DNA of 64,000 nucleotides from the NCBI RefSeq assembly GCF_004766045.1, contig NZ_SPQQ01000003.1:248001-312000 (forward strand). Direction: 5' to 3'. Shown here in pieces: positions 1 through 64,000 of the stretch (its first letter is position 1; the number at the start of each line of letters is the position of its first letter). The translations under genes and the position numbers were made by a program. The notes under the pieces were generated by a model. That model saw only the letters and a program-made list of their open reading frames with translations. It searched no databases and was not told the DNA's origin. The stretch comes from Desulfosporosinus fructosivorans (GTDB taxonomy: Bacteria; Bacillota; Desulfitobacteriia; Desulfitobacteriales; Desulfitobacteriaceae).

Positions 1-333
1 ATTAAATCTGCCTATGGGCTGGATATAGCCACTCTGACTTCTTACGAATCATCTTTGCTGAGCAATGCTTTTTCCAAGTTTATGTCAACAACTACAAAAC
101 CGTCAAATGATCAAGAAAGTGTCCTTTATGGGACTTATAACCCCTTGTCTGTGACTCTCTCTCATATAATAAATAACAGGGCCGGAATCAGCTTCGCTAC
201 CTATTCCCATACAGGGGTACCCGTACCGGTTTATGCAGTAGGTACAGGTTCAGAGATGTTTGATGGGTATTATGATAATACCAAGGTTTACCACAAACTG
301 TCGGCTATCACCAAAAGCGCACGGGCGAAGTAA
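1..333 (+). CDS. Alkaline phosphatase, C-terminal fragment (runs off the left edge)
   Basis: The frame is open from base 1 and closes at a TAA, giving the last ~110 residues of a protein that begins outside the window. The tail HTGVPVPVYAVGTGS followed by DNTKVYHKL matches the C-terminal metal-binding region of alkaline phosphatases of the PhoA/PhoB type, where the final HTG histidine ligates an active-site zinc and a short Asp-Asn-Thr helix follows. The family hydrolyses phosphomonoesters outside the membrane. The signal peptide and nucleophile serine are not visible. A hairpin terminator follows at about 50 bp. Family call is firm; substrate and full length cannot be judged. Confidence 0.8.
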   Translation: MKSAYGLDIATLTSYESSLLSNAFSKFMSTTTKPSNDQESVLYGTYNPLSVTLSHIINNRAGISFATYSHTGVPVPVYAVGTGSEMFDGYYDNTKVYHKLSAITKSARAK

Positions 334-380
334 ATAGCAAGTAAAGACGCCCATGAATTTAGCTTGTTTTAAACGTATCA

Positions 381-418
381 GTCCTGAGCGGGAGAAACTC
401 GCTCAGGACTTTAGTCTT
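381..418 (+). terminator. Rho-independent terminator after the phosphatase gene
   Basis: GTCCTGAGCG (381-390) pairs perfectly with CGCTCAGGAC (400-409), with a 9-base loop and a T-rich tail, directly after the phosphatase stop. Confidence 0.7.
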
Positions 419-441
419 TGTAATCATCAGGAGGGGATATT

Positions 442-1611
442 TTGCAGAAGATACTTCTTGAAATGTTAGAGAAGAAAGCTGCTTATTTAAAAAAAATACC
501 GTTAAGGGAACTTATTTTTAATCTTATTGTCATAACCTTTGTAGTATTTTTGGCACTCATGCCAACTGGATTTCAAGAGAATACCTATTCTGATAGTATG
601 CGAGCAGTGGCTAAAGTATTGGAGGTTAATAATGATAACCTTTTGAAGACCGCAAGTTTTGTTTTTGAAGGGGAACAAGTTTGTAAAGTGGAAATTCTAG
701 ACGGTCCCTTTAAAGGGCAACAAACGTTGGCCCACAACCGGTTCATGGGCAGAATGGAAATGGATAAATCGTTCACTCAAGGGGACAAAGCACTGGTAGT
801 CATTGACTACACTGACAAAAACATCAGAAATGTCACGATGATTGATCATTACCGAATCAATTTGGAGAGCATTCTCATCGGAATTTTTGCCATCTTCTTA
901 ATTCTGTTTGCGCGTTGGACTGGAGCAAAAGCACTGTTGTCTTTTTTAATGACTGTCTTAATGATCTGGAAATTATTGGTGCCGTTACTTCTAAAAGGGT
1001 GGAATCCGATCATTATTTCCTTGTATTTTGTAGTAACAGCCACCTCCATTATTATTTTTTTGGTGGGGGGGCTTAATCGTCAATCTATTGCAGCTGTGCT
1101 GGGTTCTCTTTCAGGAACTTTGCTCACCACCATTTTGGCCATAATTTCTGGTCACAGTTTTAAAATTCATGGTGCAGTGCTGCCTTATTCCGAAAGCCTG
1201 CTCTATGCGGGATACGCACATTTAGATTTGACCCAGATCTTGATTGCTGTAGTTTTTATCGCTTCAGCAGGCGCGGTGATGGATCTGGCTATGGACATTG
1301 CTGCTGCTGTTCATGAGGTTGTGGAAAGTAAACCGGATATCACCACGGCCGAAGCAATACTCTCAGGTCTAAACGTAGGCAGGAAAGTAGTGGGAACCAT
1401 GACGACAACCTTATTGTTCGCGTACACCGGAGGATATATTTCCTTGCTGATGTATTTCATGGCTCAAGGAACGCCTGTTGTTGACATCTTGAATTTAAAG
1501 TATGTCTCAATGGAGATTATGCATACTATTGTGGGAAGTTTTGGACTTGTTGCAGTCGCTCCGTTTACAGCCCTTGCCTCAGGAATCCTTTTAACCAAGA
1601 GAGCTGTCTAA
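442..1611 (+). CDS. YibE/F family integral membrane protein
   Basis: A 389-residue membrane protein with a TTG start behind a strong AGGAGGGG ribosome site. The N-terminal helix (about residues 22-42) is followed by a ~100-residue soluble region, then a dense set of about seven membrane helices from residue ~143 on. The arrangement and the FARWTGAKALLSF stretch match the YibE/F family found in many Firmicutes. Biochemical function is not established. It stands alone between two terminator/decay regions, so context gives no clue to the job. Confidence 0.7.
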   Translation: MQKILLEMLEKKAAYLKKIPLRELIFNLIVITFVVFLALMPTGFQENTYSDSMRAVAKVLEVNNDNLLKTASFVFEGEQVCKVEILDGPFKGQQTLAHNRFMGRMEMDKSFTQGDKALVVIDYTDKNIRNVTMIDHYRINLESILIGIFAIFLILFARWTGAKALLSFLMTVLMIWKLLVPLLLKGWNPIIISLYFVVTATSIIIFLVGGLNRQSIAAVLGSLSGTLLTTILAIISGHSFKIHGAVLPYSESLLYAGYAHLDLTQILIAVVFIASAGAVMDLAMDIAAAVHEVVESKPDITTAEAILSGLNVGRKVVGTMTTTLLFAYTGGYISLLMYFMAQGTPVVDILNLKYVSMEIMHTIVGSFGLVAVAPFTALASGILLTKRAV

Positions 1612-2306
1612 GCTTTGATAGCGGTAGTAGGAATTCCGATAGATATTAGTCGCTTCGATGATCTAAGTACCATGATGAATATTAAACATGTTTTAATGGA
1701 AATTTTTTGCGTCCTATTCGGTGTGACGTCGAGCGTGTGCTTTTCGGCGGATAACTGGCACACGGTGAATCTGCAAGAAAAGAACTGGCTCGGAGCCAAT
1801 TAAACTCTATAAGATGGCCAGAAACAAGAGAGCATGGAGTGGCAAGATAATCTTCTCAGTCTTTCGAAAGCCTCAAGGAGGTCATGCCTACTAAAAGGAT
1901 AGAGATTACTAATTGGGATTACAGGAAAGTAGCAGATACCATCTATAATAATGAATACAGAGAATGCTCAAATACAATAGTGTGAACCTTTTTAAGGGGA
2001 GGAAATTATAGGCTTGAACCCCTCTTAAAACAGAACCGGCAAAGCCTTTCTTGGCAAGAAAATCAAACGGACAGTATATTGGGGTACGAGCGGACAGCGA
2101 GTCACCGATAGTTATTAGACAGTTTCAGTATGGTGGAACTGTTCGAAAGTGGGATATTATTGCACGGCGATGACATTCGCGGACAAATGGCTTAAATATC
2201 GTTTTAGATTTCGGTTTTTGGCAGAATGCTGACCGAGAAGAAGCAAATTTATACTATCAGCGGTAGGGTATTACTCAGCAGCAGAAGCTTATCAGACTAA
2301 AAGTAT
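1612..2306. other. Gene-poor stretch, probable gene remnants
   Basis: About 700 bases with only short open frames. One from 1615 (62 codons, TTG) and one from 1884 (33 codons, ATG two bases after an AAGGAGGT) have no recognisable family. Open runs at about 2040-2300 read like coding sequence in pieces but contain stops. I see no hairpin terminator after yibE/F here. Best read as decayed sequence; no function assigned. Confidence 0.4.
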
Positions 2307-2334
2307 AAAAAAAGCAGCCGGTTAAGGCCGCTGA
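2307..2334 (-). terminator. Terminator of the hicB-like gene
   Basis: On the minus strand a GC-rich hairpin (AGCGGCC / CCGGCT with a bulge) is followed by seven T residues (A-run at 2307-2313 on the plus strand), immediately after the stop at 2336. Confidence 0.6.
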
Positions 2335-2335
2335 G

Positions 2336-2722
2336 TTAGTTTTGAATAAGCTTTTCTTTTAAACGTTCCTGCAATTCTTGAGAGAAATTGACCCCGGCTT
2401 CATCGCCTAAGACCTTGAGGTATTTCGGTACGGAAACGTTGATGCGCATGGTTGTCATATCATTTGCTTTGCGGTATTTATCGAAGTCGATATCTACCCA
2501 TGTCACCAATTCATTGGATTGGCGCTCTGGCTCAATACTTGAAGGTTCTGGGATTTTTCTGCCATCATCTTGTTCGGTAATTCCCCAAAGCCCAATCGCA
2601 TCACGGGCCATATAAATAGCCTCAGCGATATCTTTTCCTTGAGTGTTAATATCTAAATCAGAGACAGTTACGACGTAACCTGTCTGCGTAGGGGTGAGAA
2701 CAATAGGGTATGCCTTAATCAT
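2336..2722 (-). CDS. hicB: HicB-family antitoxin-like protein
   Basis: 128 residues from the ATG at 2722, chosen because an AAGGAG site sits 7-8 bases upstream; a TTG further out is less likely. The N-terminal half (IKAYPIVLTPTQTGYVVTVSDL, then a GKDIAEAIYMARDAIGLWG segment) is the degraded RNase-H-like HicB fold. The C-terminal part (TTMRINVSVPKYLKVLGDEAG then FSQELQERLKEKL) resembles the DNA-binding tail of HicB proteins. HicB normally neutralises the HicA mRNA interferase and represses the operon. No intact hicA is adjacent; only a possible HicA-like tail lies just upstream. Likely an orphan antitoxin or regulator. Confidence 0.75.
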   Translation of the reverse strand: MIKAYPIVLTPTQTGYVVTVSDLDINTQGKDIAEAIYMARDAIGLWGITEQDDGRKIPEPSSIEPERQSNELVTWVDIDFDKYRKANDMTTMRINVSVPKYLKVLGDEAGVNFSQELQERLKEKLIQN

Positions 2723-2752
2723 TTTGTTCACTCCTTTGGTTGGCAACGAAGT

Positions 2753-2845
2753 TTATTTTAAACCCCGTCGCTTAATGATTTTCTTTGCCAGTATGTCATC
2801 AATTTCTGGTTGTCTTGAGATCGGTTCATTGTATGTGCCGTTATA
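2753..2845 (-). pseudogene. Possible hicA remnant (C-terminal tail only)
   Basis: Directly upstream of hicB on the same strand a short open frame without a start encodes a tail containing EPISRQPEIDDILAKKIIK and ending GLK. Its basic, helix-forming end resembles the last ~25 residues of HicA toxins (xVPRHxEI...LLxxILKxxGL). The frame is cut by a stop just before. The match is short and by eye only. Confidence 0.25.
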
Positions 2846-3019
2846 CTATACACAACAAGTGTGTATATATCAAGGCTAAATGCCATAAAAAATAAAATTC
2901 ATAAAAATGTCTATATTACTATAATTCCCTACTTTTAACCGAATGTTTTATCTTTCGCATAAGAGCCAAAAAGGAATACTCGTTCGGCAATAACATATCT
3001 CCTGACAAGAAGCCACCGT

Positions 3020-3190
3020 TTATTCGGTGGTTTCCGGCTTTTCATCAGCAGAAGTGGGTAAAATAGTTAAAGAAACATCCTGCGTCTCAATATACTCATT
3101 TTCTCCGTCACGTTGCGCATCCTGCAGATCATTGATCGCAGTTGTGACTGCAGTAAAAAGTGCGAAATACATTTTTTTATAATTTGCCAT
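3020..3190 (-). CDS. Small conserved-type clostridial protein of unknown function
   Basis: 56 residues from the ATG at 3190 with a GGTGG ribosome site; the longer frame upstream runs through the promoter and is rejected. The start MANYKKMYFALFTAVTTAI followed by an acidic tail is typical of small helical proteins often annotated as hypothetical in Clostridia. The stop lies in the loop of a CCACCG/CGGTGG hairpin (3013-3030). It is divergent from an XRE regulator and shares overlapping promoter and operator sequences with it, so it is probably a target of that regulator. No biochemical role can be given. Confidence 0.6.
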   Translation of the reverse strand: MANYKKMYFALFTAVTTAINDLQDAQRDGENEYIETQDVSLTILPTSADEKPETTE

Positions 3191-3203
3191 GGTGACCACC
3201 TTT

Positions 3204-3221
3204 TGCTCCGTTATCGGAGCA
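3204..3221. promoter_or_regulatory. Operator 1: perfect inverted repeat
   Basis: TGCTCCG-TTAT-CGGAGCA is a perfect 7+7 dyad directly downstream of the minus-strand -10 box, placed to block transcription of the small gene at 3190. Confidence 0.6.
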
Positions 3222-3250
3222 ATTATAGCATGGTTCCCCCCTATAATCAA
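3222..3250 (-). promoter_or_regulatory. Sigma-A-type promoter for the small divergent gene
   Basis: Minus strand: -35 TTGATT (3250-3245), 17-base spacer, -10 TATAAT (3227-3222). A plus-strand TATAAT (3242-3247), probably serving the XRE gene, overlaps the -35, so the two divergent promoters are interlocked. Confidence 0.65.
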
Positions 3251-3258
3251 GGTAAATG

Positions 3259-3276
3259 TGCTCCGAAATCAGAACA
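3259..3276. promoter_or_regulatory. Operator 2: imperfect copy of the same dyad
   Basis: TGCTCCG-AAAT-CAGAACA repeats operator 1 with two mismatches in the right half, 55 bases away (about five helical turns), just downstream of the plus-strand -10 box. Confidence 0.5.
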
Positions 3277-3293
3277 AAGAAAGGTATATTGTT

Positions 3294-3527
3294 ATGGGAC
3301 AAAATATCAAAGCAGATAAAAGTATTGGCGATAACATTCGTAAATGGAGAGGCACCAAGGGCATGACTCAAGAGGAGCTTTCGGCCCAATTGCAGATACA
3401 TGGCTGCGATATTTCGCGGGGAACACTGGCAAAAATCGAGGCTGGTATCAGGCATATTTCTTCTGATGAGTTACATGCGATAAAGGCAGTATTAGAGATC
3501 ACTTACGACGATTTTTTTACTAAATGA
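3294..3527 (+). CDS. XRE-family helix-turn-helix regulator
   Basis: 77 residues from the ATG at 3294, preceded by an AAAGG site; the upstream extension of the frame covers the operators and is not used. It is almost entirely one Cro/C1-type HTH: IGDNIRKWRGTKGMTQEELS is helix 1 plus the start of the HTH, and CDISRGTLAKIEAG is the recognition helix region. There is no sensor domain. Two matching dyads in the divergent promoter region indicate autoregulation plus control of the small gene at 3020-3190. Confidence 0.8.
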   Translation: MGQNIKADKSIGDNIRKWRGTKGMTQEELSAQLQIHGCDISRGTLAKIEAGIRHISSDELHAIKAVLEITYDDFFTK

Positions 3528-3723
3528 AACGAGATATTGAAGCAATTCCAGAGCGTAAGGTGAATTTACGATACACTATTTCTATTATTTCTTACGAAAC
3601 TTAAGAGAATTGATTGACTATACTTTATGGAATGGCTTAAAGGAAACAATAGAGAGGGAGACAGAGCAGTTATCCGTTGTTTTAGGCAATAGATTACTGA
3701 TACCGAATCGGGAGGGTGTAGTA

Positions 3724-4695
3724 ATGACATATCGTGATCTTTTGTTATCTGCTAAAAAAGGAAAACTTATTGTTAAAAACGATGTGATTAGATTATTGAA
3801 TGTGGATTACAACTCGGATGAATTCTATGAACTACTAGCAACTGCCAATTTCTTATCTCGAACGGAATACAATAACCAAGGCTTGGTTTTTGCTCAAATA
3901 GGTATCAATGCAGAGCCTTGTTCAGCTAATTGCAAATTCTGTTCAATGGGGCAAGCCCACTATTCCTTACCAGTTACAGGGAGGAGAAATATTAATGAGA
4001 TACTATCGGAGCTAGATTTATTGATCGCTAATGGCATTAATGATTTCTTCTTAATGACCACTGCAGATTATCCTGTCGATGATTTTATGGACATAGCGAA
4101 AGTCATAAGAAAGAGATTGCCTGACAGTATTAGATTTGTTGCTAACATAGGTGATTTCGATTATGAAACAGCAAGAAGCCTTCAGGAAATAGGCTTTACA
4201 GGAGTTTATCATATTCATCGATTAAGAGAAGGTATCGACACGAGTATAAAACCGGAGACTAGACTAAATACTCTAAATGCAGTTCGTGATGCTGGTTTGG
4301 AATTATATTATTGTGTCGAGCCTATTGGACCTGAGCATTCCTATGATGAAATAGCGACAGAAATGATTAGAGCAAGAGATTATAATGTAAAAGTTATGGC
4401 AGTTATGCGACGAACACCCGTAAAAGGAACACCCCTATACGAAAAAGGACAAATATCTGCTATAGAATTAACTAAAATAGCCGCAGTGGCCAGACTTGTG
4501 ACTCGTCCTCAGAGAGCAATGAATGCTCATGAGGTTACTCAAATGACTTTACTAGCGGGTATTAATCAGCTTTATGCAGAATATGGAGCTAATCCAAGAG
4601 ATACAGAAGTTCAAACTGAAAAGAATAGGGGCTTCTCTGTAACGCAAGCCTGGAACATGCTGTGGGAAGCCGGTTATGATACGACTAAACAATAA
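3724..4695 (+). CDS. BioB/HydE-like radical SAM enzyme
   Basis: 323 residues from an ATG at 3724 with a GGGAGG site eight bases upstream; a TTG at 3610 would add 38 residues without a ribosome site. The cluster motif is CSANCKFCSM (CxxxCxxC), binding the 4Fe-4S that cleaves S-adenosylmethionine. The barrel resembles biotin synthase: MTTADYP, FVANIGDFD, YHIHRLREG, YCVEPIGPEHSYDEI, then AVMRRTPVKGTPL. BioB relatives insert sulfur or rearrange small substrates. It has no bio, hyd or pyl neighbours, so the substrate is unknown. Its cluster spacing and flanking residues do not look like PylB. Confidence 0.7.
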   Translation: MTYRDLLLSAKKGKLIVKNDVIRLLNVDYNSDEFYELLATANFLSRTEYNNQGLVFAQIGINAEPCSANCKFCSMGQAHYSLPVTGRRNINEILSELDLLIANGINDFFLMTTADYPVDDFMDIAKVIRKRLPDSIRFVANIGDFDYETARSLQEIGFTGVYHIHRLREGIDTSIKPETRLNTLNAVRDAGLELYYCVEPIGPEHSYDEIATEMIRARDYNVKVMAVMRRTPVKGTPLYEKGQISAIELTKIAAVARLVTRPQRAMNAHEVTQMTLLAGINQLYAEYGANPRDTEVQTEKNRGFSVTQAWNMLWEAGYDTTKQ

Positions 4696-4813
4696 TCACC
4701 GATTAACCGGTCCTAAAAGGAGTCCCTGCTTAAACTGCAATAGAAGTTGCTCCAGAGCAGATTTTGCCTGGCGAAGAGATTATCATGGGGGTGCTTGAGT
4801 CAGGGGGGGAATT

Positions 4814-5219
4814 ATGCGGATAGCAGTTATTGATGGACAGGGTGGGGGCATTGGTAAACACATAGTCGAGCAGTTGCGCAAAAAAATGCCAGAGTTGGAT
4901 ATACTTGCTCTGGGAACCAATGCCCTAGCAACCGGAGCTATGTTGCGGGCCGGGGCCACTGAGGGAGCTTCAGGGGATTCTGCGATTTTGTTATAATGTA
5001 GATCGGGTGGATCTAATTGTGGGTTCGGTTTCGGTAATGATGGTTTATGGTCTATTGGGAGAAATTACTCCCGCAGTGGCTACGGCAATATCGGTTAGTA
5101 AAGCGGACAAATTACTGCTGCCTATACAACGTGGAAATATTTTACTGGTTGGAATCCCTCGCACCCCTCTGCCTCACCAGATTGAGGCCCTGGTATATAG
5201 AAGTAGAAGAAAGGCTTAA
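4814..5219 (+). pseudogene. DUF3842 family gene split by a +1 frameshift
   Basis: The first frame (4814-4996) encodes MRIAVIDGQGGGIGKHIVEQ... to SGDSAI and then hits TAA. The second (to 5219) continues the same family with YNVDRVDLIVGSVSVM and LLPIQRGNILLVGIPRTPLPHQIEA. Dropping one T in the ATTTTG run near 4985-4990 joins them into one ~135-residue DUF3842 protein, a small Rossmann-like family of unknown function common in anaerobic Firmicutes. Either one extra base (mutation or base-call error) or, less likely, programmed frameshifting. Confidence 0.65.
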
Positions 5220-5227
5220 GCATAATC

Positions 5228-5446
5228 ATGAACAGAACACTTCCCCTCGATCTATCGGGAGTGGAAAAATCTAACATGATAAAAAGTATTATCAGTGCAG
5301 AAGGAGATTACAAGGATGTGATCACAGTAGAGAATATCGGCGAAATATATCAGCTTCACTGGGCAATCGGGAAGACGTAAGGAAGCGATGAACTTAAGCC
5401 AGGAGACCTGCTCGTTACGAATCAACACAGAGCCTACGGAAGATAG
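5228..5446 (+). pseudogene. Broken open reading frame with two in-frame stops
   Basis: From an ATG at 5228 the frame gives 50 residues (including DVITVENIGEIYQLHWAIGK), then TAA at 5378. The same frame continues with a protein-like run (ELKPGDLLVTNQHRAYGR) to TAG at 5444. The continuity across the stop suggests a decayed gene. Family not recognised. Confidence 0.3.
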
Positions 5447-5509
5447 GGGAGGTGTCGTTTATGTCGGAAAATCAGCGTATTTTATCCGGCTAGCGGAGTC
5501 ACTATATCC

Positions 5510-5539
5510 CTTTACAGGTGTTCTGTAGAGGTTTTTTTG
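5510..5539 (+). terminator. Rho-independent terminator
   Basis: CTTTACAG (5510-5517) pairs with CTGTAGAG (5523-5530, one G-U), followed by seven T residues. Confidence 0.65.
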
Positions 5540-5591
5540 TTTCTCTTGGAAGGAGGAGTGGTAGGTAAGACATCAAGACAAGAATAAGGAG

Positions 5592-5987
5592 ATGGAAAAG
5601 CATAGGCAAGCGTTGCTTGATGCGCGAGGAAAAATTCTGGGGAAGTTAAATTCAGAGACTGAGCACCGTATTCAGTGGCTAATGAAGTTTATAGATATTG
5701 AAGACGAACTCGAAGAATTAGCCCATCGGCAAAGCCAATGGACTATCAAAGGGAAATTAACTTCATCAGGAGATTCCAGACGCAGAATTGATAAGTATTC
5801 AGGATAGGAAGCAGATTTAATTCCTGCACGGACCGCCGCTATGACGGAAGGTTTCTATGATTATCAGGATTTTAAGCCTCTTAACCAATTGGTTGAGAGG
5901 TTCATTTATGACATATCAAGTTTAGGTTTGATTATGCCCACGCCAGTAGAATCAGACGGACGGATCAGAAATATCATTAGGTCTTAA
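5592..5987 (+). pseudogene. Unknown gene interrupted by an in-frame TAG
   Basis: An ATG four bases after AAGGAG opens a 71-codon charged, helical protein that ends at TAG (5805-5807). The same frame continues without other stops for another 60 codons to TAA at 5987, including ARTAAMTEGFYDYQDFKPLN and SLGLIMPTPVESDGRIRN. Read through, it is 131 codons. No family recognised. A nonsense mutation in a decaying region is the simplest reading; TAG decoding as pyrrolysine cannot be excluded from sequence alone. Confidence 0.45.
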
Positions 5988-6444
5988 GTTGATAGTATTT
6001 CGATATGTCTTCAACTGGTTGAAAGCCAGCGACCAGTTATTTATTCAAAGGGTGCTAAACCAAAGTAAACCTGTCTCCGAACAAAGGGTAGGTTTATGGG
6101 GAAATCCCTAATTTATAAAAAGTATCTCTTGTAAATTGAATAAATCTATGATAAATATTAACAAGACCATTACATACAGGTAGGGGGTATAGGGGGGTAT
6201 TGACGGGCGAAGATATTTCCCGCAGAACATGTTACATTAAGCATTCGCATAAATAGTTACTGAGCCCGGCGATGGTTTGACGACTCAACCGGGCTCTCAC
6301 TAAGTTGCATTTCCGCGAGACATTCCACGAAATCTAGGCAATTTGTGTCCGGATTTTCCCCATCACAATCCCTTTTCTCAATCTCTTCGAAATTGAGAAA
6401 AGGATAAGTCTAAACATACCAACCAAGAAATAGGGGGAAGTTCT
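5988..6444. other. Intergenic region with two strong hairpins before ccdA
   Basis: No gene seen. Hairpin 1: GAGCCCGG (6262-6269) with CCGGGCTC (6289-6296), its loop able to form an inner GGTT(T)GA/TCAACC stem. Hairpin 2: a perfect 12-bp stem, CCTTTTCTCAAT (6371-6382) with ATTGAGAAAAGG (6392-6403). Neither has a T tail, so they look like leader structure or protein sites rather than terminators. The ccdA start lies 42 bases after hairpin 2. Confidence 0.5.
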
Positions 6445-7161
6445 GTGGAAAATGTCTCAGTTCTATTTGCCTTTACGGCAGGGATGCTATCGTTTCTATC
6501 GCCGTGTGTATTTCCGTTAATTCCGGCTTATGTTGCCAATCTTACTGGGTCAACGCTTGGAAACAATAGAATAGAGGTTTCCAAAAGCTTGTTGTTGGCT
6601 CGTTCTTTAAGTTTTATTATGGGTTTTAGTTTAATCTTTGTGATGATGGGAGCATCGGCCAGCGTCTTGGGACAGATTTTTACCCATAACCGTGATATTG
6701 TCCAAAAAATTAGCGGACTTTTGATCATTGTCTTTGGTTTACAAATGGCTGGAATACTAAACCTGCGTTTCTTAATGATGGAAAAACACTGGGAAGCTAA
6801 ACAAACTGAGGAGAAAAATGTTTGGCAATCCTTTATTCTAGGTATTTCATTTGGAGCTGGTTGGACACCCTGTGTGGGTTTGGCGCTTTCCTCAATTCTT
6901 CTGCTGGCTGGATCTTCAAATACTGTTTATAATGGGATGTTTTTGCTTTTCATTTATTCGCTGGGTTTAGGTATCCCGTTTCTGGGCATTTCCCTAATCA
7001 TTACTTATTCTCTGCGTGTTGTGAGAAAAATCAATCGAAGTTTGGGCCTTCTCTCCCTAATTAACGGCTGGGTTCTCATTGGAATGGGCTTATTGTTATT
7101 TACAGGTCAGTTGCAGAAGATAAGCGCTTGGTTAGCTAGTTTTACATTTTTTGCGTATTAG
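6445..7161 (+). CDS. ccdA: CcdA/DsbD-type thiol-disulfide transmembrane carrier
   Basis: 238 residues, GTG start, GGGGGAAG ribosome site. Six or so membrane helices; FLSPCVFPLIPAYVANLTG in helix 1 and SFGAGWTPCVGLALSSIL in helix 4 carry the two conserved Pro-Cys redox cysteines of CcdA. CcdA moves reducing equivalents from cytoplasmic thioredoxin across the membrane to an extracytoplasmic thioredoxin-like partner, for haem attachment to c-type cytochromes or other disulfide reduction. The partner is evidently the resA-like gene 15 bases downstream. Confidence 0.92.
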   Translation: MENVSVLFAFTAGMLSFLSPCVFPLIPAYVANLTGSTLGNNRIEVSKSLLLARSLSFIMGFSLIFVMMGASASVLGQIFTHNRDIVQKISGLLIIVFGLQMAGILNLRFLMMEKHWEAKQTEEKNVWQSFILGISFGAGWTPCVGLALSSILLLAGSSNTVYNGMFLLFIYSLGLGIPFLGISLIITYSLRVVRKINRSLGLLSLINGWVLIGMGLLLFTGQLQKISAWLASFTFFAY

Positions 7162-7176
7162 AAAGGAAGACCAAGC

Positions 7177-7731
7177 ATGAAAAAGTATTTAGCAATTGTT
7201 GTTTTGATAGGACTGGTGGCTTGGGGTTTGTATGATGTGGGAACAAAGTCTAATTCAGCCGAGCTGCCAACCAAAGCAGGTCAAGAGCAACAGTTGACAG
7301 TCGGTCTGGAAAAAGGGGATCTAGCGCCGGATTTCGAGTTAAAGAGCATCGATGGAACGACAATAAAACTTTCCAGTCTGCGAGGGGAAAAATTGATTCT
7401 CAATATGTGGGCAACCTGGTGTCCACCCTGCCGCCAGGAGATGCCGGATATGGAAAAGTTTTATATTGAGAATAAAAAGGATGGAATTGAAATCCTGGCT
7501 GTTAATCTGACTCAAGCGGAAAAGAGTCGAAATGATGTTCCAGAATTTATAAAAGCCTATGGTATTACCTTCCCTGTAATCATGGATGAAAAGGGAGATG
7601 TAGCCCGGCTTTACAAAGTATCCTCCATTCCTGCCACGTACATTATTGATACTCAGGGAGTGATTCGAGAGAAAATTGTTGGACCTATGACCTACGATTC
7701 GATGAATAAGATGTTGGGGACGATTAAATAA
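7177..7731 (+). CDS. resA: ResA/TlpA-like membrane-anchored thioredoxin
   Basis: 184 residues. An uncleaved N-terminal helix (about 3-20) anchors a thioredoxin fold whose active site is NMWATWCPPCRQEMP (C82, C85). The cis-proline motif SSIPATYIID and the AP-DFELKSIDG opening fit the AhpC/TSA-Redoxin-type ResA group. ResA reduces the CXXCH cysteines of apocytochrome c, receiving electrons from CcdA, which is directly upstream in the same operon. A separate cytochrome assembly pair (ResB/ResC) is not in the window. Confidence 0.9.
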   Translation: MKKYLAIVVLIGLVAWGLYDVGTKSNSAELPTKAGQEQQLTVGLEKGDLAPDFELKSIDGTTIKLSSLRGEKLILNMWATWCPPCRQEMPDMEKFYIENKKDGIEILAVNLTQAEKSRNDVPEFIKAYGITFPVIMDEKGDVARLYKVSSIPATYIIDTQGVIREKIVGPMTYDSMNKMLGTIK

Positions 7732-7737
7732 CCCATA

Positions 7738-7821
7738 TTGGTTGTAACTCATAATCTTGCCCTCGTTGAACGAATTTGCACCCGGATTGTGGATATCGGA
7801 GGTGCTTTGCCAAAAGCCTAG
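7738..7821 (+). pseudogene. Remnant: last residues of an ABC-transporter ATPase
   Basis: A 27-codon open frame starting LVVTHNLALVERICTRIVDI carries the H-loop histidine and the following strand typical of the end of an ABC ATPase domain, directly after resA. The rest of such a gene is absent here. A fragment of a deleted gene is the likely explanation. Confidence 0.35.
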
Positions 7822-7904
7822 TGTAAATAAGTTACTAAAAAATATTTTATCTCTGCAGGAATTCTATGAATGTTGTAGAATTAGTATATTAATATGATAT
7901 TGCA

Positions 7905-7978
7905 GGGCAAGACCATGAAGGTGTTTGCAAAAACCATGGAGGTTTGACTCGTTAGGGTCAACTTTGTGGTTTTTTTTA
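7905..7978 (+). promoter_or_regulatory. Structured leader with intrinsic terminator upstream of the cobalt/nickel importer
   Basis: A first small stem is possible between GCAAGACC (7908-7915) and GGTGTTTGC (7920-7928). It is followed by a larger hairpin, AAACCATGGAGGTTTGAC (7931-7948) with GTCAACTTTGTGGTTT (7957-7972), running into an eight-T tract. It lies ~120 bases before the cbiM start, so it either ends the resA transcript or acts as an attenuator for cbiMQO. I do not see a cobalamin-riboswitch B12 box and do not recognise a known class. Confidence 0.5.
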
Positions 7979-8098
7979 TATGTGAAGAAAGGAGTAATAC
8001 TTCATTAATAAACAATATCAGACATTAGAGAAATCTTCAGATTAAAGTTGATAAAGAATGGGATATGGACTTATAATATAATTGGAGGGATATTTGTT

Positions 8099-9151
8099 AT
8101 GCATATGGCAGATGCCTTGATTTCACCGTTAGTGGGTGGAACCATGTGGGTGGCAACAGCGGGTGTTGCGGCCTATTCGATTAAGAAGATTCAAACCGAA
8201 ATGGATGAAAAGAAAATTCCTTTAATGGGAGTTATGGGTGCGTTTATCTTTGCCTCTCAGATGATCAACTTCACGATACCGGCGACAGGTTCGAGTGGTC
8301 ATATTGGAGGAGGCTTAATTCTAGCGATCTTACTAGGTCCTTATGCGGGCTTTTTGACTATGGCATCAGTACTCACGATCCAAGCTTTGTTTTTTGCAGA
8401 TGGAGGGTTGCTGGCCCTAGGGAGTAATATCTTTAATATGGGATTTTTCTCATGCTTTATTGCCTATCCGTTAATTTATAAAGGACTTATGGCAAAAGGT
8501 TATTCGACGAGGCGGATATTGTTTGCCTCTGTACTTACGGCGATCATTGGCCTTCAGTTGGGTGCGTTCGGGGTCGTGCTAGAAACGCTCTTTTCCGGTA
8601 AGACCGAGTTGCCTTTTGGGACGTTTGTCTTATTAATGCAGCCGATTCACCTGGCAATCGGTGCAGTAGAAGGCCTTGTCACAGCAGCTATTGTAACTTA
8701 TATTTGGAACCAGCGCCCAGAAATTATTGAAAAGGCAGCCTCTGGACAAGCGATTGGTAATGTCTCCATCAAAAAGGTTGTAGCGGGAATGGTCGCAATC
8801 GCAGTGATTACAGGGGGAGGATTATCGTGGTTTGCCTCTTCCAATCCAGATGGCTTGGAATGGGCTATGACTAAGACTGCTGGTACAGCTGAACTGGAAG
8901 CACCCGATGGCATACATCAGCAACTGTCTGAACTACAAAGCAAAACAGCCTTTCTACCTGATTATTCCTTTAAGGCACCCGTCAATGATACGGAACAAAT
9001 TGCTGGAGAAGCCGAAGAGACTTGGCCTGCTGTCAGTGGAGGAACGAGTACATCCGGTCTAGTTGGCGGAGGTTTGACGCTTGCCCTAGCTGCCCTTGTG
9101 GGTGCGGGTATCAGTCTGCTAAAGCGAAGAAAGAATGGAGCAAGGGCTTAA
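8099..9151 (+). CDS. cbiM: CbiM/NikM-type substrate-specific component with PDGLE tail
   Basis: 350 residues from the ATG at 8099, next to GGAGGGA; an upstream TTG is rejected. It starts MHMADALISP: the family's N-terminal amine and His2 help bind the metal ion. About six helices make the CbiM core (to ~215). Then a linker, another helix and the PDGLE motif (NPDGLEWAM) of CbiN/NikN-type domains, ending in a last helix and basic tail. The protein captures Co2+ or Ni2+ for an ECF importer together with cbiQ and cbiO downstream. Sequence alone does not separate cobalt from nickel. Confidence 0.88.
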   Translation: MHMADALISPLVGGTMWVATAGVAAYSIKKIQTEMDEKKIPLMGVMGAFIFASQMINFTIPATGSSGHIGGGLILAILLGPYAGFLTMASVLTIQALFFADGGLLALGSNIFNMGFFSCFIAYPLIYKGLMAKGYSTRRILFASVLTAIIGLQLGAFGVVLETLFSGKTELPFGTFVLLMQPIHLAIGAVEGLVTAAIVTYIWNQRPEIIEKAASGQAIGNVSIKKVVAGMVAIAVITGGGLSWFASSNPDGLEWAMTKTAGTAELEAPDGIHQQLSELQSKTAFLPDYSFKAPVNDTEQIAGEAEETWPAVSGGTSTSGLVGGGLTLALAALVGAGISLLKRRKNGARA

Positions 9152-9166
9152 GATTGGATTGTTGAT

Positions 9167-9976
9167 ATGTCAAATATAATGAACTCCTTGTATAATATGC
9201 GGATTCTTGATGATCTTGCCCGGCAGGAAACCGTGATTCACAGGCTACATCCTCTTATGAAATTATTAACCACAGTTAGTTATCTGACTGTGGTTGTTTC
9301 CTTTGGAAGATATGAAATCGGTGGTTTGTTGCCGTTTTTTCTATACCCGGTTATGATCTTTTCTTTGGCAGAAATTCCTCTTAAGCCGATATTTTTAAGA
9401 ATTTTGCTTGTTTCACCGTTTATTATTGGTATAGGCATTCTAAACCCTTTCTTCGACCAGCAAGTTTATTTGCTGGGTGGCAGAGAAATATCAAGAGGGT
9501 GGGTGACCTTTCTTGCCATCTTGATCAAGAGCGGATTAACGGTCACTGCGGCCCTTCTCCTTATTGCCACGACAGGGATGGACCGTTTAGCCGGGGCATT
9601 GAGGATGTTGAAAATTCCTCGTGTATTCGTACTGCAGTTACTCTTAACATACCGCTATATATCGGTCTTGATGGAGGAAGTTGCTCGGAGTTTAAGGGCG
9701 TATTCACTGCGGGCTCCCAATCAAAAGGGCGTCCACAGGAGTGCTTGGGGATCACTGGCCGGACAGCTAATACTGCGGACGTTTGATAGAGCACAGCGTA
9801 TTTATGAAGCAATGTGTTTAAGAGGATTTACAGGAGAGTACCATACTGGAGGCTTTGGAAGTATAAGAGTCTGGGATTTGGCTTATTTGACAGGATGGGT
9901 GGTATTTTTTGCTGTGGCGAGGATTTACAATATTCCTATGGTTTTAGGTTCATTGATAACGGGAGTGATAAGATGA
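9167..9976 (+). CDS. cbiQ: CbiQ-type ECF transporter transmembrane component
   Basis: 269 residues, starting 15 bases after cbiM. HRLHPLMKLLTTVSYL near the N-terminus and several helices are followed by the coupling region VARSLRAYSLRAP and RAQRIYEAMCLRGFTGEY, the two short helices that dock in the ATPase grooves in ECF T-components. It couples ATP hydrolysis by CbiO to substrate release by CbiM. Its stop overlaps the cbiO start by four bases (ATGA), implying translational coupling. Confidence 0.9.
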   Translation: MSNIMNSLYNMRILDDLARQETVIHRLHPLMKLLTTVSYLTVVVSFGRYEIGGLLPFFLYPVMIFSLAEIPLKPIFLRILLVSPFIIGIGILNPFFDQQVYLLGGREISRGWVTFLAILIKSGLTVTAALLLIATTGMDRLAGALRMLKIPRVFVLQLLLTYRYISVLMEEVARSLRAYSLRAPNQKGVHRSAWGSLAGQLILRTFDRAQRIYEAMCLRGFTGEYHTGGFGSIRVWDLAYLTGWVVFFAVARIYNIPMVLGSLITGVIR

Positions 9977-10752
9977 GTCATCATAAACTTGAGGTTAAGG
10001 ATCTGCATTATAGTTATCCTGATGAACATAAAGCGGTCAAAGGGATGTCCTTTTGTATTCATCATGGAGAATCAGTGGGAATCATAGGAGCAAACGGAGC
10101 AGGGAAATCGACGCTACTAATGTTGCTCATGGGGGTTCTTTTTCCCAGCCAGGGTGATGTTTGTGTGGGAGACGTTCGTGTTACCAAAAAGACTCTTCCC
10201 ATGATTCGCCAAAGGTTGGGTATGGTTTTTCAAGACCCAGACGACCAGTTATTCATGACGACAGTTTATGATGATGTCGCCTTTGGTCCTCGTAATTATA
10301 AACTAGACGAGAAAGAAGTGGAAAAACGCGTTCTTCACTCCTTGGAGATGGTAGGAATTCTTCATTTGAAAGACCGTGCACCCTTTAAGCTGTCTGGAGG
10401 AGAAAAACGTGCTGCGGCTATTGCCTCTGTGCTTTCCATGCAGCCAGACGTACTTGTGATGGATGAACCCACGGCTGCACTCGACCCCAAATCTAGACGG
10501 AGGGTCATGGCGCTACTGAAGAGCTTTGAACATACGAAAATTATTACAAGTCATGATTTGGATATGATTTTCGAGTCCTGTGAAAGGACTATTGTGATAA
10601 AAAACGGAGAAATCGCAGCTGATGGGCTGACTTCAGAGATTCTTATCAATGCAGACTTAATGGATGAGTGTGGGCTCGAGGTGCCGTTAGCTCTGCAAAA
10701 CTGTCCGGTCTGTGGGCTGAAAAAGACAGAACCCAAAGTCCCTTCGAGTTAA
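9973..10752 (+). CDS. cbiO: CbiO-type ECF transporter ATPase
   Basis: 259 residues from the ATG at 9973; a longer frame starting inside cbiQ is a shadow. Walker A GANGAGKST, Q-loop VFQDPDDQLF, signature LSGGEKRAAAIA, Walker B VLVMDEPTAALDP and H-loop ITSHDLDM are all intact. The C-terminus ends with CPVCGLKK, a CxxC of unclear purpose. It energises cobalt/nickel uptake with CbiM and CbiQ. Last gene of the operon; a terminator follows ~110 bases later. Confidence 0.92.
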   Translation: MSHHKLEVKDLHYSYPDEHKAVKGMSFCIHHGESVGIIGANGAGKSTLLMLLMGVLFPSQGDVCVGDVRVTKKTLPMIRQRLGMVFQDPDDQLFMTTVYDDVAFGPRNYKLDEKEVEKRVLHSLEMVGILHLKDRAPFKLSGGEKRAAAIASVLSMQPDVLVMDEPTAALDPKSRRRVMALLKSFEHTKIITSHDLDMIFESCERTIVIKNGEIAADGLTSEILINADLMDECGLEVPLALQNCPVCGLKKTEPKVPSS

Positions 10753-10860
10753 TGAGGAGACTTTGTTGGCCAAAAACATGCATGTATCACTGTGTCGATT
10801 AACACTTACGCTAGATTAACACTAGTATAGCGGCATAAAATTGTATTTAATTTTCGTATG

Positions 10861-10888
10861 GAACGACCCCTTTTATGGGGTCGTTTTA
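10861..10888 (+). terminator. Terminator of cbiMQO
   Basis: AACGACCCC (10862-10870) and GGGGTCGTT (10877-10885) form a 9-bp stem with a TTTTAT loop and a short T tail. Confidence 0.75.
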
Positions 10889-11160
10889 AATATGTCACAG
10901 TGGACTGGCTTGCTTGATGATCCTGTTGACTTAACCCCCGCTGGATTAGGTACTTAATTAAAAGATAATGAGGGTTGTGACAATGATAATTCATAATAAA
11001 GTATACAAAATATTTGCTGTGAGAAGGTATTCGACCTGATGACCTAGAAATACAAAGAAACAAATATTTAGAATGTTTTCAATAATACCACTAAAGTGAC
11101 AAATTCCGAATTAACACTCGCTCACGCAGGTAATTAGATAAGCTGAAAGGAGCCATCAAG
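10889..11160. other. Non-coding upstream region of the sucCD-kor operon
   Basis: No credible gene on either strand. An AT-rich stretch around 10960-11060 must hold the operon promoter, but I cannot point to a convincing -35/-10 pair. GACAATGATAATTCAT near 10979 is only weakly Fur-like. Confidence 0.4.
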
Positions 11161-12279
11161 GTGAAATTGTATGAGTACATGGCCAAAGAGATTTTTAGGA
11201 ATAACGGGATCCCAGTTCCCAAGGGACAAGTGTTTAACAGTGCTGAAGGAGTAGGGGATTTTGTCGCCCAAATTGGTCCTGTGGCCATTAAATCCCAAGT
11301 TCTCTCTGGGGGGCGAGGTAAGGCTGGTGGAATCAAGTTCGCGTCGGATCCTCAAGAGGCGACTGAAAAGGCAGAGGAACTCTTGGCAACAGAGATTAAG
11401 GGACTAAAGGTTGATATAATCCTTGTCGAGCAAAAACTAACCATTGAAAGGGAACTCTATTTGGCGATTACCTATGATGGGGCGCGCCGTAAACCGTTGT
11501 TGATTGCTTCGGCAGCTGGGGGCGTTGAAATTGAACAAGTCGCTGAGGATTTACTGATTAAACGGCTGATCGATATTAATATCGGTTTACAACCTTATGC
11601 CGCTCGAGAGATTACACGACAGCTTGGCCTGACAGGTAAGATTGCCCAAGAGGTTGCCTCTATTATGGTAAAACTTTATCAACTTTTCCGGAAGTACGAT
11701 GCCGAACTGATCGAGATCAACCCTCTGGTCGTTGTGGATTCTCAGATTCTGGCAGCAGATGGCAAAATGACGGTTGACGATGACGCTGCTTTTCGGTTTG
11801 GTGAAGATGTTCTTCATGTCGAAGAAAAAACCGCCGTGGAGCAAAGAGCTGCTGAACTTGGAATTTCCTATGTCGAACTGGATGGGGAGATCGGAGTGAT
11901 GGCCAATGGAGCCGGTATTACAATGGCGACCCTCGACTTAATTCACGAATTTGGTTCAAGTCCTCGTAATTTCATGGATGCGGGCGGTGGTTCGAGCATG
12001 CAAGCGACAGCTAGTGCTCTGGAAATTTTACTTTCCACCCAGCCGAAAGCCCTCCTAATCAATATTTTCGGAGGAATTACTCGTTGCGATGAGGTAGCCA
12101 AGGCTATTATTCAAGTTAAAGAATCCATAGATATAAAAATCCCGATGGTCATCCGTCTGGTGGGCACCAATGAAGAAACCGGAATAGCCCTTCTACGCGA
12201 ACATGGGATTGAATCGTATCGAAACATTGACGAGGCAGTTAAAAAAGTTGTCGCCTTCGTTAAAACGAAGGGAGCATAG
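11161..12279 (+). CDS. sucC: Succinyl-CoA synthetase (ADP-forming) beta subunit
   Basis: 372 residues, GTG start with GAAAGGAG upstream. MKLYEYMAKEIFRNNGIPVP opens the ATP-grasp domain; SQVLSGGRGKAGGIKFA is the nucleotide loop; EINPLVVV and ADGKMTVDDDA lie near the metal/nucleotide site; IFGGITRCDEVAKAI is the CoA-ligase domain's phosphohistidine-facing loop. Length is close to typical SucC (~385). It works with SucD to convert succinyl-CoA to succinate with ATP formation. It opens an operon with sucD and a complete 2-oxoglutarate:ferredoxin oxidoreductase, which supplies its substrate. Confidence 0.93.
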   Translation: MKLYEYMAKEIFRNNGIPVPKGQVFNSAEGVGDFVAQIGPVAIKSQVLSGGRGKAGGIKFASDPQEATEKAEELLATEIKGLKVDIILVEQKLTIERELYLAITYDGARRKPLLIASAAGGVEIEQVAEDLLIKRLIDINIGLQPYAAREITRQLGLTGKIAQEVASIMVKLYQLFRKYDAELIEINPLVVVDSQILAADGKMTVDDDAAFRFGEDVLHVEEKTAVEQRAAELGISYVELDGEIGVMANGAGITMATLDLIHEFGSSPRNFMDAGGGSSMQATASALEILLSTQPKALLINIFGGITRCDEVAKAIIQVKESIDIKIPMVIRLVGTNEETGIALLREHGIESYRNIDEAVKKVVAFVKTKGA

Positions 12280-12284
12280 GAAGC

Positions 12285-13166
12285 ATGACTATTATGATTA
12301 ATGAGACGACGAAGATTTTAGTACAAGGCATTACCGGGAAACAGGGGCAGTTTCATACTACTCAAATGCTGGCCAGTGGTAGCAAGGTAATTGGCGGAAT
12401 TTCTCCTGGCAAGGGAGGGCAAGAAGTCCACGGTGTCCCTATTTATGAAACTGTGGAGCAAGCTATGGCGGTTGAACGAGCCGAGGCTTCTGTGATCTTT
12501 GTACCTGCAAAACAAGTCAAAGATTGTGCTTTCGAGGCTATCGATGGTGGAATCAAAATTCTCGTGATTATTACCGAGCATGTGCCGTTACATGATGCCA
12601 TGGAAATTATGGCCTTTGCAGAAAGGAAACAAGTACAAGTCGTTGGGCCAAACACCTTCGGCTTGATTTCACCGGGCAAATGTAAGATAGGAATTATGCC
12701 GAACAGCATTTTTATCCCTGGCTCAGTAGGAGTTGTAGCACGGAGTGGGACTCTCAGTTATGAAATTGTCTCCCAGTTAACCAATGCTGGGATTGGTCAG
12801 TCGACGGTAGTTGGGTTAGGGGGAGACCGAGTCGTCGGTTTATCTTTTATTGATGTGTTGGCTCAATTCGAAGCAGATCCGGAAATAAAAGCGGTTGTTT
12901 TGGTGGGAGAAATCGGCGGTAATGCCGAAGAAGAAGCATCTATTTTCATTAAAACGATGAGCAAACCGGTGATTGCTTTCTTAGCTGGCAAGAGCGCTCC
13001 TCCTGGCAAGAGAATGGGTCATGCTGGAGCCATTATTGAACGTGGCAAAGGAACCTATGACAGCAAAGTCGTCGCCTTAAAGGCCGCAGGAGCTTATGTA
13101 GCCTCACTTCCTTGGGAAGTGAGTGATCTCGTTAAAAAAGCGTTGGCTGAGAAAAGCAACGCATAA
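12285..13166 (+). CDS. sucD: Succinyl-CoA synthetase alpha subunit
   Basis: 293 residues, five bases after sucC. ILVQGITGKQGQFHTTQML is the CoA-binding Rossmann loop, and GHAGAIIERGKGTYDSK contains the histidine (GHAGA) that is phosphorylated in catalysis. VGEIGGNAEEEA is the conserved alpha-subunit loop. A second in-frame ATG nine bases downstream is an equally possible start. With SucC it forms the ligase that conserves energy from 2-oxoglutarate oxidation, or runs in reverse for biosynthesis. Confidence 0.93.
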   Translation: MTIMINETTKILVQGITGKQGQFHTTQMLASGSKVIGGISPGKGGQEVHGVPIYETVEQAMAVERAEASVIFVPAKQVKDCAFEAIDGGIKILVIITEHVPLHDAMEIMAFAERKQVQVVGPNTFGLISPGKCKIGIMPNSIFIPGSVGVVARSGTLSYEIVSQLTNAGIGQSTVVGLGGDRVVGLSFIDVLAQFEADPEIKAVVLVGEIGGNAEEEASIFIKTMSKPVIAFLAGKSAPPGKRMGHAGAIIERGKGTYDSKVVALKAAGAYVASLPWEVSDLVKKALAEKSNA

Positions 13167-13181
13167 GGAGATGGTTAAGTT

Positions 13182-13397
13182 TTGGTATTAGCGATTCAGA
13201 CTGCAACTGTTTTGGTTAGTCAAGATTGGTGTAAAAAGTGTGGAATATGTATAGCCTTTTGTCCCAAAAAAGTATTGGAAAGCGACGAATTTGGGAGGGT
13301 TGTGGTTGCTAAGCCAGACCAGTGCATAGCCTGCAAGATCTGTGAGCGGCTTTGCCCTGACTTTGCTATCAATATTGAGGTGACGAAAGATGAATAA
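13182..13397 (+). CDS. korD: 2-Oxoglutarate:ferredoxin oxidoreductase, delta (ferredoxin-like) subunit
   Basis: 71 residues, TTG start about ten bases after AAGGAG. Two 4Fe-4S motifs are intact: WCKKCGICIAFCPKKVL and QCIACKICERLCPDFAI (CxxCxxCxxxCP twice). It shuttles electrons from the thiamine-diphosphate catalytic subunits to external ferredoxin. The last codons overlap the korA start by eight bases. Identification as the delta subunit rests on size, motif and position. Confidence 0.9.
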   Translation: MVLAIQTATVLVSQDWCKKCGICIAFCPKKVLESDEFGRVVVAKPDQCIACKICERLCPDFAINIEVTKDE

Positions 13398-14505
13398 AGC
13401 TCGCTTAATGCAAGGCAATGAAGCTGTAGCCGAAGGGGCTCTGGCGGCTGGGGTTCGTTTTTACGCAGGATATCCGATCACCCCTTCGACAGAAATCGCA
13501 GAAATAATGGCTGAGAGACTGCCCTTGATCGGGGGGACCTTTATCCAAATGGAAGACGAAATAGGGAGTATGGCAGCGATCATCGGAGCCTCATTGACTG
13601 GGCTTAAAAGTTTAACGGCTACGAGTGGTCCTGGATTTTCCCTAAAACAGGAGAATTTGGGGTATGCCATTGCTACTGAAGTTCCCTGTGTTGTGGTCAA
13701 TGTACAAAGAGGAGGACCCAGCACGGGACTACCAACGGCTCCCGCTCAAGCGGACGTTATGCAAGCTCGCTGGGGCACTCATGGCGATCATCCGATCATA
13801 GCTTTAACGCCATCCTCTGTGCAGGAATGTTATGAACTTGCCGTAATAGCCTTTAATATGGCCGAAGAGTTTCGAATTCCTGTCATCTTGTTGATGGATG
13901 AAGTGATTGGACATTTACGGGAAAAAGTTGTCTTACCTGAAGTATTAAGCATTGTTGACCGGAAAAAGCCGAATGTACCGCCAAGTGAATATATTGCTTA
14001 TGAAAACAATGAAAGCATGATTCCTGCCATGGCGAACTTTGGCGACGGTTACCGCTACCATGTGACCGGATTAACTCATAATGAAAAGGGTTTGCCAACT
14101 GGGAACCCGGAAATAACTAAAAAGTTTATGCAGCGTTTGACTCAGAAGCTCAATCCATATTTAGATCGGATCCAATTAGTCGAAGAGGTAGAGATTGACG
14201 ATGCGGAACTGATCGTGGTAGCCTATGGCTGTATCGCCCGTTCGGCCTTGGAGGCGATTCATATTGCCCGCAGTGAAGGTCTGAAAGTTGGACTCTTTCG
14301 GCCCATCACGATTTGGCCCTTTCCTCAAAAACAGCTAGAGAAATATGAGGGCCGGAAGTACTTAGTCGCAGAGATGAACAGTGGTCAATTAGTCGGGGAA
14401 ATCGAACGCCTCTTTGGTTACAAAGCTGTTGAGCGTCTGAACCGGATTGACGGGGAATTAATTACTCCCAAGGAAGTTCTGGACAGAATTCGGGAGGTTA
14501 TATAA
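13390..14505 (+). CDS. korA: 2-Oxoglutarate:ferredoxin oxidoreductase, alpha subunit
   Basis: 371 residues. GNEAVAEGALAAGVRFYAGYPITPSTEI is split over the conserved N-terminal motif (the YPITPSTE loop contacts substrate). SGPGFSLKQENLGYA and RGGPSTGLPTAPAQADVMQA are signature stretches of the pyrimidine-binding alpha subunit. Length matches KorA/VorA-type alpha subunits without a fused gamma domain; gamma is encoded separately downstream. Assignment to 2-oxoglutarate rather than branched-chain 2-oxoacids relies on linkage to sucCD. Confidence 0.9.
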   Translation: MNKARLMQGNEAVAEGALAAGVRFYAGYPITPSTEIAEIMAERLPLIGGTFIQMEDEIGSMAAIIGASLTGLKSLTATSGPGFSLKQENLGYAIATEVPCVVVNVQRGGPSTGLPTAPAQADVMQARWGTHGDHPIIALTPSSVQECYELAVIAFNMAEEFRIPVILLMDEVIGHLREKVVLPEVLSIVDRKKPNVPPSEYIAYENNESMIPAMANFGDGYRYHVTGLTHNEKGLPTGNPEITKKFMQRLTQKLNPYLDRIQLVEEVEIDDAELIVVAYGCIARSALEAIHIARSEGLKVGLFRPITIWPFPQKQLEKYEGRKYLVAEMNSGQLVGEIERLFGYKAVERLNRIDGELITPKEVLDRIREVI

Positions 14506-14506
14506 G

Positions 14507-15319
14507 ATGTTTAGTGACATTGCTCAGTATTACCGAACCGAGACCTTACCTCATATCTGGTGCCCAGGGTGTGGCATCGGAACGATTGCAGCAGCTATCG
14601 TCAGGGCCATCAAAACTCTTCAGCTTGACCAAAATAAAGTGATCTTCGTGTCCGGGATTGGCTGTTCCTCTCGTCTGCCTGGCTACTTAGATTTTAATAC
14701 AATTCATACAACCCATGGAAGAGCGTTACCGTTCGCCACGGGCATCAAAGCGGCCCGACCAGAGTTGGATGTCTTTGTGATCATGGGAGATGGAGATTCG
14801 ACGGCGATTGGTGGCAATCATTTAATTCATGCCGCCAGGCGCAATATTGATCTAACAGCCATAGTAATAAATAATAGCATTTACGGAATGACAGGTGGTC
14901 AGACTTCACCCTTAACCCCTCATGACAAACGGGGAACGACCTCTCCTTTTGGCAATTTGGAGAGACCCTTTCAAATTCTAGAATTGGTTAAGGCAGCAGG
15001 TGGGACGTATGGAGCTAGAGCTACGGCTTACCATAATCAACTCCTCACGACATTAGTGATGGATGCCTATAACAATCCAGGTTTTTCGCTTGTGGAAGCC
15101 ATTTCTCAGTGCCCTGTTTCCTATGGACGGCGCAACAAATTTAAAACTCCAGCAGATATGCTGCTCTGGCAAAAGGAGCACGCTTTCAAAGAAAGGCAAC
15201 GGGCAGTTGGTGAGGAAGATTTTCAGATTGGCGAGATATTTAGGTCACAAGCACCGGAGTATACGCAAGAATACGAATTGCTAAGACAGAGATTAAAGGG
15301 GGGCAGTATTAATGGCTAA
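14507..15319 (+). CDS. korB: 2-Oxoglutarate:ferredoxin oxidoreductase, beta subunit
   Basis: 270 residues starting one base after korA ends. HIWCPGCGIGTIAAAI carries the first cluster cysteines and SGIGCSSRLPGYLDF the next. MGDGDSTAIGGNHLIHAARRN is the thiamine-diphosphate/Mg2+ motif (GDGD...N). NNSIYGMTGGQTSPLTP is the following conserved loop. Beta subunits bind ThDP and decarboxylate the 2-oxoacid before CoA transfer. Together with KorA, KorC and KorD it makes succinyl-CoA and reduced ferredoxin. Overlaps korC by eight bases. Confidence 0.92.
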   Translation: MFSDIAQYYRTETLPHIWCPGCGIGTIAAAIVRAIKTLQLDQNKVIFVSGIGCSSRLPGYLDFNTIHTTHGRALPFATGIKAARPELDVFVIMGDGDSTAIGGNHLIHAARRNIDLTAIVINNSIYGMTGGQTSPLTPHDKRGTTSPFGNLERPFQILELVKAAGGTYGARATAYHNQLLTTLVMDAYNNPGFSLVEAISQCPVSYGRRNKFKTPADMLLWQKEHAFKERQRAVGEEDFQIGEIFRSQAPEYTQEYELLRQRLKGGSING

Positions 15320-15929
15320 GCAAGAGTTTTTGTTAACCGGAACGGGCGGACAAGGGCTGATTTTAGCTGCAATTATGTTGGCTGAGGCGGGAATTAATGC
15401 GGGCCAAAATGTTGCCCAAAGTCAAAGCTATGGTCCTGAGGCCAGGGGAGGCGCCAGTCGGGCTGAAGTTATCCTCGGCAATGAAGCGATTTATTACCCG
15501 AAGGTTGAAAAACCAGATTTTGTTTTAACCCTCAGTCAAGAAGCCTATAAAAAGTACGGCTTGCATCTCACGGAAGAGGCCATCTTGATCGTGGATAATT
15601 CCCAGGTGACGGAAGTCAAGCCGCGCGGTAAGAATTTGTATTCATTGCCGATCACCAAAACTGCCCGCACTCAATTTGGGTCCGAACAAAGTGCTAATGT
15701 CGTGGCATTGGGCGTTGTGGCTTCGATGAGTCGTAGCATCCCTTGGGAGAATGTTATGCTGGCAGTCCAGCAACGGGCTCCAAGAGGTACGGCGGAACGA
15801 AACATCAAAGCTCTGGAATTAGGGTGGCAAATGGGCAGGGACGCTGAGGCTAAACTAGAAACTAGACGTTGTCAAAACGAGGTGATGAGCAGTGGCGGAA
15901 TTAATGAATTGGGACTGGAGCAAGAATGA
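15312..15929 (+). CDS. korC: 2-Oxoglutarate:ferredoxin oxidoreductase, gamma subunit
   Basis: 205 residues. EFLLTGTGGQGLILAAIMLAEA is broken over the N-terminal glycine-rich loop, followed by SQSYGPEARGGASRAEVI, the CoA-contacting motif of the gamma domain (pyruvate/ketoisovalerate oxidoreductase catalytic family). The C-terminal ~25 residues extend past the usual end and their codons overlap the next gene by 38 bases, unusual next to the tight 1-8 base junctions elsewhere in the operon. Confidence 0.9.
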   Translation: MAKQEFLLTGTGGQGLILAAIMLAEAGINAGQNVAQSQSYGPEARGGASRAEVILGNEAIYYPKVEKPDFVLTLSQEAYKKYGLHLTEEAILIVDNSQVTEVKPRGKNLYSLPITKTARTQFGSEQSANVVALGVVASMSRSIPWENVMLAVQQRAPRGTAERNIKALELGWQMGRDAEAKLETRRCQNEVMSSGGINELGLEQE

Positions 15930-17322
15930 TTTATCCAGTTTAACGGAAAGCCTAGCGGCCGTTTTATTAGAGGAGTGGGGCGGGCCCAGAAGTCCTCTGG
16001 CACTTAAATATATAAATGAAACGATCATACCAGATCTCGTTTATTGTTTCTGCAATAATACGGACTTACTGACAAATTCCACCTTTGCGGAGATTATCCA
16101 ATGGAAATTAAAAAACCAGTTTGCCAACCCTTCCGCTGTCGTCGTGGATTTAGCCAAAGACTTACTAAAACCTGCGCAAAGGATTATCAATCGTCCGCAA
16201 ATTACGGATCCAAAGGAACCTTGGCGTCGAATTTTTCGCCTTTGGATCGGTGAAGAATCCTTACCCAATATCGCAGAAAAGACTGGCTATCCTTTGGATT
16301 ATCTGGATTTGTTGGTCCTAAGATTAAAAAAACTCAAAGCTTTCACGGCTAATACTAGGGCCAGCCTCTTAGAATGCCAGCAGAATACAGAGTTGAGGGA
16401 ATTTGGCTTCGAACAGTTAAGTTTCCTCTACCAATTCCAAACTTCGGTAGCTGGAGAACCCTTATATAAGGAACGATTAATCTTGGAGCAGGTGATTTGG
16501 GACTTAGGGATGCCTTTGCTGGTACCAGATCTGGTGAATCTGCTTGAACTAATTCATACTCATGAAGGAGAGTTGGATGAGAACTCTTTAAGTTCCTCCA
16601 TGAGTGAGGTTGCTGGAATATGGGGATCTGGAATTGGGGCCTCTGTTGGCGACCGACGTGGCAATCTGTTTTCGTGTGTCATAGATGGCTTGATTTCACT
16701 CCATTATATCCAAAAAAACAAAGCCGGAAAATTAACGCTAAGTGAAAAAAGCGCTCAAACTATAGCGGGTTATTTACTCCCAAAACTTGGGGAACAGTTG
16801 AAGAGGGCTATAGCCATTCATGATTCTGAATTGGCTAGTAGAATTCTACTGAGTCAAAATGAGGCCGTTTTACTTCATCTAATTGATTGGACTTTACGTG
16901 AGCTGAACCAGGAGCCGACGTTTGAAGCACTGAGTGGTATCTATAAAAAGGTTAGCAGACGGGTGGATCTATACTTACTAAAGGTGTTCGCCAACTTTCC
17001 CATAGCCTTTGATCTTCTTATGAAATGCTTGAGTGACAATGACAGCTTAGTCCGAGCTAGAGCATGCGAATCCTTAGGTCAAATAGGAAATAAGGCTGCT
17101 GTTTTCTCTTTAATCCAATTGCTGCGAGATCCAGTCGTTGGGGTAAAGGAAATGGCTGCCCAAGCACTTGGAGAAATGGCAGCTGTCCCAGCAGTCAAAG
17201 AATTAGTAAGAGTTGCCGAGGATTATGGAGAGTCAATCAATGTAAGAGAGCGAGCCCGGGGAGCGGTTCGTAAGATTGAAAGTCTAAATTTAGACAAGGT
17301 CAAATTAACGGAAAGTCCCTGA
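15892..17322 (+). CDS. HEAT-repeat protein linked to the kor operon
   Basis: 476 residues, GTG start inside the end of korC (an ATG at 15904 is an alternative). The N-terminal ~350 residues are helical with no family I can name. The C-terminal ~110 form PBS-lyase-type HEAT repeats: RARACESLGQIGNKAAVFSL and VKEMAAQALGEMAAVPAVK. HEAT arrays bind partner proteins. Placement as the last gene of sucCD-kor, with overlapping frames, suggests it is made with the oxidoreductase and could be an assembly or regulatory partner; that is inference only. A terminator follows. Confidence 0.65.
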   Translation: MAELMNWDWSKNDLSSLTESLAAVLLEEWGGPRSPLALKYINETIIPDLVYCFCNNTDLLTNSTFAEIIQWKLKNQFANPSAVVVDLAKDLLKPAQRIINRPQITDPKEPWRRIFRLWIGEESLPNIAEKTGYPLDYLDLLVLRLKKLKAFTANTRASLLECQQNTELREFGFEQLSFLYQFQTSVAGEPLYKERLILEQVIWDLGMPLLVPDLVNLLELIHTHEGELDENSLSSSMSEVAGIWGSGIGASVGDRRGNLFSCVIDGLISLHYIQKNKAGKLTLSEKSAQTIAGYLLPKLGEQLKRAIAIHDSELASRILLSQNEAVLLHLIDWTLRELNQEPTFEALSGIYKKVSRRVDLYLLKVFANFPIAFDLLMKCLSDNDSLVRARACESLGQIGNKAAVFSLIQLLRDPVVGVKEMAAQALGEMAAVPAVKELVRVAEDYGESINVRERARGAVRKIESLNLDKVKLTESP

Positions 17323-17379
17323 TTCATCTTCATCACAAGGTATTGAAGATCTCTGTTTTAAAATAAGGGGTTCTATTAA

Positions 17380-17418
17380 AACAACCACGACTTGATTACA
17401 AATTGTGGTTGTTTTTTT
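17380..17418 (+). terminator. Terminator of the sucCD-kor operon
   Basis: AACAACCAC (17380-17388) pairs with GTGGTTGTT (17405-17413) and runs into a T tract. Confidence 0.8.
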
Positions 17419-17586
17419 AATAGTGAAGAACGAATCAGGTTTAGCATATCTTGCGTTTTCTTATACCATGAGGTGTGATAAGATTATTCTTAATAAGGAA
17501 CGAAGGGGTAATAGAAATAAAAACAATTTTTGAAGGTCTGTGAGGAACTTGAATCAAGATAACTGACGAAAGAGAGAGGGTATCCA

Positions 17587-19194
17587 ATGCCTACTAAAAG
17601 TGAAGTAGAACATATATTGGAGAACCGGGATTGGACGCAACTTAACATATGGGCTCAAAAAAATAGGAATGTCTACCGGCAATTGATGGCGCGAATATAT
17701 GTTAAAGATGGGCTTGTTTTCTGGCGAGCAGTCGAGGCTTTGGGGGTTTTCGCACATCAAGTTGAGCAGGAAGATCCAAAGTATGCTCTCGAACTCGTGC
17801 GACGTTACTTCTGGATGCTTAACGAGGAATCAGGGGGGACAGCTTGGAATGCATCTGAGGCCATTGGAAGCTTAGTGGCTCATAGTCCAAAGACGTGTGG
17901 TCATTTTAATTGGATGCTTTCCGGGTTACTAGACGATGAAAGCTTAAACGAGGGTGCACTGTGGGGTCTAGCACAACTCGCCCAGGTTGATCCTCATTTA
18001 GTAGATCCACTCGAAGAGCGAATAAGACCTTTCTTGGAGTCTGAGGGGCCATTAGCTCGAGGGCTAGCAGCGTTAATCTATGCGCTGATGAGGGTTACCC
18101 CAAATGGCCTTGAACTTTACCGAGCTAGAGGGCTTAATTGGAGTGTTCCCAAAGATCTCGATACCCGTTTAAAGGACGACCAGACGCTCGTAGAAATTTA
18201 TCAAGATGGTCAATTAACTAATTATCGCGTTCAGGAACTTTGGAGCGCCCAAACCGTTGCTTTTTGGACGGAACGGATGACTATCAAGGACCTTGAGGTT
18301 GAGTTAACAGTTGCTTCTACTTCAACTGGATTATGCTGGCTAGGACTTGGACCTTCTCTGGAGGAAGAAAAGACCTTGCGAACATGGTCGGCACGCTGGT
18401 TAGCAAAATCCTTTGTCATACGGAAGCGTGAGCCGAATAGTGAAGCAATTGATCAACTACAAGAGTACCTTGCTGAACAACGCCAGGAATTCACAATCCC
18501 TCTTCATCAGATCGGAACCCCTTTTCAACGCCAAGTCTGGGGAGAACTTTTGCGTATTCCCTACGGAGAGACACGAAGCTATGGGGAGATAGCCACAAAG
18601 GTCAACAATCTCAAAGGGCAGAGAGCAGTGGGTATGGCTAACCATAGGAATCCAATTGGAGTGATGGTGCCCTGTCATCGAGTGATCGGTAAAAATGGGA
18701 ATCTGACGGGATATGCTGGAGGTTTGGACATTAAGCAAAGGCTTCTCGAATTGGAAGGTGCTATTTTGCCTTTAATTAGTGAAACGACTAAGAAAAAGAA
18801 GTCAAAGGAGGAAATCATGGACAAAGCACTTTTTATAGGGGTCGAACATATCGGGATTAAGGCCTTAGATCTTGAGAAGGCCATTCAGTTTTACACCAAG
18901 ACTCTTGGCTTTAAATTTCTTTATAGGATTAAGCCTGGAGAAGTAGAACTAGTTTTTCTAGAATTAGGGGGTACGGTCGTGGAACTGGTCGAAGTGATCG
19001 ATGGTCGTCGCTTTGAGGATGGGGTTGTCAATCACTTGGCTATCCGTGTCTCAGATATCTTCAAAGCCATCGAGCATTTAAAAGTTCAACAGGTAGAGCT
19101 GACCTCTTCTGAGCCAATGGCTTTAGGTGAAGGGCGGTACAACTTCTTCTTCCGTGGCCCGAGCGGGGAAAAACTTGAACTGTATCAGGTGTAG
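17587..19194 (+). CDS. Three-domain fusion: HEAT-like, O6-alkylguanine-DNA alkyltransferase, VOC/glyoxalase
   Basis: 535 residues. 1-170: helical repeats of HEAT/PBS-lyase type (FWRAVEALGVFAHQV, NASEAIGSLVAHSP, EGALWGLAQLAQV). 195-395: complete Ogt/MGMT with FQRQVWGELLRIPYGETRSY, the acceptor motif VPCHRVIG (C363) and LTGYAGGL; this domain removes alkyl groups from guanine by suicidal transfer to C363. 411-535: VOC fold like glyoxalase I or methylmalonyl-CoA epimerase, starting VEHIGIKALDLEKAIQFY and ending GPSGEKLELYQV. Codons just before M411 contain AAAGGAGG six bases ahead of the ATG at 18817, an ideal internal start, so the VOC protein may also be made alone. The 3' end overlaps the convergent gene by 10 bases. 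Confidence 0.8.
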   Translation: MPTKSEVEHILENRDWTQLNIWAQKNRNVYRQLMARIYVKDGLVFWRAVEALGVFAHQVEQEDPKYALELVRRYFWMLNEESGGTAWNASEAIGSLVAHSPKTCGHFNWMLSGLLDDESLNEGALWGLAQLAQVDPHLVDPLEERIRPFLESEGPLARGLAALIYALMRVTPNGLELYRARGLNWSVPKDLDTRLKDDQTLVEIYQDGQLTNYRVQELWSAQTVAFWTERMTIKDLEVELTVASTSTGLCWLGLGPSLEEEKTLRTWSARWLAKSFVIRKREPNSEAIDQLQEYLAEQRQEFTIPLHQIGTPFQRQVWGELLRIPYGETRSYGEIATKVNNLKGQRAVGMANHRNPIGVMVPCHRVIGKNGNLTGYAGGLDIKQRLLELEGAILPLISETTKKKKSKEEIMDKALFIGVEHIGIKALDLEKAIQFYTKTLGFKFLYRIKPGEVELVFLELGGTVVELVEVIDGRRFEDGVVNHLAIRVSDIFKAIEHLKVQQVELTSSEPMALGEGRYNFFFRGPSGEKLELYQV

Positions 19195-20180
19195 CGGAGA
19201 AGGTCCGTATAGTAATGTTTGTCAAAGACAGCAGGTCCTCCTCCAGTGTGCCAAAAAACAATGGCTTCAGGACATTTACGAGGTTCATGTTGAAGAAGGT
19301 GTTTGACAGCCGCAACTCCTTTAGCGGTATAAACAGGATCAAAGAGGATTCCATCGGTTCGGAAGCACTCAATTAAAGCCTCGGAAGATTCCTGAGTAGG
19401 TAGACCGTAGCCTGGGCCGATAAACTGGTCGGCGATTTCAAAGGGTGCTAGGGGACAAGGGGTGTGGAGTAAACTTAAAATATCGATTGCCAATGTTTCT
19501 ACTTGAGGACGTAATTGATCTGCACTCTGCCAGACACTGACTCCTACTATTCGAAGAGGCTGTGGGAGGAAGGCGTTCGCGGCGACTAATCCGGCGAGAG
19601 TACCCGCACTTCCGACAGAACAGGCGAGAGTACGTGGAACCCATCCTTGCTCTTCAGCTTGTTTGAGGAGTTCAAAAAAGGCCAGAAAATATCCCATTGA
19701 TCCGAGCGCATTGGAGCCGCCCAGAGGGATTGTGTAGGGATGATATCCTTGAGATTTTCTTGCGTTAGAGATGCGTGTAACAGCCTTATCCAGGGGCTCC
19801 TCGCCACAGGCCACGATTTCCGCCCCGGCTAATCGGTCAAGAAGTAGGTTGCCATTCCATTCAGTAGGGATTTCGCCTGGTATCACGAGCACACAGGGAA
19901 GCTTTAACATCGCGGAAACGACAGCAGTAAGGCGGGCGTGGTTAGATTGAGATGCACCAGAGGTAATAATGAGATCCGCCCTTTGACTGAGTGCTTCAGC
20001 CATGAGAAACTCTAGTTTGCGGAGTTTGTTTCCCCCCAAGCCGTAAGGGGTCAGGTCGTCTCGTTTCCAATATAATGAATCATCGTTCCAAGCGAGGCGA
20101 CTCTTTTGTATGGGTGTAGGCCCTCCCATCAAGGGGATTCGCGGGGGAAAGGGCAAACTTTCCAATAATGCAGTGAACAT
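19185..20180 (-). CDS. PLP-dependent D-cysteine desulfhydrase / ACC deaminase family enzyme
   Basis: 331 residues, ATG behind GGAGGT. YGLGGNKLRKLEFLMAEAL holds the PLP lysine (GGNKLRKLE), SGASQSNHARLTA binds the substrate carboxylate, and VGSAGTLAGLVAANAFL is the phosphate-binding loop. Fold type II tryptophan-synthase-beta group. Members degrade D-cysteine to pyruvate, ammonia and sulfide, or deaminate aminocyclopropane carboxylate; key residues distinguishing these cannot be settled by eye. A Fur-like box lies ~60 bases upstream, suggesting iron-dependent expression. Convergent with the fusion gene. Confidence 0.82.
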   Translation of the reverse strand: MFTALLESLPFPPRIPLMGGPTPIQKSRLAWNDDSLYWKRDDLTPYGLGGNKLRKLEFLMAEALSQRADLIITSGASQSNHARLTAVVSAMLKLPCVLVIPGEIPTEWNGNLLLDRLAGAEIVACGEEPLDKAVTRISNARKSQGYHPYTIPLGGSNALGSMGYFLAFFELLKQAEEQGWVPRTLACSVGSAGTLAGLVAANAFLPQPLRIVGVSVWQSADQLRPQVETLAIDILSLLHTPCPLAPFEIADQFIGPGYGLPTQESSEALIECFRTDGILFDPVYTAKGVAAVKHLLQHEPRKCPEAIVFWHTGGGPAVFDKHYYTDLLRYT

Positions 20181-20239
20181 ATTGTACCTCCAATGTTAAG
20201 CGTATTAGGAACCACAGAGGGTATATCAAGCGAAATTGT

Positions 20240-20258
20240 GTCAATGATAATCATTCTA
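20240..20258. promoter_or_regulatory. Fur-type box
   Basis: GTCAATGATAATCATTCTA matches the 19-base Fur consensus at 15 positions, including the entire central AATGATAATCATT. It is 60 bases upstream of the minus-strand PLP-enzyme start. Confidence 0.6.
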
Positions 20259-20340
20259 TTTGTAATTGTAAAACCCCTTCTATAGTTATAATCAACAGTC
20301 AAAAAGATTTACATTAGCTTCAAATGAAGAATAGTGCAAA

Positions 20341-20379
20341 CAGAAAGAGCAACCTCTTCCTAAGCTGGAAGAGGTTGCT
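20341..20379 (-). terminator. Hairpin terminator after tlp
   Basis: AGCAACCTCTTCC (20348-20360) pairs perfectly with GGAAGAGGTTGCT (20367-20379); on the minus strand it is followed by CTTTCTGTTTG, a weak T tract. Confidence 0.55.
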
Positions 20380-20412
20380 TGCGTTCGCGGAACGTGGGGT
20401 GAAATAGTGCTT

Positions 20413-20628
20413 TTATTGTTGGGTTTCGTGATTCATTTTCGCTGAAAACCCTTTGATACTTTCTTCGCGTCGTTCATTTTGAGATTCGATCTGTCGCTTC
20501 TTGCCATCGGTAATCTCATCTGTATGCACGTCTAGATAATTCTCTGCTTCATGCAGGTTAGCTACAGTGTTGTCGATATGTTTTTGCAGATGTGCAACAT
20601 TATCCGCTCGATTATCCGGCTTAGACAA
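20413..20628 (-). CDS. tlp: Small acid-soluble spore protein Tlp
   Basis: 71 residues, TTG start nine bases after GGAGGG. The opening SKPDNRADNVAHLQKHIDNT and the closing QNERREESIKGF are the hallmark ends of the Tlp family (thioredoxin-like SASP), with typical acidic, glutamine/asparagine-rich composition. Tlp is made in the forespore and packed in the spore core, so the organism sporulates. Expression is expected from a sigma-G-type promoter, which I did not resolve. Confidence 0.9.
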   Translation of the reverse strand: MSKPDNRADNVAHLQKHIDNTVANLHEAENYLDVHTDEITDGKKRQIESQNERREESIKGFSAKMNHETQQ

Positions 20629-20750
20629 AGTAATCCCTCCTATCCAATCATTGCTTCGTTTTTATAATGACCTAAACTGGATAATGCTATGCGAGTTAAA
20701 GCTTTTCTCTTGATATATTTGAGGATAATATGAATAGATAATACGCTAAG

Positions 20751-20788
20751 ATTGGGATTGGGATTGGGATTGGGATTGGGATTAGGAT
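20751..20788 (+). repeat. Tandem hexamer repeat (ATTGGG)5 plus ATTAGG
   Basis: Five exact ATTGGG units followed by one ATTAGG between tlp and the next gene. The plus strand has five GGG tracts with three-base loops, the classic G-quadruplex pattern. A 67-codon minus-strand frame through it (Asn-Pro repeat) is an artefact. Confidence 0.85.
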
Positions 20789-20948
20789 CGCAGTAGTATA
20801 GCCAGTCCATTAAAACAGTGATTGCCGTTGAATAAAGCATCAAATGGTAAAGGGGTGATTGGGATAGAAGTTGGCCTTTTACAGCAAATTTTGATATTCT
20901 AGATAAAGTTAGAGCTGCTGATAATTAGTATAAGAATGGAATTAAATT

Positions 20949-21863
20949 ATGCAAAAGAAGCGATATCATACATTTAATGAACAGTTGCGTCAAAAGTTCG
21001 GAGGGAAAATATTTAAAGTTTCTTTGGACGCTGGATTTACATGCCCAAATCGAGATGGGACACTGGGCACGGGCGGGTGTGTCTACTGTAGCGAACGGGG
21101 TTCAGGGGATTTCGCGGGAGATCAGGGGGCATCCATCTCAGATCAGTTTGTTGAAGTAAAGGAACGGATGAAGAAAAAATGGCCCAATGCACAGTATATC
21201 GCTTATTTTCAAGCGTATACCAATACCTACGCTACGGTTGAACGATTGCGTGAGGTGTATGAAGAGGCCTTAGAAGAGGAAAACGTTGTAGGATTATCCA
21301 TCTCAACAAGACCAGATTGCCTGCCAGAAGATGTGCTTGATTATCTTGAGGAACTGAACCGGAGAACCTATTTATGGGTAGAATTAGGGTTGCAAAGTAG
21401 CCATGATCGAACCATGGAATGGATTGGTAGAGGGCATAACTATGCCCAATTTCTCAGGGGTCTTGAGCAGTTACACACCAGAGGAATACAGGTTTGTGCT
21501 CATATAATCCTAGGCCTACCTGGAGAAACGAAAGCGGAAATGATGGCAACCGCGCATCTGGTTGCCAAACTGCCATTAGAGGGGATTAAAATTCACCTAC
21601 TGCATGTATTGCGGGGAACCCCATTGGCAACAACTTTTCAGCATCAGCCATTTGAGCTTATGACGAAAGAGGAGTATGTTTCACTTGTTGTTGATATTAT
21701 AGAGATCCTACCGCCGTCAATAGTTATTCATCGTTTAACCGGTGATGGCCCACCGGATGATCTCATTGGACCTTTATGGAGTCGTAAAAAATGGGAGGTG
21801 CTTAACTCTATCGATGCTGAGTTAAAACGACGAGACTCTTGGCAAGGAAAAAAGAAAATATAA
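20949..21863 (+). CDS. YhcC/YtqA-type radical SAM protein (TIGR01212 group)
   Basis: 304 residues. YHTFNEQLRQKFGGKIFKVS then AGFTCPNRDGTLGTGGCVYC gives the unusual cluster motif of this group (C, long spacer, CxxC). IAYFQAYTNTYA, GLSISTRPDC, WVELGLQSSHDRT and HIILGLPGET follow the standard elongator-type radical-SAM barrel. The C-terminal GDGPPDDLIGPLW motif is diagnostic. The family is widespread in bacteria but its reaction is not firmly known. Monocistronic. Confidence 0.85.
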   Translation: MQKKRYHTFNEQLRQKFGGKIFKVSLDAGFTCPNRDGTLGTGGCVYCSERGSGDFAGDQGASISDQFVEVKERMKKKWPNAQYIAYFQAYTNTYATVERLREVYEEALEEENVVGLSISTRPDCLPEDVLDYLEELNRRTYLWVELGLQSSHDRTMEWIGRGHNYAQFLRGLEQLHTRGIQVCAHIILGLPGETKAEMMATAHLVAKLPLEGIKIHLLHVLRGTPLATTFQHQPFELMTKEEYVSLVVDIIEILPPSIVIHRLTGDGPPDDLIGPLWSRKKWEVLNSIDAELKRRDSWQGKKKI

Positions 21864-21950
21864 AGAAAACTTGGCTAGCGCAAGCCTTTAAGCGCAGGCG
21901 GTCGCCTTAATGCGCTTATGCTTCCAGAAAGACAACTGAATGACTAACAT

Positions 21951-21978
21951 GAAAAAATAGCGACCTCGAGAGGTCGCT
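21951..21978 (-). terminator. Terminator of the eam operon
   Basis: AGCGACCT-CGAG-AGGTCGCT (21959-21978) followed on the minus strand by ATTTTTTC. Confidence 0.7.
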
Positions 21979-22004
21979 TAACGGAGGAGAGTATGAGATT
22001 ATAG

Positions 22005-22187
22005 TTATGGCCTCAAATTAGGCCTTGAGGCCAAGGTTGGGTAATTGTAATTTTGAGAATTGTTCGTAGTTTTAGGGGTAGGTGGGGTTAGTTTAATACC
22101 AGGAGCCAAGTTCAAATACCGTTTCAAATCTGAATTCGCATCCATAATCCGTTGGGTTATTTGGTCGTTATTTAAACGTTCTGTCAT
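22005..22187 (-). CDS. Small Pro/Asn-rich protein downstream of the aminomutase
   Basis: 60 residues, ATG with AAAGGAG upstream. The first half is helical and charged (NDQITQRIMDANSDLKRYL); the second is rich in Pro, Thr, Asn and Tyr and probably disordered. It is the last gene before a terminator, 36 bases after eam on the same strand, so probably cotranscribed. Lysine 2,3-aminomutase genes in bacilli are often followed by a small CxxC protein (YokU); this one has no cysteine and is not that family. Function unknown. Confidence 0.55.
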   Translation of the reverse strand: MTERLNNDQITQRIMDANSDLKRYLNLAPGIKLTPPTPKTTNNSQNYNYPTLASRPNLRP

Positions 22188-22223
22188 GCCAAACAGCTCC
22201 TTTCGAATTGGGTTACTAATTAG

Positions 22224-23471
22224 TTAAGGTGTTTCATACTGGACGTATTTTCCTTCCCAAGTACGCAAAACTGCTTTATTTTCAACAAGGGATACCAAGT
22301 ATTGAGGAGAAATGGGCGTCTTGCCTCCGCCTTTAGGGGCATTAATAATATAAGTCGGCACAGCAAGTCCTGATGTATGTCCTCGTAACTGTTCAATAAT
22401 TGCAATTCCGTCTTGGATTCTGGGAACGAAATGACGTGTTCCCTTGACGTTTTTAGCATGAAAGATATAATATGGGCGAACCCTGATTTTTAGTAATTCC
22501 TGATTGAGCTTTTTCATAACTTGGGACTGGTTATTGATCCCTTTGAGTAAAACAGCCTGATTTCCTAAGACCACTCCGGCTGCAACGAGTTTGTCAGCCG
22601 CTTTTCTAGCGTCTTTTGTGACTTCTTTCGGATGGTTAAATTGGGTATTAATATAGAGCGGCGGGTATTTTGCCAGAATCGTGCATAATTCATCCGTAAT
22701 GCGCATGGGTAGCGTAACTGGAGCCCGTGTCCCAAGGCGCTTGATTTCTACATGGGGGATGGCATGGAGTTCTCCGAGAAGCCAATCTAAGGTTAGATCA
22801 TTTAGAAGGAGGGCATCTCCACCAGTCACTAAGACATCTCGAATTTCGGGATTTGCTCGAATGTAGTCAAGTGCTGCTTTAAGCTGGATTATTGGAGAGT
22901 GGGTATCTGTTTCCCCTATATTACGTCTGCGCTGACAATGTCGGCAGTACATAGCACACATATTGGTGACGTTGATGATTAGGCGATCGGGGTAACGTCG
23001 TGTGATGCTGGGAGCGGGGGATGTAATTTCTTCTCCCATCGGATCATCTTCACCAAAGTCGTCGAAAAGTTCTGCTTCAGTGGGTAATCCCTGTAGACGT
23101 ATAGGATCGAAGGGATCGGTCTCATCCATCAAACTTAGATAATACGGAGAGACAGCCCAACGAAAGGTTTTTCCGACACGTTCAATTTCTAAACGTTGTA
23201 GGTCTGTTAAGGGTAGTAGTGATGCCAGGACCTGGGAATCCGATATTCTATGCGTCATTTGCCAATGCCAATTGTCCCAGTCTTCAAGTGTGGCACCGAA
23301 ATAGCTTAGTAGCTTTGAACGCCGGGATTCGTACATTTCCGAACAGGAGGTTCCCGTTGGAATGATAGTCGCTTGCTCTAGATAAGGGATAACCATTTGT
23401 TTGAGTTCTTCGGCTCGATGCAGTGCGTATTGACGAGAGATTTCTGGGCGATTTTGTAATTGAACCGACAT
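22224..23471 (-). CDS. eam: Glutamate 2,3-aminomutase (radical SAM, PLP)
   Basis: 415 residues, ATG after GGAGGGA. The cluster motif is MCAMYCRHCQRRRN (C172, C176, C179). The PLP lysine is K384 in APKGGGKTP. In lysine 2,3-aminomutase two aspartates (D293 and D330, C. subterminale numbering) bind the lysine side-chain amine; here the equivalent positions are K340 (YYIFHAKNVKG) and N377 (YIINAPKGGG). Lys/Asn at these sites is the published hallmark of glutamate 2,3-aminomutase, which makes beta-glutamate, a known compatible solute of anaerobes. Divergent from a BusR-like regulator, supporting an osmotic role. Confidence 0.8.
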   Translation of the reverse strand: MSVQLQNRPEISRQYALHRAEELKQMVIPYLEQATIIPTGTSCSEMYESRRSKLLSYFGATLEDWDNWHWQMTHRISDSQVLASLLPLTDLQRLEIERVGKTFRWAVSPYYLSLMDETDPFDPIRLQGLPTEAELFDDFGEDDPMGEEITSPAPSITRRYPDRLIINVTNMCAMYCRHCQRRRNIGETDTHSPIIQLKAALDYIRANPEIRDVLVTGGDALLLNDLTLDWLLGELHAIPHVEIKRLGTRAPVTLPMRITDELCTILAKYPPLYINTQFNHPKEVTKDARKAADKLVAAGVVLGNQAVLLKGINNQSQVMKKLNQELLKIRVRPYYIFHAKNVKGTRHFVPRIQDGIAIIEQLRGHTSGLAVPTYIINAPKGGGKTPISPQYLVSLVENKAVLRTWEGKYVQYETP

Positions 23472-23604
23472 TTGTATCCCTCCTAGTGTTTAGTTTGAGC
23501 ACTTTTTTAGTTCAGATGAGGGGGGACAATATATAAATTTATATAACATTATTCCTACTAACAACCTAATAATATCAAATGAGTTGTTACCTGTCAAGAG
23601 GATG

Positions 23605-23633
23605 ATGTCACATGGGGTTGGCTATGCTATAAT
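23605..23633 (+). promoter_or_regulatory. Candidate promoter of the GntR/RCK_C regulator gene
   Basis: -10 TATAAT (23628-23633), 17-base spacer, -35-like ATGTCA (23605-23610, 4/6 match). The rest of the divergent intergenic region (23472-23717) must also hold the eam promoter and probably the regulator's operator. Confidence 0.45.
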
Positions 23634-23717
23634 AGGAAAGAACACGGTATTATAGTTTCGTTATTCAGATTACATACAACATACTACGAACTACATAAGG
23701 GTGAGGGGTTGAACATA

Positions 23718-24320
23718 ATGGAGCAAGCACGCTATCAGGAAATTGCCATTGACATAGCTCATGCGATCATGATGGGGGAATACCGTGAAGGGGTAAAGAT
23801 TCACGGCCGTTCTACCCTAGCAGGGCGTTATAATGTTTCACCGGAAACCATACGCAGGGCTATTGCAATATTACAAAATGTCGGTGTAGTTATGGTTAAT
23901 CAAGGGGTTGGAATTACTGTAACCTCTAAAGCTATGGCAGAAAAATTTGTTAAATCGTTTAATCAAAAAGGAGAAATCCAGGTCTTTCTAGAAGATTTAA
24001 AAAGTCTAATGGATATAAGGCGTGAGAATGATCTGAAAATTGAGAGCCATCTTAATAAACTGCAGGGATATGCAGACCGCATAATGTCTCGTTGGCTGGA
24101 TGTTGGGGAAATCGTAATTGGAAGGACTTCTCCTGCAATTGGAAAAACCTTAAAGGAATTAAAAGTTCGGGAGCGTACGGGAACCACCATTGTAGCAGTG
24201 GTTCGGGATGGCTTTGAACAGTTTTCCCCGGAAGCCGGTTTTATTCTACGTGAACAAGATGTTTTACTGGCGGCAGGATCCCCAGAGGGGCAAGAAATGT
24301 TGCAACAATTAATTCTGTGA
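23718..24320 (+). CDS. BusR-like GntR regulator with RCK_C (TrkA-C) domain
   Basis: 200 residues from the ATG at 23718 (GAGGGG ten bases upstream; a TTG nine bases earlier is possible). N-terminal ~75 residues: GntR winged helix (GRSTLAGRYNVSPETIRRAI is the HTH). Middle: charged helical linker (DLKSLMDIRRENDLKIESHL). C-terminal from ~120: RCK_C domain (GEIVIGRTSPAIGKTLKELK, FILREQDVLLAAGSP). This architecture and length are those of BusR, the c-di-AMP-binding repressor of osmolyte uptake in streptococci and lactococci. Divergent to eam, and two bases ahead of the acpS frame. c-di-AMP binding is inferred from architecture. Confidence 0.78.
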   Translation: MEQARYQEIAIDIAHAIMMGEYREGVKIHGRSTLAGRYNVSPETIRRAIAILQNVGVVMVNQGVGITVTSKAMAEKFVKSFNQKGEIQVFLEDLKSLMDIRRENDLKIESHLNKLQGYADRIMSRWLDVGEIVIGRTSPAIGKTLKELKVRERTGTTIVAVVRDGFEQFSPEAGFILREQDVLLAAGSPEGQEMLQQLIL

Positions 24321-24336
24321 TTTGGAGTTATGCAAA

Positions 24337-24693
24337 ATGTATCCTGGAACTGATATTATTGAAATAGAACGAGTGGTGCTTGCGTTTAAACGACAACCTA
24401 AGTTGTATGAACGTCTTTTCACGACTCGTGAGCAAGAAAATTTAATAAACAAAGGTATCCAGAGTTATGCAGCTCGTTTCGCTGGAAAAGAGGCAGTTCT
24501 TAAAACATTAGGAACGGGTCTGCGAGGCCTATCTTGGCATGATATAGAAATATTAAGTGACTCAAGTGGAGAACCTAAGGTCTATTTAAGCTCTAGAGCC
24601 ATGGATTTGGTATTGGCTCGCGGCGGCTCCAAAGTTCGAGTCAGTTTATCCCATAATCGAACGCAGGCAATGGCCTTTGCGATTTTAAGCTAA
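24337..24693 (+). CDS. acpS: Holo-[acyl-carrier-protein] synthase
   Basis: 118 residues from the ATG at 24337, with TTGGAG upstream; a TTG at 24322 would add five. GTDIIEIERV contains the Mg2+-binding Asp, and ARFAGKEAVLKTLGTGLRG the second metal/CoA motif. VRVSLSHNRTQAMAFAIL is the C-terminal strand. It transfers 4'-phosphopantetheine from CoA to apo-ACP, activating fatty-acid synthesis. The acpS-nnrD-alr order is common in Firmicutes; here a repeat cluster separates acpS from nnrD. Confidence 0.9.
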   Translation: MYPGTDIIEIERVVLAFKRQPKLYERLFTTREQENLINKGIQSYAARFAGKEAVLKTLGTGLRGLSWHDIEILSDSSGEPKVYLSSRAMDLVLARGGSKVRVSLSHNRTQAMAFAILS

Positions 24694-24775
24694 TTGGATG
24701 AATGCAAATGAATTAAACGTTCACCAAAGCTTCAAAGGAGTGATTCTTAGGAATTGGCTAATAGATTGGGAAAAA

Positions 24776-24913
24776 GACAAGGGGACGGTTCTCTTGTCTT
24801 CATCTGTTAAAGCATAGTTTTACGATGGAGAAACGGATTTATTAGACAGAAGAACCGTCCCCTTGTCTACGACGGAGAAACGGATTGGAAGACAGAGGAA
24901 CCGTCCCCCTGTC
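24776..24913. repeat. Cluster of three 23-base REP-like palindromic repeats
   Basis: Copies at 24776-24798 (inverted), 24845-24867 and 24891-24913 share GACA(R)n-GAACCGTCCCC-YTGTC, each bounded by GACA/TGTC half sites. The last two lie in a tandem unit starting ACGAYGGAGAAACGGATT (24832-24867 and 24869-24913). Alternating orientation lets neighbours pair into long hairpins, as in REP/BIME elements. Confidence 0.75.
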
Positions 24914-24934
24914 TAAAAGATAAAGAGAAACGGG

Positions 24935-26566
24935 GTGGGGAAAGTGCGTGTGGTCAATGCGGAACAGATGCGACAGATCGAGGAAAGGGCCATTCATCAT
25001 TATGGTATTCCAAGTCTGCTCCTGATGGAAAATGCGGCTTGGGCAGTTGTCGAAGAAATACGACGGTGTCTCCCCCAAGGGCAGGTGGATTTTAGCGGAC
25101 GAAAAGCAGTGATCTTAGTGGGGAAAGGTAACAATGGCGGAGATGGCTTGGCTGTTGCTCGACATTTAGTTCTTCAAGGCATGGACGTGACGGTTTTTCT
25201 GTTTGCTGAATTGAAGGAATTAAAAGGAGATGCAGCTTTAAATTTATGCCTATTTCAGGGCACAACGGGAAAATGTTTTGTCATTGAAGGTGAAAAACAA
25301 CGTCGTTTAACACGTTTAGCTTTGGCACAAGCAGACGTTGTTGTGGACGCACTATTTGGGATTGGGATGCGTGGTGCGTTGCCTAGTTTAGTGGAGGAGT
25401 ATGTGGATCAAGTGAATCGTGCGCCGGGATGGGTGGTTGCTATTGACATTCCGAGTGGGGTGGATGCCAATACTGGTAAGGTTTATCGTACTGCAATTCG
25501 GGCCCAAACTACGGTGACCTTTGGGCTTCCGAAATGGGGTCTTTTTCTCGGCGAAGGGCCAGAGTATAGTGGAAGGGTTGTTGTGGATCCTATTTCTATC
25601 CCTGCTTCCTATCTTGAGGATGAAGGAATTTCTGCGTTTGTCTTAACGGATGACGATGTGCGGAAAATGCTTCCCATCCGCACGTTAAAAGGACATAAAG
25701 GAACTCATGGCAAAGGGATTCTGGTGGCTGGGTCTAAAGGAATGAGCGGAGCGGCTGTTTTGGCTGGAAGGGGTGCTTTGCGAAGCGGGATTGGCCTTTT
25801 GCAAATTGTTACTCCCCAAGGAATTGCGCAGGAAGTGGATACAGCAATCACAGAGGCCACTATTTGGTCCGCTCCAGGGGATGATTTCTTGAACGAAGAA
25901 GCTTGGTCTGTGATCTTAAAACAATCTGAGAAGGCCCAAGCCTTTGCAGTTGGTCCTGGCTTAGGCCAAAATCTAGAGTTTACTTTAGTATTAGGGGATA
26001 TCTTGAGTAGCCTAAGTTGCCCGGTGGTTTTAGACGCAGATGCCCTCAATCAGCTTGCAATAGAACCAGATTTACTAGGCTTAAGAAATGGCCAAGGTCC
26101 GCTAATTCTTACCCCCCATCCAGGTGAAATGGCTCGGCTTTGCGAGTGTAGCGTCGAAGACGTTGAGAGCAATCGACTTGATCTGGCAGTGGCGAAAGCG
26201 GTGGAATGGGAAGCAGTGGTTGTTTTAAAAGGGTCTGTGACCATTATTGCTTCACCAGACGGTCGTGCCTTTTTCAACCCTACTGGTAATCCGGGACTTG
26301 GAACAGGGGGGACAGGAGACGTGCTTACAGGCAGCATTCTAGCTTGGTTGGCACAAGGGGTTGCACCTCTCGAGGCGGCGTGCCTTGGCGTATACCTGCA
26401 TGGGAAATCTGCGGATCTCTTAGCGGGTGAGTATGGCTGGTCTGGATTCACTGCATCGGAAGTTGCGGATAAGCTCCCTAAAGTGCGGCGAGAGTTAGAG
26501 CTTAAGTCAAATACGGGGAAAGAGGGGATGAGTTTATGGGGTTGCGACAGGTTTGGGCTGAAGTAA
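24935..26566 (+). CDS. nnrD: Bifunctional NAD(P)H-hydrate epimerase / dehydratase
   Basis: 543 residues; GTG at 24935, with another GTG at 24944 after GGTGGGG an alternative start. N-terminal YjeF_N epimerase (1-~225): LLMENAAWAVVEE, GKGNNGGDGLAVARHL, DALFGIGMRG, AIDIPSGVDANTG. C-terminal carbohydrate-kinase-like dehydratase (~235-520): HKGTHGKGILVAGSKGMSGA, LTPHPGEMARL, and NPTGNPGLGTGGTGDVLTG, the ADP/ATP-phosphate loop. It repairs hydrated NADH/NADPH. The extra ~20 C-terminal residues overlap the alr start by 31 bases. Confidence 0.92.
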   Translation: MGKVRVVNAEQMRQIEERAIHHYGIPSLLLMENAAWAVVEEIRRCLPQGQVDFSGRKAVILVGKGNNGGDGLAVARHLVLQGMDVTVFLFAELKELKGDAALNLCLFQGTTGKCFVIEGEKQRRLTRLALAQADVVVDALFGIGMRGALPSLVEEYVDQVNRAPGWVVAIDIPSGVDANTGKVYRTAIRAQTTVTFGLPKWGLFLGEGPEYSGRVVVDPISIPASYLEDEGISAFVLTDDDVRKMLPIRTLKGHKGTHGKGILVAGSKGMSGAAVLAGRGALRSGIGLLQIVTPQGIAQEVDTAITEATIWSAPGDDFLNEEAWSVILKQSEKAQAFAVGPGLGQNLEFTLVLGDILSSLSCPVVLDADALNQLAIEPDLLGLRNGQGPLILTPHPGEMARLCECSVEDVESNRLDLAVAKAVEWEAVVVLKGSVTIIASPDGRAFFNPTGNPGLGTGGTGDVLTGSILAWLAQGVAPLEAACLGVYLHGKSADLLAGEYGWSGFTASEVADKLPKVRRELELKSNTGKEGMSLWGCDRFGLK

Positions 26567-27657
26567 ATCTTCAAACACTGAAAGAAAACTATTTCAAACT
26601 TCAAGCGTATACCAAAAGTGAAATGATGCCAATTGTTAAGGCTGATGCTTACGGGCATGGAGTGATCCCTGTTGTAAAAACGTTAATGGCGTGTGGTGCA
26701 AAGCGCTTTGGTGTTGCTCTAATGCAAGAAGCACTAGAGATTAGAGCGGTGTTTCCAGAGCTTACGGTCATGGTCATCGGAGCTACCGAGCTGGATCAGT
26801 CGGATACTTTAGTCAAAGAAGAGATTATCCCTTCTGTTTTTCAATTGTCTCAGGCTCAAGCTCTCTCCGAGGCGGCCGTGAAACAAAGTAAAGCAGCGAG
26901 AATACATATAAAAATTGATACTGGAATGAACCGAATCGGATTTAGGGAGAGAGATTTCGCTGATATCATGAAAATCGGATCTTTACCTAATTTATTTATT
27001 GAAGGCATTTTCACTCATTTTGCTACGTCAGATCAAAGAGATCTCTCGTTTGTCCGGGAGCAGCTCGACCGTTTTCAAACCTTCTACAACAAACTCAAGG
27101 AGGCTGGGTTGACTATTCCAATTCGTCATGCGGCTAACAGTGCGGCGATTCTCCAGTTCCCGGAATCCCATTTTGAGTTGGTTCGTGCAGGAATTAGTCT
27201 TTATGGACTGACACCTTCTTCTCAGGTTGGCGGGACTGTTGGTTTGGAACCAGTCATGTCTTGGAAGGCGAAAGTGTCTCATGTCAAAGGAATCAAAACA
27301 GGTGAAGCAGTAAGTTATGGTCGCACATTCCAGGCAGCATACCCTACGCGTGTTGCAACTATTCCTGTCGGGTATGCAGATGGACTCCGCAGAGCACTTT
27401 CCAATAAGGGCGAAATGCTAATTCATGGAAGACGTTCCATAATGATTGGGCGAATCTGTATGGATCAAACCATGCTTGAAGTGACCAAGATACCAGGGGT
27501 ACAAGTAGGCGATGTCGTAACTATTTTGGGGAAAGATGGTTATGATCAAATTACTGCGACAGAAATGGCAGAGTGGATCGACACCATCAGCTATGAAGTG
27601 GTTTGTGGAATTTCCAAACGTGTTCCGCGAGTATATGTTGATCTAACGGAAGAATAG
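26536..27657 (+). CDS. alr: Alanine racemase
   Basis: 373 residues; ATG with AGGGG upstream inside the end of nnrD. VWAEVNLQTLKENYF then MPIVKADAYGHGVIP (PLP lysine K35), KIDTGMNRIGF, HAANSAAIL, VRAGISLYGL, VSYGRTF (catalytic tyrosine), GRICMDQTMLEVT. It interconverts L- and D-alanine for peptidoglycan (and spore germination control in some spore formers). The EndoAI/EndoA genes that follow alr in many bacilli are instead 19 kb away here. Confidence 0.95.
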   Translation: MGLRQVWAEVNLQTLKENYFKLQAYTKSEMMPIVKADAYGHGVIPVVKTLMACGAKRFGVALMQEALEIRAVFPELTVMVIGATELDQSDTLVKEEIIPSVFQLSQAQALSEAAVKQSKAARIHIKIDTGMNRIGFRERDFADIMKIGSLPNLFIEGIFTHFATSDQRDLSFVREQLDRFQTFYNKLKEAGLTIPIRHAANSAAILQFPESHFELVRAGISLYGLTPSSQVGGTVGLEPVMSWKAKVSHVKGIKTGEAVSYGRTFQAAYPTRVATIPVGYADGLRRALSNKGEMLIHGRRSIMIGRICMDQTMLEVTKIPGVQVGDVVTILGKDGYDQITATEMAEWIDTISYEVVCGISKRVPRVYVDLTEE

Positions 27658-27750
27658 CTAATATTACCTTCACTTAGTTATTCAAAAAGCTCATACTTAA
27701 TCAATAAAAATTAGCAATAACCCCATGACGATACAAGATTGTACTAAATC

Positions 27751-27794
27751 ACAAACCCCAAGTATTCACCATATGGAATACAGGGGTTTGTTTA
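27751..27794 (+). terminator. Terminator of acpS-nnrD-alr
   Basis: ACAAACCCC (27751-27759) with GGGGTTTGT (27783-27791), plus an inner TATTC/GAATA stem, then TT. Confidence 0.75.
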
Positions 27795-27983
27795 ATATCT
27801 GCCAGTGTAATTTAAGTATCTTAGGCCTGTCCATATATATGGGGGAAAGTATTCCAACGCGGATTGAAATGTAATTCTTATCTATAACTGAACTAATAAC
27901 GTTATTTGAAGAAACCTCAGATATGCTATAATATAGACTGAGTGAAAAGACTTTTTAGGTATAACTTATGGAGGAAATACTTA

Positions 27984-28934
27984 ATGAATTATGTATTCGC
28001 ATTCTTTTTCGTTTTTATCATCGTATATTCTATTATCCCGATATTAAAGCGCGTTTCATTAAAACTCAATTTTGTCGATAAGCCAACAGAAAGAAAAAAG
28101 CATAATGAACCTATTCCACTGCTGGGCGGTGTAGGAATATTTATCGGATTTTTATGTGGTTATGTTACTTTTGTTAGACCCATCAATAGAGAATTCATTT
28201 TTGTAATTATTGCTTCTGTTTTGATTTTGCTAATTGGAATTGTTGATGATTGGTTTAAGACATTAGGCAAAGAATTCCCAGTGTGGCCCAGACTTATTGT
28301 GCATATTTTTGCAGCGGTCATTATTTATTCCTCTGGAATTGTATTTTATGGATTTACAAATCCTTTAACACACCAATATATTGTTCTCCCAGTATTTTTG
28401 CAGTTTGTTTTAACTATTATGTGGATTTTAGGAGTTACGACGGTTATTAATTGGTCCGACGGCATGGATGGTCTCGCGGGAAGTTTATCTGCAATTGCCG
28501 GCTCCACTTTGTTTGTTGTTGCATTAGCAAAAGGTCAACATGACTCAGCTTTAATGTCAGCATTAATTGTCGGTGCGGCACTGGGCTTCCTGAGGTATAA
28601 TAAACATCCTGCTCAAATCTTCATGGGTGATTCTGGTGCGAATTTTTTGGGATTTATTTTAGGAATTGTTGCTCTGAATGGTGCTTTTAAGCAAGCTACT
28701 TTAATTTCCATATCAATCCCTGTATTGGCCTTGGGGGTGCCGATTTTTGACAATCTTTTTGTTGTATTCAAAAGATTTTCTAAAGGAGAACCGATTTATA
28801 AGGCAGATGCAGGCCAAATACATCATAGATTGCTTTCTTCTGGGTTAAACCAGAAACAAGTGGTAGCTTTCATTAGTTTAATGGGTATCTGCTTTAGTCT
28901 ATTATCTATTGTCATTTTACTGTTAAAGGTGTAA
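27984..28934 (+). CDS. tagO: Undecaprenyl-phosphate GlcNAc-1-phosphate transferase (TagO/WecA type)
   Basis: 316 residues from the ATG at 27984 with GGAGGAAAT; an earlier GTG at 27942 is rejected. About ten membrane helices. KPTERKKHNEPIPLLGGVGIF, GIVDDWFKTLGKEFP (DD motif), NWSDGMDGLAGSLS (NxxDGxDGLA) and HPAQIFMGDSGANFLG are the conserved cytosolic loops of the MraY/WecA superfamily; ADAGQIHHRLL (HxHH-like) marks the GlcNAc-1-P group. It starts wall teichoic acid or other glycopolymer synthesis on undecaprenyl phosphate. A TATAAT at 27927-27932 is a plausible -10. Confidence 0.9.
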   Translation: MNYVFAFFFVFIIVYSIIPILKRVSLKLNFVDKPTERKKHNEPIPLLGGVGIFIGFLCGYVTFVRPINREFIFVIIASVLILLIGIVDDWFKTLGKEFPVWPRLIVHIFAAVIIYSSGIVFYGFTNPLTHQYIVLPVFLQFVLTIMWILGVTTVINWSDGMDGLAGSLSAIAGSTLFVVALAKGQHDSALMSALIVGAALGFLRYNKHPAQIFMGDSGANFLGFILGIVALNGAFKQATLISISIPVLALGVPIFDNLFVVFKRFSKGEPIYKADAGQIHHRLLSSGLNQKQVVAFISLMGICFSLLSIVILLLKV

Positions 28935-29411
28935 GTTCATTCATCTTAGGGTCTTCCAATTCTATGGGAGACTCTGATTTCATGTACAGATACTTGGCAA
29001 TATAAATAGTGCCTATTCTACTAATGCGTAAGAGAGACTTGATGGAGTTCTAAGACTCCATTTGTACAAGTGGAGTCTCAGAATCGGATAATACAAAATA
29101 CTTATAGGTTTGTTGTTATTATAAATCTTCAAATATGTTAGTATTAAAATTATACTCACTAGGCTGTAGTAGCGTGTTCCTCTGCTGGTTATTCTTTTAA
29201 TTTGGGAGGATCCTGAAAAAAATAATGTTGAAGGATGAGATATTATGACATCTATGATAAGGAATTTTCGACGAAAGTCCCTAAAATTAATTTAAATATG
29301 GGAATAATTGGCGAACGGTGTATAAAAAGACTATGAATACATTATTAATTAGCAAAACCAGTTATTCAATTCAAATATTTATGTTACAATTTTCAACATA
29401 GAAAACTGTCG
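28935..29411. other. Long non-coding gap between tagO and gltB
   Basis: No gene on either strand. TGGAGT (29043-29048), AGACTCCA (29053-29060) and TGGAGTCT (29071-29078) can form two mutually exclusive hairpins sharing the middle arm. The rest is AT-rich. No T tail, so not an obvious terminator. Confidence 0.4.
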
Positions 29412-29510
29412 ACCTAAGTGAACTCGTTCAACTATAGTTGAACATCAACCTTCATACGGGATACCACTCCAACTTTTAGAAGTAGGAGATTCACGATTGG
29501 ATAAAGGGTG
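29412..29510 (+). repeat. Structured repeat element, copy A (upstream of gltB)
   Basis: Contains the 5' box GTGAACTCGTTCA...TTGAACATCA (TTCAACTATAGTTGAA hairpin) and a 3' hairpin CTCCAACTT/AAGTAGGAG ending TTCACGATTGGATAAA. It ends 11 bases before the gltB start, so it is within or next to the gltB leader. Related copies occur at 34095, 54730, 55624 and 60870. The layout recalls IS200/IS605 right-end or omega-RNA sequence. Confidence 0.6.
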
Positions 29511-29521
29511 TGTAGTGTATT

Positions 29522-32500
29522 ATGCAAAGTTATGGTTTACCAAAGAAACAGGGTCTTTACGATCCAGCTTTAGAACATGATGCTTGCGGTATGGGATTTG
29601 TCGTAAATATCAAGGGTGAAAAGTCTAATAACATTATAGATGAGGCCTTAACTGTGCTGGAAAATTTAAGCCACAGAGGGGCAAGTGGAGCAGATGAAAA
29701 TACAGGAGACGGCGCTGGAATACTGATCCAGATACCTCACGATTTTTTCAAAAGAGAATGTGATGTGCTGGGATTTGATTTGCCGGAAAAAGGTAGCTAC
29801 GGCGTCGGTATGGTATTTGCACACAGGTATGAGGATTTTAGAAAAACGCAGATAGAAACCTTTGAAAAAATCGTTGTGGAGGAAGGTCAGAAGATCCTAG
29901 GTTGGCGAGAAGTTCCAATCGATAAGACCACAATTGGCGAAGGTGCAAAAGCTGCAATGCCCAGATTAATCCAGGTTTTTATAGAGAAAGATCCTAGCAT
30001 ATCGGATCATATGGATTTTGAAAGAAAGCTTTATATTATCAGAAAGAGGGCAGAAAAAGTTATCGTTCCGATGTGTGAAGACAAGGGGGGCGCATTCTAT
30101 ATCGCCAGCCTCTCCTCAAAGACCATCGTGTATAAAGGAATGCTTACAGCAGAACAACTAAGAAATTTCTACCTTGACCTTGCAGATCTAGATTTCACAT
30201 CTGCGCTGGCGATGGTTCATTCAAGGTTTAGCACCAACACCTTCCCAAGTTGGGAGAGAGCACATCCCAATCGATATATCGTTCACAACGGGGAAATCAA
30301 TACTATTAGAGGGAACGTCAACTGGATGAAGGCGAGACAGAAATGTATCGATTCACCGCTTTTTGAGGATCTCAAAAAAGTATATCCTATTGTCGACGAG
30401 TCTGGTAGTGACTCTGCGATGTTCGACAATAGTCTTGAATTCCTTCACCTTACTGGACGATCGCTTCCACATGTTGTGATGATGATGATTCCTGAGACCT
30501 GGGAAAAGAATGAGCAGATGTCAAAGGAAAAGAAGGACTTTTACCAATTCCATGACTACTTAATGGAGCCTTGGGATGGGCCGGCGGCAATGGGCTTTTC
30601 TGACGGTGTAGTTATCGGCGGAGTCTTAGACAGAAACGGACTCCGACCTTCTCGATACTATGTAACTAAAGATGATAAGGTCATCCTAGCTTCGGAAGTT
30701 GGGGTTTTGGACATCAAGCCTGAAAACATAAAATATAAAGGCCGACTTGAGCCGGGCAAAATGTTGCTGATTGATACCGAAGCGCAAAGAATCATCTCCG
30801 ACGAAGAACTCAAAGAAAGTGTCTCGATATTACATCCCTATGCAGAATGGAATAACCGGCATATAGTTCATCTGAGCGATCTACCGGTTGAGAAAATCCA
30901 GAATGAGGGAGTAGCGGAAGACCTGTTAAAGCAACAGAAAGCCTTTGGATATACGTATGAGGATATAACGTCAACAATACAACCTATGGTGATACAAGGC
31001 GTTGATCCGATTGGAGCCATGGGCATGGATTCGCCGCTTGCAGTATTATCTGAGAAACCTCAGATGCTATACCTTTACTTCAAACAGCTTTTTGCCCAGG
31101 TCACCAATCCCCCTATTGACGGAATAAGAGAAGAAATCGTGACTTCAAGCAGCATTCTCCTTGGGGATACTGGCAACCTGCTAGATCCTGATCAAAGAAA
31201 TTCAGCGAGTATCTTCTTGGAGCATCCGATCCTTTCCAATGAACAGCTGAATACGATTAAGCAACTCGACAATGACAAGCTAAAAACAGTGACATTATCC
31301 ATCCTTTATAAAGCCTCTAAAGGGGTAAAGTCGATGGAAAAGGCTTTGGATAGAGTTTATAGAGAAACGGATAAAGCGATCAGCGAAGGAGCTAATATTA
31401 TTATCCTTTCTGACCGAGGGGTTAATGAGAATTATGCAGCCATTCCAGCACTTTTGGCGTCTTCAGGGCTTCACCACCACTTGATCAGAAAAGAGATCAG
31501 GACCAACATGGGAATCGTACTCGAATCCGGAGAACCAAGAGAAGTGCACCATTTCTGTACCCTCATTGGATATGGTGTTACCGCCATTAATCCGTATCTA
31601 GCTTATGAAACTATTAAGGATCTTTCCCAGAAAGCGTTGCTGGACGGATTAACTTATGAAGAAGGTATAAAGAACTTCATTAAGGCTTCTGTAAAAGGCA
31701 TTCTTAAAGTTCTTACTAAAATGGGTATTTCAACGGTGCGTAGCTACCATGGAGCCCAAATTTTTGAGGCTGTCGGTCTTAAAAAAGATTTCATCGACAA
31801 ATATTTTACGATGACCCCTTCAAGAGTGGAAGGCATTGGACTTGAGGAAATTGCTCTGGAAAATCAAATGCGGCATGAAAGCGCCTATCTTGAAAATTCA
31901 CCGTATACAGATACGTTGGAAGTTGGTGGGTGTTTCCAGTGCAAAGAGGACGGAGAAATCCATCTTTACAATCCTGAAACCATCTACATGCTTCAAAAAG
32001 CATGCAGGGAAGGAAATTACACACTCTTTAAAGATTTCTCTAAGAAGGTAAATGATGTAAACATATGCACGCTACGGAATCTTCTTGATTTTAAGTGTAA
32101 TGCAGGGGATACGATTCCGATCGAAGAAGTGGAATCGGTTGATTCAATCGTCAGAAAGTTTAAGACCGGGGCAATGTCCTATGGCTCAATCAGCAAGGAA
32201 GCCCATGAATGTCTGGCGATCGCAATGAATAGACTGGGTGGAATGAGCAACACTGGTGAAGGCGGAGAGGATCCCGAACGATTCACTGTGATGGCTAATG
32301 GGGACACTAAAAACAGTGCCATCAAGCAGGTTGCCTCAGGACGCTTCGGCGTGACCAGTAACTACTTGGTAAATGCTAAAGAGATACAGATAAAAATGGC
32401 TCAGGGAGCAAAACCCGGTGAAGGTGGCCAGCTTCCAGGACGTAAGGTTTATCCGGAAATTGCCAAAGTAAGGCATTCAACGCCAGGCGTCGATCTTATT

Positions 32501-34084
32501 TCACCACCCCCACATCATGATATCTACTCGATTGAAGATTTGGCGGAACTCATTCATGACCTTAAAAATGCTAACAAAGATGCGCGGATTAGCGTCAAGC
32601 TCGTTTCTGAAGTGGGTGTAGGGACAATTGCTGCAGGGGTAGCCAAAGGAAAAGCGGATGTCATACTGATCAGCGGATATGACGGAGGAACAGGGGCTTC
32701 TCCGAGAACAAGCATTAGAAATTCAGGTCTTCCATGGGAACTTGGGCTTTCCGAAACGCATCAGACATTAGTTCTTAACAAGTTAAGGGACAGGGTAGTA
32801 GTGGAAACTGATGGCAAGTTGCTGTCAGGTAGGGATGTTGTGATCGCGGCAATGCTTGGGGCCGAAGAATTCGGCTTTGCGACAACCCCTCTTATTGCCT
32901 TAGGATGTGTGATGATGAGGGTTTGCAACCTCAATACATGCCCTGTAGGGATAGCTACTCAAGATAAAACGCTAAGAAAAAACTTTACAGGTAAACCCGA
33001 ATATGTAGAGAACTTTATGCGATTTGTCGCTCAGGAAATGCGCGAAATTATGGCTAGACTGGGCTTTAGAACAATCACTGAAATGGTTGGACGGACAGAT
33101 AGACTTAAAACTAAAGAGAATATTAAGCATTGGAAAGCAACAAATCTTGATCTGTCTCAGATTCTGTATCAACCCTATGCTGGTGCCGATGTCAGTCGAT
33201 TCAACACCCAGTCACAGAACCATATGCTGGAAAAATCACTTGATATGAAAAAACTACTGAGGATGTGCAGGCCAGCGATCGAGACCCAGAAACCCATAAG
33301 GGCTAAGCTGAAGATTAATAATGTCGACAGGGTTGTCGGAACCATCGTCGGAAGTGAAATTTCGAAGCGCTATGGCGTCAATGGACTTCCCGAAGATACT
33401 ATTAAACTTACCTTTGTAGGCTCAGCAGGACAGAGCTTTGGAGCATTTATTCCCAAAGGAATGTCTCTCAAACTGGAAGGCGATTCTAATGATTATTTAG
33501 GAAAAGGCCTTTCCGGTGGCAAAATTGTGGTATATCCTCCCAAAACGTCTGACTTTGACCCGGAGAAAAATATTCTAATCGGAAATGTGGCCTTTTACGG
33601 AGCAACTTCAGGAGAGGCCTATATCAACGGAATCGCTGGGGAACGATTCTGCGTGAGGAATAGCGGAATTAAAGCAGTTGTTGAAGGTGTAGGTGACCAT
33701 GGTTGTGAGTATATGACAGGCGGTAAAGTGATCGTTTTGGGCAAAACAGGAAGAAACTTTGCAGCTGGAATGTCGGGTGGTGTAGCCTATATTCTGGACT
33801 TTGACGAAATATACTGCAACAAGTCCCTAGTTCTACTGGAAAAAATCGAATCTGAAGAAGAATTGCATGAGATCAAGATCATGATTGAAAAACATGTGGA
33901 GTATACCGACAGTCCATTGGGTAAGCGGGTTCTTGAGGACTGGAAAGGTTACGCGCAGAGATTCAGTAAAGTCATTCCTAAGGATTACAAACGCATGCTT
34001 GAAAGCATTGATAAGGCTCACAAGGCGGGTTTCGGCGGTGAAGAAGCCTTAATGGTCGCTTTCGAAGAGAGTCTTAAAAATTAG
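29522..34084 (+). CDS. gltB: Glutamate synthase, large (alpha) subunit
   Basis: 1520 residues, full length for GltB. A short propeptide precedes the amidotransferase nucleophile C22 in [11 protein letters not shown]. Residues ~22-420 are the class II glutaminase ([30 protein letters not shown]). ~480-800 is the central domain. ~830-1210 is the FMN barrel with [24 protein letters not shown] and the 3Fe-4S motif [19 protein letters not shown]. The C-terminal beta-helix follows ([21 protein letters not shown]). It makes two glutamates from glutamine and 2-oxoglutarate. Structured repeats flank the gene on both sides. Confidence 0.96.
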
Positions 34085-34094
34085 CGAACTATAA

Positions 34095-34172
34095 GAGTGA
34101 ACTCGTTCAGCTTAGCTGAACATCAAGACTTCAGATACGAAGAATCCACCCCCACCCGAAGTGGGGGTCTTG
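34095..34172 (+). repeat. Structured repeat element, copy B (between gltB and gltD)
   Basis: GTGAACTCGTTCA-GCTTAGC-TGAACATCA followed by a hairpin ACCCCCAC-CCGAA-GTGGGGGT and CTTG. It sits between the gltB stop and the gltD ATG (34190). Reading frame through it gives a false N-terminal extension of gltD. Confidence 0.65.
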
Positions 34173-34189
34173 AAAAGGTGGGACCTACA

Positions 34190-35674
34190 ATGGGAAAAGC
34201 GACTGGATTTTTAGAGTATGAAAGAGTAAATCCGAAGAAACGTCCTCCAGAAGAAAGAATCAAAGATTGGCAGGAACTAAGGCTTCCCCAGGATCTTGAG
34301 GCCGTAAAAACTCAGGGCGCGAGATGTATGAACTGTGGAGTTCCTTTTTGCAATGGCGGAGTTCTGTTAAACGGCATGGCAGCAGGATGTCCTGTGCACA
34401 ATCTTATTCCGGAGTGGAATGAGCTAGTTTATAAAGGACAGTGGGAGGCCGCTTACAAACGGTTGATTAGAACCAACCCGTTTCCAGAGTTTACGGGGAG
34501 AGTATGCCCTGCGCCTTGTGAAGGATCATGTACAGAAGGCTATATTATGGATTCCGTTACTATCAATAATCTTGAATATGAAATTATTGAGAAAGCCTTT
34601 GCCGAAGGCTGGGTAGTGCCAAGAAAAACCAAAGTTACCTGGAGAAAAATTGCTATTGTCGGTTCAGGTCCAGCCGGACTGTCAGCAGCCTATTATTTAA
34701 ATATTGTAGGTCATGACGTAACGGTTTACGAGAGAAACGACAGAGCTGGTGGCTTGCTGATGTACGGGATTCCTAACATGAAGCTCGAAAAACGAATCGT
34801 GGAAAGACGCATCGAGCTGATGAAGGCATCCGGAATCCAATTCGTGCTCAATACAGAGGTAGGCAAGGACATTCTTGCTCAGACATTGCTTGATCAGTAT
34901 GATGCGGTTGTGCTGTGTGCTGGGGCAACCAAGTCGCGGGGGCTGGATGTTGAGGGGAAAGAACTTAAGGGAGTTCATTTTGCGATAGATTTCCTGAAGG
35001 CCAATACTAAAAGCCTCCTAGACTCCGAACTTGAGGACGGCAACTATATAAGTGCCAAGGGCAAGAAGGTTATCATCCTTGGTGGTGGGGATACCGGAAC
35101 TGACTGTGTCGCGACCTCCATACGACATGGGTGCGAGAGCGTCCACCAGTTCGAAATTATGCCCGAACCGCCTGAAAGGAGAATAGCGGAGTCTAATCCA
35201 TGGCCGGAATGGCCTCTGAAGCTTAAAGTGGATTACGGCCAGGAAGAGGCCATAAGTCTTTATGGGAAAGATCCGAGAAATTACCTTATCTCCACGAAAA
35301 AGATTATGGGAAATGAGAACGGTGAGGTCAAGGAGGTTCATACTGTAGAAATTACTTGGGTTAAGAATTCCTCTGGAAGAATGGTTCCTCAAGAAGTTCC
35401 GGGCAGCGAAAAAGTATGGCTTGCAGACCTTGTGCTACTTGCTATGGGATTTTTAGGACCGGAAGATACGATTCCGAATGAGCTAATGCTTGAGAGAGAT
35501 TCCAGAAGCAATGTGCAAGCGGAATACGAGGTTTTCGAGACCAATGTGGAGAAGGTATTCACCGCAGGCGATATGAGAAGAGGGCAGAGTCTCGTTGTTT
35601 GGGCTATCCAAGAAGGAAAGCTTGTGGCACGGGAAGTTGATAAATTTTTGATGGGCAAGAGCGTGCTAAAATAG
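34190..35674 (+). CDS. gltD: Glutamate synthase, small (beta) subunit
   Basis: 494 residues from the ATG at 34190 (start [13 protein letters not shown] is typical of GltD; the longer frame from 34097 only translates a repeat). N-terminal cluster region [36 protein letters not shown] binds two 4Fe-4[18 protein letters not shown] is the FAD loop and [19 protein letters not shown] the NADPH loop. [17 protein letters not shown] closes the FAD site. It feeds NADPH electrons to GltB. Ammonia assimilation and the intracellular glutamate pool depend on the pair. Confidence 0.95.
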
Positions 35675-35792
35675 GGAGACCTCACATTAGCACCGCTCAT
35701 CGGAAGCTCGCGGACCAAACTAGTTGTTCAATCGCCTAATGAATGTGGGCGGGTTCCCGACAAATTCGCCACGACGGTCATGGTTTAATATA

Positions 35793-35853
35793 AACAAAAT
35801 CAAACCCATGTATGTGCTATCAGGAAGGGCACACATGGGTTTGATTTTGTTTG
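35793..35853. terminator. Strong bidirectional hairpin after gltD
   Basis: AAACAAAATCAAACCCATGT (35793-35812) pairs with the complementary ACATGGGTTTGATTTTGTTT segment (35832-35851), with extra GTG/CAC pairing inside and T-rich 3' flank. Confidence 0.7.
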
Positions 35854-36080
35854 CGGAGTGAATGCTAATAGTGACTGATTGTCACAGACCGCATTTCATA
35901 TTTCATTTAAAAGTTAGCTTAGTAAGCCAACTTTTACTATACTTGAAGATATTTTTGCTATATAATGAGAAATAGACATGAAACTCCATAATATTAATTA
36001 TTTCTTAATAATATTATACCACAAAGCTATATGAATGTCAAATGGGTTTTTAAGATTATGAGTTTAGGAGTGTGATTCCA

Positions 36081-38315
36081 ATGGACCTTTATCATGAAAA
36101 TCATCAAGAGGAAATTGAGTACCTTAGGGAAACAATCGCTTTTATTAAGGAAGAGGTGGAAAGGGAAGAGGGCGATTTAGCAGAGAAAAAGAGTGATTTA
36201 ATTGCCGCTAGAAAGGATGTGTATGAAAACACTGTTCATATTTCGAGCGACTTTGAGAGTCTTGTTGATATGAACCTATATCATTCGCAGATTAATAATC
36301 AAATCTCTAATTACAATACAAATTCACAGCGTATTAAGAAACTCAAGAAAATGATAAGCACTCCTTACTTTGGACGGTTTGACTTTATAGAAACGGGTTT
36401 TAGTGAAAAAGAAAAAATCTACATCGGACTTTACAATTTAATGGATAGGAACACAGGTCAAGTATACGTTTATGATTGGCGCGCGCCCATTTCAAGCGTA
36501 TTTTACAGGTACGAATTGGGTAAAGCAATGTATGACACTCCGGTAGGGATTAGTCGGGGAGATGTTTCGTTGAAAAGGCAGTATCAAATACGAAATTCTA
36601 AGCTCAAATACTTTTTTGATTGTAGTGTTAGGATCACCGACGAAATACTGCAGGAAGTATTAAGTCATAATACTTCCCCTAAAATGAAAAATATTATAGA
36701 AACTATTCAAAAGGAACAAGATGTAATTATTAGGGATAGGGAGCATGAGCTTTTAATCGTACAAGGTGTAGCGGGGAGTGGCAAAACATCGATTGCCCTG
36801 CATAGGATTGCTTTCCTTCTTTATGAAGGTCTTAATTCCAATCTACAGTCTAATAATGTCATCATCATTTCCCCCAACGCCGTTTTTAGTCACTATATTT
36901 CAAGTGTCCTCCCCGAGCTCGGAGAAGAAAACGTGAGGCAAAGCATTTTCGATGATCTGGTACTAGATGCTTTTAAAGGCAGGTTTGGTGAAGAAACTAG
37001 GGATATGCAGCTTGAAACATTGATACATTCCCGTGCGAAGAACGAAGGAGACCCAAGGTGGCAAAGCATCGATTTCAAAGGTTCAAGGATGTTTAAGCAA
37101 ATTCTTGATAGACTATTATGGCATTATGCGCATAGTCTCATTGTCTTCGAGGATGTATACTATAACGGAACGATTATTGCGACGAGGCAACAGTTAAAGA
37201 ACCGTTTTTTACACAATGAGATTGGTATTCCAATGGCAAAACAGCTCAAAATAATCGAAAAGACACTCTTAGAAAAGGTCCACCCCTTACAGAAAAAAAG
37301 GCTCAAACGATTGGAAAAGATTGTTGCAAAAAGTGAAGGACATGAATTTGAGATAAAGTCATTCAGCCGATTATTAGCGATTAAACAAGCCAAGGCATTT
37401 CGGGAACGAATTCAAAGATTTACGAACGTTGATTATGGTCAGTTATACGAGCTGCTTTTCAATAACCGTGGGCTTTTGGTTAAGCTGTCGCGAGGTCTAG
37501 GACTTCCAGAGAATATTGAAGAAATTGTTACAACAACTCAACAAAATCTTCAAAAGGGACAAGTGCACTATGAGGATTATGCGCCACTTCTTTATCTTAA
37601 GTTAAAAATCGAAGGGAATCATTTGTTTTCCGAAATTAAACATGTGGTCATTGATGAAGCGCAGGACTACTTTCCCCTGCAATATGAGGTTTTTAAACTT
37701 TTGTATAAAAATGCGACTTATACGGTCCTGGGAGATATTCAGCAGACGATTGAAAAGACGATAGACCGCACCCTCTATGAGGATATTTCAGAGATACTCA
37801 ATAAACGCAACACGGTTAAGCTGTCATTAGATAAAGGGTATAGATCAACTCGTGAAATCAACACCTTCACGCAGAAGCTTCTAGATGAAGGTACCAAACA
37901 AAATCATTGTTCTATTGAACGGCATGGTGAAGAACCTTTGGTTCTCCATCGAGAAACATCTGAGTCGATTGATGAGGCTATCATCAAGGATATTGCTCAT
38001 TTTACAGAGCAAGGGTATGAATCCATAGCCGTAATTTGTAAAACTCAGAATGATGCAGAAAAGGTGTATTGCCGGCTGAAAAAATCAGTGCAAATTACGC
38101 TTATTAAACCACGGGGCGGAGAAGTAATAAAAGGTGCCTTGGTCATTCCATCTTATATGGCGAAGGGATTAGAATTTGATGTTGTGATCGTTTACGATGT
38201 TAATAAGGAAAACTATTCGAGCGATTTTGATCAGAAATTACTCTACATTGCTTGTACGCGAGCGCTCCACCGGCTCGTTATTTATTATCAAGGAGATAAG
38301 AGCCCATTGATTTAA
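36081..38315 (+). CDS. helD: HelD-like RNA polymerase recycling helicase (UvrD/Rep superfamily 1)
   Basis: 744 residues from the ATG at 36081, with AGGAG ten bases upstream. N-terminal coiled coil (1-~75) typical of HelD. VQGVAGSGKTSIALHRIAFLL is Walker A near residue 230, then an inserted ~250-residue helical segment, VIDEAQDYFPLQYEVF (motif II), GDIQQTIEKT (motif III), KGYRSTREIN (motif IV), and AKGLEFDVVIVYD and YIACTRALHRLVIYY (motifs V/VI). HelD pulls stalled RNA polymerase off DNA using ATP. Monocistronic, preceded by a long AT-rich leader. Confidence 0.88.
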   Translation: MDLYHENHQEEIEYLRETIAFIKEEVEREEGDLAEKKSDLIAARKDVYENTVHISSDFESLVDMNLYHSQINNQISNYNTNSQRIKKLKKMISTPYFGRFDFIETGFSEKEKIYIGLYNLMDRNTGQVYVYDWRAPISSVFYRYELGKAMYDTPVGISRGDVSLKRQYQIRNSKLKYFFDCSVRITDEILQEVLSHNTSPKMKNIIETIQKEQDVIIRDREHELLIVQGVAGSGKTSIALHRIAFLLYEGLNSNLQSNNVIIISPNAVFSHYISSVLPELGEENVRQSIFDDLVLDAFKGRFGEETRDMQLETLIHSRAKNEGDPRWQSIDFKGSRMFKQILDRLLWHYAHSLIVFEDVYYNGTIIATRQQLKNRFLHNEIGIPMAKQLKIIEKTLLEKVHPLQKKRLKRLEKIVAKSEGHEFEIKSFSRLLAIKQAKAFRERIQRFTNVDYGQLYELLFNNRGLLVKLSRGLGLPENIEEIVTTTQQNLQKGQVHYEDYAPLLYLKLKIEGNHLFSEIKHVVIDEAQDYFPLQYEVFKLLYKNATYTVLGDIQQTIEKTIDRTLYEDISEILNKRNTVKLSLDKGYRSTREINTFTQKLLDEGTKQNHCSIERHGEEPLVLHRETSESIDEAIIKDIAHFTEQGYESIAVICKTQNDAEKVYCRLKKSVQITLIKPRGGEVIKGALVIPSYMAKGLEFDVVIVYDVNKENYSSDFDQKLLYIACTRALHRLVIYYQGDKSPLI

Positions 38316-38331
38316 GAGGTTATGCAAAGTG

Positions 38332-38368
38332 ACAGCCCCCTTGTCTTTAATTAGACAGGGGGGCTGTT
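38332..38368. terminator. Hairpin between convergent helD and ktrA
   Basis: ACAGCCCCCTTGTCT pairs with AGACAGGGGGGCTGT across a TTAATT loop (one G-U). The tail is weak on both sides. The arm ends (GACA/TGTC around a C-run) resemble the REP-like repeats at 24776-24913. Confidence 0.6.
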
Positions 38369-38400
38369 GGGTTATTGTGTAGAAGTGCTACGTTTATATA

Positions 38401-39051
38401 TTAGTCCGGTAACCGTGAAAGTGCTTTTTTGTTACACACAATCACTAAGATGTCTTTTTCCTCGATGGCTTCGTCCGCTCCCGGCGCAATAACAATCTGA
38501 TCTACACCTTTTTTGATAGCCACTACATTAATCTTATAAACCGCCCGCAAATTTAATTTTCCAAGGGTTTTGTTAATAAACTCAGTTGGAGCAATAATTT
38601 CAAAAATGCTGTAATCTAAGGACAATTCTATAAAATCCATGACATTTGTTCTAATTAGATTATTGGCCAAGCGGATGCCCATATCTTGTTCCGGATAAAC
38701 GATTTTATCTGCCCCAATTTTTTCCAAAACCTTCCCGTGCTGAACTGATTGGGCTTTTGCGACAACATAGGGTATTCCCATTTCTTTGAGCATCAAGGTG
38801 ATTAGTATGTTTGCCTCAAGGTCATCCCCGATCGCTACGATAGCTACATCAAAATTCCGTACACCTAATGCCCTGAGCGTCTCCTCTTCACGCGCGTCGG
38901 CCTGTACCGCTTGGGTCACATCCTGCGTTATGACTTGAACGGCATGTTCGTCCTTATCCATCGCTAAGACATCGTGGCCTAGTGTATTGAGGGTTTTAGC
39001 AACACTCGTTCCGAAACGGCCTAAGCCAATTACCACAAATTGTTTGCGCAC
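38401..39051 (-). CDS. ktrA: Potassium uptake regulatory subunit KtrA (RCK_N + RCK_C)
   Basis: 216 residues, GTG start after TAGGAGGA. FVVIGLGRFGTSVAKTLNTLGHDV is the nucleotide-binding Rossmann motif with the acidic residue (MDKDE) that follows. RCK_N to ~140 and RCK_C from ~145 (FEIIAPTEFINKTLGKLNL, GADEAIEEKDILVIV). KtrA forms an octameric ring gating KtrB; ATP opens and ADP closes it, and c-di-AMP binding to RCK_C inhibits it in characterised Firmicutes. Last gene of kdpDE-ktrBA. Confidence 0.9.
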   Translation of the reverse strand: MRKQFVVIGLGRFGTSVAKTLNTLGHDVLAMDKDEHAVQVITQDVTQAVQADAREEETLRALGVRNFDVAIVAIGDDLEANILITLMLKEMGIPYVVAKAQSVQHGKVLEKIGADKIVYPEQDMGIRLANNLIRTNVMDFIELSLDYSIFEIIAPTEFINKTLGKLNLRAVYKINVVAIKKGVDQIVIAPGADEAIEEKDILVIVCNKKALSRLPD

Positions 39052-39063
39052 TGATTTTTCCTC

Positions 39064-40398
39064 CTAGCCAATCATGATTCGTTCATCCGGATACTTGATT
39101 TGGGTGGATAGCTTATTGCGTTTTTGGGTTAGGAAAAAGGCTAGGGTCAACGGACCCACTCTTCCGATAAACATCGTTAAAGCGATGGCGATTTTACCGG
39201 CTACTGAAAGATGGGGAGTGATTCCTAGAGAAAGACCTACCGTTCCGAAGGCGGACGTCACCTCGAAAAGTAAAGTCTGTAAATCTGAATTTTCCGAGTG
39301 CGAAAGTATCGATAATACTATGAAGATCAAAAATATTGCTGAAGTTGTAATAGCCCAAGCCTTAGCAATTACTTCCCTAGGTATAGTTCGGCCCTTTAAA
39401 ACAACATGAAGATTATTTCGGTACGTACTCAATACAGATAGAATTATCGCTATAAACGTCGTAGTTTTAATCCCCCCGCCCGTTGAACCAGAGGAAGCAC
39501 CAATAAACATGAATACAATCATAGAAAGTAAGGTAGTCTCATACATATTTGAAATGTCTATGGTGTTAAATCCTGCTGTCCGAGTAGTCACCGATTGAAA
39601 GAAAGCGGCTAAAACCTTTGTACCTATGGGAAGAGGGCCTAAAGTCTTGGGATTTGCAAATTCCATGATTAAAATAAACACCGCCCCAAATAAGATCAAA
39701 GCTCCAGAAACCTGTAGGACTATTTTCGTATGAAGTCTTAACTTTTTCTGAGGTGTTAGTAGGTCCGCCAAAACAATAAAGCCTAACCCTCCCAAAATAA
39801 TCAAAAGCATGATGGTAATATTAATAATGGGATCACCGACGAAAGCAGTAAGGCTGGAAAAGTTACCAAAGAGATCAAACCCTGCATTATTAAAAGCTGA
39901 AATAGAGTGAAAGATACCATAATAAAGTGCTTTACTCCACCCAAAATCAGAATACCAACGTAAGGTTAGAATGAGGGCACCCATTGTTTCAATAGCAAAG
40001 GAAATCTGTAGGACAGACTTCGTTAATCGAACAATACCTTCAACTGAAACTTGGTTTAGGGCCTCTTGCAACAACAAGCGTTCCTTAAAGGTGATTTTCT
40101 TCCCTAAAATCATGGCAAACAGGGTGGCAAAAGTCATAAAGCCGAGACCACCCACTTGAATCATTAAAAGGATGACCCATTGCCCAAAGTACGTAAAGGT
40201 GGTTGCTGTATCCACAACCACTAACCCTGTAACGCAAACTGCCGAGGTAGCTGTAAAGACGGCATTCAAAAAAGGTAAGCCCAATCCATCCTGAGTTGCT
40301 TGTGGTAAGGCCAGTAATAAAGCTCCCAACAGAATAACTGCAGCAAAGCCAAAAACTAAGACTCGAGCTGGTGTCATGATTTTCCCAAGTGTGTTCAA
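39064..40398 (-). CDS. ktrB: Potassium-translocating subunit KtrB (TrkH/KtrB family)
   Basis: 444 residues, TTG start after GGAGGGAAAAGGG; an internal ATG (Met8) is an alternative. Four repeated M1-P-M2 units: filter regions include TSAVCVTGLVVVDT, HSISAFNNAGFDLFG, TTRTAGFNTIDIS and TSAFGTVGLSLG. The gating loop FIGASSGSTGGGIKTTTF is present. Na+-dependent K+ uptake with KtrA. Starts 24 bases after the kdpE stop. Confidence 0.93.
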   Translation of the reverse strand: MNTLGKIMTPARVLVFGFAAVILLGALLLALPQATQDGLGLPFLNAVFTATSAVCVTGLVVVDTATTFTYFGQWVILLMIQVGGLGFMTFATLFAMILGKKITFKERLLLQEALNQVSVEGIVRLTKSVLQISFAIETMGALILTLRWYSDFGWSKALYYGIFHSISAFNNAGFDLFGNFSSLTAFVGDPIINITIMLLIILGGLGFIVLADLLTPQKKLRLHTKIVLQVSGALILFGAVFILIMEFANPKTLGPLPIGTKVLAAFFQSVTTRTAGFNTIDISNMYETTLLSMIVFMFIGASSGSTGGGIKTTTFIAIILSVLSTYRNNLHVVLKGRTIPREVIAKAWAITTSAIFLIFIVLSILSHSENSDLQTLLFEVTSAFGTVGLSLGITPHLSVAGKIAIALTMFIGRVGPLTLAFFLTQKRNKLSTQIKYPDERIMIG

Positions 40399-40422
40399 TC
40401 CCTTTTCCCTCCAAGTAAGTCA

Positions 40423-41106
40423 TTAGAGCAAGCGATATCCAACTCCCGGTTCGGTGATAATATGGTGTGGGCGGGATGGGTCACGTTCGAGCTTTCTTCT
40501 GATCTGACCAATGTAAACTCGTAAATACTGTACTTCCTTCTCATAGGACGGTCCCCATACAGTACGAAGTAAATAACTATGGGTTATAACCTTTCCTGTA
40601 TTGATCGCCAGATTTTTTACAATCTCATATTCCGTTAAGGTAAGCTTGATCTCCTCATCATCCCGTGTGACCCGGCGATGTAATAAATCAAGGGTCAAGT
40701 CCTCAAAATGTAAAACCGGCTGTTCCTCCACTCCGACAGTGTGGCGCATTGCCGCTCGAATTCGAGCTAGCAATTCACCCATACCAAAGGGTTTCGTGAC
40801 ATAGTCATTCGCACCTAAGTCCAAGGCAGCAATTTTATCACTCTCTTGTTCCTTGACCGAGAGAATGATTATGGGAACTTTAGCCCATTCTCGCAACTGA
40901 CGCACTACGTCTAGTCCATCGATATCGGGTAAACCTAAATCTAAGACGACTAAGTCCGGGCTGAACATCGCGACAGCCTCAAGACCCTCTCTGCCTGTCC
41001 TGGCTTCTTTAACAAAATATCCATGACTGGTTAAGGCCACCCGTAGAAATCTCCTAATCTGTGTGTCGTCATCAATAATCAAAATTCGCTGACCTTTGTT
41101 TTCCAT
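40423..41106 (-). CDS. kdpE: Response regulator KdpE (OmpR family)
   Basis: 227 residues from the ATG at 41106, one base from the kdpD stop, with the GGGAGAG site inside the kdpD end. Receiver domain: LIIDDDTQIRRFL, phospho-Asp in DLVVLDLGLPDIDGL, ILSVKEQESDKIAAL, YVTKPFGMGEL. Winged helix: LTLTEYEIVKNLAIN and VQYLRVYIGQIRRKLE. KdpE normally activates kdpFABC; here no Kdp pump genes are in the window and the natural target may be ktrBA, downstream in the same operon, and unlinked genes. Confidence 0.92.
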   Translation of the reverse strand: MENKGQRILIIDDDTQIRRFLRVALTSHGYFVKEARTGREGLEAVAMFSPDLVVLDLGLPDIDGLDVVRQLREWAKVPIIILSVKEQESDKIAALDLGANDYVTKPFGMGELLARIRAAMRHTVGVEEQPVLHFEDLTLDLLHRRVTRDDEEIKLTLTEYEIVKNLAINTGKVITHSYLLRTVWGPSYEKEVQYLRVYIGQIRRKLERDPSRPHHIITEPGVGYRLL

Positions 41107-41107
41107 C

Positions 41108-43774
41108 TTACTCTCCCTCACTCATCTCAGGCACTATCCCAAACGATTGCTCGGTTAACGGTAAGGTAAATGTAATTGTCACACCACCAAGTTTATTATT
41201 TTCGGCCCAAATATCCCCACCATGTGCTTCAATAAGTCCTTTACAGATAGCAAGTCCGAGCCCTGTTCCACTCACCTGTAGAGGGGAACTGAGTCGATAA
41301 AACTTATCAAAGACTTTGCTTAAATCCGTCTCAGGAATGCCATGGCCCCGATTAGCGACTACGATCTCTAGTTGCTTTCCTTGTTGCCGGATGGATATCA
41401 TTATTTTGCTAGAGGCTTCGGAGTACTTAAGTGCATTATCTAGCAGGTTGATCAAAACCTGTTCTATTAAAATCCCATCGGCTTGCACCAAAGGCAAACC
41501 TTCCTGGATATCAATGCCCAATGGTCGTCGAGTTAAGGTGTTTCCGAGCCTATTGATTGCTACTCCAACGATATCTTGTAGATCGCACCATTCTTTATTT
41601 AGGCGAAGCATGCCACTTTCTAGCCGGGCCATATCTAATAAGTTACTAATAAATCGATTCATTCGTTCAGCCCCATGTAGAATCGTTTTATGCAACTCAA
41701 TGCGGGCCTCAGGGCCAAAGACCAGATTTTGGTCTTCTAAAAGTCCAGTGACAGCTCCGATGATGGAAGCGAGGGGTGTCCGCAAATCATGCGAAAGTGA
41801 ATTAAAAAGTGCTGTGCGTAAACGTTCAGACTCTACTAAAGAAAGAGACTCTCTGGCTTGTTCTGCCAATTTTACTCGATTGATGGCCATGGCCGATAGT
41901 CCCGTAAAGGCTTCTAATAAGCGAATTCGCTCAGAGTCAAATTGCGCTTTACTATCCTTGATATATATTCCAAGAACTCCTTGGGTTCCCTGTTCTGTAC
42001 TTAGTGGCAAATATAGGGCTTGAGCATTTTCTGAAGTCTCAGTACCATTACCCGCTTTTAGTCCTCTTTCAAAGACCCAGGTGGCAACAGAAAGTTCATG
42101 TTTATCTAAGAAATTGTTAAGTCCAGAGTCCTTCCTGAGCACCAATTGAGCTTTTTCATTAGGTAAAAGTAAGAGAACTTGCCCTTCTAATGTCTTGGAG
42201 ACATTACTAACGATGCAATCTAACACAGCATCTAGATTATCGACTGCAGCGATATCACGGCTTAGAGAATAAAGTGCTGAGATGTTATTTTCTCGCTGTC
42301 GAGAATAATTTATCTGTTTTTTTAATCGATCCGATAGAGTTCCAGTAATCAAACCGACCAACATGAAAATACCAAAGCTAATTAGATAACGAAAATCCGC
42401 AACAGTAAATTGAAAGAATGGAGGAACAAAGAAAAGATCAAAGGCAATCGTCGTCATTAACGCAGTTACAATGGCAGGTAGGGTTCCCCAGAGGGCAGCA
42501 CTTATTAGAATAGGAAGAAGATAGGTCAAAGAAATATTGACCAAGCCTAAAAATGGATTAACTAAGGCAAACACTAAAGTCATGACAACGACCATGAGAC
42601 TTGATGCCAAATAAGGAATTACCTCCGTCAAACTGCACCGTTGCGTTTTAGTTCTTACTTCTTCCTCTTTCTTCCCTAACTGAATTTCAAGTGCCTTTGA
42701 CTCTTGTTGACACCCAGGAATAACATGAATACTAATACCCTGGCTTCGCCGAATCACTTTATCCACTACCGATCCATGAATTATCTCCCAGAAACGAGTA
42801 TGCTCAGGCTTTCCAATAATTATCTGGGAAATATTGCGTTTCTTTGCCAGTTCCAAAATTGCTTCGGCGATACTATTTCCGGTTAGCCCGATTATTTCTG
42901 CCCCCAGTTCCTCCGCTAACCGAAGATTGTTGGCCATAGAATCTTTTTCAGACTCACTAGGGAAGCGGCGTAGGGTTTCGACATGAACGGCAAATAATTC
43001 CCCTTGAACCTTCTCTGTCATTCTTTTTGCAATCCGAATCAACTGAGCTGAGAAGGGACTAGCACTTATGCAAACTAGAATCCTTTCTCCCGTTGGCCAC
43101 TGTCCGTCGATCCCATGGGCTCGCCTATAAGACTCTAGCTGACGATCCACTCGTTGCGCTGTATAGCGAAGGGCCAATTCCCTGAGAGCATTGATATTGC
43201 CAGGTCGATAAAATTTTTTAAAATCTTCTTTTTCCCGATTAGGAACATAGACTTTACCATCTTTCAACCTTTGAATTAACTCCTCGGGCGGTATATCAAT
43301 TAGTTGAATTTGGGACGCAGTTTCTAAGACTTGATCAGGAACTGTTTCCCGTACGGTAACACCTGTTATTTGAGTTACTATATCATTGAGTGTCTCTAAG
43401 TCTTGAATATTCAAGGTAGTATAAACGTGTATTCCCGCTGACAATAATTCTTTGACATCTTTGTACCGTTTTTTGTGCCGAGATCCTTCTGCGTTTGTGT
43501 GGGCTAGTTCGTCAATCAAGACAAGTTGAGGATGACGTGTCAAGACTGCATCCAAATCCATTTCCAAAGTACCCATAAATTCTTGGGATTTTTTGGGGAT
43601 GACTGTTAATCCTTTGAGCATAGCCTCGGTATCCACTCTTCCATGAGTTTCTACCAAACCCACAACCACATCTACACCTTCTGACACTCTGCCTAAGGCC
43701 GCTTCTAGCATTGCATAAGTTTTCCCAACTCCTGAAGCTGCCCCTAAGAATATTGTTAGGTTTCCCTTTGTCAT
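41108..43774 (-). CDS. kdpD: Osmosensitive K+ channel histidine kinase KdpD
   Basis: 888 residues, ATG with GAGGG upstream. 1-~210: KdpD domain with Walker A FLGAASGVGKTYAML and Walker B-like LVLIDELAHTNAEGSRHKK. ~230-355: universal-stress domain; S237-A-S239, twenty residues, then LFAVH (260-264) resembles the SxS-X20-FTAxY signature tied to c-di-AMP binding in staphylococcal KdpD. ~385-480: four membrane helices. ~505-640: GAF. HisKA with H662 (NSLSHDLRTPLAS), then HATPase (NLLDNALKYSE, GTGLGLAICKGLIEAHGG). Senses potassium/turgor and phosphorylates KdpE. Confidence 0.93.
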   Translation of the reverse strand: MTKGNLTIFLGAASGVGKTYAMLEAALGRVSEGVDVVVGLVETHGRVDTEAMLKGLTVIPKKSQEFMGTLEMDLDAVLTRHPQLVLIDELAHTNAEGSRHKKRYKDVKELLSAGIHVYTTLNIQDLETLNDIVTQITGVTVRETVPDQVLETASQIQLIDIPPEELIQRLKDGKVYVPNREKEDFKKFYRPGNINALRELALRYTAQRVDRQLESYRRAHGIDGQWPTGERILVCISASPFSAQLIRIAKRMTEKVQGELFAVHVETLRRFPSESEKDSMANNLRLAEELGAEIIGLTGNSIAEAILELAKKRNISQIIIGKPEHTRFWEIIHGSVVDKVIRRSQGISIHVIPGCQQESKALEIQLGKKEEEVRTKTQRCSLTEVIPYLASSLMVVVMTLVFALVNPFLGLVNISLTYLLPILISAALWGTLPAIVTALMTTIAFDLFFVPPFFQFTVADFRYLISFGIFMLVGLITGTLSDRLKKQINYSRQRENNISALYSLSRDIAAVDNLDAVLDCIVSNVSKTLEGQVLLLLPNEKAQLVLRKDSGLNNFLDKHELSVATWVFERGLKAGNGTETSENAQALYLPLSTEQGTQGVLGIYIKDSKAQFDSERIRLLEAFTGLSAMAINRVKLAEQARESLSLVESERLRTALFNSLSHDLRTPLASIIGAVTGLLEDQNLVFGPEARIELHKTILHGAERMNRFISNLLDMARLESGMLRLNKEWCDLQDIVGVAINRLGNTLTRRPLGIDIQEGLPLVQADGILIEQVLINLLDNALKYSEASSKIMISIRQQGKQLEIVVANRGHGIPETDLSKVFDKFYRLSSPLQVSGTGLGLAICKGLIEAHGGDIWAENNKLGGVTITFTLPLTEQSFGIVPEMSEGE

Positions 43775-44154
43775 TTATTTCACCCTCGGTTTTCTGCGTA
43801 CATCTTATTGTCTAACAAACGCAACTTTTCATACTGAGTGCTGCCTTATTATAAATCTATTATTCATATAAAAGGCGTAAAGATAATAGTGAAGAGCATA
43901 AAGAAATTATAAAGATTTTTATCCAATAATAGGTATTCTATCAGAGTAGGTGGTTTAAAAAAGTCTACCCTATTAGGGACATATTTGCAAAGTAAAAACG
44001 TATTTGTCCTAGGAAAATTAGCAAAACTCCTTGAAACAATGAAATGACGAATAATAACGTGGTCGAAGGAGTTTACTAAAGTTTTGGAAACTGAGCATAG
44101 TTAGCGCATAAAATCCCTTGCTCTATCATAAGTTGTGGCAAGGGGGTAGAGGGT
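43775..44154. other. Divergent intergenic region kdpD / small membrane gene
   Basis: 380 AT-rich bases with no gene. It must contain the kdpDE-ktrBA promoter (minus) and that of the small membrane gene (plus); I do not see a consensus pair I would defend. Confidence 0.4.
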
Positions 44155-44406
44155 ATGTTAGATCTAACCACTTGGATGAGTTATGCATTTTTTGTTCTTT
44201 GCCTGGCCCTTGGTTGGGGCGCTGCCGGAGCCCTTGATTTCGATGGAATTTTGCGGCGATCGACGTCTCGGGGGGTGCGTTTTCTACTGCGTGTCGGCGT
44301 GGCTTTGGTATTGGCGGAAGGATTTAGAGTTTTTTTAAGCTTTGTGCTTGGCCCTATGCTTGATATGTTTGTTCATCAAAGCATCAATGGTTTTAAGGCG
44401 TATTGA
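44155..44406 (+). CDS. Small membrane protein of unknown function
   Basis: 83 residues, ATG after a weak GGTAGAGG site. Two hydrophobic helices (about 8-28 and 43-68) separated by a basic loop LRRSTSRGVRFLL. Size and topology resemble the DUF1146/YwzB family of Firmicutes, but I cannot confirm it by eye. Neighbours (kdpD divergent, murT downstream after 280 bases) do not define a role. Confidence 0.55.
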   Translation: MLDLTTWMSYAFFVLCLALGWGAAGALDFDGILRRSTSRGVRFLLRVGVALVLAEGFRVFLSFVLGPMLDMFVHQSINGFKAY

Positions 44407-44685
44407 TCTTTTGTTGAACGTTCACTTAAAAAAATCAATATTACGTATAACCTCTGGAATCTTTCTATAAGGTTTAGGAGGTTTTTCTTTTGAAGAAGCT
44501 TTAAGTAATGTCCGTGATGAGTAGGTCAGTATTAATGTGTATGTGCTATAATAGGTAGCAGTTATGGTGAGCGGGATATTCTTTGGATCTTCTGTGGTGA
44601 TGTTTGCAGTAAAGGGTTTTTGGTTGATAATACAAGTAAGAGTGTTATAATTTTAGAAATTATGATTAGGATTTAAGGAGATACG

Positions 44686-46092
44686 ATGAAGCGAACATGG
44701 CGTTTTTGGGTTGCCTTATGGGCTGGTAAAATGATAAATAAGGGACTTTTAGCGACTGGGAAAAAGGGGACAACCTTACCTGGTAAAATCGCTAATTGGA
44801 TTGATCCTGATATTATGAGGCATCTGAGTGTGGCTTATACGGACGGGATTATTATGATCACAGGGACTAATGGCAAAACAACAACTGCTAATCTCCTCGC
44901 AAGCATACTCCGTCAATCCGGGAAAGAGTTTGCTTTTAACCAGGCTGGGGCAAATCTTGTGACTGGAATTACGGGTGCTTTAATCCAAAATACGCGTTGG
45001 AACGGTTTTTCGAGGGCGAGTCTTGCTTTACTGGAAGTGGATGAAGCAACGGTGCCTAAATTTTGCGAACAGGTGTCGCCTACCTTGGCTATTGTCACTA
45101 ATTTCTTTCGTGATCAGCTTGATCGTTATGGAGAGTTGGATACCACTGTTCGTATGGTCAGAGCGTCTCTACCGAAAGAAACTCTCTTGGTGTTAAATGC
45201 GGATGATCCTTTGGTTGCCCAGTTTGGTACTGATCATGCGTCTGTGATTTACTATGGAGTGGAACGTACCCCAGATAGTCGTAGTGAAAGCGAAGAAACC
45301 AGGGAAGCAAGGTTTTGTCCAGCATGCGGCACTGCCCTTGATTATACGCTTTTTCATTATGGACAATTGGGAATTTTTAATTGCCTAGGGTGTGGATTTC
45401 ACCGCCCCGAACCGGAAATACTAGCTCAAAAAGTCCGCCTGGAGGAGGGTTTGCTTTTGTTCCAGGTGGGTGTAACTTCATTTACTTTATCTCTACAAGG
45501 CTACTATAATTTGTACAACGCGTTGGCAGCAGTTACCGCTGCTCGTCAGCTGAATATAAACGATGTCTTGATTGAAATAGGGTTGCGGGGCTTTATTCCT
45601 CAAGCCGGGCGGATGGAACGTTTTTATTTACCAGAAGGGGAAATCACCTTAACTCTCGTGAAAAACCCCACAGGGTTTGATCAAGTGATTCAGACGATGC
45701 TTGGAGTTAATAAACCCCTTCGGATTTTAATCGGCATTAATGATTTAGCAGCCGATGGAAGGGATATATCCTGGTTGTGGGACGTCAATTTTGAACGCTT
45801 AGGGATGCATGAGGCTTGTATAAATCAAGTGATTTGCACCGGGCTTCGTGCGGAGGACATAGCCTTGAGGCTCAAATATGCAGGAGTATCTGTCGAGAAG
45901 CTGGTCATTGAACATACTTTGGCTGATGCGCTCGATCGTTTGCAAGCAAGCAGAACAGTGCAAGAGGTGGCCTTTATCTTACCCACCTATACATTGTTAT
46001 TTCCGTTGCGTGAGATCCTAGAAGATCGTCAAGAGAAGGCGGGATTGACCGATTCCAAGACGAAGGATCGTGGTGAGGAGGCAAGCGCATGA
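44686..46092 (+). CDS. murT: Lipid II isoglutaminyl synthase, MurT subunit
   Basis: 468 residues, ATG after AAGGAG. Mur-ligase ATP site MITGTNGKTTTANLLASIL, then NQAGANLVTGITGALI and TNFFRDQLDRYGELDTTV. A zinc ribbon (FCPACGTAL ... FNCLGCGFHRPEP) is inserted near residues 205-235, as in characterised MurT. C-terminal DUF1727 domain (NPTGFDQVIQTM, LIGINDLAADGRDISWLWD). MurT activates the D-Glu alpha-carboxylate of lipid II and GatD supplies ammonia, giving D-isoglutamine. Overlaps gatD by four bases. Confidence 0.93.
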   Translation: MKRTWRFWVALWAGKMINKGLLATGKKGTTLPGKIANWIDPDIMRHLSVAYTDGIIMITGTNGKTTTANLLASILRQSGKEFAFNQAGANLVTGITGALIQNTRWNGFSRASLALLEVDEATVPKFCEQVSPTLAIVTNFFRDQLDRYGELDTTVRMVRASLPKETLLVLNADDPLVAQFGTDHASVIYYGVERTPDSRSESEETREARFCPACGTALDYTLFHYGQLGIFNCLGCGFHRPEPEILAQKVRLEEGLLLFQVGVTSFTLSLQGYYNLYNALAAVTAARQLNINDVLIEIGLRGFIPQAGRMERFYLPEGEITLTLVKNPTGFDQVIQTMLGVNKPLRILIGINDLAADGRDISWLWDVNFERLGMHEACINQVICTGLRAEDIALRLKYAGVSVEKLVIEHTLADALDRLQASRTVQEVAFILPTYTLLFPLREILEDRQEKAGLTDSKTKDRGEEASA

Positions 46093-46865
46093 AAATGAAT
46101 ATTTGCCATCTGTATCCAGATTTACTCGATCTATATGGAGATCGAGGGAATATTTTAGCCTTAGCGGCCCGCTGCCGTTGGCGAGGAATAGAACCAGTAA
46201 TTCAGCACGCCTCTTTAGGTGAAGACTTGGACTTTATGGGTATGGATATTCTTTTTCTTGGCGGGGGTTCTGATCGTGAACAGGGCCTGCTGGTTCAGGA
46301 TTTGATGCGGCGGGAAAAGGAACTTCGAAGTGCCATAGAGAATGGTCTGGTCGTTCTATCAATCTGTGGTGGGTATCAAATGTTGGGTAGGTATTATCAA
46401 ATGGCTAATGGAGAAAAAATTCAGGGGTTGGGCATAATAGATATCTGGACCATCGCTGGAGAGAAGCGTTTAATCGGGAATGTTGTTGTGGAGCTTGATG
46501 AACGAGTGCAGAATGTTAACTCGGGTCAAACTGTGGCCCCAAGAGCGACTGGCCTAAAATTAAAAACTTTGGTAGGATTCGAGAATCACTCTGGCAAAAC
46601 GTATTTAGGTGAAGGGGTTATGCCTTTAGGAAAAGTCTTATTTGGGCATGGTAATAACGGAGATGACCGTGAGGAAGGAGTCCGTTACCGCAATGTCTTC
46701 GGCACGTATTTGCATGGACCACTTCTCCCCAAAAACCCACACTTTGCTGATTTGTTATTGACATTAGCGATTTTGAGGCGTGAATCAGAAACTACCTTAA
46801 AGAAACTAGACGACAGTTTGGAAGAATTAGCCCATGAGGCGATGCTTAAAAGGTTATTGAAATAA
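46089..46865 (+). CDS. gatD: Lipid II isoglutaminyl synthase, glutaminase subunit GatD
   Basis: 258 residues. Class I glutaminase (CobB/CobQ-like): nucleophile C93 in LSICGGYQMLGRYY, catalytic histidine in GTYLHGPLLPKNP. LYPDLLDLYGDRGNILAL and FLGGGSDREQ are family marks. It hydrolyses glutamine to feed MurT. The ATGA overlap with murT implies coupled translation of a 1:1 complex. Confidence 0.93.
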   Translation: MKMNICHLYPDLLDLYGDRGNILALAARCRWRGIEPVIQHASLGEDLDFMGMDILFLGGGSDREQGLLVQDLMRREKELRSAIENGLVVLSICGGYQMLGRYYQMANGEKIQGLGIIDIWTIAGEKRLIGNVVVELDERVQNVNSGQTVAPRATGLKLKTLVGFENHSGKTYLGEGVMPLGKVLFGHGNNGDDREEGVRYRNVFGTYLHGPLLPKNPHFADLLLTLAILRRESETTLKKLDDSLEELAHEAMLKRLLK

Positions 46866-47051
46866 CCTTAATTCATTGCTATGGTTGATTTAAGGTAAAA
46901 AACAGTATAGCATGATTGATATACTGATATACTATCGTTAGTAAACATTGTTTCTCAATAATTTGGACTTGATTTTTCCCTCTTACCAAAAATTACATGC
47001 TGAAATAGCCATAATTTCAAGGGGTTTAGGCTAATTTACCCTTATAGTTCG

Positions 47052-47081
47052 TTGACACTTTTTTGCATTACTGTCTATAAT
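47052..47081 (+). promoter_or_regulatory. Consensus sigma-A promoter of the EndoAI/EndoA operon
   Basis: -35 TTGACA (47052-47057), 18-base spacer, -10 TATAAT (47076-47081), 43 bases before the antitoxin start. Both hexamers are perfect consensus. Confidence 0.85.
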
Positions 47082-47123
47082 AGAGTATAGCTTTAGCTAG
47101 CTAAATGACTTGGGGGTGCTAAT

Positions 47124-47402
47124 GTGGCAGAAAGTAAGCGGATTATGATCAGTTTGCCGGAAAGTTTGCTTGCGGAAGTGGACGGGATCGTCACTGTTGA
47201 GAAACGCAATCGCAGCGAATTTATTCGAGAAGCACTTAACAGCATCCTTCACGAACGTCGGAAAAAAGGAATCCACGAGCAAATGCGTAAAGGATACTTG
47301 GAGATGGCGCAACTGAATTTGTCGATAGCTAGGGAGTTGTTTTCTACGGAACAAGAAGTATTAGAGTACTATGAAGAAACGATGGTGGCGTATCAGAGAT
47401 GA
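47124..47402 (+). CDS. ndoAI: Antitoxin EndoAI (MazE-like, ribbon-helix-helix)
   Basis: 92 residues, GTG start after [25 protein letters not shown] and [19 protein letters not shown] form the ribbon-helix-helix DNA-binding fold; the C-terminal ~45 residues are the flexible toxin-binding part. It neutralises EndoA and represses the operon. Overlaps the toxin gene by four bases, the usual arrangement. Confidence 0.92.
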
Positions 47403-47749
47403 TCATAAAACGCGGGGAAATATATTACGCAGAACTTAACCCCGTCGTGGGCTCGGAACAAGGAGGAACTCGTCCAGTCCTCGTGATTCAAAACGACATA
47501 GGGAATCAATTCAGCCCGACGACAATTATTGCTGCAATTACTTCTCAGATTGCAAAAGCAAAATTACCCACTCACGTCGAAGTCCGAGCTAAGCGGAGCG
47601 GTTTAGAACGGGATTCCGTGATTCTAACAGAGCAGATTCGGACGATTGATAAAAGTCGCCTTAAAGAAAAAGTTGCTGTTTTGGATGAAGAAGTGATGCT
47701 TAGGGTTGATCAAGCCATCGAAATTAGTCTGGGACTTGCGGATATTTGA
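47399..47749 (+). CDS. ndoA: mRNA interferase EndoA (MazF/PemK family)
   Basis: 116 residues, full length. [21 protein letters not shown] then [36 protein letters not shown], and [20 protein letters not shown] match the Bacillus EndoA sequence pattern closely, including the catalytic Arg and Thr region. It cleaves single-stranded RNA at a short motif (UACAU in B. subtilis). A terminator follows directly. Confidence 0.95.
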
Positions 47750-47758
47750 GGAATAAGG

Positions 47759-47800
47759 CAGCGTGGCGGAGACACAACCGACGCTGTTTTTATTTATTTT
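47759..47800 (+). terminator. Terminator of ndoAI-ndoA
   Basis: CAGCGT...CGG pairs with CCG-ACGCTG (47760-47787), followed by TTTTTATTTATTTTT. It lies over what would be the N-terminal extension of the next frame, which supports the later start chosen there. Confidence 0.8.
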
Positions 47801-47834
47801 TATGACAAGATTTCGTGAGAGGAGACGTGGGTGG

Positions 47835-48545
47835 GTGTTAAGGAAACCAGTGATTGGAATTACAGCGGCTCATTGTAAGGAAGAACTAAAGACATTTCCG
47901 CGGCATTATTATGTTGAGAGTATTCGAAAGGCGGGTGGGATTCCGCTAATTCTTCCGCCAGTCCGGACAACAGAAGAGGCTACTGATGTTTTGAATCTCA
48001 TTAGCGGTTTGCTTTTAACAGGTGGAGGGGATATTTCTCCCGTGTACTTAAGAGAGGATCCTCAGCGCGAAGTTGGTGAATGTTTTCCCGAACGGGATTT
48101 TAGTGAATTATTGCTTTCTCAGTTGGCCATGCAACATGATCTTCCCATTCTAGGTATTTGTCGCGGCATTCAGGTTTTGGCTGTCGCAGCTGGGGGAGAA
48201 ATCTATCAGGACATTTTCAACCAATATCCTAGTGCGATGCAACATAGCCAAACTGCCCCACGACAATACGCTTGGCATGATGTAAATATCGTAGAGGAAT
48301 CGCTTCTTTTTCGTCTTCTTAATAAGACGAAAATAAGTGTCAATAGTCTACATCATCAAGCTGTATCAGCAATCCCACAAGGATTTATCCACTGTGCACT
48401 AGCCTCCGATGGAATCATAGAAGGGATAGAGAAGCCAGGCGCTAAGTTTTGTCTCGGGGTTCAGTGGCACCCTGAAAGCATGATGGAAACGGAAGCTCAC
48501 AGCAAGGTCTTGTTTAAAGGCTTTGTTAAAGCATGTATAGCTTAG
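47835..48545 (+). CDS. Class C26 gamma-glutamyl hydrolase-like amidase (PuuD family)
   Basis: 236 residues from the GTG at 47835 (GAGAGGAGAC upstream), giving the typical N-terminus MLRKPVIGITAAH. An upstream GTG at 47763 would read through the terminator. LLTGGGDISPVYL, the nucleophile elbow ILGICRGIQVLAVAAGG, and the histidine/glutamate pair VQWHPESM mark the class I glutamine-amidotransferase fold. Relatives cleave gamma-glutamyl-GABA in putrescine breakdown or other gamma-glutamyl compounds. No putrescine genes are adjacent; substrate open. Confidence 0.8.
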   Translation: MLRKPVIGITAAHCKEELKTFPRHYYVESIRKAGGIPLILPPVRTTEEATDVLNLISGLLLTGGGDISPVYLREDPQREVGECFPERDFSELLLSQLAMQHDLPILGICRGIQVLAVAAGGEIYQDIFNQYPSAMQHSQTAPRQYAWHDVNIVEESLLFRLLNKTKISVNSLHHQAVSAIPQGFIHCALASDGIIEGIEKPGAKFCLGVQWHPESMMETEAHSKVLFKGFVKACIA

Positions 48546-48572
48546 ATGTAGGATAGGCTAGCTAATAATATC

Positions 48573-48620
48573 TCATTAAATTAGAGATGACTCTTCACAG
48601 AGTTCTCTCTAATTTAATGA
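48573..48620 (+). promoter_or_regulatory. Long leader hairpin before the ABC exporter genes
   Basis: TCATTAAATTAGAG (48573-48586) pairs perfectly with CTCTAATTTAATGA (48607-48620); the loop forms an inner GACTCT/AGAGTT stem. No T tail. It ends 38 bases before the ATPase ATG. Confidence 0.55.
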
Positions 48621-48658
48621 GCAGAATCCTGAGAAACTTATGTAGAAGGGAGACGACT

Positions 48659-49399
48659 ATGACAGAATCTGAACTCAGTCAACCTATGCTTTCAGTGCAA
48701 AACCTTTCTAAGAAATATGGAAAGCACCTAGCCGTCGACCAATTGAACTTTATGCTTCATAGAGGAGAAGTTGTTGGTTTATTAGGCCCTAACGGGGCGG
48801 GAAAAAGCACCTTGATCAAATGTATCGTCGGATTGTTGAGGCCGTCCAGTGGTGAGATTCATATTAACGGACATGCCCGGGGATCTCGAGCAGCCCGGCA
48901 AACGAGCGCCTACGTTTCGGAAATTCCTCAGCTATATGCCATGCTCTCGGTATGGCAACATCTTCAATTTATTACTAGTGCTTACGAAGTTGAACACTGG
49001 GAGGAAAAAGCGGAAGCGTTATTAAAGACGTTTGAAATCTGGGATAAGAAAGATGAATTTGTAAAGACACTTTCTAAAGGAATGCGTCAAAAACTTTCAC
49101 TTTGCTGTGGCGTGATTTCAAATGCGCAGCTTGTCTTTCTAGATGAACCTATGGTGGGATTAGATCCGAAGGCGATCAAGAACTTAAAGGATCTGATTCA
49201 GCAACTGAAAGACGAGGGGAAAACGTTATTCATTAGTACACATTTGCTCGATCCCATTGAGAGCATATGCAACCGTGTAATTGTGCTCAAAAAAGGGAAA
49301 ATCATTGCCGAAGGTAGTTTAGAAGATTTGCGACACCAGTTAGGGGAAGAACACGCTTCCCTTGAGGAAGTTTTCCTTGAGGTGACAGCTGATGTCTGA
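48659..49399 (+). CDS. ABC transporter ATP-binding protein (exporter type)
   Basis: 246 residues from the ATG at 48659 (AAGGGAG upstream). Walker A LLGPNGAGKSTLIKC, signature LSKGMRQKLSLC, Walker B LVFLDEPMVGLDP, H-loop FISTHLLDPIE. The C-terminal EEHASLEEVFLEVT end is typical of CcmA/DrrA/YxlF-like exporters. It pairs with the membrane protein that overlaps it by eight bases. Substrate unknown. Confidence 0.88.
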   Translation: MTESELSQPMLSVQNLSKKYGKHLAVDQLNFMLHRGEVVGLLGPNGAGKSTLIKCIVGLLRPSSGEIHINGHARGSRAARQTSAYVSEIPQLYAMLSVWQHLQFITSAYEVEHWEEKAEALLKTFEIWDKKDEFVKTLSKGMRQKLSLCCGVISNAQLVFLDEPMVGLDPKAIKNLKDLIQQLKDEGKTLFISTHLLDPIESICNRVIVLKKGKIIAEGSLEDLRHQLGEEHASLEEVFLEVTADV

Positions 49400-51017
49400 T
49401 TATCTACTGATGCTCAAGTTTGACATGCGGAAGCTCATTAACTATATCGTAGAAATTCGACGTACCCCCAAGAAATTGATCAGCTATTTTTTGTTTGTGG
49501 CTTGGATAGTCATTGTCATGTTTCCTCAGTTAAAGAATAAAAAAAGCATTTCTATTGCGATGAATGATACAGTTGTTCAAATTATGTTGGGCGGTTTTGC
49601 ACTATTGTTGAGTGCTTTTGTTTTCTTCACACTTTTTTCCGCACTTAAGAAACTATCCTATACGTTTGGGATGGGAGATGTGAACTTGCTTTTTCCATCT
49701 CCGCTGGAACCTCAACGTATTTTATTTTGGAGTATGTTAAAAAAGATCCCCATTTCGCTTGCTCAGACTGTCCTGCCGGTATTGTTTTTGACCCCGACCC
49801 TGTTAAATTTAGGTCTTCGGCCGCAAGGTATCTTTTTTGTTTATGTATCCTTTGTCTCCCTAGCTCTCCTCATGTCTCCACTGGCATTTTTAGTCTTTTT
49901 GCTTTCTGTGCGTTACCAAAAAGGACAGTGGGTCGCAAGTATAATAACGTGTTCTGTAATATGGCTGGTTGGCTGCTGGGTTTGGCAGGTTAGAGGAGAT
50001 CTCAGCCTTCTGAACCTAATAACGGGCTACCAGGCCGGAGGGGTGAGGCAGTTTCCCGTAGTGGGTTGGATACTTCAGGTTGCAGTTGCTGCTTTTTATG
50101 GGGCGAGTCGCGACACTTATCTAGCTCTCTTTGGGATCGTGTTAACTTTAGGAATTGTAAATTTTGCAGTGTTTGGACTGGCTAAGGACTATTATGAAGA
50201 TGTACTTGATCACGCCGCCAAAATTGAAGAAGCCCGTAGTCTTAAAAGGAGTGGTCGCCGACCGCAACTTTCCGACGCCTTTGCTAAGCTTCGCAGGGAA
50301 CGGAAGATCACTGTCCAAGGAACGTATGCTGAAAGCAAGGCCTTTTTATTTAAACAAATCGTCAGTTACCGCTCAACGGGGTTTAATGAGTATTTCGGTT
50401 TTCTAGCTCCGCTGGCGGTGCTGGCTGGAGTATTAATTGGTTTTATGGCTAGCCAGAGAGGGAGTGATCCTTCGGAATGGCTTTTTACTTTCAATGGAAT
50501 TATCGCATATATCCTCCTTCTCAGCAGCACGACCAGTCCTGTCAGTTCAGAATTGGCGCTACCCTATATTTATGTTCTTCCTGGAACATTTTACAAAAAG
50601 ATCTTAGCTCTTAATGCTATACCTTTGATACGTTTTGCTATCAATATCTTGCTACTTAATCTAAGCTACACCTTTATGGCCGAGGGGGGTAGGAAGCTTT
50701 GGATCGCGGCTATTGCCCTTTCTTTGATTATGGTATCTACTTATTTCGAGTTAGGGAATTCTCTAATTCTAGGAAACGTGCTACTTCCATCCTCCTTAGA
50801 TCGGAAGATTTTCTATCCCTTACTTATTTTTGTGCAAATCATAGTTATTGCTGTCCCGGCTGGTCTTATCGGAGGGAGCCTTTATTGGATTTTTCGAAGT
50901 GAAATAGCCTTCGAGTTAGGAGTTATTCTGGCAAATCTCGGGATTGGCTTTCTGCTCTTAGGATTCTCAGACAAACTGTTTGGCTATATTGAAATGCAGG
51001 AGTTTAATGATTCGTAA
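49392..51017 (+). CDS. Putative ABC exporter permease
   Basis: 541 residues, about 12 membrane helices in two blocks separated by a soluble, basic segment (~residues 275-320; RSLKRSGRRPQLSDAFAKL). It looks like the putative ABC exporter family of Firmicutes, often next to a CcmA-type ATPase. Motifs defining a substrate are not visible. With the upstream ATPase it should form one exporter. A strong terminator follows. Confidence 0.75.
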   Translation: MSDYLLMLKFDMRKLINYIVEIRRTPKKLISYFLFVAWIVIVMFPQLKNKKSISIAMNDTVVQIMLGGFALLLSAFVFFTLFSALKKLSYTFGMGDVNLLFPSPLEPQRILFWSMLKKIPISLAQTVLPVLFLTPTLLNLGLRPQGIFFVYVSFVSLALLMSPLAFLVFLLSVRYQKGQWVASIITCSVIWLVGCWVWQVRGDLSLLNLITGYQAGGVRQFPVVGWILQVAVAAFYGASRDTYLALFGIVLTLGIVNFAVFGLAKDYYEDVLDHAAKIEEARSLKRSGRRPQLSDAFAKLRRERKITVQGTYAESKAFLFKQIVSYRSTGFNEYFGFLAPLAVLAGVLIGFMASQRGSDPSEWLFTFNGIIAYILLLSSTTSPVSSELALPYIYVLPGTFYKKILALNAIPLIRFAINILLLNLSYTFMAEGGRKLWIAAIALSLIMVSTYFELGNSLILGNVLLPSSLDRKIFYPLLIFVQIIVIAVPAGLIGGSLYWIFRSEIAFELGVILANLGIGFLLLGFSDKLFGYIEMQEFNDS

Positions 51018-51024
51018 CAAAAAC

Positions 51025-51066
51025 GAAGGCACCTGCCGTCCATAGCAGGTGCCTTCTCCATTTTTG
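51025..51066 (+). terminator. Terminator of the ABC exporter operon
   Basis: GAAGGCACCTGC (51025-51036) and GCAGGTGCCTTC (51045-51056) form a perfect 12-bp stem; tail TCCATTTTTGG. Confidence 0.85.
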
Positions 51067-51333
51067 GTGTCGCGCCATCAGCGCGATCTCAATGTCAGCT
51101 CATCTGTAGTTTAAAATATGGGTGGTTCTTTGTCAATCCGGAAAAGCATAGATGTATAAGAGATGTGATATTGAGAGAGAAAATTGTATATAATACGCTT
51201 ATAGAATCAATGTTTCATGTATACATTATACTCAGTATATTAATAGAGGAATTAATAGAGGATACAACGAATTAAACTAAAATAAATGCTTAAATTTGGA
51301 GAGCAAAATTAGAAAAATGGAAGGAGTACCCGC
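51067..51333. other. Upstream region of the amino-acid importer operon
   Basis: No gene. A TATAAT at 51189-51194 is a plausible -10 but lacks a good -35. ATGTATACAT (51218-51227) is a perfect 10-base palindrome in an AT-rich run and may be a regulator site. Confidence 0.4.
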
Positions 51334-52059
51334 TTGATTCAATTAGAAGGCGTCAATAAACACTTTGGTCATTTACACGTTCTCAAAGATATCAATCTAA
51401 ATGTAAAATCGGGGGAAAAACTAGTTGTCATTGGCCCTAGTGGATCAGGCAAGAGCACGTTGATACGGTGCATGAACCTTCTGGAAAAACCGAGTTCTGG
51501 AAAAGTTACTGTTGATGGAGTGGAAATTACAGCTCATAAGGCCCAAGTTGCCAAAGTTCGTCAGTCCGTGGCAATGGTCTTTCAACAATTTAATCTTTAT
51601 CCTCATAAAACGGTCCTAGAAAATTTAACCCTCGCTCCAATGCTGATTAAGGGAGTCTCTAAGGAAGAAGCTACAACGGACGGAATGGCTTATCTTAAGC
51701 GTGTTGGGTTAAGTGAAAAATTCAATGTGTATCCATCACAACTTTCTGGTGGTCAGCAGCAACGTGTGGCTATTGCTCGTGCGTTGGCTATGCGACCGAA
51801 AATTATGCTCTTTGATGAGCCAACATCGGCTCTAGATCCGGAAATGATCCAGGAAGTCTTAGATGTTATGATTGATTTAGCTCATGAGGGTATCACAATG
51901 GTTGTTGTCACCCATGAAATGGGCTTTGCTAAAACAGTTGCTGATCGTGTCATCTTTATGGATGATGGATTTATAGTAGAATCCAATACTCCGCATCAGT
52001 TTTTCGACAATCCAACGAATGAACGTACTAAGTCATTTTTAAGCCGTATTTTGCGCTAA
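51334..52059 (+). CDS. glnQ: Polar amino-acid ABC transporter ATPase (GlnQ type)
   Basis: 241 residues, TTG start after GGAAGGAG. Walker [17 protein letters not shown]-loop [17 protein letters not shown], signature [15 protein letters not shown], Walker [15 protein letters not shown]-loop [28 protein letters not shown] is the standard GlnQ/HisP tail. It powers uptake of glutamine, glutamate or a related polar amino acid with the three genes that follow. Confidence 0.93.
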
Positions 52060-52155
52060 CTATATTTCGGCTTAAATCGTTCACGTGAGTTGGTCTAGGT
52101 TACTAAGAAAGCGCAGTTTTACTGCGACAAGAGAATGAAATGAGGAGGATTTTGA

Positions 52156-52968
52156 ATGAAGAAAGCTGGATTGGTGCTAACAAGTTTATTATTAGTTGTT
52201 GGTTTGGTAACTGGGTGCGGGTCAACTCCACCTGCGGCTACTCCAAATGCTGCAACGGATATGTCGGCCGATGTCAAGGCTATTAAAGACCGGGGTGTCC
52301 TCAAAGTTGGGGTTAAAGTAGATGTTCCCAATTTCGGATATAAAGACCCCAAGACGGAAAAAATTGAAGGTTTTGAAATTGATTTGGCTAATGTAATCTC
52401 CAAGAAGATTATTGGAACTGAAAAAATTGAAACCCAAGCGGTTACTGCAAAAACTCGGGGACCTTTGCTAGATAGCGGGGAGGTAGACTTAGTTATTGCG
52501 ACCTTTACCGTTACAGAAGAACGCAAAAAGAGTTACAACTTTTCTGATGCTTATTTTGTAGATGGTGTAAGACTAATGGTTAAAAAAGATGCTGGTATTG
52601 CAAGCTTAAAAGATTTGGACGGGAAAAAGATTGGTGTAGCGCAAAGCGCGACCAGCAAGAAAGCAATTCAGGAACAAGCGGATAAGGTTGGAGCAAAAAT
52701 CAGCTTCTTGGAGTATGCTACCTATCCAGAAATAAAGACTGCCCTGGTTTCCGGTAGGGTGGATTGTTTCTCCGTAGATGGCTCCATTCTTTCTGGATAT
52801 TTGGATGATTCGACAGTTATTTTAGCAGATAGTTTTAGTCCTCAAGATTATGGAGTTGCCTCTAAAAAAGGAAATGACGGATTAGCCAAATTGGTTAACA
52901 CGACGATTGCTGACCTGAAAACATCAGGAGAACTTGATAAAATGATCGAAAAGTGGGGGCTTAAATAG
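52156..52968 (+). CDS. Amino-acid-binding lipoprotein (family 3 solute-binding protein)
   Basis: 270 residues, ATG after GAGGAG. Lipoprotein signal with lipobox LVTGC (C21). DRGVLKVGVKVDVPNFGYKD, IEGFEIDLANVISKK, DLVIATFTVTEERKKSYNFS and KDLDGKKIGVAQSATSKKAI are the two-lobe ligand-site motifs of SBP_bac_3. The pattern is closest by eye to PEB1/GlnH-type aspartate/glutamate/glutamine binders. It captures substrate outside the membrane. Confidence 0.9.
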   Translation: MKKAGLVLTSLLLVVGLVTGCGSTPPAATPNAATDMSADVKAIKDRGVLKVGVKVDVPNFGYKDPKTEKIEGFEIDLANVISKKIIGTEKIETQAVTAKTRGPLLDSGEVDLVIATFTVTEERKKSYNFSDAYFVDGVRLMVKKDAGIASLKDLDGKKIGVAQSATSKKAIQEQADKVGAKISFLEYATYPEIKTALVSGRVDCFSVDGSILSGYLDDSTVILADSFSPQDYGVASKKGNDGLAKLVNTTIADLKTSGELDKMIEKWGLK

Positions 52969-53639
52969 TGGTCGGACCTTTTGCCTGGTTTAAATGGGAA
53001 GCGCTTTTCCGTGACTGGGCAGTATTTGCTGAAGGGTTTAAAGTTACCATTATGGTAACAGTCCTCTCCCTTACATTGGCACTCATACTCGGGATCATAT
53101 TTGGGGTATTGGGAACCTCTCAGTGGACACTAGCCAAGGTAGTGAGTCGTGTTTATGTGGAATTTATTCAAAACACGCCACTTGTAATCCAGGTTTACTT
53201 CTTGTATCATGTGCTTCCTCACCTGGGCATTATGTTACCTGTTTTTGCAGTGGGTGTTTTGGGTGTCGGTGTGTATCATGGTGCTTATATTGCGGAAGTG
53301 GTCAGAGCAGGAATCAACTCGATCCACAGAGGACAGATGGAAGCAGCCTTATCCCAGGGATTTAATTTCTGGGGGGCCATGCGACATGTCATCTTGCCAC
53401 AGGCAGCTCGCATTGTTCTGCCACCGCTCACAAATCAAGCGGTGAACTTAATTAAAAATACATCGGTACTAGCCATGGTCGCAGGCGGTGACCTAATGTA
53501 TCGTGCAGACTCTTGGTCAAGCGATAATATCTATTACGGACCTGCATATGTTGTCGTCGGTCTGCTCTATCTCCTACTATGTTTACCCCTAGCGACACTG
53601 ACACGTCGCCTAGAACGTAAGGCGGGGGTGTCAACATGA
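52968..53639 (+). CDS. Amino-acid ABC transporter permease 1
   Basis: 223 residues, GTG start sharing one base with the preceding TAG. Five helices; [19 protein letters not shown] at the N-terminus, [19 protein letters not shown] and [25 protein letters not shown] (EAA loop that docks on the ATPase). HisM/GlnP-type fold. Overlaps the next permease by four bases (ATGA). Confidence 0.9.
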
Positions 53640-54286
53640 TTCAAGAACTCTTAAAGCCCGAGATATTTCGGTTTTTTGGTCAAGGACTTTTGACTACTCT
53701 TTACATTGCTGTCATGGCCATTTTGATTAGTTTTGTCTTTGGAACGTTCCTGGGCATTGCTCGGTACTCCAAGCAAGCTGTTCTAGGAAGACTCGCGGCT
53801 ATATACATTGAATGTGTCCGAAATATTCCTATGCTGCTGTTTATATTGGTTTTTCGGTTTATGACCACGCTAAAACCAATTAATTCCGGGATAGCCGCTA
53901 TCGCGGTCTTCACGTCGGCAATCATAGCCGAAATTGTTCGAGGTGGCTTAAATTCGATCGATGAAGGACAATGGGAAGCGGCGAAGTCGCAGGGATTTTC
54001 TTATCGCCATACTTTAATTTATATTATCTTGCCACAAGCTATGCACAAGATGATTCCACCTTTAGTATCTCAGTTTATTACGGTTATTAAAGACACATCG
54101 TTTGTCTGGCTTATCGGCGTGGAAGATCTCACGGGTAAGGGTATGATCATTTTAGGACAACTCGTTTCTACCAGTCAGATCTTTGCCGTGTTTGGCATGA
54201 TTGCTTTAACGTATTTCGTAATGAATTATTCACTTTCGATTTTAGCCCGGAGGCAACAGCTCAAAATGAGGCATCAAAGTTATTAA
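53636..54286 (+). CDS. Amino-acid ABC transporter permease 2
   Basis: 216 residues. [49 protein letters not shown] and the EAA loop [18 protein letters not shown] match HisMQ-type permeases (each stretch read in parts). Together with permease 1 it forms the heterodimeric channel; the order ATPase-binding protein-permease-permease is that of glutamine/glutamate systems. Final gene before a perfect terminator. Confidence 0.9.
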
Positions 54287-54330
54287 CTTGATGAAAAAGG
54301 GCCTTCAAGGCAATTTTAATTTTGATAGTA

Positions 54331-54363
54331 GGCGACCCCAATTGGGGTCGCCAATTTTTTTTT
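54331..54363 (+). terminator. Terminator of the amino-acid importer operon
   Basis: A perfect 11-bp self-complementary stem, GGCGACCCCAA/TTGGGGTCGCC (54331-54352), then AATTTTTTTTTT. Confidence 0.9.
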
Positions 54364-54729
54364 TAACCTTGGTTGAATTCTTGCATAGGGCAAGTAATTG
54401 TTGTTTTTAGACATCATTGAGATGTCATGGGTTCGTTGAAGATCCCAGGGAAGGATGTTGAGGAGGGGATTGTAGCTTAAATAAAGATTCTAGAGAATGA
54501 CTCCAGTGGGTCTGATGAATAAATCGAGAAGTAGGGATTTTAGACTAGTCTCTTCTTCATGAGTATCAGTCGAGGGATAATATGGCATCTTTCAGTTCAC
54601 CTACCTATGTAAAGGTGGTATAATTTCGAGAGAAAATAGTCGGTAATTCACTAGGCTTTTCAAGATAAGATTGTTAACGTAAATAATTCCCGTACCGTCT
54701 ACGAACGCTATAAATAAAAGCCAAAACTA
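54364..54729. other. Non-coding region before repeat copy C
   Basis: No credible gene. AT-rich, with GGTGGTATAATTT near 54613-54625 giving a plausible -10 (TATAAT) for a transcript that would enter repeat copy C and the Crp gene. A minus-strand 65-codon frame at 54674-54871 has no family and no ribosome site. Confidence 0.4.
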
Positions 54730-54775
54730 GGTGAACTCGTTCAGATAAAGTTGAACATCGAGACTTAGCTGACGA
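54730..54775 (+). repeat. Structured repeat element, copy C (upstream of the Crp gene)
   Basis: GGTGAACTCGTTCA...TTGAACATCGAGACTT matches the 5' box of copies A and B; sequence after it diverges, so the 3' hairpin is degraded or different. Confidence 0.55.
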
Positions 54776-54969
54776 TAGACTTCGTGGAGACAATAATACT
54801 GGAGTTGCTAACCTCAAAGGAATACCTATCGGCGTTGGATTACTTTCGCCACCCACCGAAGCAGAGTTCACAGTACCACCCTAGCTACTTATCAAAATGG
54901 AAGGCTTAGGATTGGAAGAAGAGTTAGAAAATAATTATGTTCCAACAGTATTACATGAGGGGGGAAGAC

Positions 54970-55623
54970 ATGATTCAGGTAACAGATGAAGAGCTGACCC
55001 ATTTGACTAAAATAGCTTCAGAAATTAAATATCCCAAAGGGCAGATTATTTTTTCTACTGGTCAAAGGACTAATGAAATTTACTTTATTAAAAGTGGTTT
55101 GGTCAAAATTTACCGTACTACCTCAGACGGTCGTCAGGTGTCTGTGGCACTACGTTATCCTGGTGACTTTATCGGTTTAGCTGAAGTCCTTAGTAATGTT
55201 AATGAGAGAGAATATGGTGCTCAAGCAATGGACAGAGTTTCAATTTTAATTATCTGGAAGGATAGCTTTAAAGAAATGCTTGCAGAAATGCCCGAGTTTG
55301 CTGAAAAGATAATCAGGCTGATGAGTGATCGATTGAGAGAAGCACAGAACACGATCTACGATTTTATCATGAACCCTATTCAAGGGAGGCTAGCTATGCT
55401 TCTGCTAAATATGGCAGAACGTGTTGGAAATAAAGGCGCAGATGGTATTATTCATGTTCGATTGCAGGTTACCCAGGAGGAACTTGCCTGTGTAATAGGT
55501 TCGGCACGTCAAACAATTTCGTCCCTGCTCAACTTGCTTAGGGAAGACGGCAGCATCCAATATGAAGGTCGGGAAATTGTTGGTGTGAATCCTAACAAAC
55601 TAAAAGCCTGGATTCAGAAATAA
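54970..55623 (+). CDS. Crp/Fnr-family transcription regulator
   Basis: 217 residues from the ATG at 54970 (GAGGGGGGAAGAC upstream); an ATG 33 bases earlier lacks spacing. Cyclic-nucleotide-type beta barrel (YPKGQIIFSTGQRTNEIYFI, GDFIGLAEVLS), long dimer helix, and winged HTH (VTQEELACVIGSARQTISSLL recognition helix). No N-terminal Fnr cysteines; effector unknown. Related Peptococcaceae regulators (CprK type) respond to small anaerobic-respiration substrates. Upstream of, and probably controlling, the DASS/AprAB-like genes. Confidence 0.85.
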   Translation: MIQVTDEELTHLTKIASEIKYPKGQIIFSTGQRTNEIYFIKSGLVKIYRTTSDGRQVSVALRYPGDFIGLAEVLSNVNEREYGAQAMDRVSILIIWKDSFKEMLAEMPEFAEKIIRLMSDRLREAQNTIYDFIMNPIQGRLAMLLLNMAERVGNKGADGIIHVRLQVTQEELACVIGSARQTISSLLNLLREDGSIQYEGREIVGVNPNKLKAWIQK

Positions 55624-55691
55624 GGAACTCATACAGCTAAACATACAGCGAGATTATGGGACCCCCACTTATTGATGTGGGGGTCTTGGTC
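55624..55691 (+). repeat. Structured repeat element, copy E (after the Crp gene)
   Basis: GGAACTCATACAGCTAAACAT is a degraded 5' box, and GACCCCCAC-TTATTGAT-GTGGGGGTCTTGG (55660-55691) is the same hairpin as copy B. Confidence 0.5.
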
Positions 55692-55757
55692 ATCCAGCTG
55701 ACAAAACAAGTGTCGCCTGAAAGACCTTCGTTTTGTCAGCTGGATTTATTTTTTTAT
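55692..55757 (+). terminator. Terminator after the Crp gene
   Basis: ATCCAGCTGACAAAAC (55692-55707) pairs perfectly with GTTTTGTCAGCTGGAT (55730-55745); T-rich tail. Confidence 0.85.
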
Positions 55758-55768
55758 GTCATCAACAT

Positions 55769-55782
55769 GACACATTTGTGTC
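55769..55782. promoter_or_regulatory. Palindromic candidate Crp/Fnr site
   Basis: GACACATTTGTGTC is a perfect 14-base palindrome between the Crp terminator and the DASS gene, 140 bases upstream of its start. Related in layout to CRP/FNR half sites but not the consensus TGTGA or TTGAT. Confidence 0.45.
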
Positions 55783-55923
55783 TCTAACGCGGTTTTAACC
55801 ATTGGTGGTTATTGTTAAAATTCTCACATACAAAGAAAACAGTTAGTGGAGGAGTGAGCTTATTAAATTTGTTAAGAATTATGGTTACTTTTGCATTACC
55901 GAAGAAGAAAAGGAGGGGTTGTA

Positions 55924-57417
55924 ATGTCAGAGCCCGGTTTACAAACAACAAAACAGAGCACGGAAGTTAAGGCGAACGCAACTGAAACTGGCAAAAATAA
56001 GTATGCATTAACTGGATTTATTTTCTCTTGGCTAGTATTTGCAGCAATCTTAACAATGGTTCCCACTTCTGAGAGTCTTACTGAGGGTGGACGAGCAGCC
56101 TTGGCAGTGATGGGTTGGGCTACAGTTATCTGGTTGAGCGATGGATTGCCTTTAGCAGTTTCAGGTCTGATGATACCAGTGTTATTATCCTTAACGGGAG
56201 CAGCTCCAAAGCTCCCCGATGCCTTTAGCGGCTTTACAAGTAACGTTACTTTCCTTATTCTTGGCTGTTTTATTCTAGCCGCTGTTATGCAGACCACTGG
56301 CTTAGACAAGCGGATTGCACTCAGTATTGTTTCACGAGTTAAACCCACCGTAGGGAGTGTTTTAAAAGGTTTGATTGGTGCACACTTAGTAACCGCCATT
56401 CTCGTTCCTGCCACTAATGCCAGGGGAGCACTATTTCTGCCAATTATTCAAGGTCTGAATAGTCTGTTTGAGAAGACAGGCGAAGGCGCTAGGGCAAGAA
56501 AGGTATTTACAATGGTAGGTATCGGTTTCGCTTCACTGGCGAGTGGAACGATTCTGATGCACAGCCATATGTCGAATGTCATCGTAGCCCAAACCATTAA
56601 TCAGGCGATGAAGAAAGACGTGATCACTTGGGGTACTTGGGCTTGGATGAATTGGCCATTACTCGGTGTTTTGGTAATCATGTATTACTGGGTTAATTGG
56701 GTAATGAAATCTAAAAATATTGAAGTCCCTGGCGGCATCACCGAAATCAGACGCCAAAAAGATGCCATGGGTAAAATGACTGCCGCTGAATGGATTGTCT
56801 TGGTCACCTTTGGTATTGCAATTTCCTTATGGGCGACGGAACAAATTCATGGTTATAAAATGGCCTTGGTTGCCCTGTTAGCAGTAATGGTACTCTTTAT
56901 TCCTGGGCTTACCAAGCTTTCCTGGAAAAAGGTGCAATCCAATACGATCTTTGGTACTTGGTTGTTGCTTTGTGGTTCTTTGTCACTGGTATCAGCTTTT
57001 GAAAAGACTGGTGTGGACAAGTGGATTGCCTCCCACTTGGTTGGTTTGGCACCGGCTTGGGGCTGGATGGGAGTTAGTCTCTTCATATGTGTAGTTGTCC
57101 AAATTAGCCGACTCGGCATTGTGAGCAACGTAGCAGCCGTAACCTTACTGGCACCCATTGTGGCAGCAATGGCTCCGATGCTTGAGCTAAACACTGTAGC
57201 CTTCACCATGATGGTGTTAAATGTGGATAGTTACGCTTTTGTTTTGCCCATCTCGGTAACAGCCTGTCTAATCGCTTATGGAACCGAGGAATTTACCTTT
57301 GGCGAATTTGTTAAAGTCGGTGCCCCTTTCACCTTAATCGTGATTTTTTATATGGTCTTGATCATGGTACCTTGGTATGCAGTAACAGGATATCCCATCT
57401 GGGTACCCACTCATTAA
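55924..57417 (+). CDS. DASS/SLC13-family anion transporter
   Basis: 497 residues from the ATG at 55924 with AAAGGAGGGG. After a polar N-terminus there are about 12 helices in two inverted repeats. FSGFTSNVTFLILGCFILAAV and VPATNARGALFLPIIQ resemble the SNT-type sodium/carboxylate motif region of repeat 1; the repeat 2 counterpart is SNVAAVTLLAPIVAAM, and MVLNVDSYAFVLPIS ends the core. Members take up dicarboxylates, citrate, sulfate or related anions with sodium. The gene leads an operon with an AprA-like flavoprotein and ferredoxin, so it probably imports their substrate. Confidence 0.82.
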   Translation: MSEPGLQTTKQSTEVKANATETGKNKYALTGFIFSWLVFAAILTMVPTSESLTEGGRAALAVMGWATVIWLSDGLPLAVSGLMIPVLLSLTGAAPKLPDAFSGFTSNVTFLILGCFILAAVMQTTGLDKRIALSIVSRVKPTVGSVLKGLIGAHLVTAILVPATNARGALFLPIIQGLNSLFEKTGEGARARKVFTMVGIGFASLASGTILMHSHMSNVIVAQTINQAMKKDVITWGTWAWMNWPLLGVLVIMYYWVNWVMKSKNIEVPGGITEIRRQKDAMGKMTAAEWIVLVTFGIAISLWATEQIHGYKMALVALLAVMVLFIPGLTKLSWKKVQSNTIFGTWLLLCGSLSLVSAFEKTGVDKWIASHLVGLAPAWGWMGVSLFICVVVQISRLGIVSNVAAVTLLAPIVAAMAPMLELNTVAFTMMVLNVDSYAFVLPISVTACLIAYGTEEFTFGEFVKVGAPFTLIVIFYMVLIMVPWYAVTGYPIWVPTH

Positions 57418-57434
57418 TCTAAAAGGAGGAAGAT

Positions 57435-59198
57435 TTGATGTCGAGAGCAAGTTTACCCCAATCCGTTGATAAAATTGAAGAGGTTCGCATTGATACCGAC
57501 ATTCTGATTATCGGTGCAGGAAATGCCGGCTGTTTTGCCGCCATTGAGGCTAAGCGTCTCAACCCTGATTTAAAAGTTACATTAATGGAAAAAGCACACA
57601 TTGACCGTAGCGGATGTCTAGCAGGTGGTATGGATGCAATTAACACCTATATTAAAAAGGATCGCACCATCGAAGATTTTGTCCGTTGGAGTCGTTCTCA
57701 GGCCGGTGGGCTGATCCGTGAAGATTTGACTATTTCGATGGCAGAAGTCTTAAACAAGCCTATTGAAGAATGGGAAGAGTGGGGTATGCCCATTAAATAT
57801 GAAGAAGACGGTGAAGAATATAAAACTAGGGGTAAATGGGATATAACCATTAGTGGTTCTGAGATGAAAGTCATTTTGGCAGAAAAAACCCGTCAAACTG
57901 GCTGTGAAATCATAAATCGTGTAGTAGCTACCAATTACCTAATGGAGGAAAATAAAGTCATTGGTGCTATTGGTTTTGGGGTTAGAGACGGCAAGGTGTA
58001 TATCATTCGGGCTAAAGCAACCATTATAGCCACAGGTGGTGCGGCTGGTTTGTATAAGCCCTATCAAAACGATGGTAATGACAGCCACCATCAGCTCTGG
58101 TATGCCCCCTTTAATGTCGGAACCGGTTTTGCGCTCGGTATTCGTCAGGGTGCAGAAATGACAACCTTTGAAATGCGCTGGTGTGCCACTCGGACCAAAG
58201 ATTTTAACGGCCCTATCGATACAATTTCAGTGGGTTATAAAACACCAATGATTAATTGTAAAGGCGAGCAAATTCTGAAAACCCGTTATGCTCACCTAGG
58301 TGGGGATGCCGCTCCCCGCTATATCCGGGCTAACGCACCGATGGATGAGTGGCGTGAGGGTCGTGGTCCCTGCTATGTGGATACTACCCACATGACGCCC
58401 GACCAAATCCATGACATGAAACACGATTATCTAAACGAGCGGCCCAGCTATGTCTTGTTTCTGGCCAGCCGAGCTCAGGATTTGAGTAAGGAACCTATCG
58501 AAATCTATGGCTCTGACCCATACATTGTAGGCGGACATACGGCAAGTGGTTATTGGATTGATGTTAAAAGAGCGACCACCTTACCAGGATTGTATGCCTG
58601 TGGAGATGTGGCGGGTGGCACACCTAATAAATTTGTGGGTGGTTGTGCCGCTGAGGGGCTATTGTCTGCTAGGGCCGCCGTTGACTATGTGGCTTGTGTA
58701 GAGCAGGGTGTTCTTAACGAGGAGCAAATTTCTCAGGAGAAGAATAGGGTTTTTGCACCTGGTTTCCGCAATATTACTGTGGGTGACGGTGTTGCCCCTC
58801 GAGAAATGGAAGAAAGGTTGCAGCGGTTGATGGATGAATATGCCGGGGGTGTGCACCAGTTTTTCAGAATGAACAAAGAAGGGTTGGAATATGCCCTGCG
58901 CAACCTTAAGATTTTAAAAGAGCAAGTCAAATACCTAATCGCCGCTGATCTCCACGAGTTGATGGATGCTCATGAAGTCATTGACCGATTAGACGTAGCG
59001 CAGGTATTAGTGCACCACTTAATGTACCGTGAAGAAACCAGATGGGCAGGGTGGCAAACCCGTGCCGATTTCCCGGAAAAGAATGATGAAAAATTCGATT
59101 GCTTTGTAAACTCCCGTTATAACCCCGAAACCGGAGAAGTAGAAATGTTTACTCGTCCCTACGAACAAATTATCTCAGGAGATCGTTTAAAAGCTTAA
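57435..59198 (+). CDS. AprA-like / fumarate-reductase-type flavoprotein
   Basis: 587 residues, ATG after AAAGGAGGAAG, 17 bases from the transporter. FAD loop DILIIGAGNAGCFAAIEAKR, then EKAHIDRSGCLAGGMDAIN (the AprA-like replacement of the usual fumarate-reductase motif) and IIATGGAAGLYKP. Capping-region stretch RTKDFNGPIDTISVGYKTP and REGRGPCYVDTTHM, then GLYACGDVAGGTPNKFVGG. Order and motifs are those of adenylylsulfate reductase alpha, but the protein is shorter than true AprA (~640-660), so APS is not a safe substrate. No signal peptide: cytoplasmic. Electron partner is the ferredoxin encoded next. Confidence 0.8.
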   Translation: MMSRASLPQSVDKIEEVRIDTDILIIGAGNAGCFAAIEAKRLNPDLKVTLMEKAHIDRSGCLAGGMDAINTYIKKDRTIEDFVRWSRSQAGGLIREDLTISMAEVLNKPIEEWEEWGMPIKYEEDGEEYKTRGKWDITISGSEMKVILAEKTRQTGCEIINRVVATNYLMEENKVIGAIGFGVRDGKVYIIRAKATIIATGGAAGLYKPYQNDGNDSHHQLWYAPFNVGTGFALGIRQGAEMTTFEMRWCATRTKDFNGPIDTISVGYKTPMINCKGEQILKTRYAHLGGDAAPRYIRANAPMDEWREGRGPCYVDTTHMTPDQIHDMKHDYLNERPSYVLFLASRAQDLSKEPIEIYGSDPYIVGGHTASGYWIDVKRATTLPGLYACGDVAGGTPNKFVGGCAAEGLLSARAAVDYVACVEQGVLNEEQISQEKNRVFAPGFRNITVGDGVAPREMEERLQRLMDEYAGGVHQFFRMNKEGLEYALRNLKILKEQVKYLIAADLHELMDAHEVIDRLDVAQVLVHHLMYREETRWAGWQTRADFPEKNDEKFDCFVNSRYNPETGEVEMFTRPYEQIISGDRLKA

Positions 59199-59216
59199 GA
59201 AAGGAGGGTAACGAAG

Positions 59217-59522
59217 ATGCCACCAGTAGTAAATCAAGATAAATGCCAAGGGTGCGGAAAATGTGAAGAGATATGTCCTGGGGATTTGATGGAATTAAAT
59301 GAGGATAAGAAAGCGTTTTGTCGGGCTAAAAGAGATTGCTGGGACTGTATGGCTTGTGTAAAGGCCTGCCAATTCCAGGCTATTGAAACTAGAATTCCGT
59401 ATCAATTGGGGTACTATCCAGCTAGACTTATTCCTAAAGTCAGTGAGAAAGAAATTGAGTGGACCTGCATTGATATCAATGGTAAGGTTGATAAGTTCCT
59501 AGTTAAGACCCATAATAAATAG
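59217..59522 (+). CDS. AprB-like two-cluster ferredoxin subunit
   Basis: 101 residues, ATG after AAAGGAGGG. Two 4Fe-4S sites: C10-C13-C16-C20 (CQGCGKCEEICPGDLMEL) and C41-C44-C47-C51 (CWDCMACVKACQFQAIE). The tail IEWTCIDINGKVDKFLVKT resembles the C-terminal strand of AprB that wraps AprA. True AprB has a longer first-cluster loop and ~140-150 residues; this is a compact relative. It most likely forms a heterodimer with the flavoprotein upstream. Confidence 0.85.
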   Translation: MPPVVNQDKCQGCGKCEEICPGDLMELNEDKKAFCRAKRDCWDCMACVKACQFQAIETRIPYQLGYYPARLIPKVSEKEIEWTCIDINGKVDKFLVKTHNK

Positions 59523-59560
59523 AAATCACAACATGTATCAGGATAGGATTTCTATTTATT
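59517..59560 (+). terminator. Hairpin terminator after the AprB-like gene
   Basis: AAATAGAAATC (59517-59527) pairs perfectly with GATTTCTATTT (59547-59557); modest T tail. Arm 1 overlaps the stop codon. Confidence 0.6.
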
Positions 59561-60110
59561 GTTAATGATTTACTACCTACGATACGTTCTTCTAAGCGAG
59601 TGGGATGAGGTTTAGCCCCTTCTCGCTTAGATAGTATTCAAATATATACTGAAATTTTGTTTTCAATGGGATTATGCTGAAGGGTGTAATGACCTAAAGT
59701 ATTGGGGGCTGTGATTTAATTATCAGGGCTCCTTTTTTGTGACAATTCGTATCTATGACTATAAATGACATTTTTTACGTCTTGCCCTGCTTAACTATAT
59801 TGTTGTATAATGAATATAAATATTAAATATTCAGGCTATTGACTATCTTCACAATAGTCAACAAAGATATATGCGGGGGGGTTCAAGATGAATCATACAT
59901 ATGTAGAGTGCATTTTTGAGATAATAGATATAAAATATGTGCTTCGACAAGAAATGGATATCTTTTCCTCCTCTTAAAACATAAAATAAAGAGAACTGAT
60001 TTATCACGATCGATAAATTATTCAAATAAATAACTTTGACACTCTTGAAATAAGGCTACAAATACCCATCAAGAAATACAGACCCAAAAAATAGCAGGGA
60101 GGAAATATCA
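59561..60110. other. Non-coding region before dsrC
   Basis: TCTAAGCGAG (59591-59600) pairs with CTCGCTTAGA (59622-59631) without a T tail. A second hairpin at ~59704-59738 ends in CTCCTTTTTTG and looks like a terminator. TTATCAGGGCTCCTT (59720-59734) recurs at 61445-61459. A 29-codon ATG frame at 59888 has a run of G but no proper ribosome site. The remainder is AT-rich leader of dsrC. Confidence 0.45.
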
Positions 60111-60428
60111 ATGGCGCAACTTGAGGTAGGCACTTTAACTGTGGAATTGGATGATGAGGGCTTTCTAGCAGATCAATCAAGATGGAATGAAGATGTGGCC
60201 AAAGCGCTTGCTATCGCTGAGGCTGTAGAAGAACTTACCGAAGAACACTGGACGATGATTAACTACATTAGGGACTATTATGAGGAGTATGAGGTTGCTC
60301 CTATGGTTCGTAAAATAGTTAAAGATACTGGCTTTGACCGTGACAAGATCTACGTTTTATTTCCGGCCGGTCCAAGAAGGGGTGCTTGTAAAATTGCTGG
60401 CCTCCCCAAGCCATCGGGCTGTATGTGA
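60111..60428 (+). CDS. dsrC: DsrC, sulfur carrier of dissimilatory sulfite reduction
   Basis: 105 residues, ATG after GGGAGG. DEEGFL-like start (DDEGFLADQSRWNEDVAKAL), LTEEHWTMINYIRDYYEEY and the C-terminal arm RGACKIAGLPKPSGCM. The arm has both redox cysteines, C93 and C104, with the last one penultimate and ten residues between, as required for trisulfide formation in true DsrC (TusE keeps only the last). DsrC accepts sulfite-derived sulfur from DsrAB and hands it to a membrane complex. Here it is monocistronic, away from dsrAB. Confidence 0.95.
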   Translation: MAQLEVGTLTVELDDEGFLADQSRWNEDVAKALAIAEAVEELTEEHWTMINYIRDYYEEYEVAPMVRKIVKDTGFDRDKIYVLFPAGPRRGACKIAGLPKPSGCM

Positions 60429-60462
60429 AAGTAGTATTCGGAAATTGATTGACGTTTAACAC

Positions 60463-60497
60463 AGAATAGCTGAGGACTTGTCCTCAGCTATTCTTAT
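60463..60497 (+). terminator. Terminator of dsrC
   Basis: AGAATAGCTGAGGA (60463-60476) pairs perfectly with TCCTCAGCTATTCT (60481-60494) across CTTG. Confidence 0.7.
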
Positions 60498-60524
60498 GTA
60501 TATTTCCCCAAAGAGTGATTGTCG

Positions 60525-60725
60525 CTAAAACCCAATCTCGGAGTCGATTCGTTTAATCTGCCCAGTCATAAAATCTACTGTTTCATCGTCCGTGGAAAAA
60601 ATCATTTCAATTACTTGTGGACGACTTAGGTTTTTACTTTCACAAAGTTTGTCCAATCTCCTCAGGACCTCTGAATCTATACTAAGACTTATTTTGACTT
60701 TTTGTTTTCGTGTACTTATTTTCAA
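60525..60725 (-). CDS. Ribbon-helix-helix (CopG-like) protein
   Basis: 66 residues, TTG start with AGAGGAG upstream. KVKISLSIDSEVLRRLDKLC and LSRPQVIEMIFST form a ribbon-helix-helix DNA-binding motif; the last ~20 residues are acidic. No toxin partner is adjacent. Probably a small repressor or orphan antitoxin. Its 3' end faces dsrC. Confidence 0.6.
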   Translation of the reverse strand: MKISTRKQKVKISLSIDSEVLRRLDKLCESKNLSRPQVIEMIFSTDDETVDFMTGQIKRIDSEIGF

Positions 60726-60869
60726 TCTGTCCGCTCCTCTTTATCACATCTCTATAAATCTATAAATCTATATATCTATATATCTGTATTGTACTACAAT
60801 GCTAGCGAACAACAACCTATACTTCAAGTGAAATACGTTCATATTTAACTTATGATTATTAGTCACCAC

Positions 60870-60948
60870 TCTCAGTCCCACTGAAGAAGTGGATGTCTTC
60901 ACGATTGGATAAAAGCGGCTGAGGATTTAATCCCCAGCCACTTTTATT
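60870..60948 (+). repeat. Structured repeat element, copy D, followed by a terminator-like hairpin
   Basis: TCACCACTCTCAGTCCCACT...AGAAGTGGATGTC then TTCACGATTGGATAAA, matching the 3' end of copy A for 16 bases exactly (60899-60914). It continues into AAAAGCGGCTGAGG/CCCAGCCACTTTT (60911-60945), a hairpin with T-rich end. Confidence 0.5.
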
Positions 60949-61042
60949 GCTAAATAATCTTCTACCTTGTCGAACAGACCGACAGAAAACAATTTTTAAT
61001 TACGTATTAGAATATAAGATCTTTTTTTGAGGAGGAGTCTAT

Positions 61043-61153
61043 ATCGAAAGACTAGATTTTTTCGTAACTGCCATCTGCTTCTCTGTTTTAGGTTATGCCC
61101 TATGTTACATTACTCTTTCATGTAATAGCAAAATTAAAGATGCAAAACGTTAA
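61043..61153 (+). other. Possible 36-residue single-helix membrane peptide with non-standard start
   Basis: GAGGAGGAG sits about seven bases before ATC (61043), which opens a frame encoding ERLDFFVTAICFSVLGYALC, more hydrophobic residues and a basic end KIKDAKR. There is no ATG/GTG/TTG in the frame after the preceding TGA. Form and size are those of small membrane subunits. An orphan terminator at 61354-61393 shows that this region is probably transcribed. Speculative. Confidence 0.25.
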
Positions 61154-61353
61154 CTGCGAAAATACGACGTTAAGATAGTGCCACTTCAGGATAAAGGTGC
61201 ATATGAATCCTTTCAATCCCTAGCTGAGTGCTCATCCGAATTTTACGCCATCGCACGCTGTTAGTCTTAAAAATTAAAGTGACATTTGTATTCCCCACCA
61301 AGGATTTTTGCTCTCCTTGCGAAGTACCGATTTTGAACAACTATTTTTTCTCT

Positions 61354-61393
61354 GGACAGGCGGTTTGACAATAAGCGCCTGTCCTATCTTTTT
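61354..61393 (+). terminator. Orphan Rho-independent terminator
   Basis: GGACAGGCG (61354-61362) pairs with CGCCTGTCC (61376-61384); tail TATCTTTTT. No annotated gene lies between it and the repeat at 60870, implying a short RNA or the small peptide above. Confidence 0.65.
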
Positions 61394-61581
61394 GTGCGTT
61401 TATGAGGGAACATCATAGAGCGTCTTATTCCAAGTGCGATCCTGTTATCAGGGCTCCTTATTCATGAGAAATTCACAACTTTTTCATGAGATAATCGTAT
61501 CCAAGCGTTACACTAAGGACATGGAAGAACTGCAAACGAACGAAGCAAGCAGTAAATGAAATCAATTGGGAGGTATAAACA

Positions 61582-62007
61582 ATGAGAAGATTTAATAAGA
61601 AAGTTACCGCGATTATCGCAACCGCAACATTAGCAGTGGGCCTCATGGCTTTACCGGCCTTAGCAGAGACGACCCGGCAACAAGGGGACGGGTGGTTTGG
61701 ACAAATGCAAGGTTACATGCAGAAAACCTTTTCGCCAGAGCAACACCAAGAGCTAATGAATTCAGCTGAAATGCAAAACCTTCATAACTCGGAAGGAATG
61801 CAAAAGGCAATGCAAACAGGAGACGTTACGCAGATGCTAGAATTCATGAATTTAGATTCAGCGGTTAGAGCACAAATGGGGCAAGAAAACCTTGATAAAA
61901 TGAACGAAATCATGAGTAATTCCGGAGGGAGCATGATGACTAACGGGAATGGTATGACTGGTTCACGAGGTAATATGATGAACGGAGTCAAAGGGGGAGA
62001 GCTATAA
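61582..62007 (+). CDS. Secreted methionine-rich protein
   Basis: 141 residues, ATG after GGGAGG. Cleavable signal peptide (KKVTAIIATATLAVGLMALP, AxA site at ALA). The mature part has about twenty Met, many in MQ/MxxM clusters (WFGQMQGYMQKTF, MMTNGNGMTGSRGNMMNG), and few charged residues. Met-rich exported proteins commonly bind Cu(I)/Ag(I) through thioethers; no named family recognised. First of three same-strand genes, followed by two SHOCT membrane proteins, with a sensor kinase convergent. Confidence 0.65.
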   Translation: MRRFNKKVTAIIATATLAVGLMALPALAETTRQQGDGWFGQMQGYMQKTFSPEQHQELMNSAEMQNLHNSEGMQKAMQTGDVTQMLEFMNLDSAVRAQMGQENLDKMNEIMSNSGGSMMTNGNGMTGSRGNMMNGVKGGEL

Positions 62008-62228
62008 TGATGATTGGTATAATCCTATTAATCTTTATTGCGTATTACATGTTTAGTTCATCGAATGCTGGAGGGTCATGCTGCGTGGGCCATCAATCTC
62101 AGTCAAATAGCTCACTAGATATATTGAGTGAACGATATGCACGCGGTGAGATTCAAAGAGAGGAGTACCTTGAAAGGAAACAAGAGCTGTCTGGGCAAAA
62201 GCAGCAAATATCTATTAAAAAAGAATAA
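62007..62228 (+). CDS. SHOCT-domain membrane protein 1
   Basis: 73 residues; its ATG shares one base with the previous TAA. One N-terminal helix (about 2-18), a Gly-Ser linker with GGSCCVGH (adjacent cysteines and a histidine, possible metal ligands), and a C-terminal SHOCT motif, LDILSERYARGEIQREEYLE. SHOCT segments are short oligomerisation helices often found in small membrane proteins. Cotranscribed with the Met-rich gene. Confidence 0.7.
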   Translation: MMIGIILLIFIAYYMFSSSNAGGSCCVGHQSQSNSSLDILSERYARGEIQREEYLERKQELSGQKQQISIKKE

Positions 62229-62298
62229 ATAGCGTTTACTTTATGGATGAATGGGAATATCTAAGGTTGAATATCAAAAATTTGAAGGAGGAATTTAT

Positions 62299-62559
62299 AT
62301 GATGGGTGGTTGGGGATATGGTGGATATGGAAGTGGCGGCTATGGGATGATGGGGATGGCGGGGATAGGAATGCAACTTATCTTAGGGATTGGGATTATT
62401 TTACTGGCTATCTATCTATTTCGTCGCCATGCCTCGCACGTTCATACAGGAGGACTAAATAAGCACAGTGGAATGGACATCCTGCGAGAGCGGTATGCAC
62501 GTGGTGAGATAGATTCCGCTGAGTATCAGAGTCGGAAAAGAGATCTAGAGGGTAAATGA
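62299..62559 (+). CDS. SHOCT-domain membrane protein 2
   Basis: 86 residues from the ATG at 62299 (GAAGGAGG upstream; an earlier frame start is rejected). N-terminus is Gly/Tyr/Met-rich (MMGGWGYGGYGSGGYGMMGM), then one helix (LILGIGIILLAIYLF), a His-containing loop (RRHASHVHTGG) and a SHOCT end MDILRERYARGEIDSAEYQS. The two SHOCT ends are clearly paralogous. His and Met content again suggests metal contact. A shared bidirectional terminator follows. Confidence 0.7.
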   Translation: MMGGWGYGGYGSGGYGMMGMAGIGMQLILGIGIILLAIYLFRRHASHVHTGGLNKHSGMDILRERYARGEIDSAEYQSRKRDLEGK

Positions 62560-62656
62560 GTCTGTGATTGGGGCCATCATTGAGCACGTGTTTGTTAAGT
62601 GTTTTGCCCGAGAGGGACAGATTTTTACCTGAATAGTTATCATACATTAAATGTTT

Positions 62657-62703
62657 GAAAGAAAAAGTGGCCGAGGATCTAATCCTCAGTCACTTTTTCT
62701 TTC
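62657..62703. terminator. Bidirectional terminator between SHOCT gene and histidine kinase
   Basis: GAAAGAAAAAGTGGCCGAGGAT-like arm (62657-62678, in parts GAAAGAAAAAGTGG and CCGAGGAT) pairs with ATCCTCAGTCACTTTTTC (62682-62699) and further TTTC. A/T-rich ends serve both directions. The kinase stop codon lies inside it. Confidence 0.75.
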
Positions 62704-64000
62704 TTGGAAGCTGGACGATGAATACAGTCTCATGCTCGACTTTACTCTGTACGGTGATCGTGCCTTGATGTAGATCTATAATCTGGCGGACCAGCGCAAG
62801 ACCGATTCCTGTTCCCCCTGTCTCACGGGTCCGGGATTTGTCGGCACGGTAAAATCGCTCGAATATTAAAGGAAGATCTTCTTCAGAGATGCCTATACCA
62901 GTATTGCTAATCTTAATTTCAGCGGATGTCGGAGTGCTTGTAAGGGCGACGGTAATCTGACCTCCTAAATTTGAGTACCTATAGGCATTATGCATCAAAT
63001 TATAGAATAGCCTAGTAAGAAGGTGCTCGTCCCCGGATGTTGTCACAGATTCTTCCGGAGCATTCCAAGTTAGAGTTAATTCCTTTTCCTGGATAAGAGG
63101 AAGAAGGCTACGCATAATTTTTTCAAGAAGATGCCTTATGTCCACAGGCTCAAGCTTTAGCTGTAATCCACCGATTTCAGCCACATTTAAGTCTTTTAGA
63201 TCGCTGGACAAGTCAACTAGACGGTTGATTTCCTCATGAATAGAGGCGAGATTTTCCTGATTTGCAGGAAGAACGCCGTCTTGAAAAGCTTCAATATAAC
63301 TTTTGATCGAGGTCAAGGGAGTGCGCAGTTCGTGGGCGATGTCGGCAGTAAACTGTTTGCGGAGGGTTTCTTGGCGATTTAAATTGTCTGCCATCGCATT
63401 AAAAGCATTTGCAAGTAGTCTTACCTCGTCTTTGGAGCGAACGGAAACACGCTCGTCAAGGTGGCCATGCCCAATACGATTGGCTGCTTGCGTTAATCGT
63501 CTGAGTGGAGCGACGAGTTGGCGGCTTGTAAAGAAACTGAGGATAATTCCAAAAAGAAGCGCCAATCCTCCAGCGAAGAGTAGTGAACGGAAAACTGTAG
63601 ATTGGAAGCGGACATCTTGGGGATTGAGGATCTGTGCGGTTGCAGGGTAGCGAACTTCTGCAGTGGCTATAGTCCCTAGAGGTCCCGACACAGTATATTT
63701 TTTTGTTTTCCAACTTGTTGTGGAATTCGAGGACATTCCCATCATACCCATTTCGGCATTTCCGTGCATCATGTCTTCCATAGTGTTGCTTAACGTAGCG
63801 ATAAGTTTACCGGTTGGATCTGTCAAAGTAACAACTGTGCCCATAGGGAGGGCGTGGGAAACTTCGTTCAAAGACGTAGAATCCCAAGTCCCCTTAGTCT
63901 GATAAAGGGCACTCAGACGAGAAGGCAACTGTTCTAACGTTGCCTCATTCGCCTGGGTTAAATAATCACTAAACTGTTGTTTGAATACGAAATTCACGGC
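62690..64000 (-). CDS. Sensor histidine kinase with Met-rich sensor loop (N-terminus beyond the window)
   Basis: At least 436 codons; the frame is open to the right edge, so the first membrane helix and true start are missing. Extracytoplasmic region (~1-135 of what is visible) contains MEDMMHGNAEMGMMGMSSNS, a Met/His cluster. Then a helix (SLLFAGGLALLFGIILSFF), HAMP (RIGHGHLDERVSVRSKDEVR), HisKA (TADIAHELRTPLTSIKSYIE) and HATPase (NLMHNAYRYSN, GTGIGLALVRQII). The Met cluster in the sensor and the Met-rich genes next door point to a soft-metal stimulus such as copper. Confidence 0.85.
   Translation of the reverse strand, partial: AVNFVFKQQFSDYLTQANEATLEQLPSRLSALYQTKGTWDSTSLNEVSHALPMGTVVTLTDPTGKLIATLSNTMEDMMHGNAEMGMMGMSSNSTTSWKTKKYTVSGPLGTIATAEVRYPATAQILNPQDVRFQSTVFRSLLFAGGLALLFGIILSFFTSRQLVAPLRRLTQAANRIGHGHLDERVSVRSKDEVRLLANAFNAMADNLNRQETLRKQFTADIAHELRTPLTSIKSYIEAFQDGVLPANQENLASIHEEINRLVDLSSDLKDLNVAEIGGLQLKLEPVDIRHLLEKIMRSLLPLIQEKELTLTWNAPEESVTTSGDEHLLTRLFYNLMHNAYRYSNLGGQITVALTSTPTSAEIKISNTGIGISEEDLPLIFERFYRADKSRTRETGGTGIGLALVRQIIDLHQGTITVQSKVEHETVFIVQLPRKKK

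Follow-up and report, generated by a model that had tools for sequence, protein, structure and literature searches.

At the right end of the window (the whole 64,000-nucleotide stretch of Desulfosporosinus fructosivorans DNA that was analyzed), three genes on the plus strand face a fourth on the minus strand, and all four open reading frames are present where the first-pass annotation of this DNA had placed them. The first gene (61582..62007, plus strand) encodes an exported methionine-rich protein of 141 amino acids, hereafter MRP, characterized from the list of open reading frames, its composition and profile searches. Its stop codon is overlapped by the start of the gene for SHOCT1 (62007..62228, plus strand), a short membrane protein of 73 amino acids with a Cys-Cys/His motif and a SHOCT tail. 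The third gene (62299..62559, plus strand) encodes SHOCT2, a short membrane protein of 86 amino acids with the N-terminus MMGGWGYGGYGSGGYGMMGMAG and a SHOCT tail. A bidirectional terminator (62671..62689) lies between SHOCT2 and the convergent gene for a sensor histidine kinase (62690..64000, minus strand; 461 amino acids), which contains HAMP, HisKA and HATPase_c domains and a Met-rich extracytoplasmic loop, MEDMMHGNAEMGMMGM.

The end of the window cuts the kinase gene, which extends for another 76 bp and is complete in locus L007 (L007:5691-7076). A response regulator gene (L007:7069-7761, outside the window; Response_reg and Trans_reg_C domains) adjoins it; a gene of this type was among those that the first-pass annotation had proposed to look for just to the right of the window. 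According to the open reading frames and profile matches in L007, the regulator gene is followed by genes for two FtsX permeases, an ABC ATPase, an FtrD-like protein (PF10080), a polyferredoxin and a YtkA-like protein; the latter includes a Met-containing stretch, and its YtkA match is under the curated cut-off. A simple sigma-54 promoter pattern gave no clear site upstream of the YtkA operon. Two copies of a gene for a short single-span peptide of approximately 35-45 amino acids (MEGLDLLVTSICFSILGYVLCYLTLS...) flank the module, at L007 ~8330-8470 and at ~61038-61152 of the window; in the window copy, ATATCG replaces the ATG start.

Methionine content and conservation of the encoded proteins

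The first-pass annotation considered a Met-rich composition shared by independent proteins unlikely to arise by chance. We compared the Met content of each protein with the background of 2.75% in the remaining open reading frames of the window, using a binomial test for enrichment. Mature MRP, which follows a clear Sec signal peptide ending in ALPALA before E, contains 16 Met among 113 residues (~14%; P ~1e-7), whereas the enrichment is modest in SHOCT2 (7/86; P 0.01) and absent in SHOCT1 (3/73; P 0.33). The kinase loop accommodates 7 Met in a 16-residue stretch, compared with 4 in the runner-up open reading frame of the window. Judged by these counts, the composition is striking in MRP and in the kinase loop, whereas SHOCT2 shows a modest bias and SHOCT1 none that is significant, so the original statement holds for MRP and the kinase, only in part for SHOCT2 and not for SHOCT1. 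Furthermore, SHOCT1 and SHOCT2 are not fully independent witnesses because the SHOCT tail is common to both; each passes the PF09851 cut-off of 27 bits (27.3 and 34.5 bits, respectively). The SCC...H motif of SHOCT1 is retained by most of its orthologs. A silver-induced SHOCT protein has been reported from a haloarchaeon (PMC10694973).

Homologs of MRP were detected in 33 of the 46 genomes of the family, with up to 11 copies per genome, and in one Alicyclobacillus. Met positions are conserved in MRP. MRP has no family match in Pfam or NCBIfam; the structural model of this protein, a low-confidence fold of short helices (pLDDT 60.6), yielded no significant match in a fold search, and PDB sequences yielded no credible hit in profile searches with either MRP or the kinase sensor domain. 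Plasmid searches with MRP and SHOCT2 produced no useful result.

The Met cluster that had been attributed to the kinase itself is present in 17/17 close orthologs, with several Met residues fixed, others variable, and indels. Seven distant kinases that are only 56-60% identical retain a Met-containing loop, in some cases with fewer Met residues; across these proteins, the sequence and length of the loop drift while the Met loop persists.

The promoter box and the copper island

Alignment of 49 MRP upstream regions revealed a conserved block, TTCATGAGAAA-TTCACAACTTT-TTCATGAGATA, that consists of three TTCAY repeats with exact 11-bp spacing followed by a -10-like TACACT. In the window, this box (TTCATGAGAAATTCACAACTTTTTCAT; 61461..61487, plus strand), which is conserved in front of 45 genes orthologous or paralogous to MRP, lies within a block that reaches ~61499, and the probable -10 element of the MRP promoter occupies positions 61509..61514 of the same strand; the T, A, A, C and T positions of this element are highly conserved in 45 promoters, and its distance from the box is fixed. 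The exact pattern, TTCAYN6TTCAYN6TTCAY, has 8 matches in the 6.1-Mb genome, all of them at the MRP promoter or at C34:155.7-170.4 kb, compared with 2 matches of the reversed pattern that served as the control; across 30 genomes of the genus, there are 228 exact matches (at most 32 per genome) versus 14 for the control. Among the fetched loci, the box is located upstream of MRP genes 45 times and also precedes genes for CsoR, Lgt, the SHOCT pair and a GMM-rich exported protein, with 0 control matches. The number of boxes correlates with the copy number of the kinase (Spearman 0.68) and of MRP (0.72), correlations to which genome quality and common ancestry may contribute in part, and the sole genome without a box (G020) lacks both the kinase and MRP.

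Regulators of the OmpR family typically bind direct repeats with a period of about 11 bp. The TTCAY box can thus be predicted to be the binding site of the OmpR-family response regulator, although another OmpR-family protein could instead read the boxes.

The copper island of the same genome (about C34:155-171 kb) encodes CsoR (PF02583, 94.4 bits against a cut-off of 22.8), a CopA ATPase with two HMA domains, two MRP copies that flank CsoR-CopA, a SHOCT2 paralog (L009:5026-5253), Lgt, a Met-rich lipoprotein and a GMM-rich exported protein. Exact boxes precede both MRP paralogs, the genes for an NlpC/P60 protein, for the GMM-rich exported protein and for a small exported peptide with Cys residues, as well as the gene before CsoR; a relaxed search added a site directly upstream of CsoR-CopA. 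Considering all genomes, 14 of the 59 MRP genes have a CsoR gene no more than 20 kb away, compared with an expectation of 3.2%, which is a rough value that takes no account of relatedness.

Several other products of the island deserve mention. The lipoprotein (L008:11020-11259) consists of 16.5% Met. The exported protein with GYGMMGGQGA repeats (L008:16590-17528), which has its own TTCAY box, represents another family of Met-rich exported proteins in the island. The Cys-containing peptide (MKKIFTIITTGFMIMAFSNTAFAS...CAQL..CAQMSICNQ; L009:5496-5680) is encoded downstream of a double TTCAY box. The island also includes an orphan DsrJ-like multihaem cytochrome (NF038038, 161.7 versus 100 bits) together with an NrfD/DsrP-like membrane protein (L008:13292-14917), with no DsrM, K or O in the list of island open reading frames; similar DsrJ-like/NrfD-type pairs occur in MRP loci of relatives (L063, L064, L067).

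Relatives and known metal-response systems

Almost all of the named relatives belong to Desulfosporosinus. The succession of MRP-SHOCT1-SHOCT2, kinase-regulator and FtsX-FtsX-ABC-FtrD-polyferredoxin-YtkA is found also in L041, L044, L047 and L078, and partially elsewhere; conservation of the cluster, which the first-pass annotation had proposed as a check, is accordingly seen in several species. In strain HMP52 and in UBA8487, the kinase, regulator, MRP, CsoR and CopA are encoded within one 20-kb stretch (L042, L054). A lack of metal-related neighbors in every relative had been named as the outcome that would speak against a metal response; the opposite was found.

Beyond the genus, four genomes of other genera retain the kinase-regulator pair with one box nearby: in two of these genera (L141, L145), the box is located directly upstream of the FtrD-ABC-FtsX operon, and in the remaining two genomes, it is found next to the regulator gene. 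At three of the seven distant kinase loci, no box occurs in the vicinity. The occurrence in other genera ties the box to the kinase-regulator system, with the regulator as the predicted binding protein. In the Desulfosporosinus genome studied here, no box was detected upstream of the FtrD/ABC operon even at a low score, and we therefore treat this operon as a syntenic neighbor; nevertheless, the arrangement in L141 and L145 suggests that an FtrD-type operon could be an older target of the two-component system. In Alicyclobacillus sp. ALC3 (L119:9971-15693), an MRP homolog is encoded next to a kinase-regulator pair, together with a Met-rich multicopper oxidase containing a MSGMSGMSGMNMGNMNM stretch and several TlpA-like thioredoxin genes.

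The closest known parallels to the signaling pair are CusRS and CopRS. As in these systems, an OmpR-family regulator is combined with a membrane kinase that carries Met/His residues in an extracytoplasmic loop, the predicted site consists of direct repeats with an 11-bp period, and an export ATPase, one of the targets there, is a predicted target here. Escherichia coli CusS senses copper via a Met triad (M133-135) and His residues that belong to a flexible loop in the periplasm (PMC10100754), and CopR of Corynebacterium glutamicum CopRS recognizes direct repeats with an 11-bp period, TGAAGATTTnnTGAAGATTT (PMC3140484). In contrast to CusRS and CopRS, three TTCAY repeats are found here at many promoters rather than one, the predicted output consists of secreted Met-rich proteins and of SHOCT proteins, and the scores remain below the cut-offs of the curated heavy-metal models.

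In the combination of a signal peptide with 14% Met, MRP resembles SilE and PcoE, which are likewise small, exported and rich in metal ligands, and by analogy might be a soft-metal buffer; PcoE has been suggested to sequester Cu early (PMC7558416). MRP differs from these proteins in its Gram-positive host, its multiple copies, its predicted short-helix fold and the lack of a match to any Pfam or NCBIfam family, hence no homology to SilE/PcoE by these profiles. The cluster polyferredoxin is, like the cupric reductase CcoG that reduces Cu(II) (PMC7558416), a membrane protein with Fer4_5-type iron-sulfur domains; it has no match to the CcoG model and weak similarity to NapH, and by analogy could reduce Cu(II) in the manner of CcoG.

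Within the genus itself, a CsoR-type repressor and a CopA ATPase are also encoded by the copUAZ copper operon of Desulfosporosinus sp. OT, which, according to Mancini et al. 2016, is reportedly under repressor control only. Unlike in that case, the box upstream of CsoR-CopA in the present genome suggests a second, two-component input. Our literature search on copUAZ, on SHOCT/methionine-rich proteins and on Desulfosporosinus/methionine-rich proteins found no description of such a system, nor of a two-component copper regulon in Desulfosporosinus. The claim that no described system has this composition nonetheless applies only to the combination as such and to the MRP family because each individual part resembles a known kind; by analogy, Met-loop sensing and Met-rich buffering would be akin to CusRS and SilE/PcoE, whereas the combination and the MRP family appear to be new.

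A predicted soft-metal regulon and its alternatives

Taken together, the CsoR-CopA island with its MRP paralogs, the common box, the proximity of MRP to CsoR and the conservation of the Met loop favor the sensing and buffering of Cu(I) or Ag(I) originally proposed from the sequence of the locus. Most probably, we are dealing with a two-component regulon that responds to Cu(I)/Ag(I), with this locus as its regulatory hub and as one of its output arms. By means of its Met-rich loop, the kinase would detect Cu(I) or Ag(I) on the outer side of the membrane, similarly to CusS, and, judging by gene adjacency, would phosphorylate the OmpR-type regulator, which would then activate promoters with the three TTCAY repeats. 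The predicted outputs are the secreted Met-rich and SHOCT membrane proteins, which may bind the soft metal outside and at the membrane, joined by the CsoR-CopA export operon and further exported proteins encoded in the island, which have the box in common.

Classification of the kinase by profiles and structure leaves room for a general envelope-stress system, similar to BaeSR or WalRK, whose signal would be a damaged envelope rather than kinase-bound metal and whose regulon would merely include copper export. The curated heavy-metal models fall short of their cut-offs (TIGR01386 and the CusS model NF007345 for the kinase, 216.5 versus 292.55 and 157.2 versus 423; TIGR01387 for the regulator, 173.7 versus 279.2). 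The top NCBIfam model for the kinase is that of BaeS, an envelope-stress kinase, and in a fold search with the sensor domain, WalK extracellular domains come out on top, with CusS (5ku5) in third place as a weak match (E 0.04, TM ~0.37-0.42). Moreover, NlpC/P60 and PspA-like proteins, which belong to general envelope functions, are encoded by box-controlled genes in some genomes. However, the BaeS score of 276.9 is far below the cut-off of 500, kinases as divergent as those described above maintain the Met loop, and the studied genome has boxes nowhere except at the MRP promoter and within the copper island. We consider an envelope signal unlikely.

Still less probable is a metal-redox or iron-uptake regulon, with an FtrD-like/ABC/FtsX operon as the ancestral target and copper as a secondary one, notwithstanding the position of the box directly upstream of such operons in L141 and L145. 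The operon adjacent to the regulator indeed combines a DUF2318/FtrD-like protein, an ABC ATPase and two FtsX permeases, which are also adjacent in the FetMP-FetABCDEF (P19) system of Campylobacter, and FetABCD supports iron uptake in C. jejuni, where the substrate of the FetBCD-type ABC transporter is stated to be unclear (PMC10783030). In contrast to that system, neither an FTR1 permease nor a P19 protein nor a thioredoxin gene is present among the L007 open reading frames, which instead include the polyferredoxin and the Met-containing YtkA-like protein; the operon is linked to a Met-loop kinase, and the box-controlled genes of the studied genome are those for CsoR-CopA and Met-rich proteins. 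Met clusters favor Cu(I)/Ag(I) over iron. Finally, the notion that the Met-rich sequences are low-complexity products of drift or sinks for methionine oxidation, with unrelated neighbors, could appeal to the Met content of SHOCT1 and SHOCT2, but is barely credible given the conserved Met positions in MRP and the kinase loop, the common box and the synteny.

Under the copper/silver reading, a tentative evolutionary scenario, which we regard as possible albeit somewhat doubtful, is that the Met-loop system was rewired in sulfate reducers, from an ancestral FtrD-like/ABC/FtsX operon to secreted Met-rich sponge proteins together with their SHOCT partners and to CsoR-CopA. In that case, copper handling in Firmicutes would involve the FetABCD-type ABC transporter, and a new secreted Cu(I)/Ag(I) buffer would be made up of the MRP and SHOCT families. 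The box delineates a testable regulon, provides a starting point for identifying the substrate of the FetBCD-type ABC transporter and, at the level of sequence analysis, assigns a probable role to Met-rich and SHOCT proteins that had remained unannotated; the copper tolerance of acid-mine Desulfosporosinus is relevant to metal bioremediation.

The box extends to additional genes in some genomes. It was detected before a gene that resembles one for a sigma-I-like RNA polymerase factor (L040 ~14886, L076 ~13403) and, in other species, before a PspA-like gene (L074), a hint that the regulon may have a broader envelope arm.
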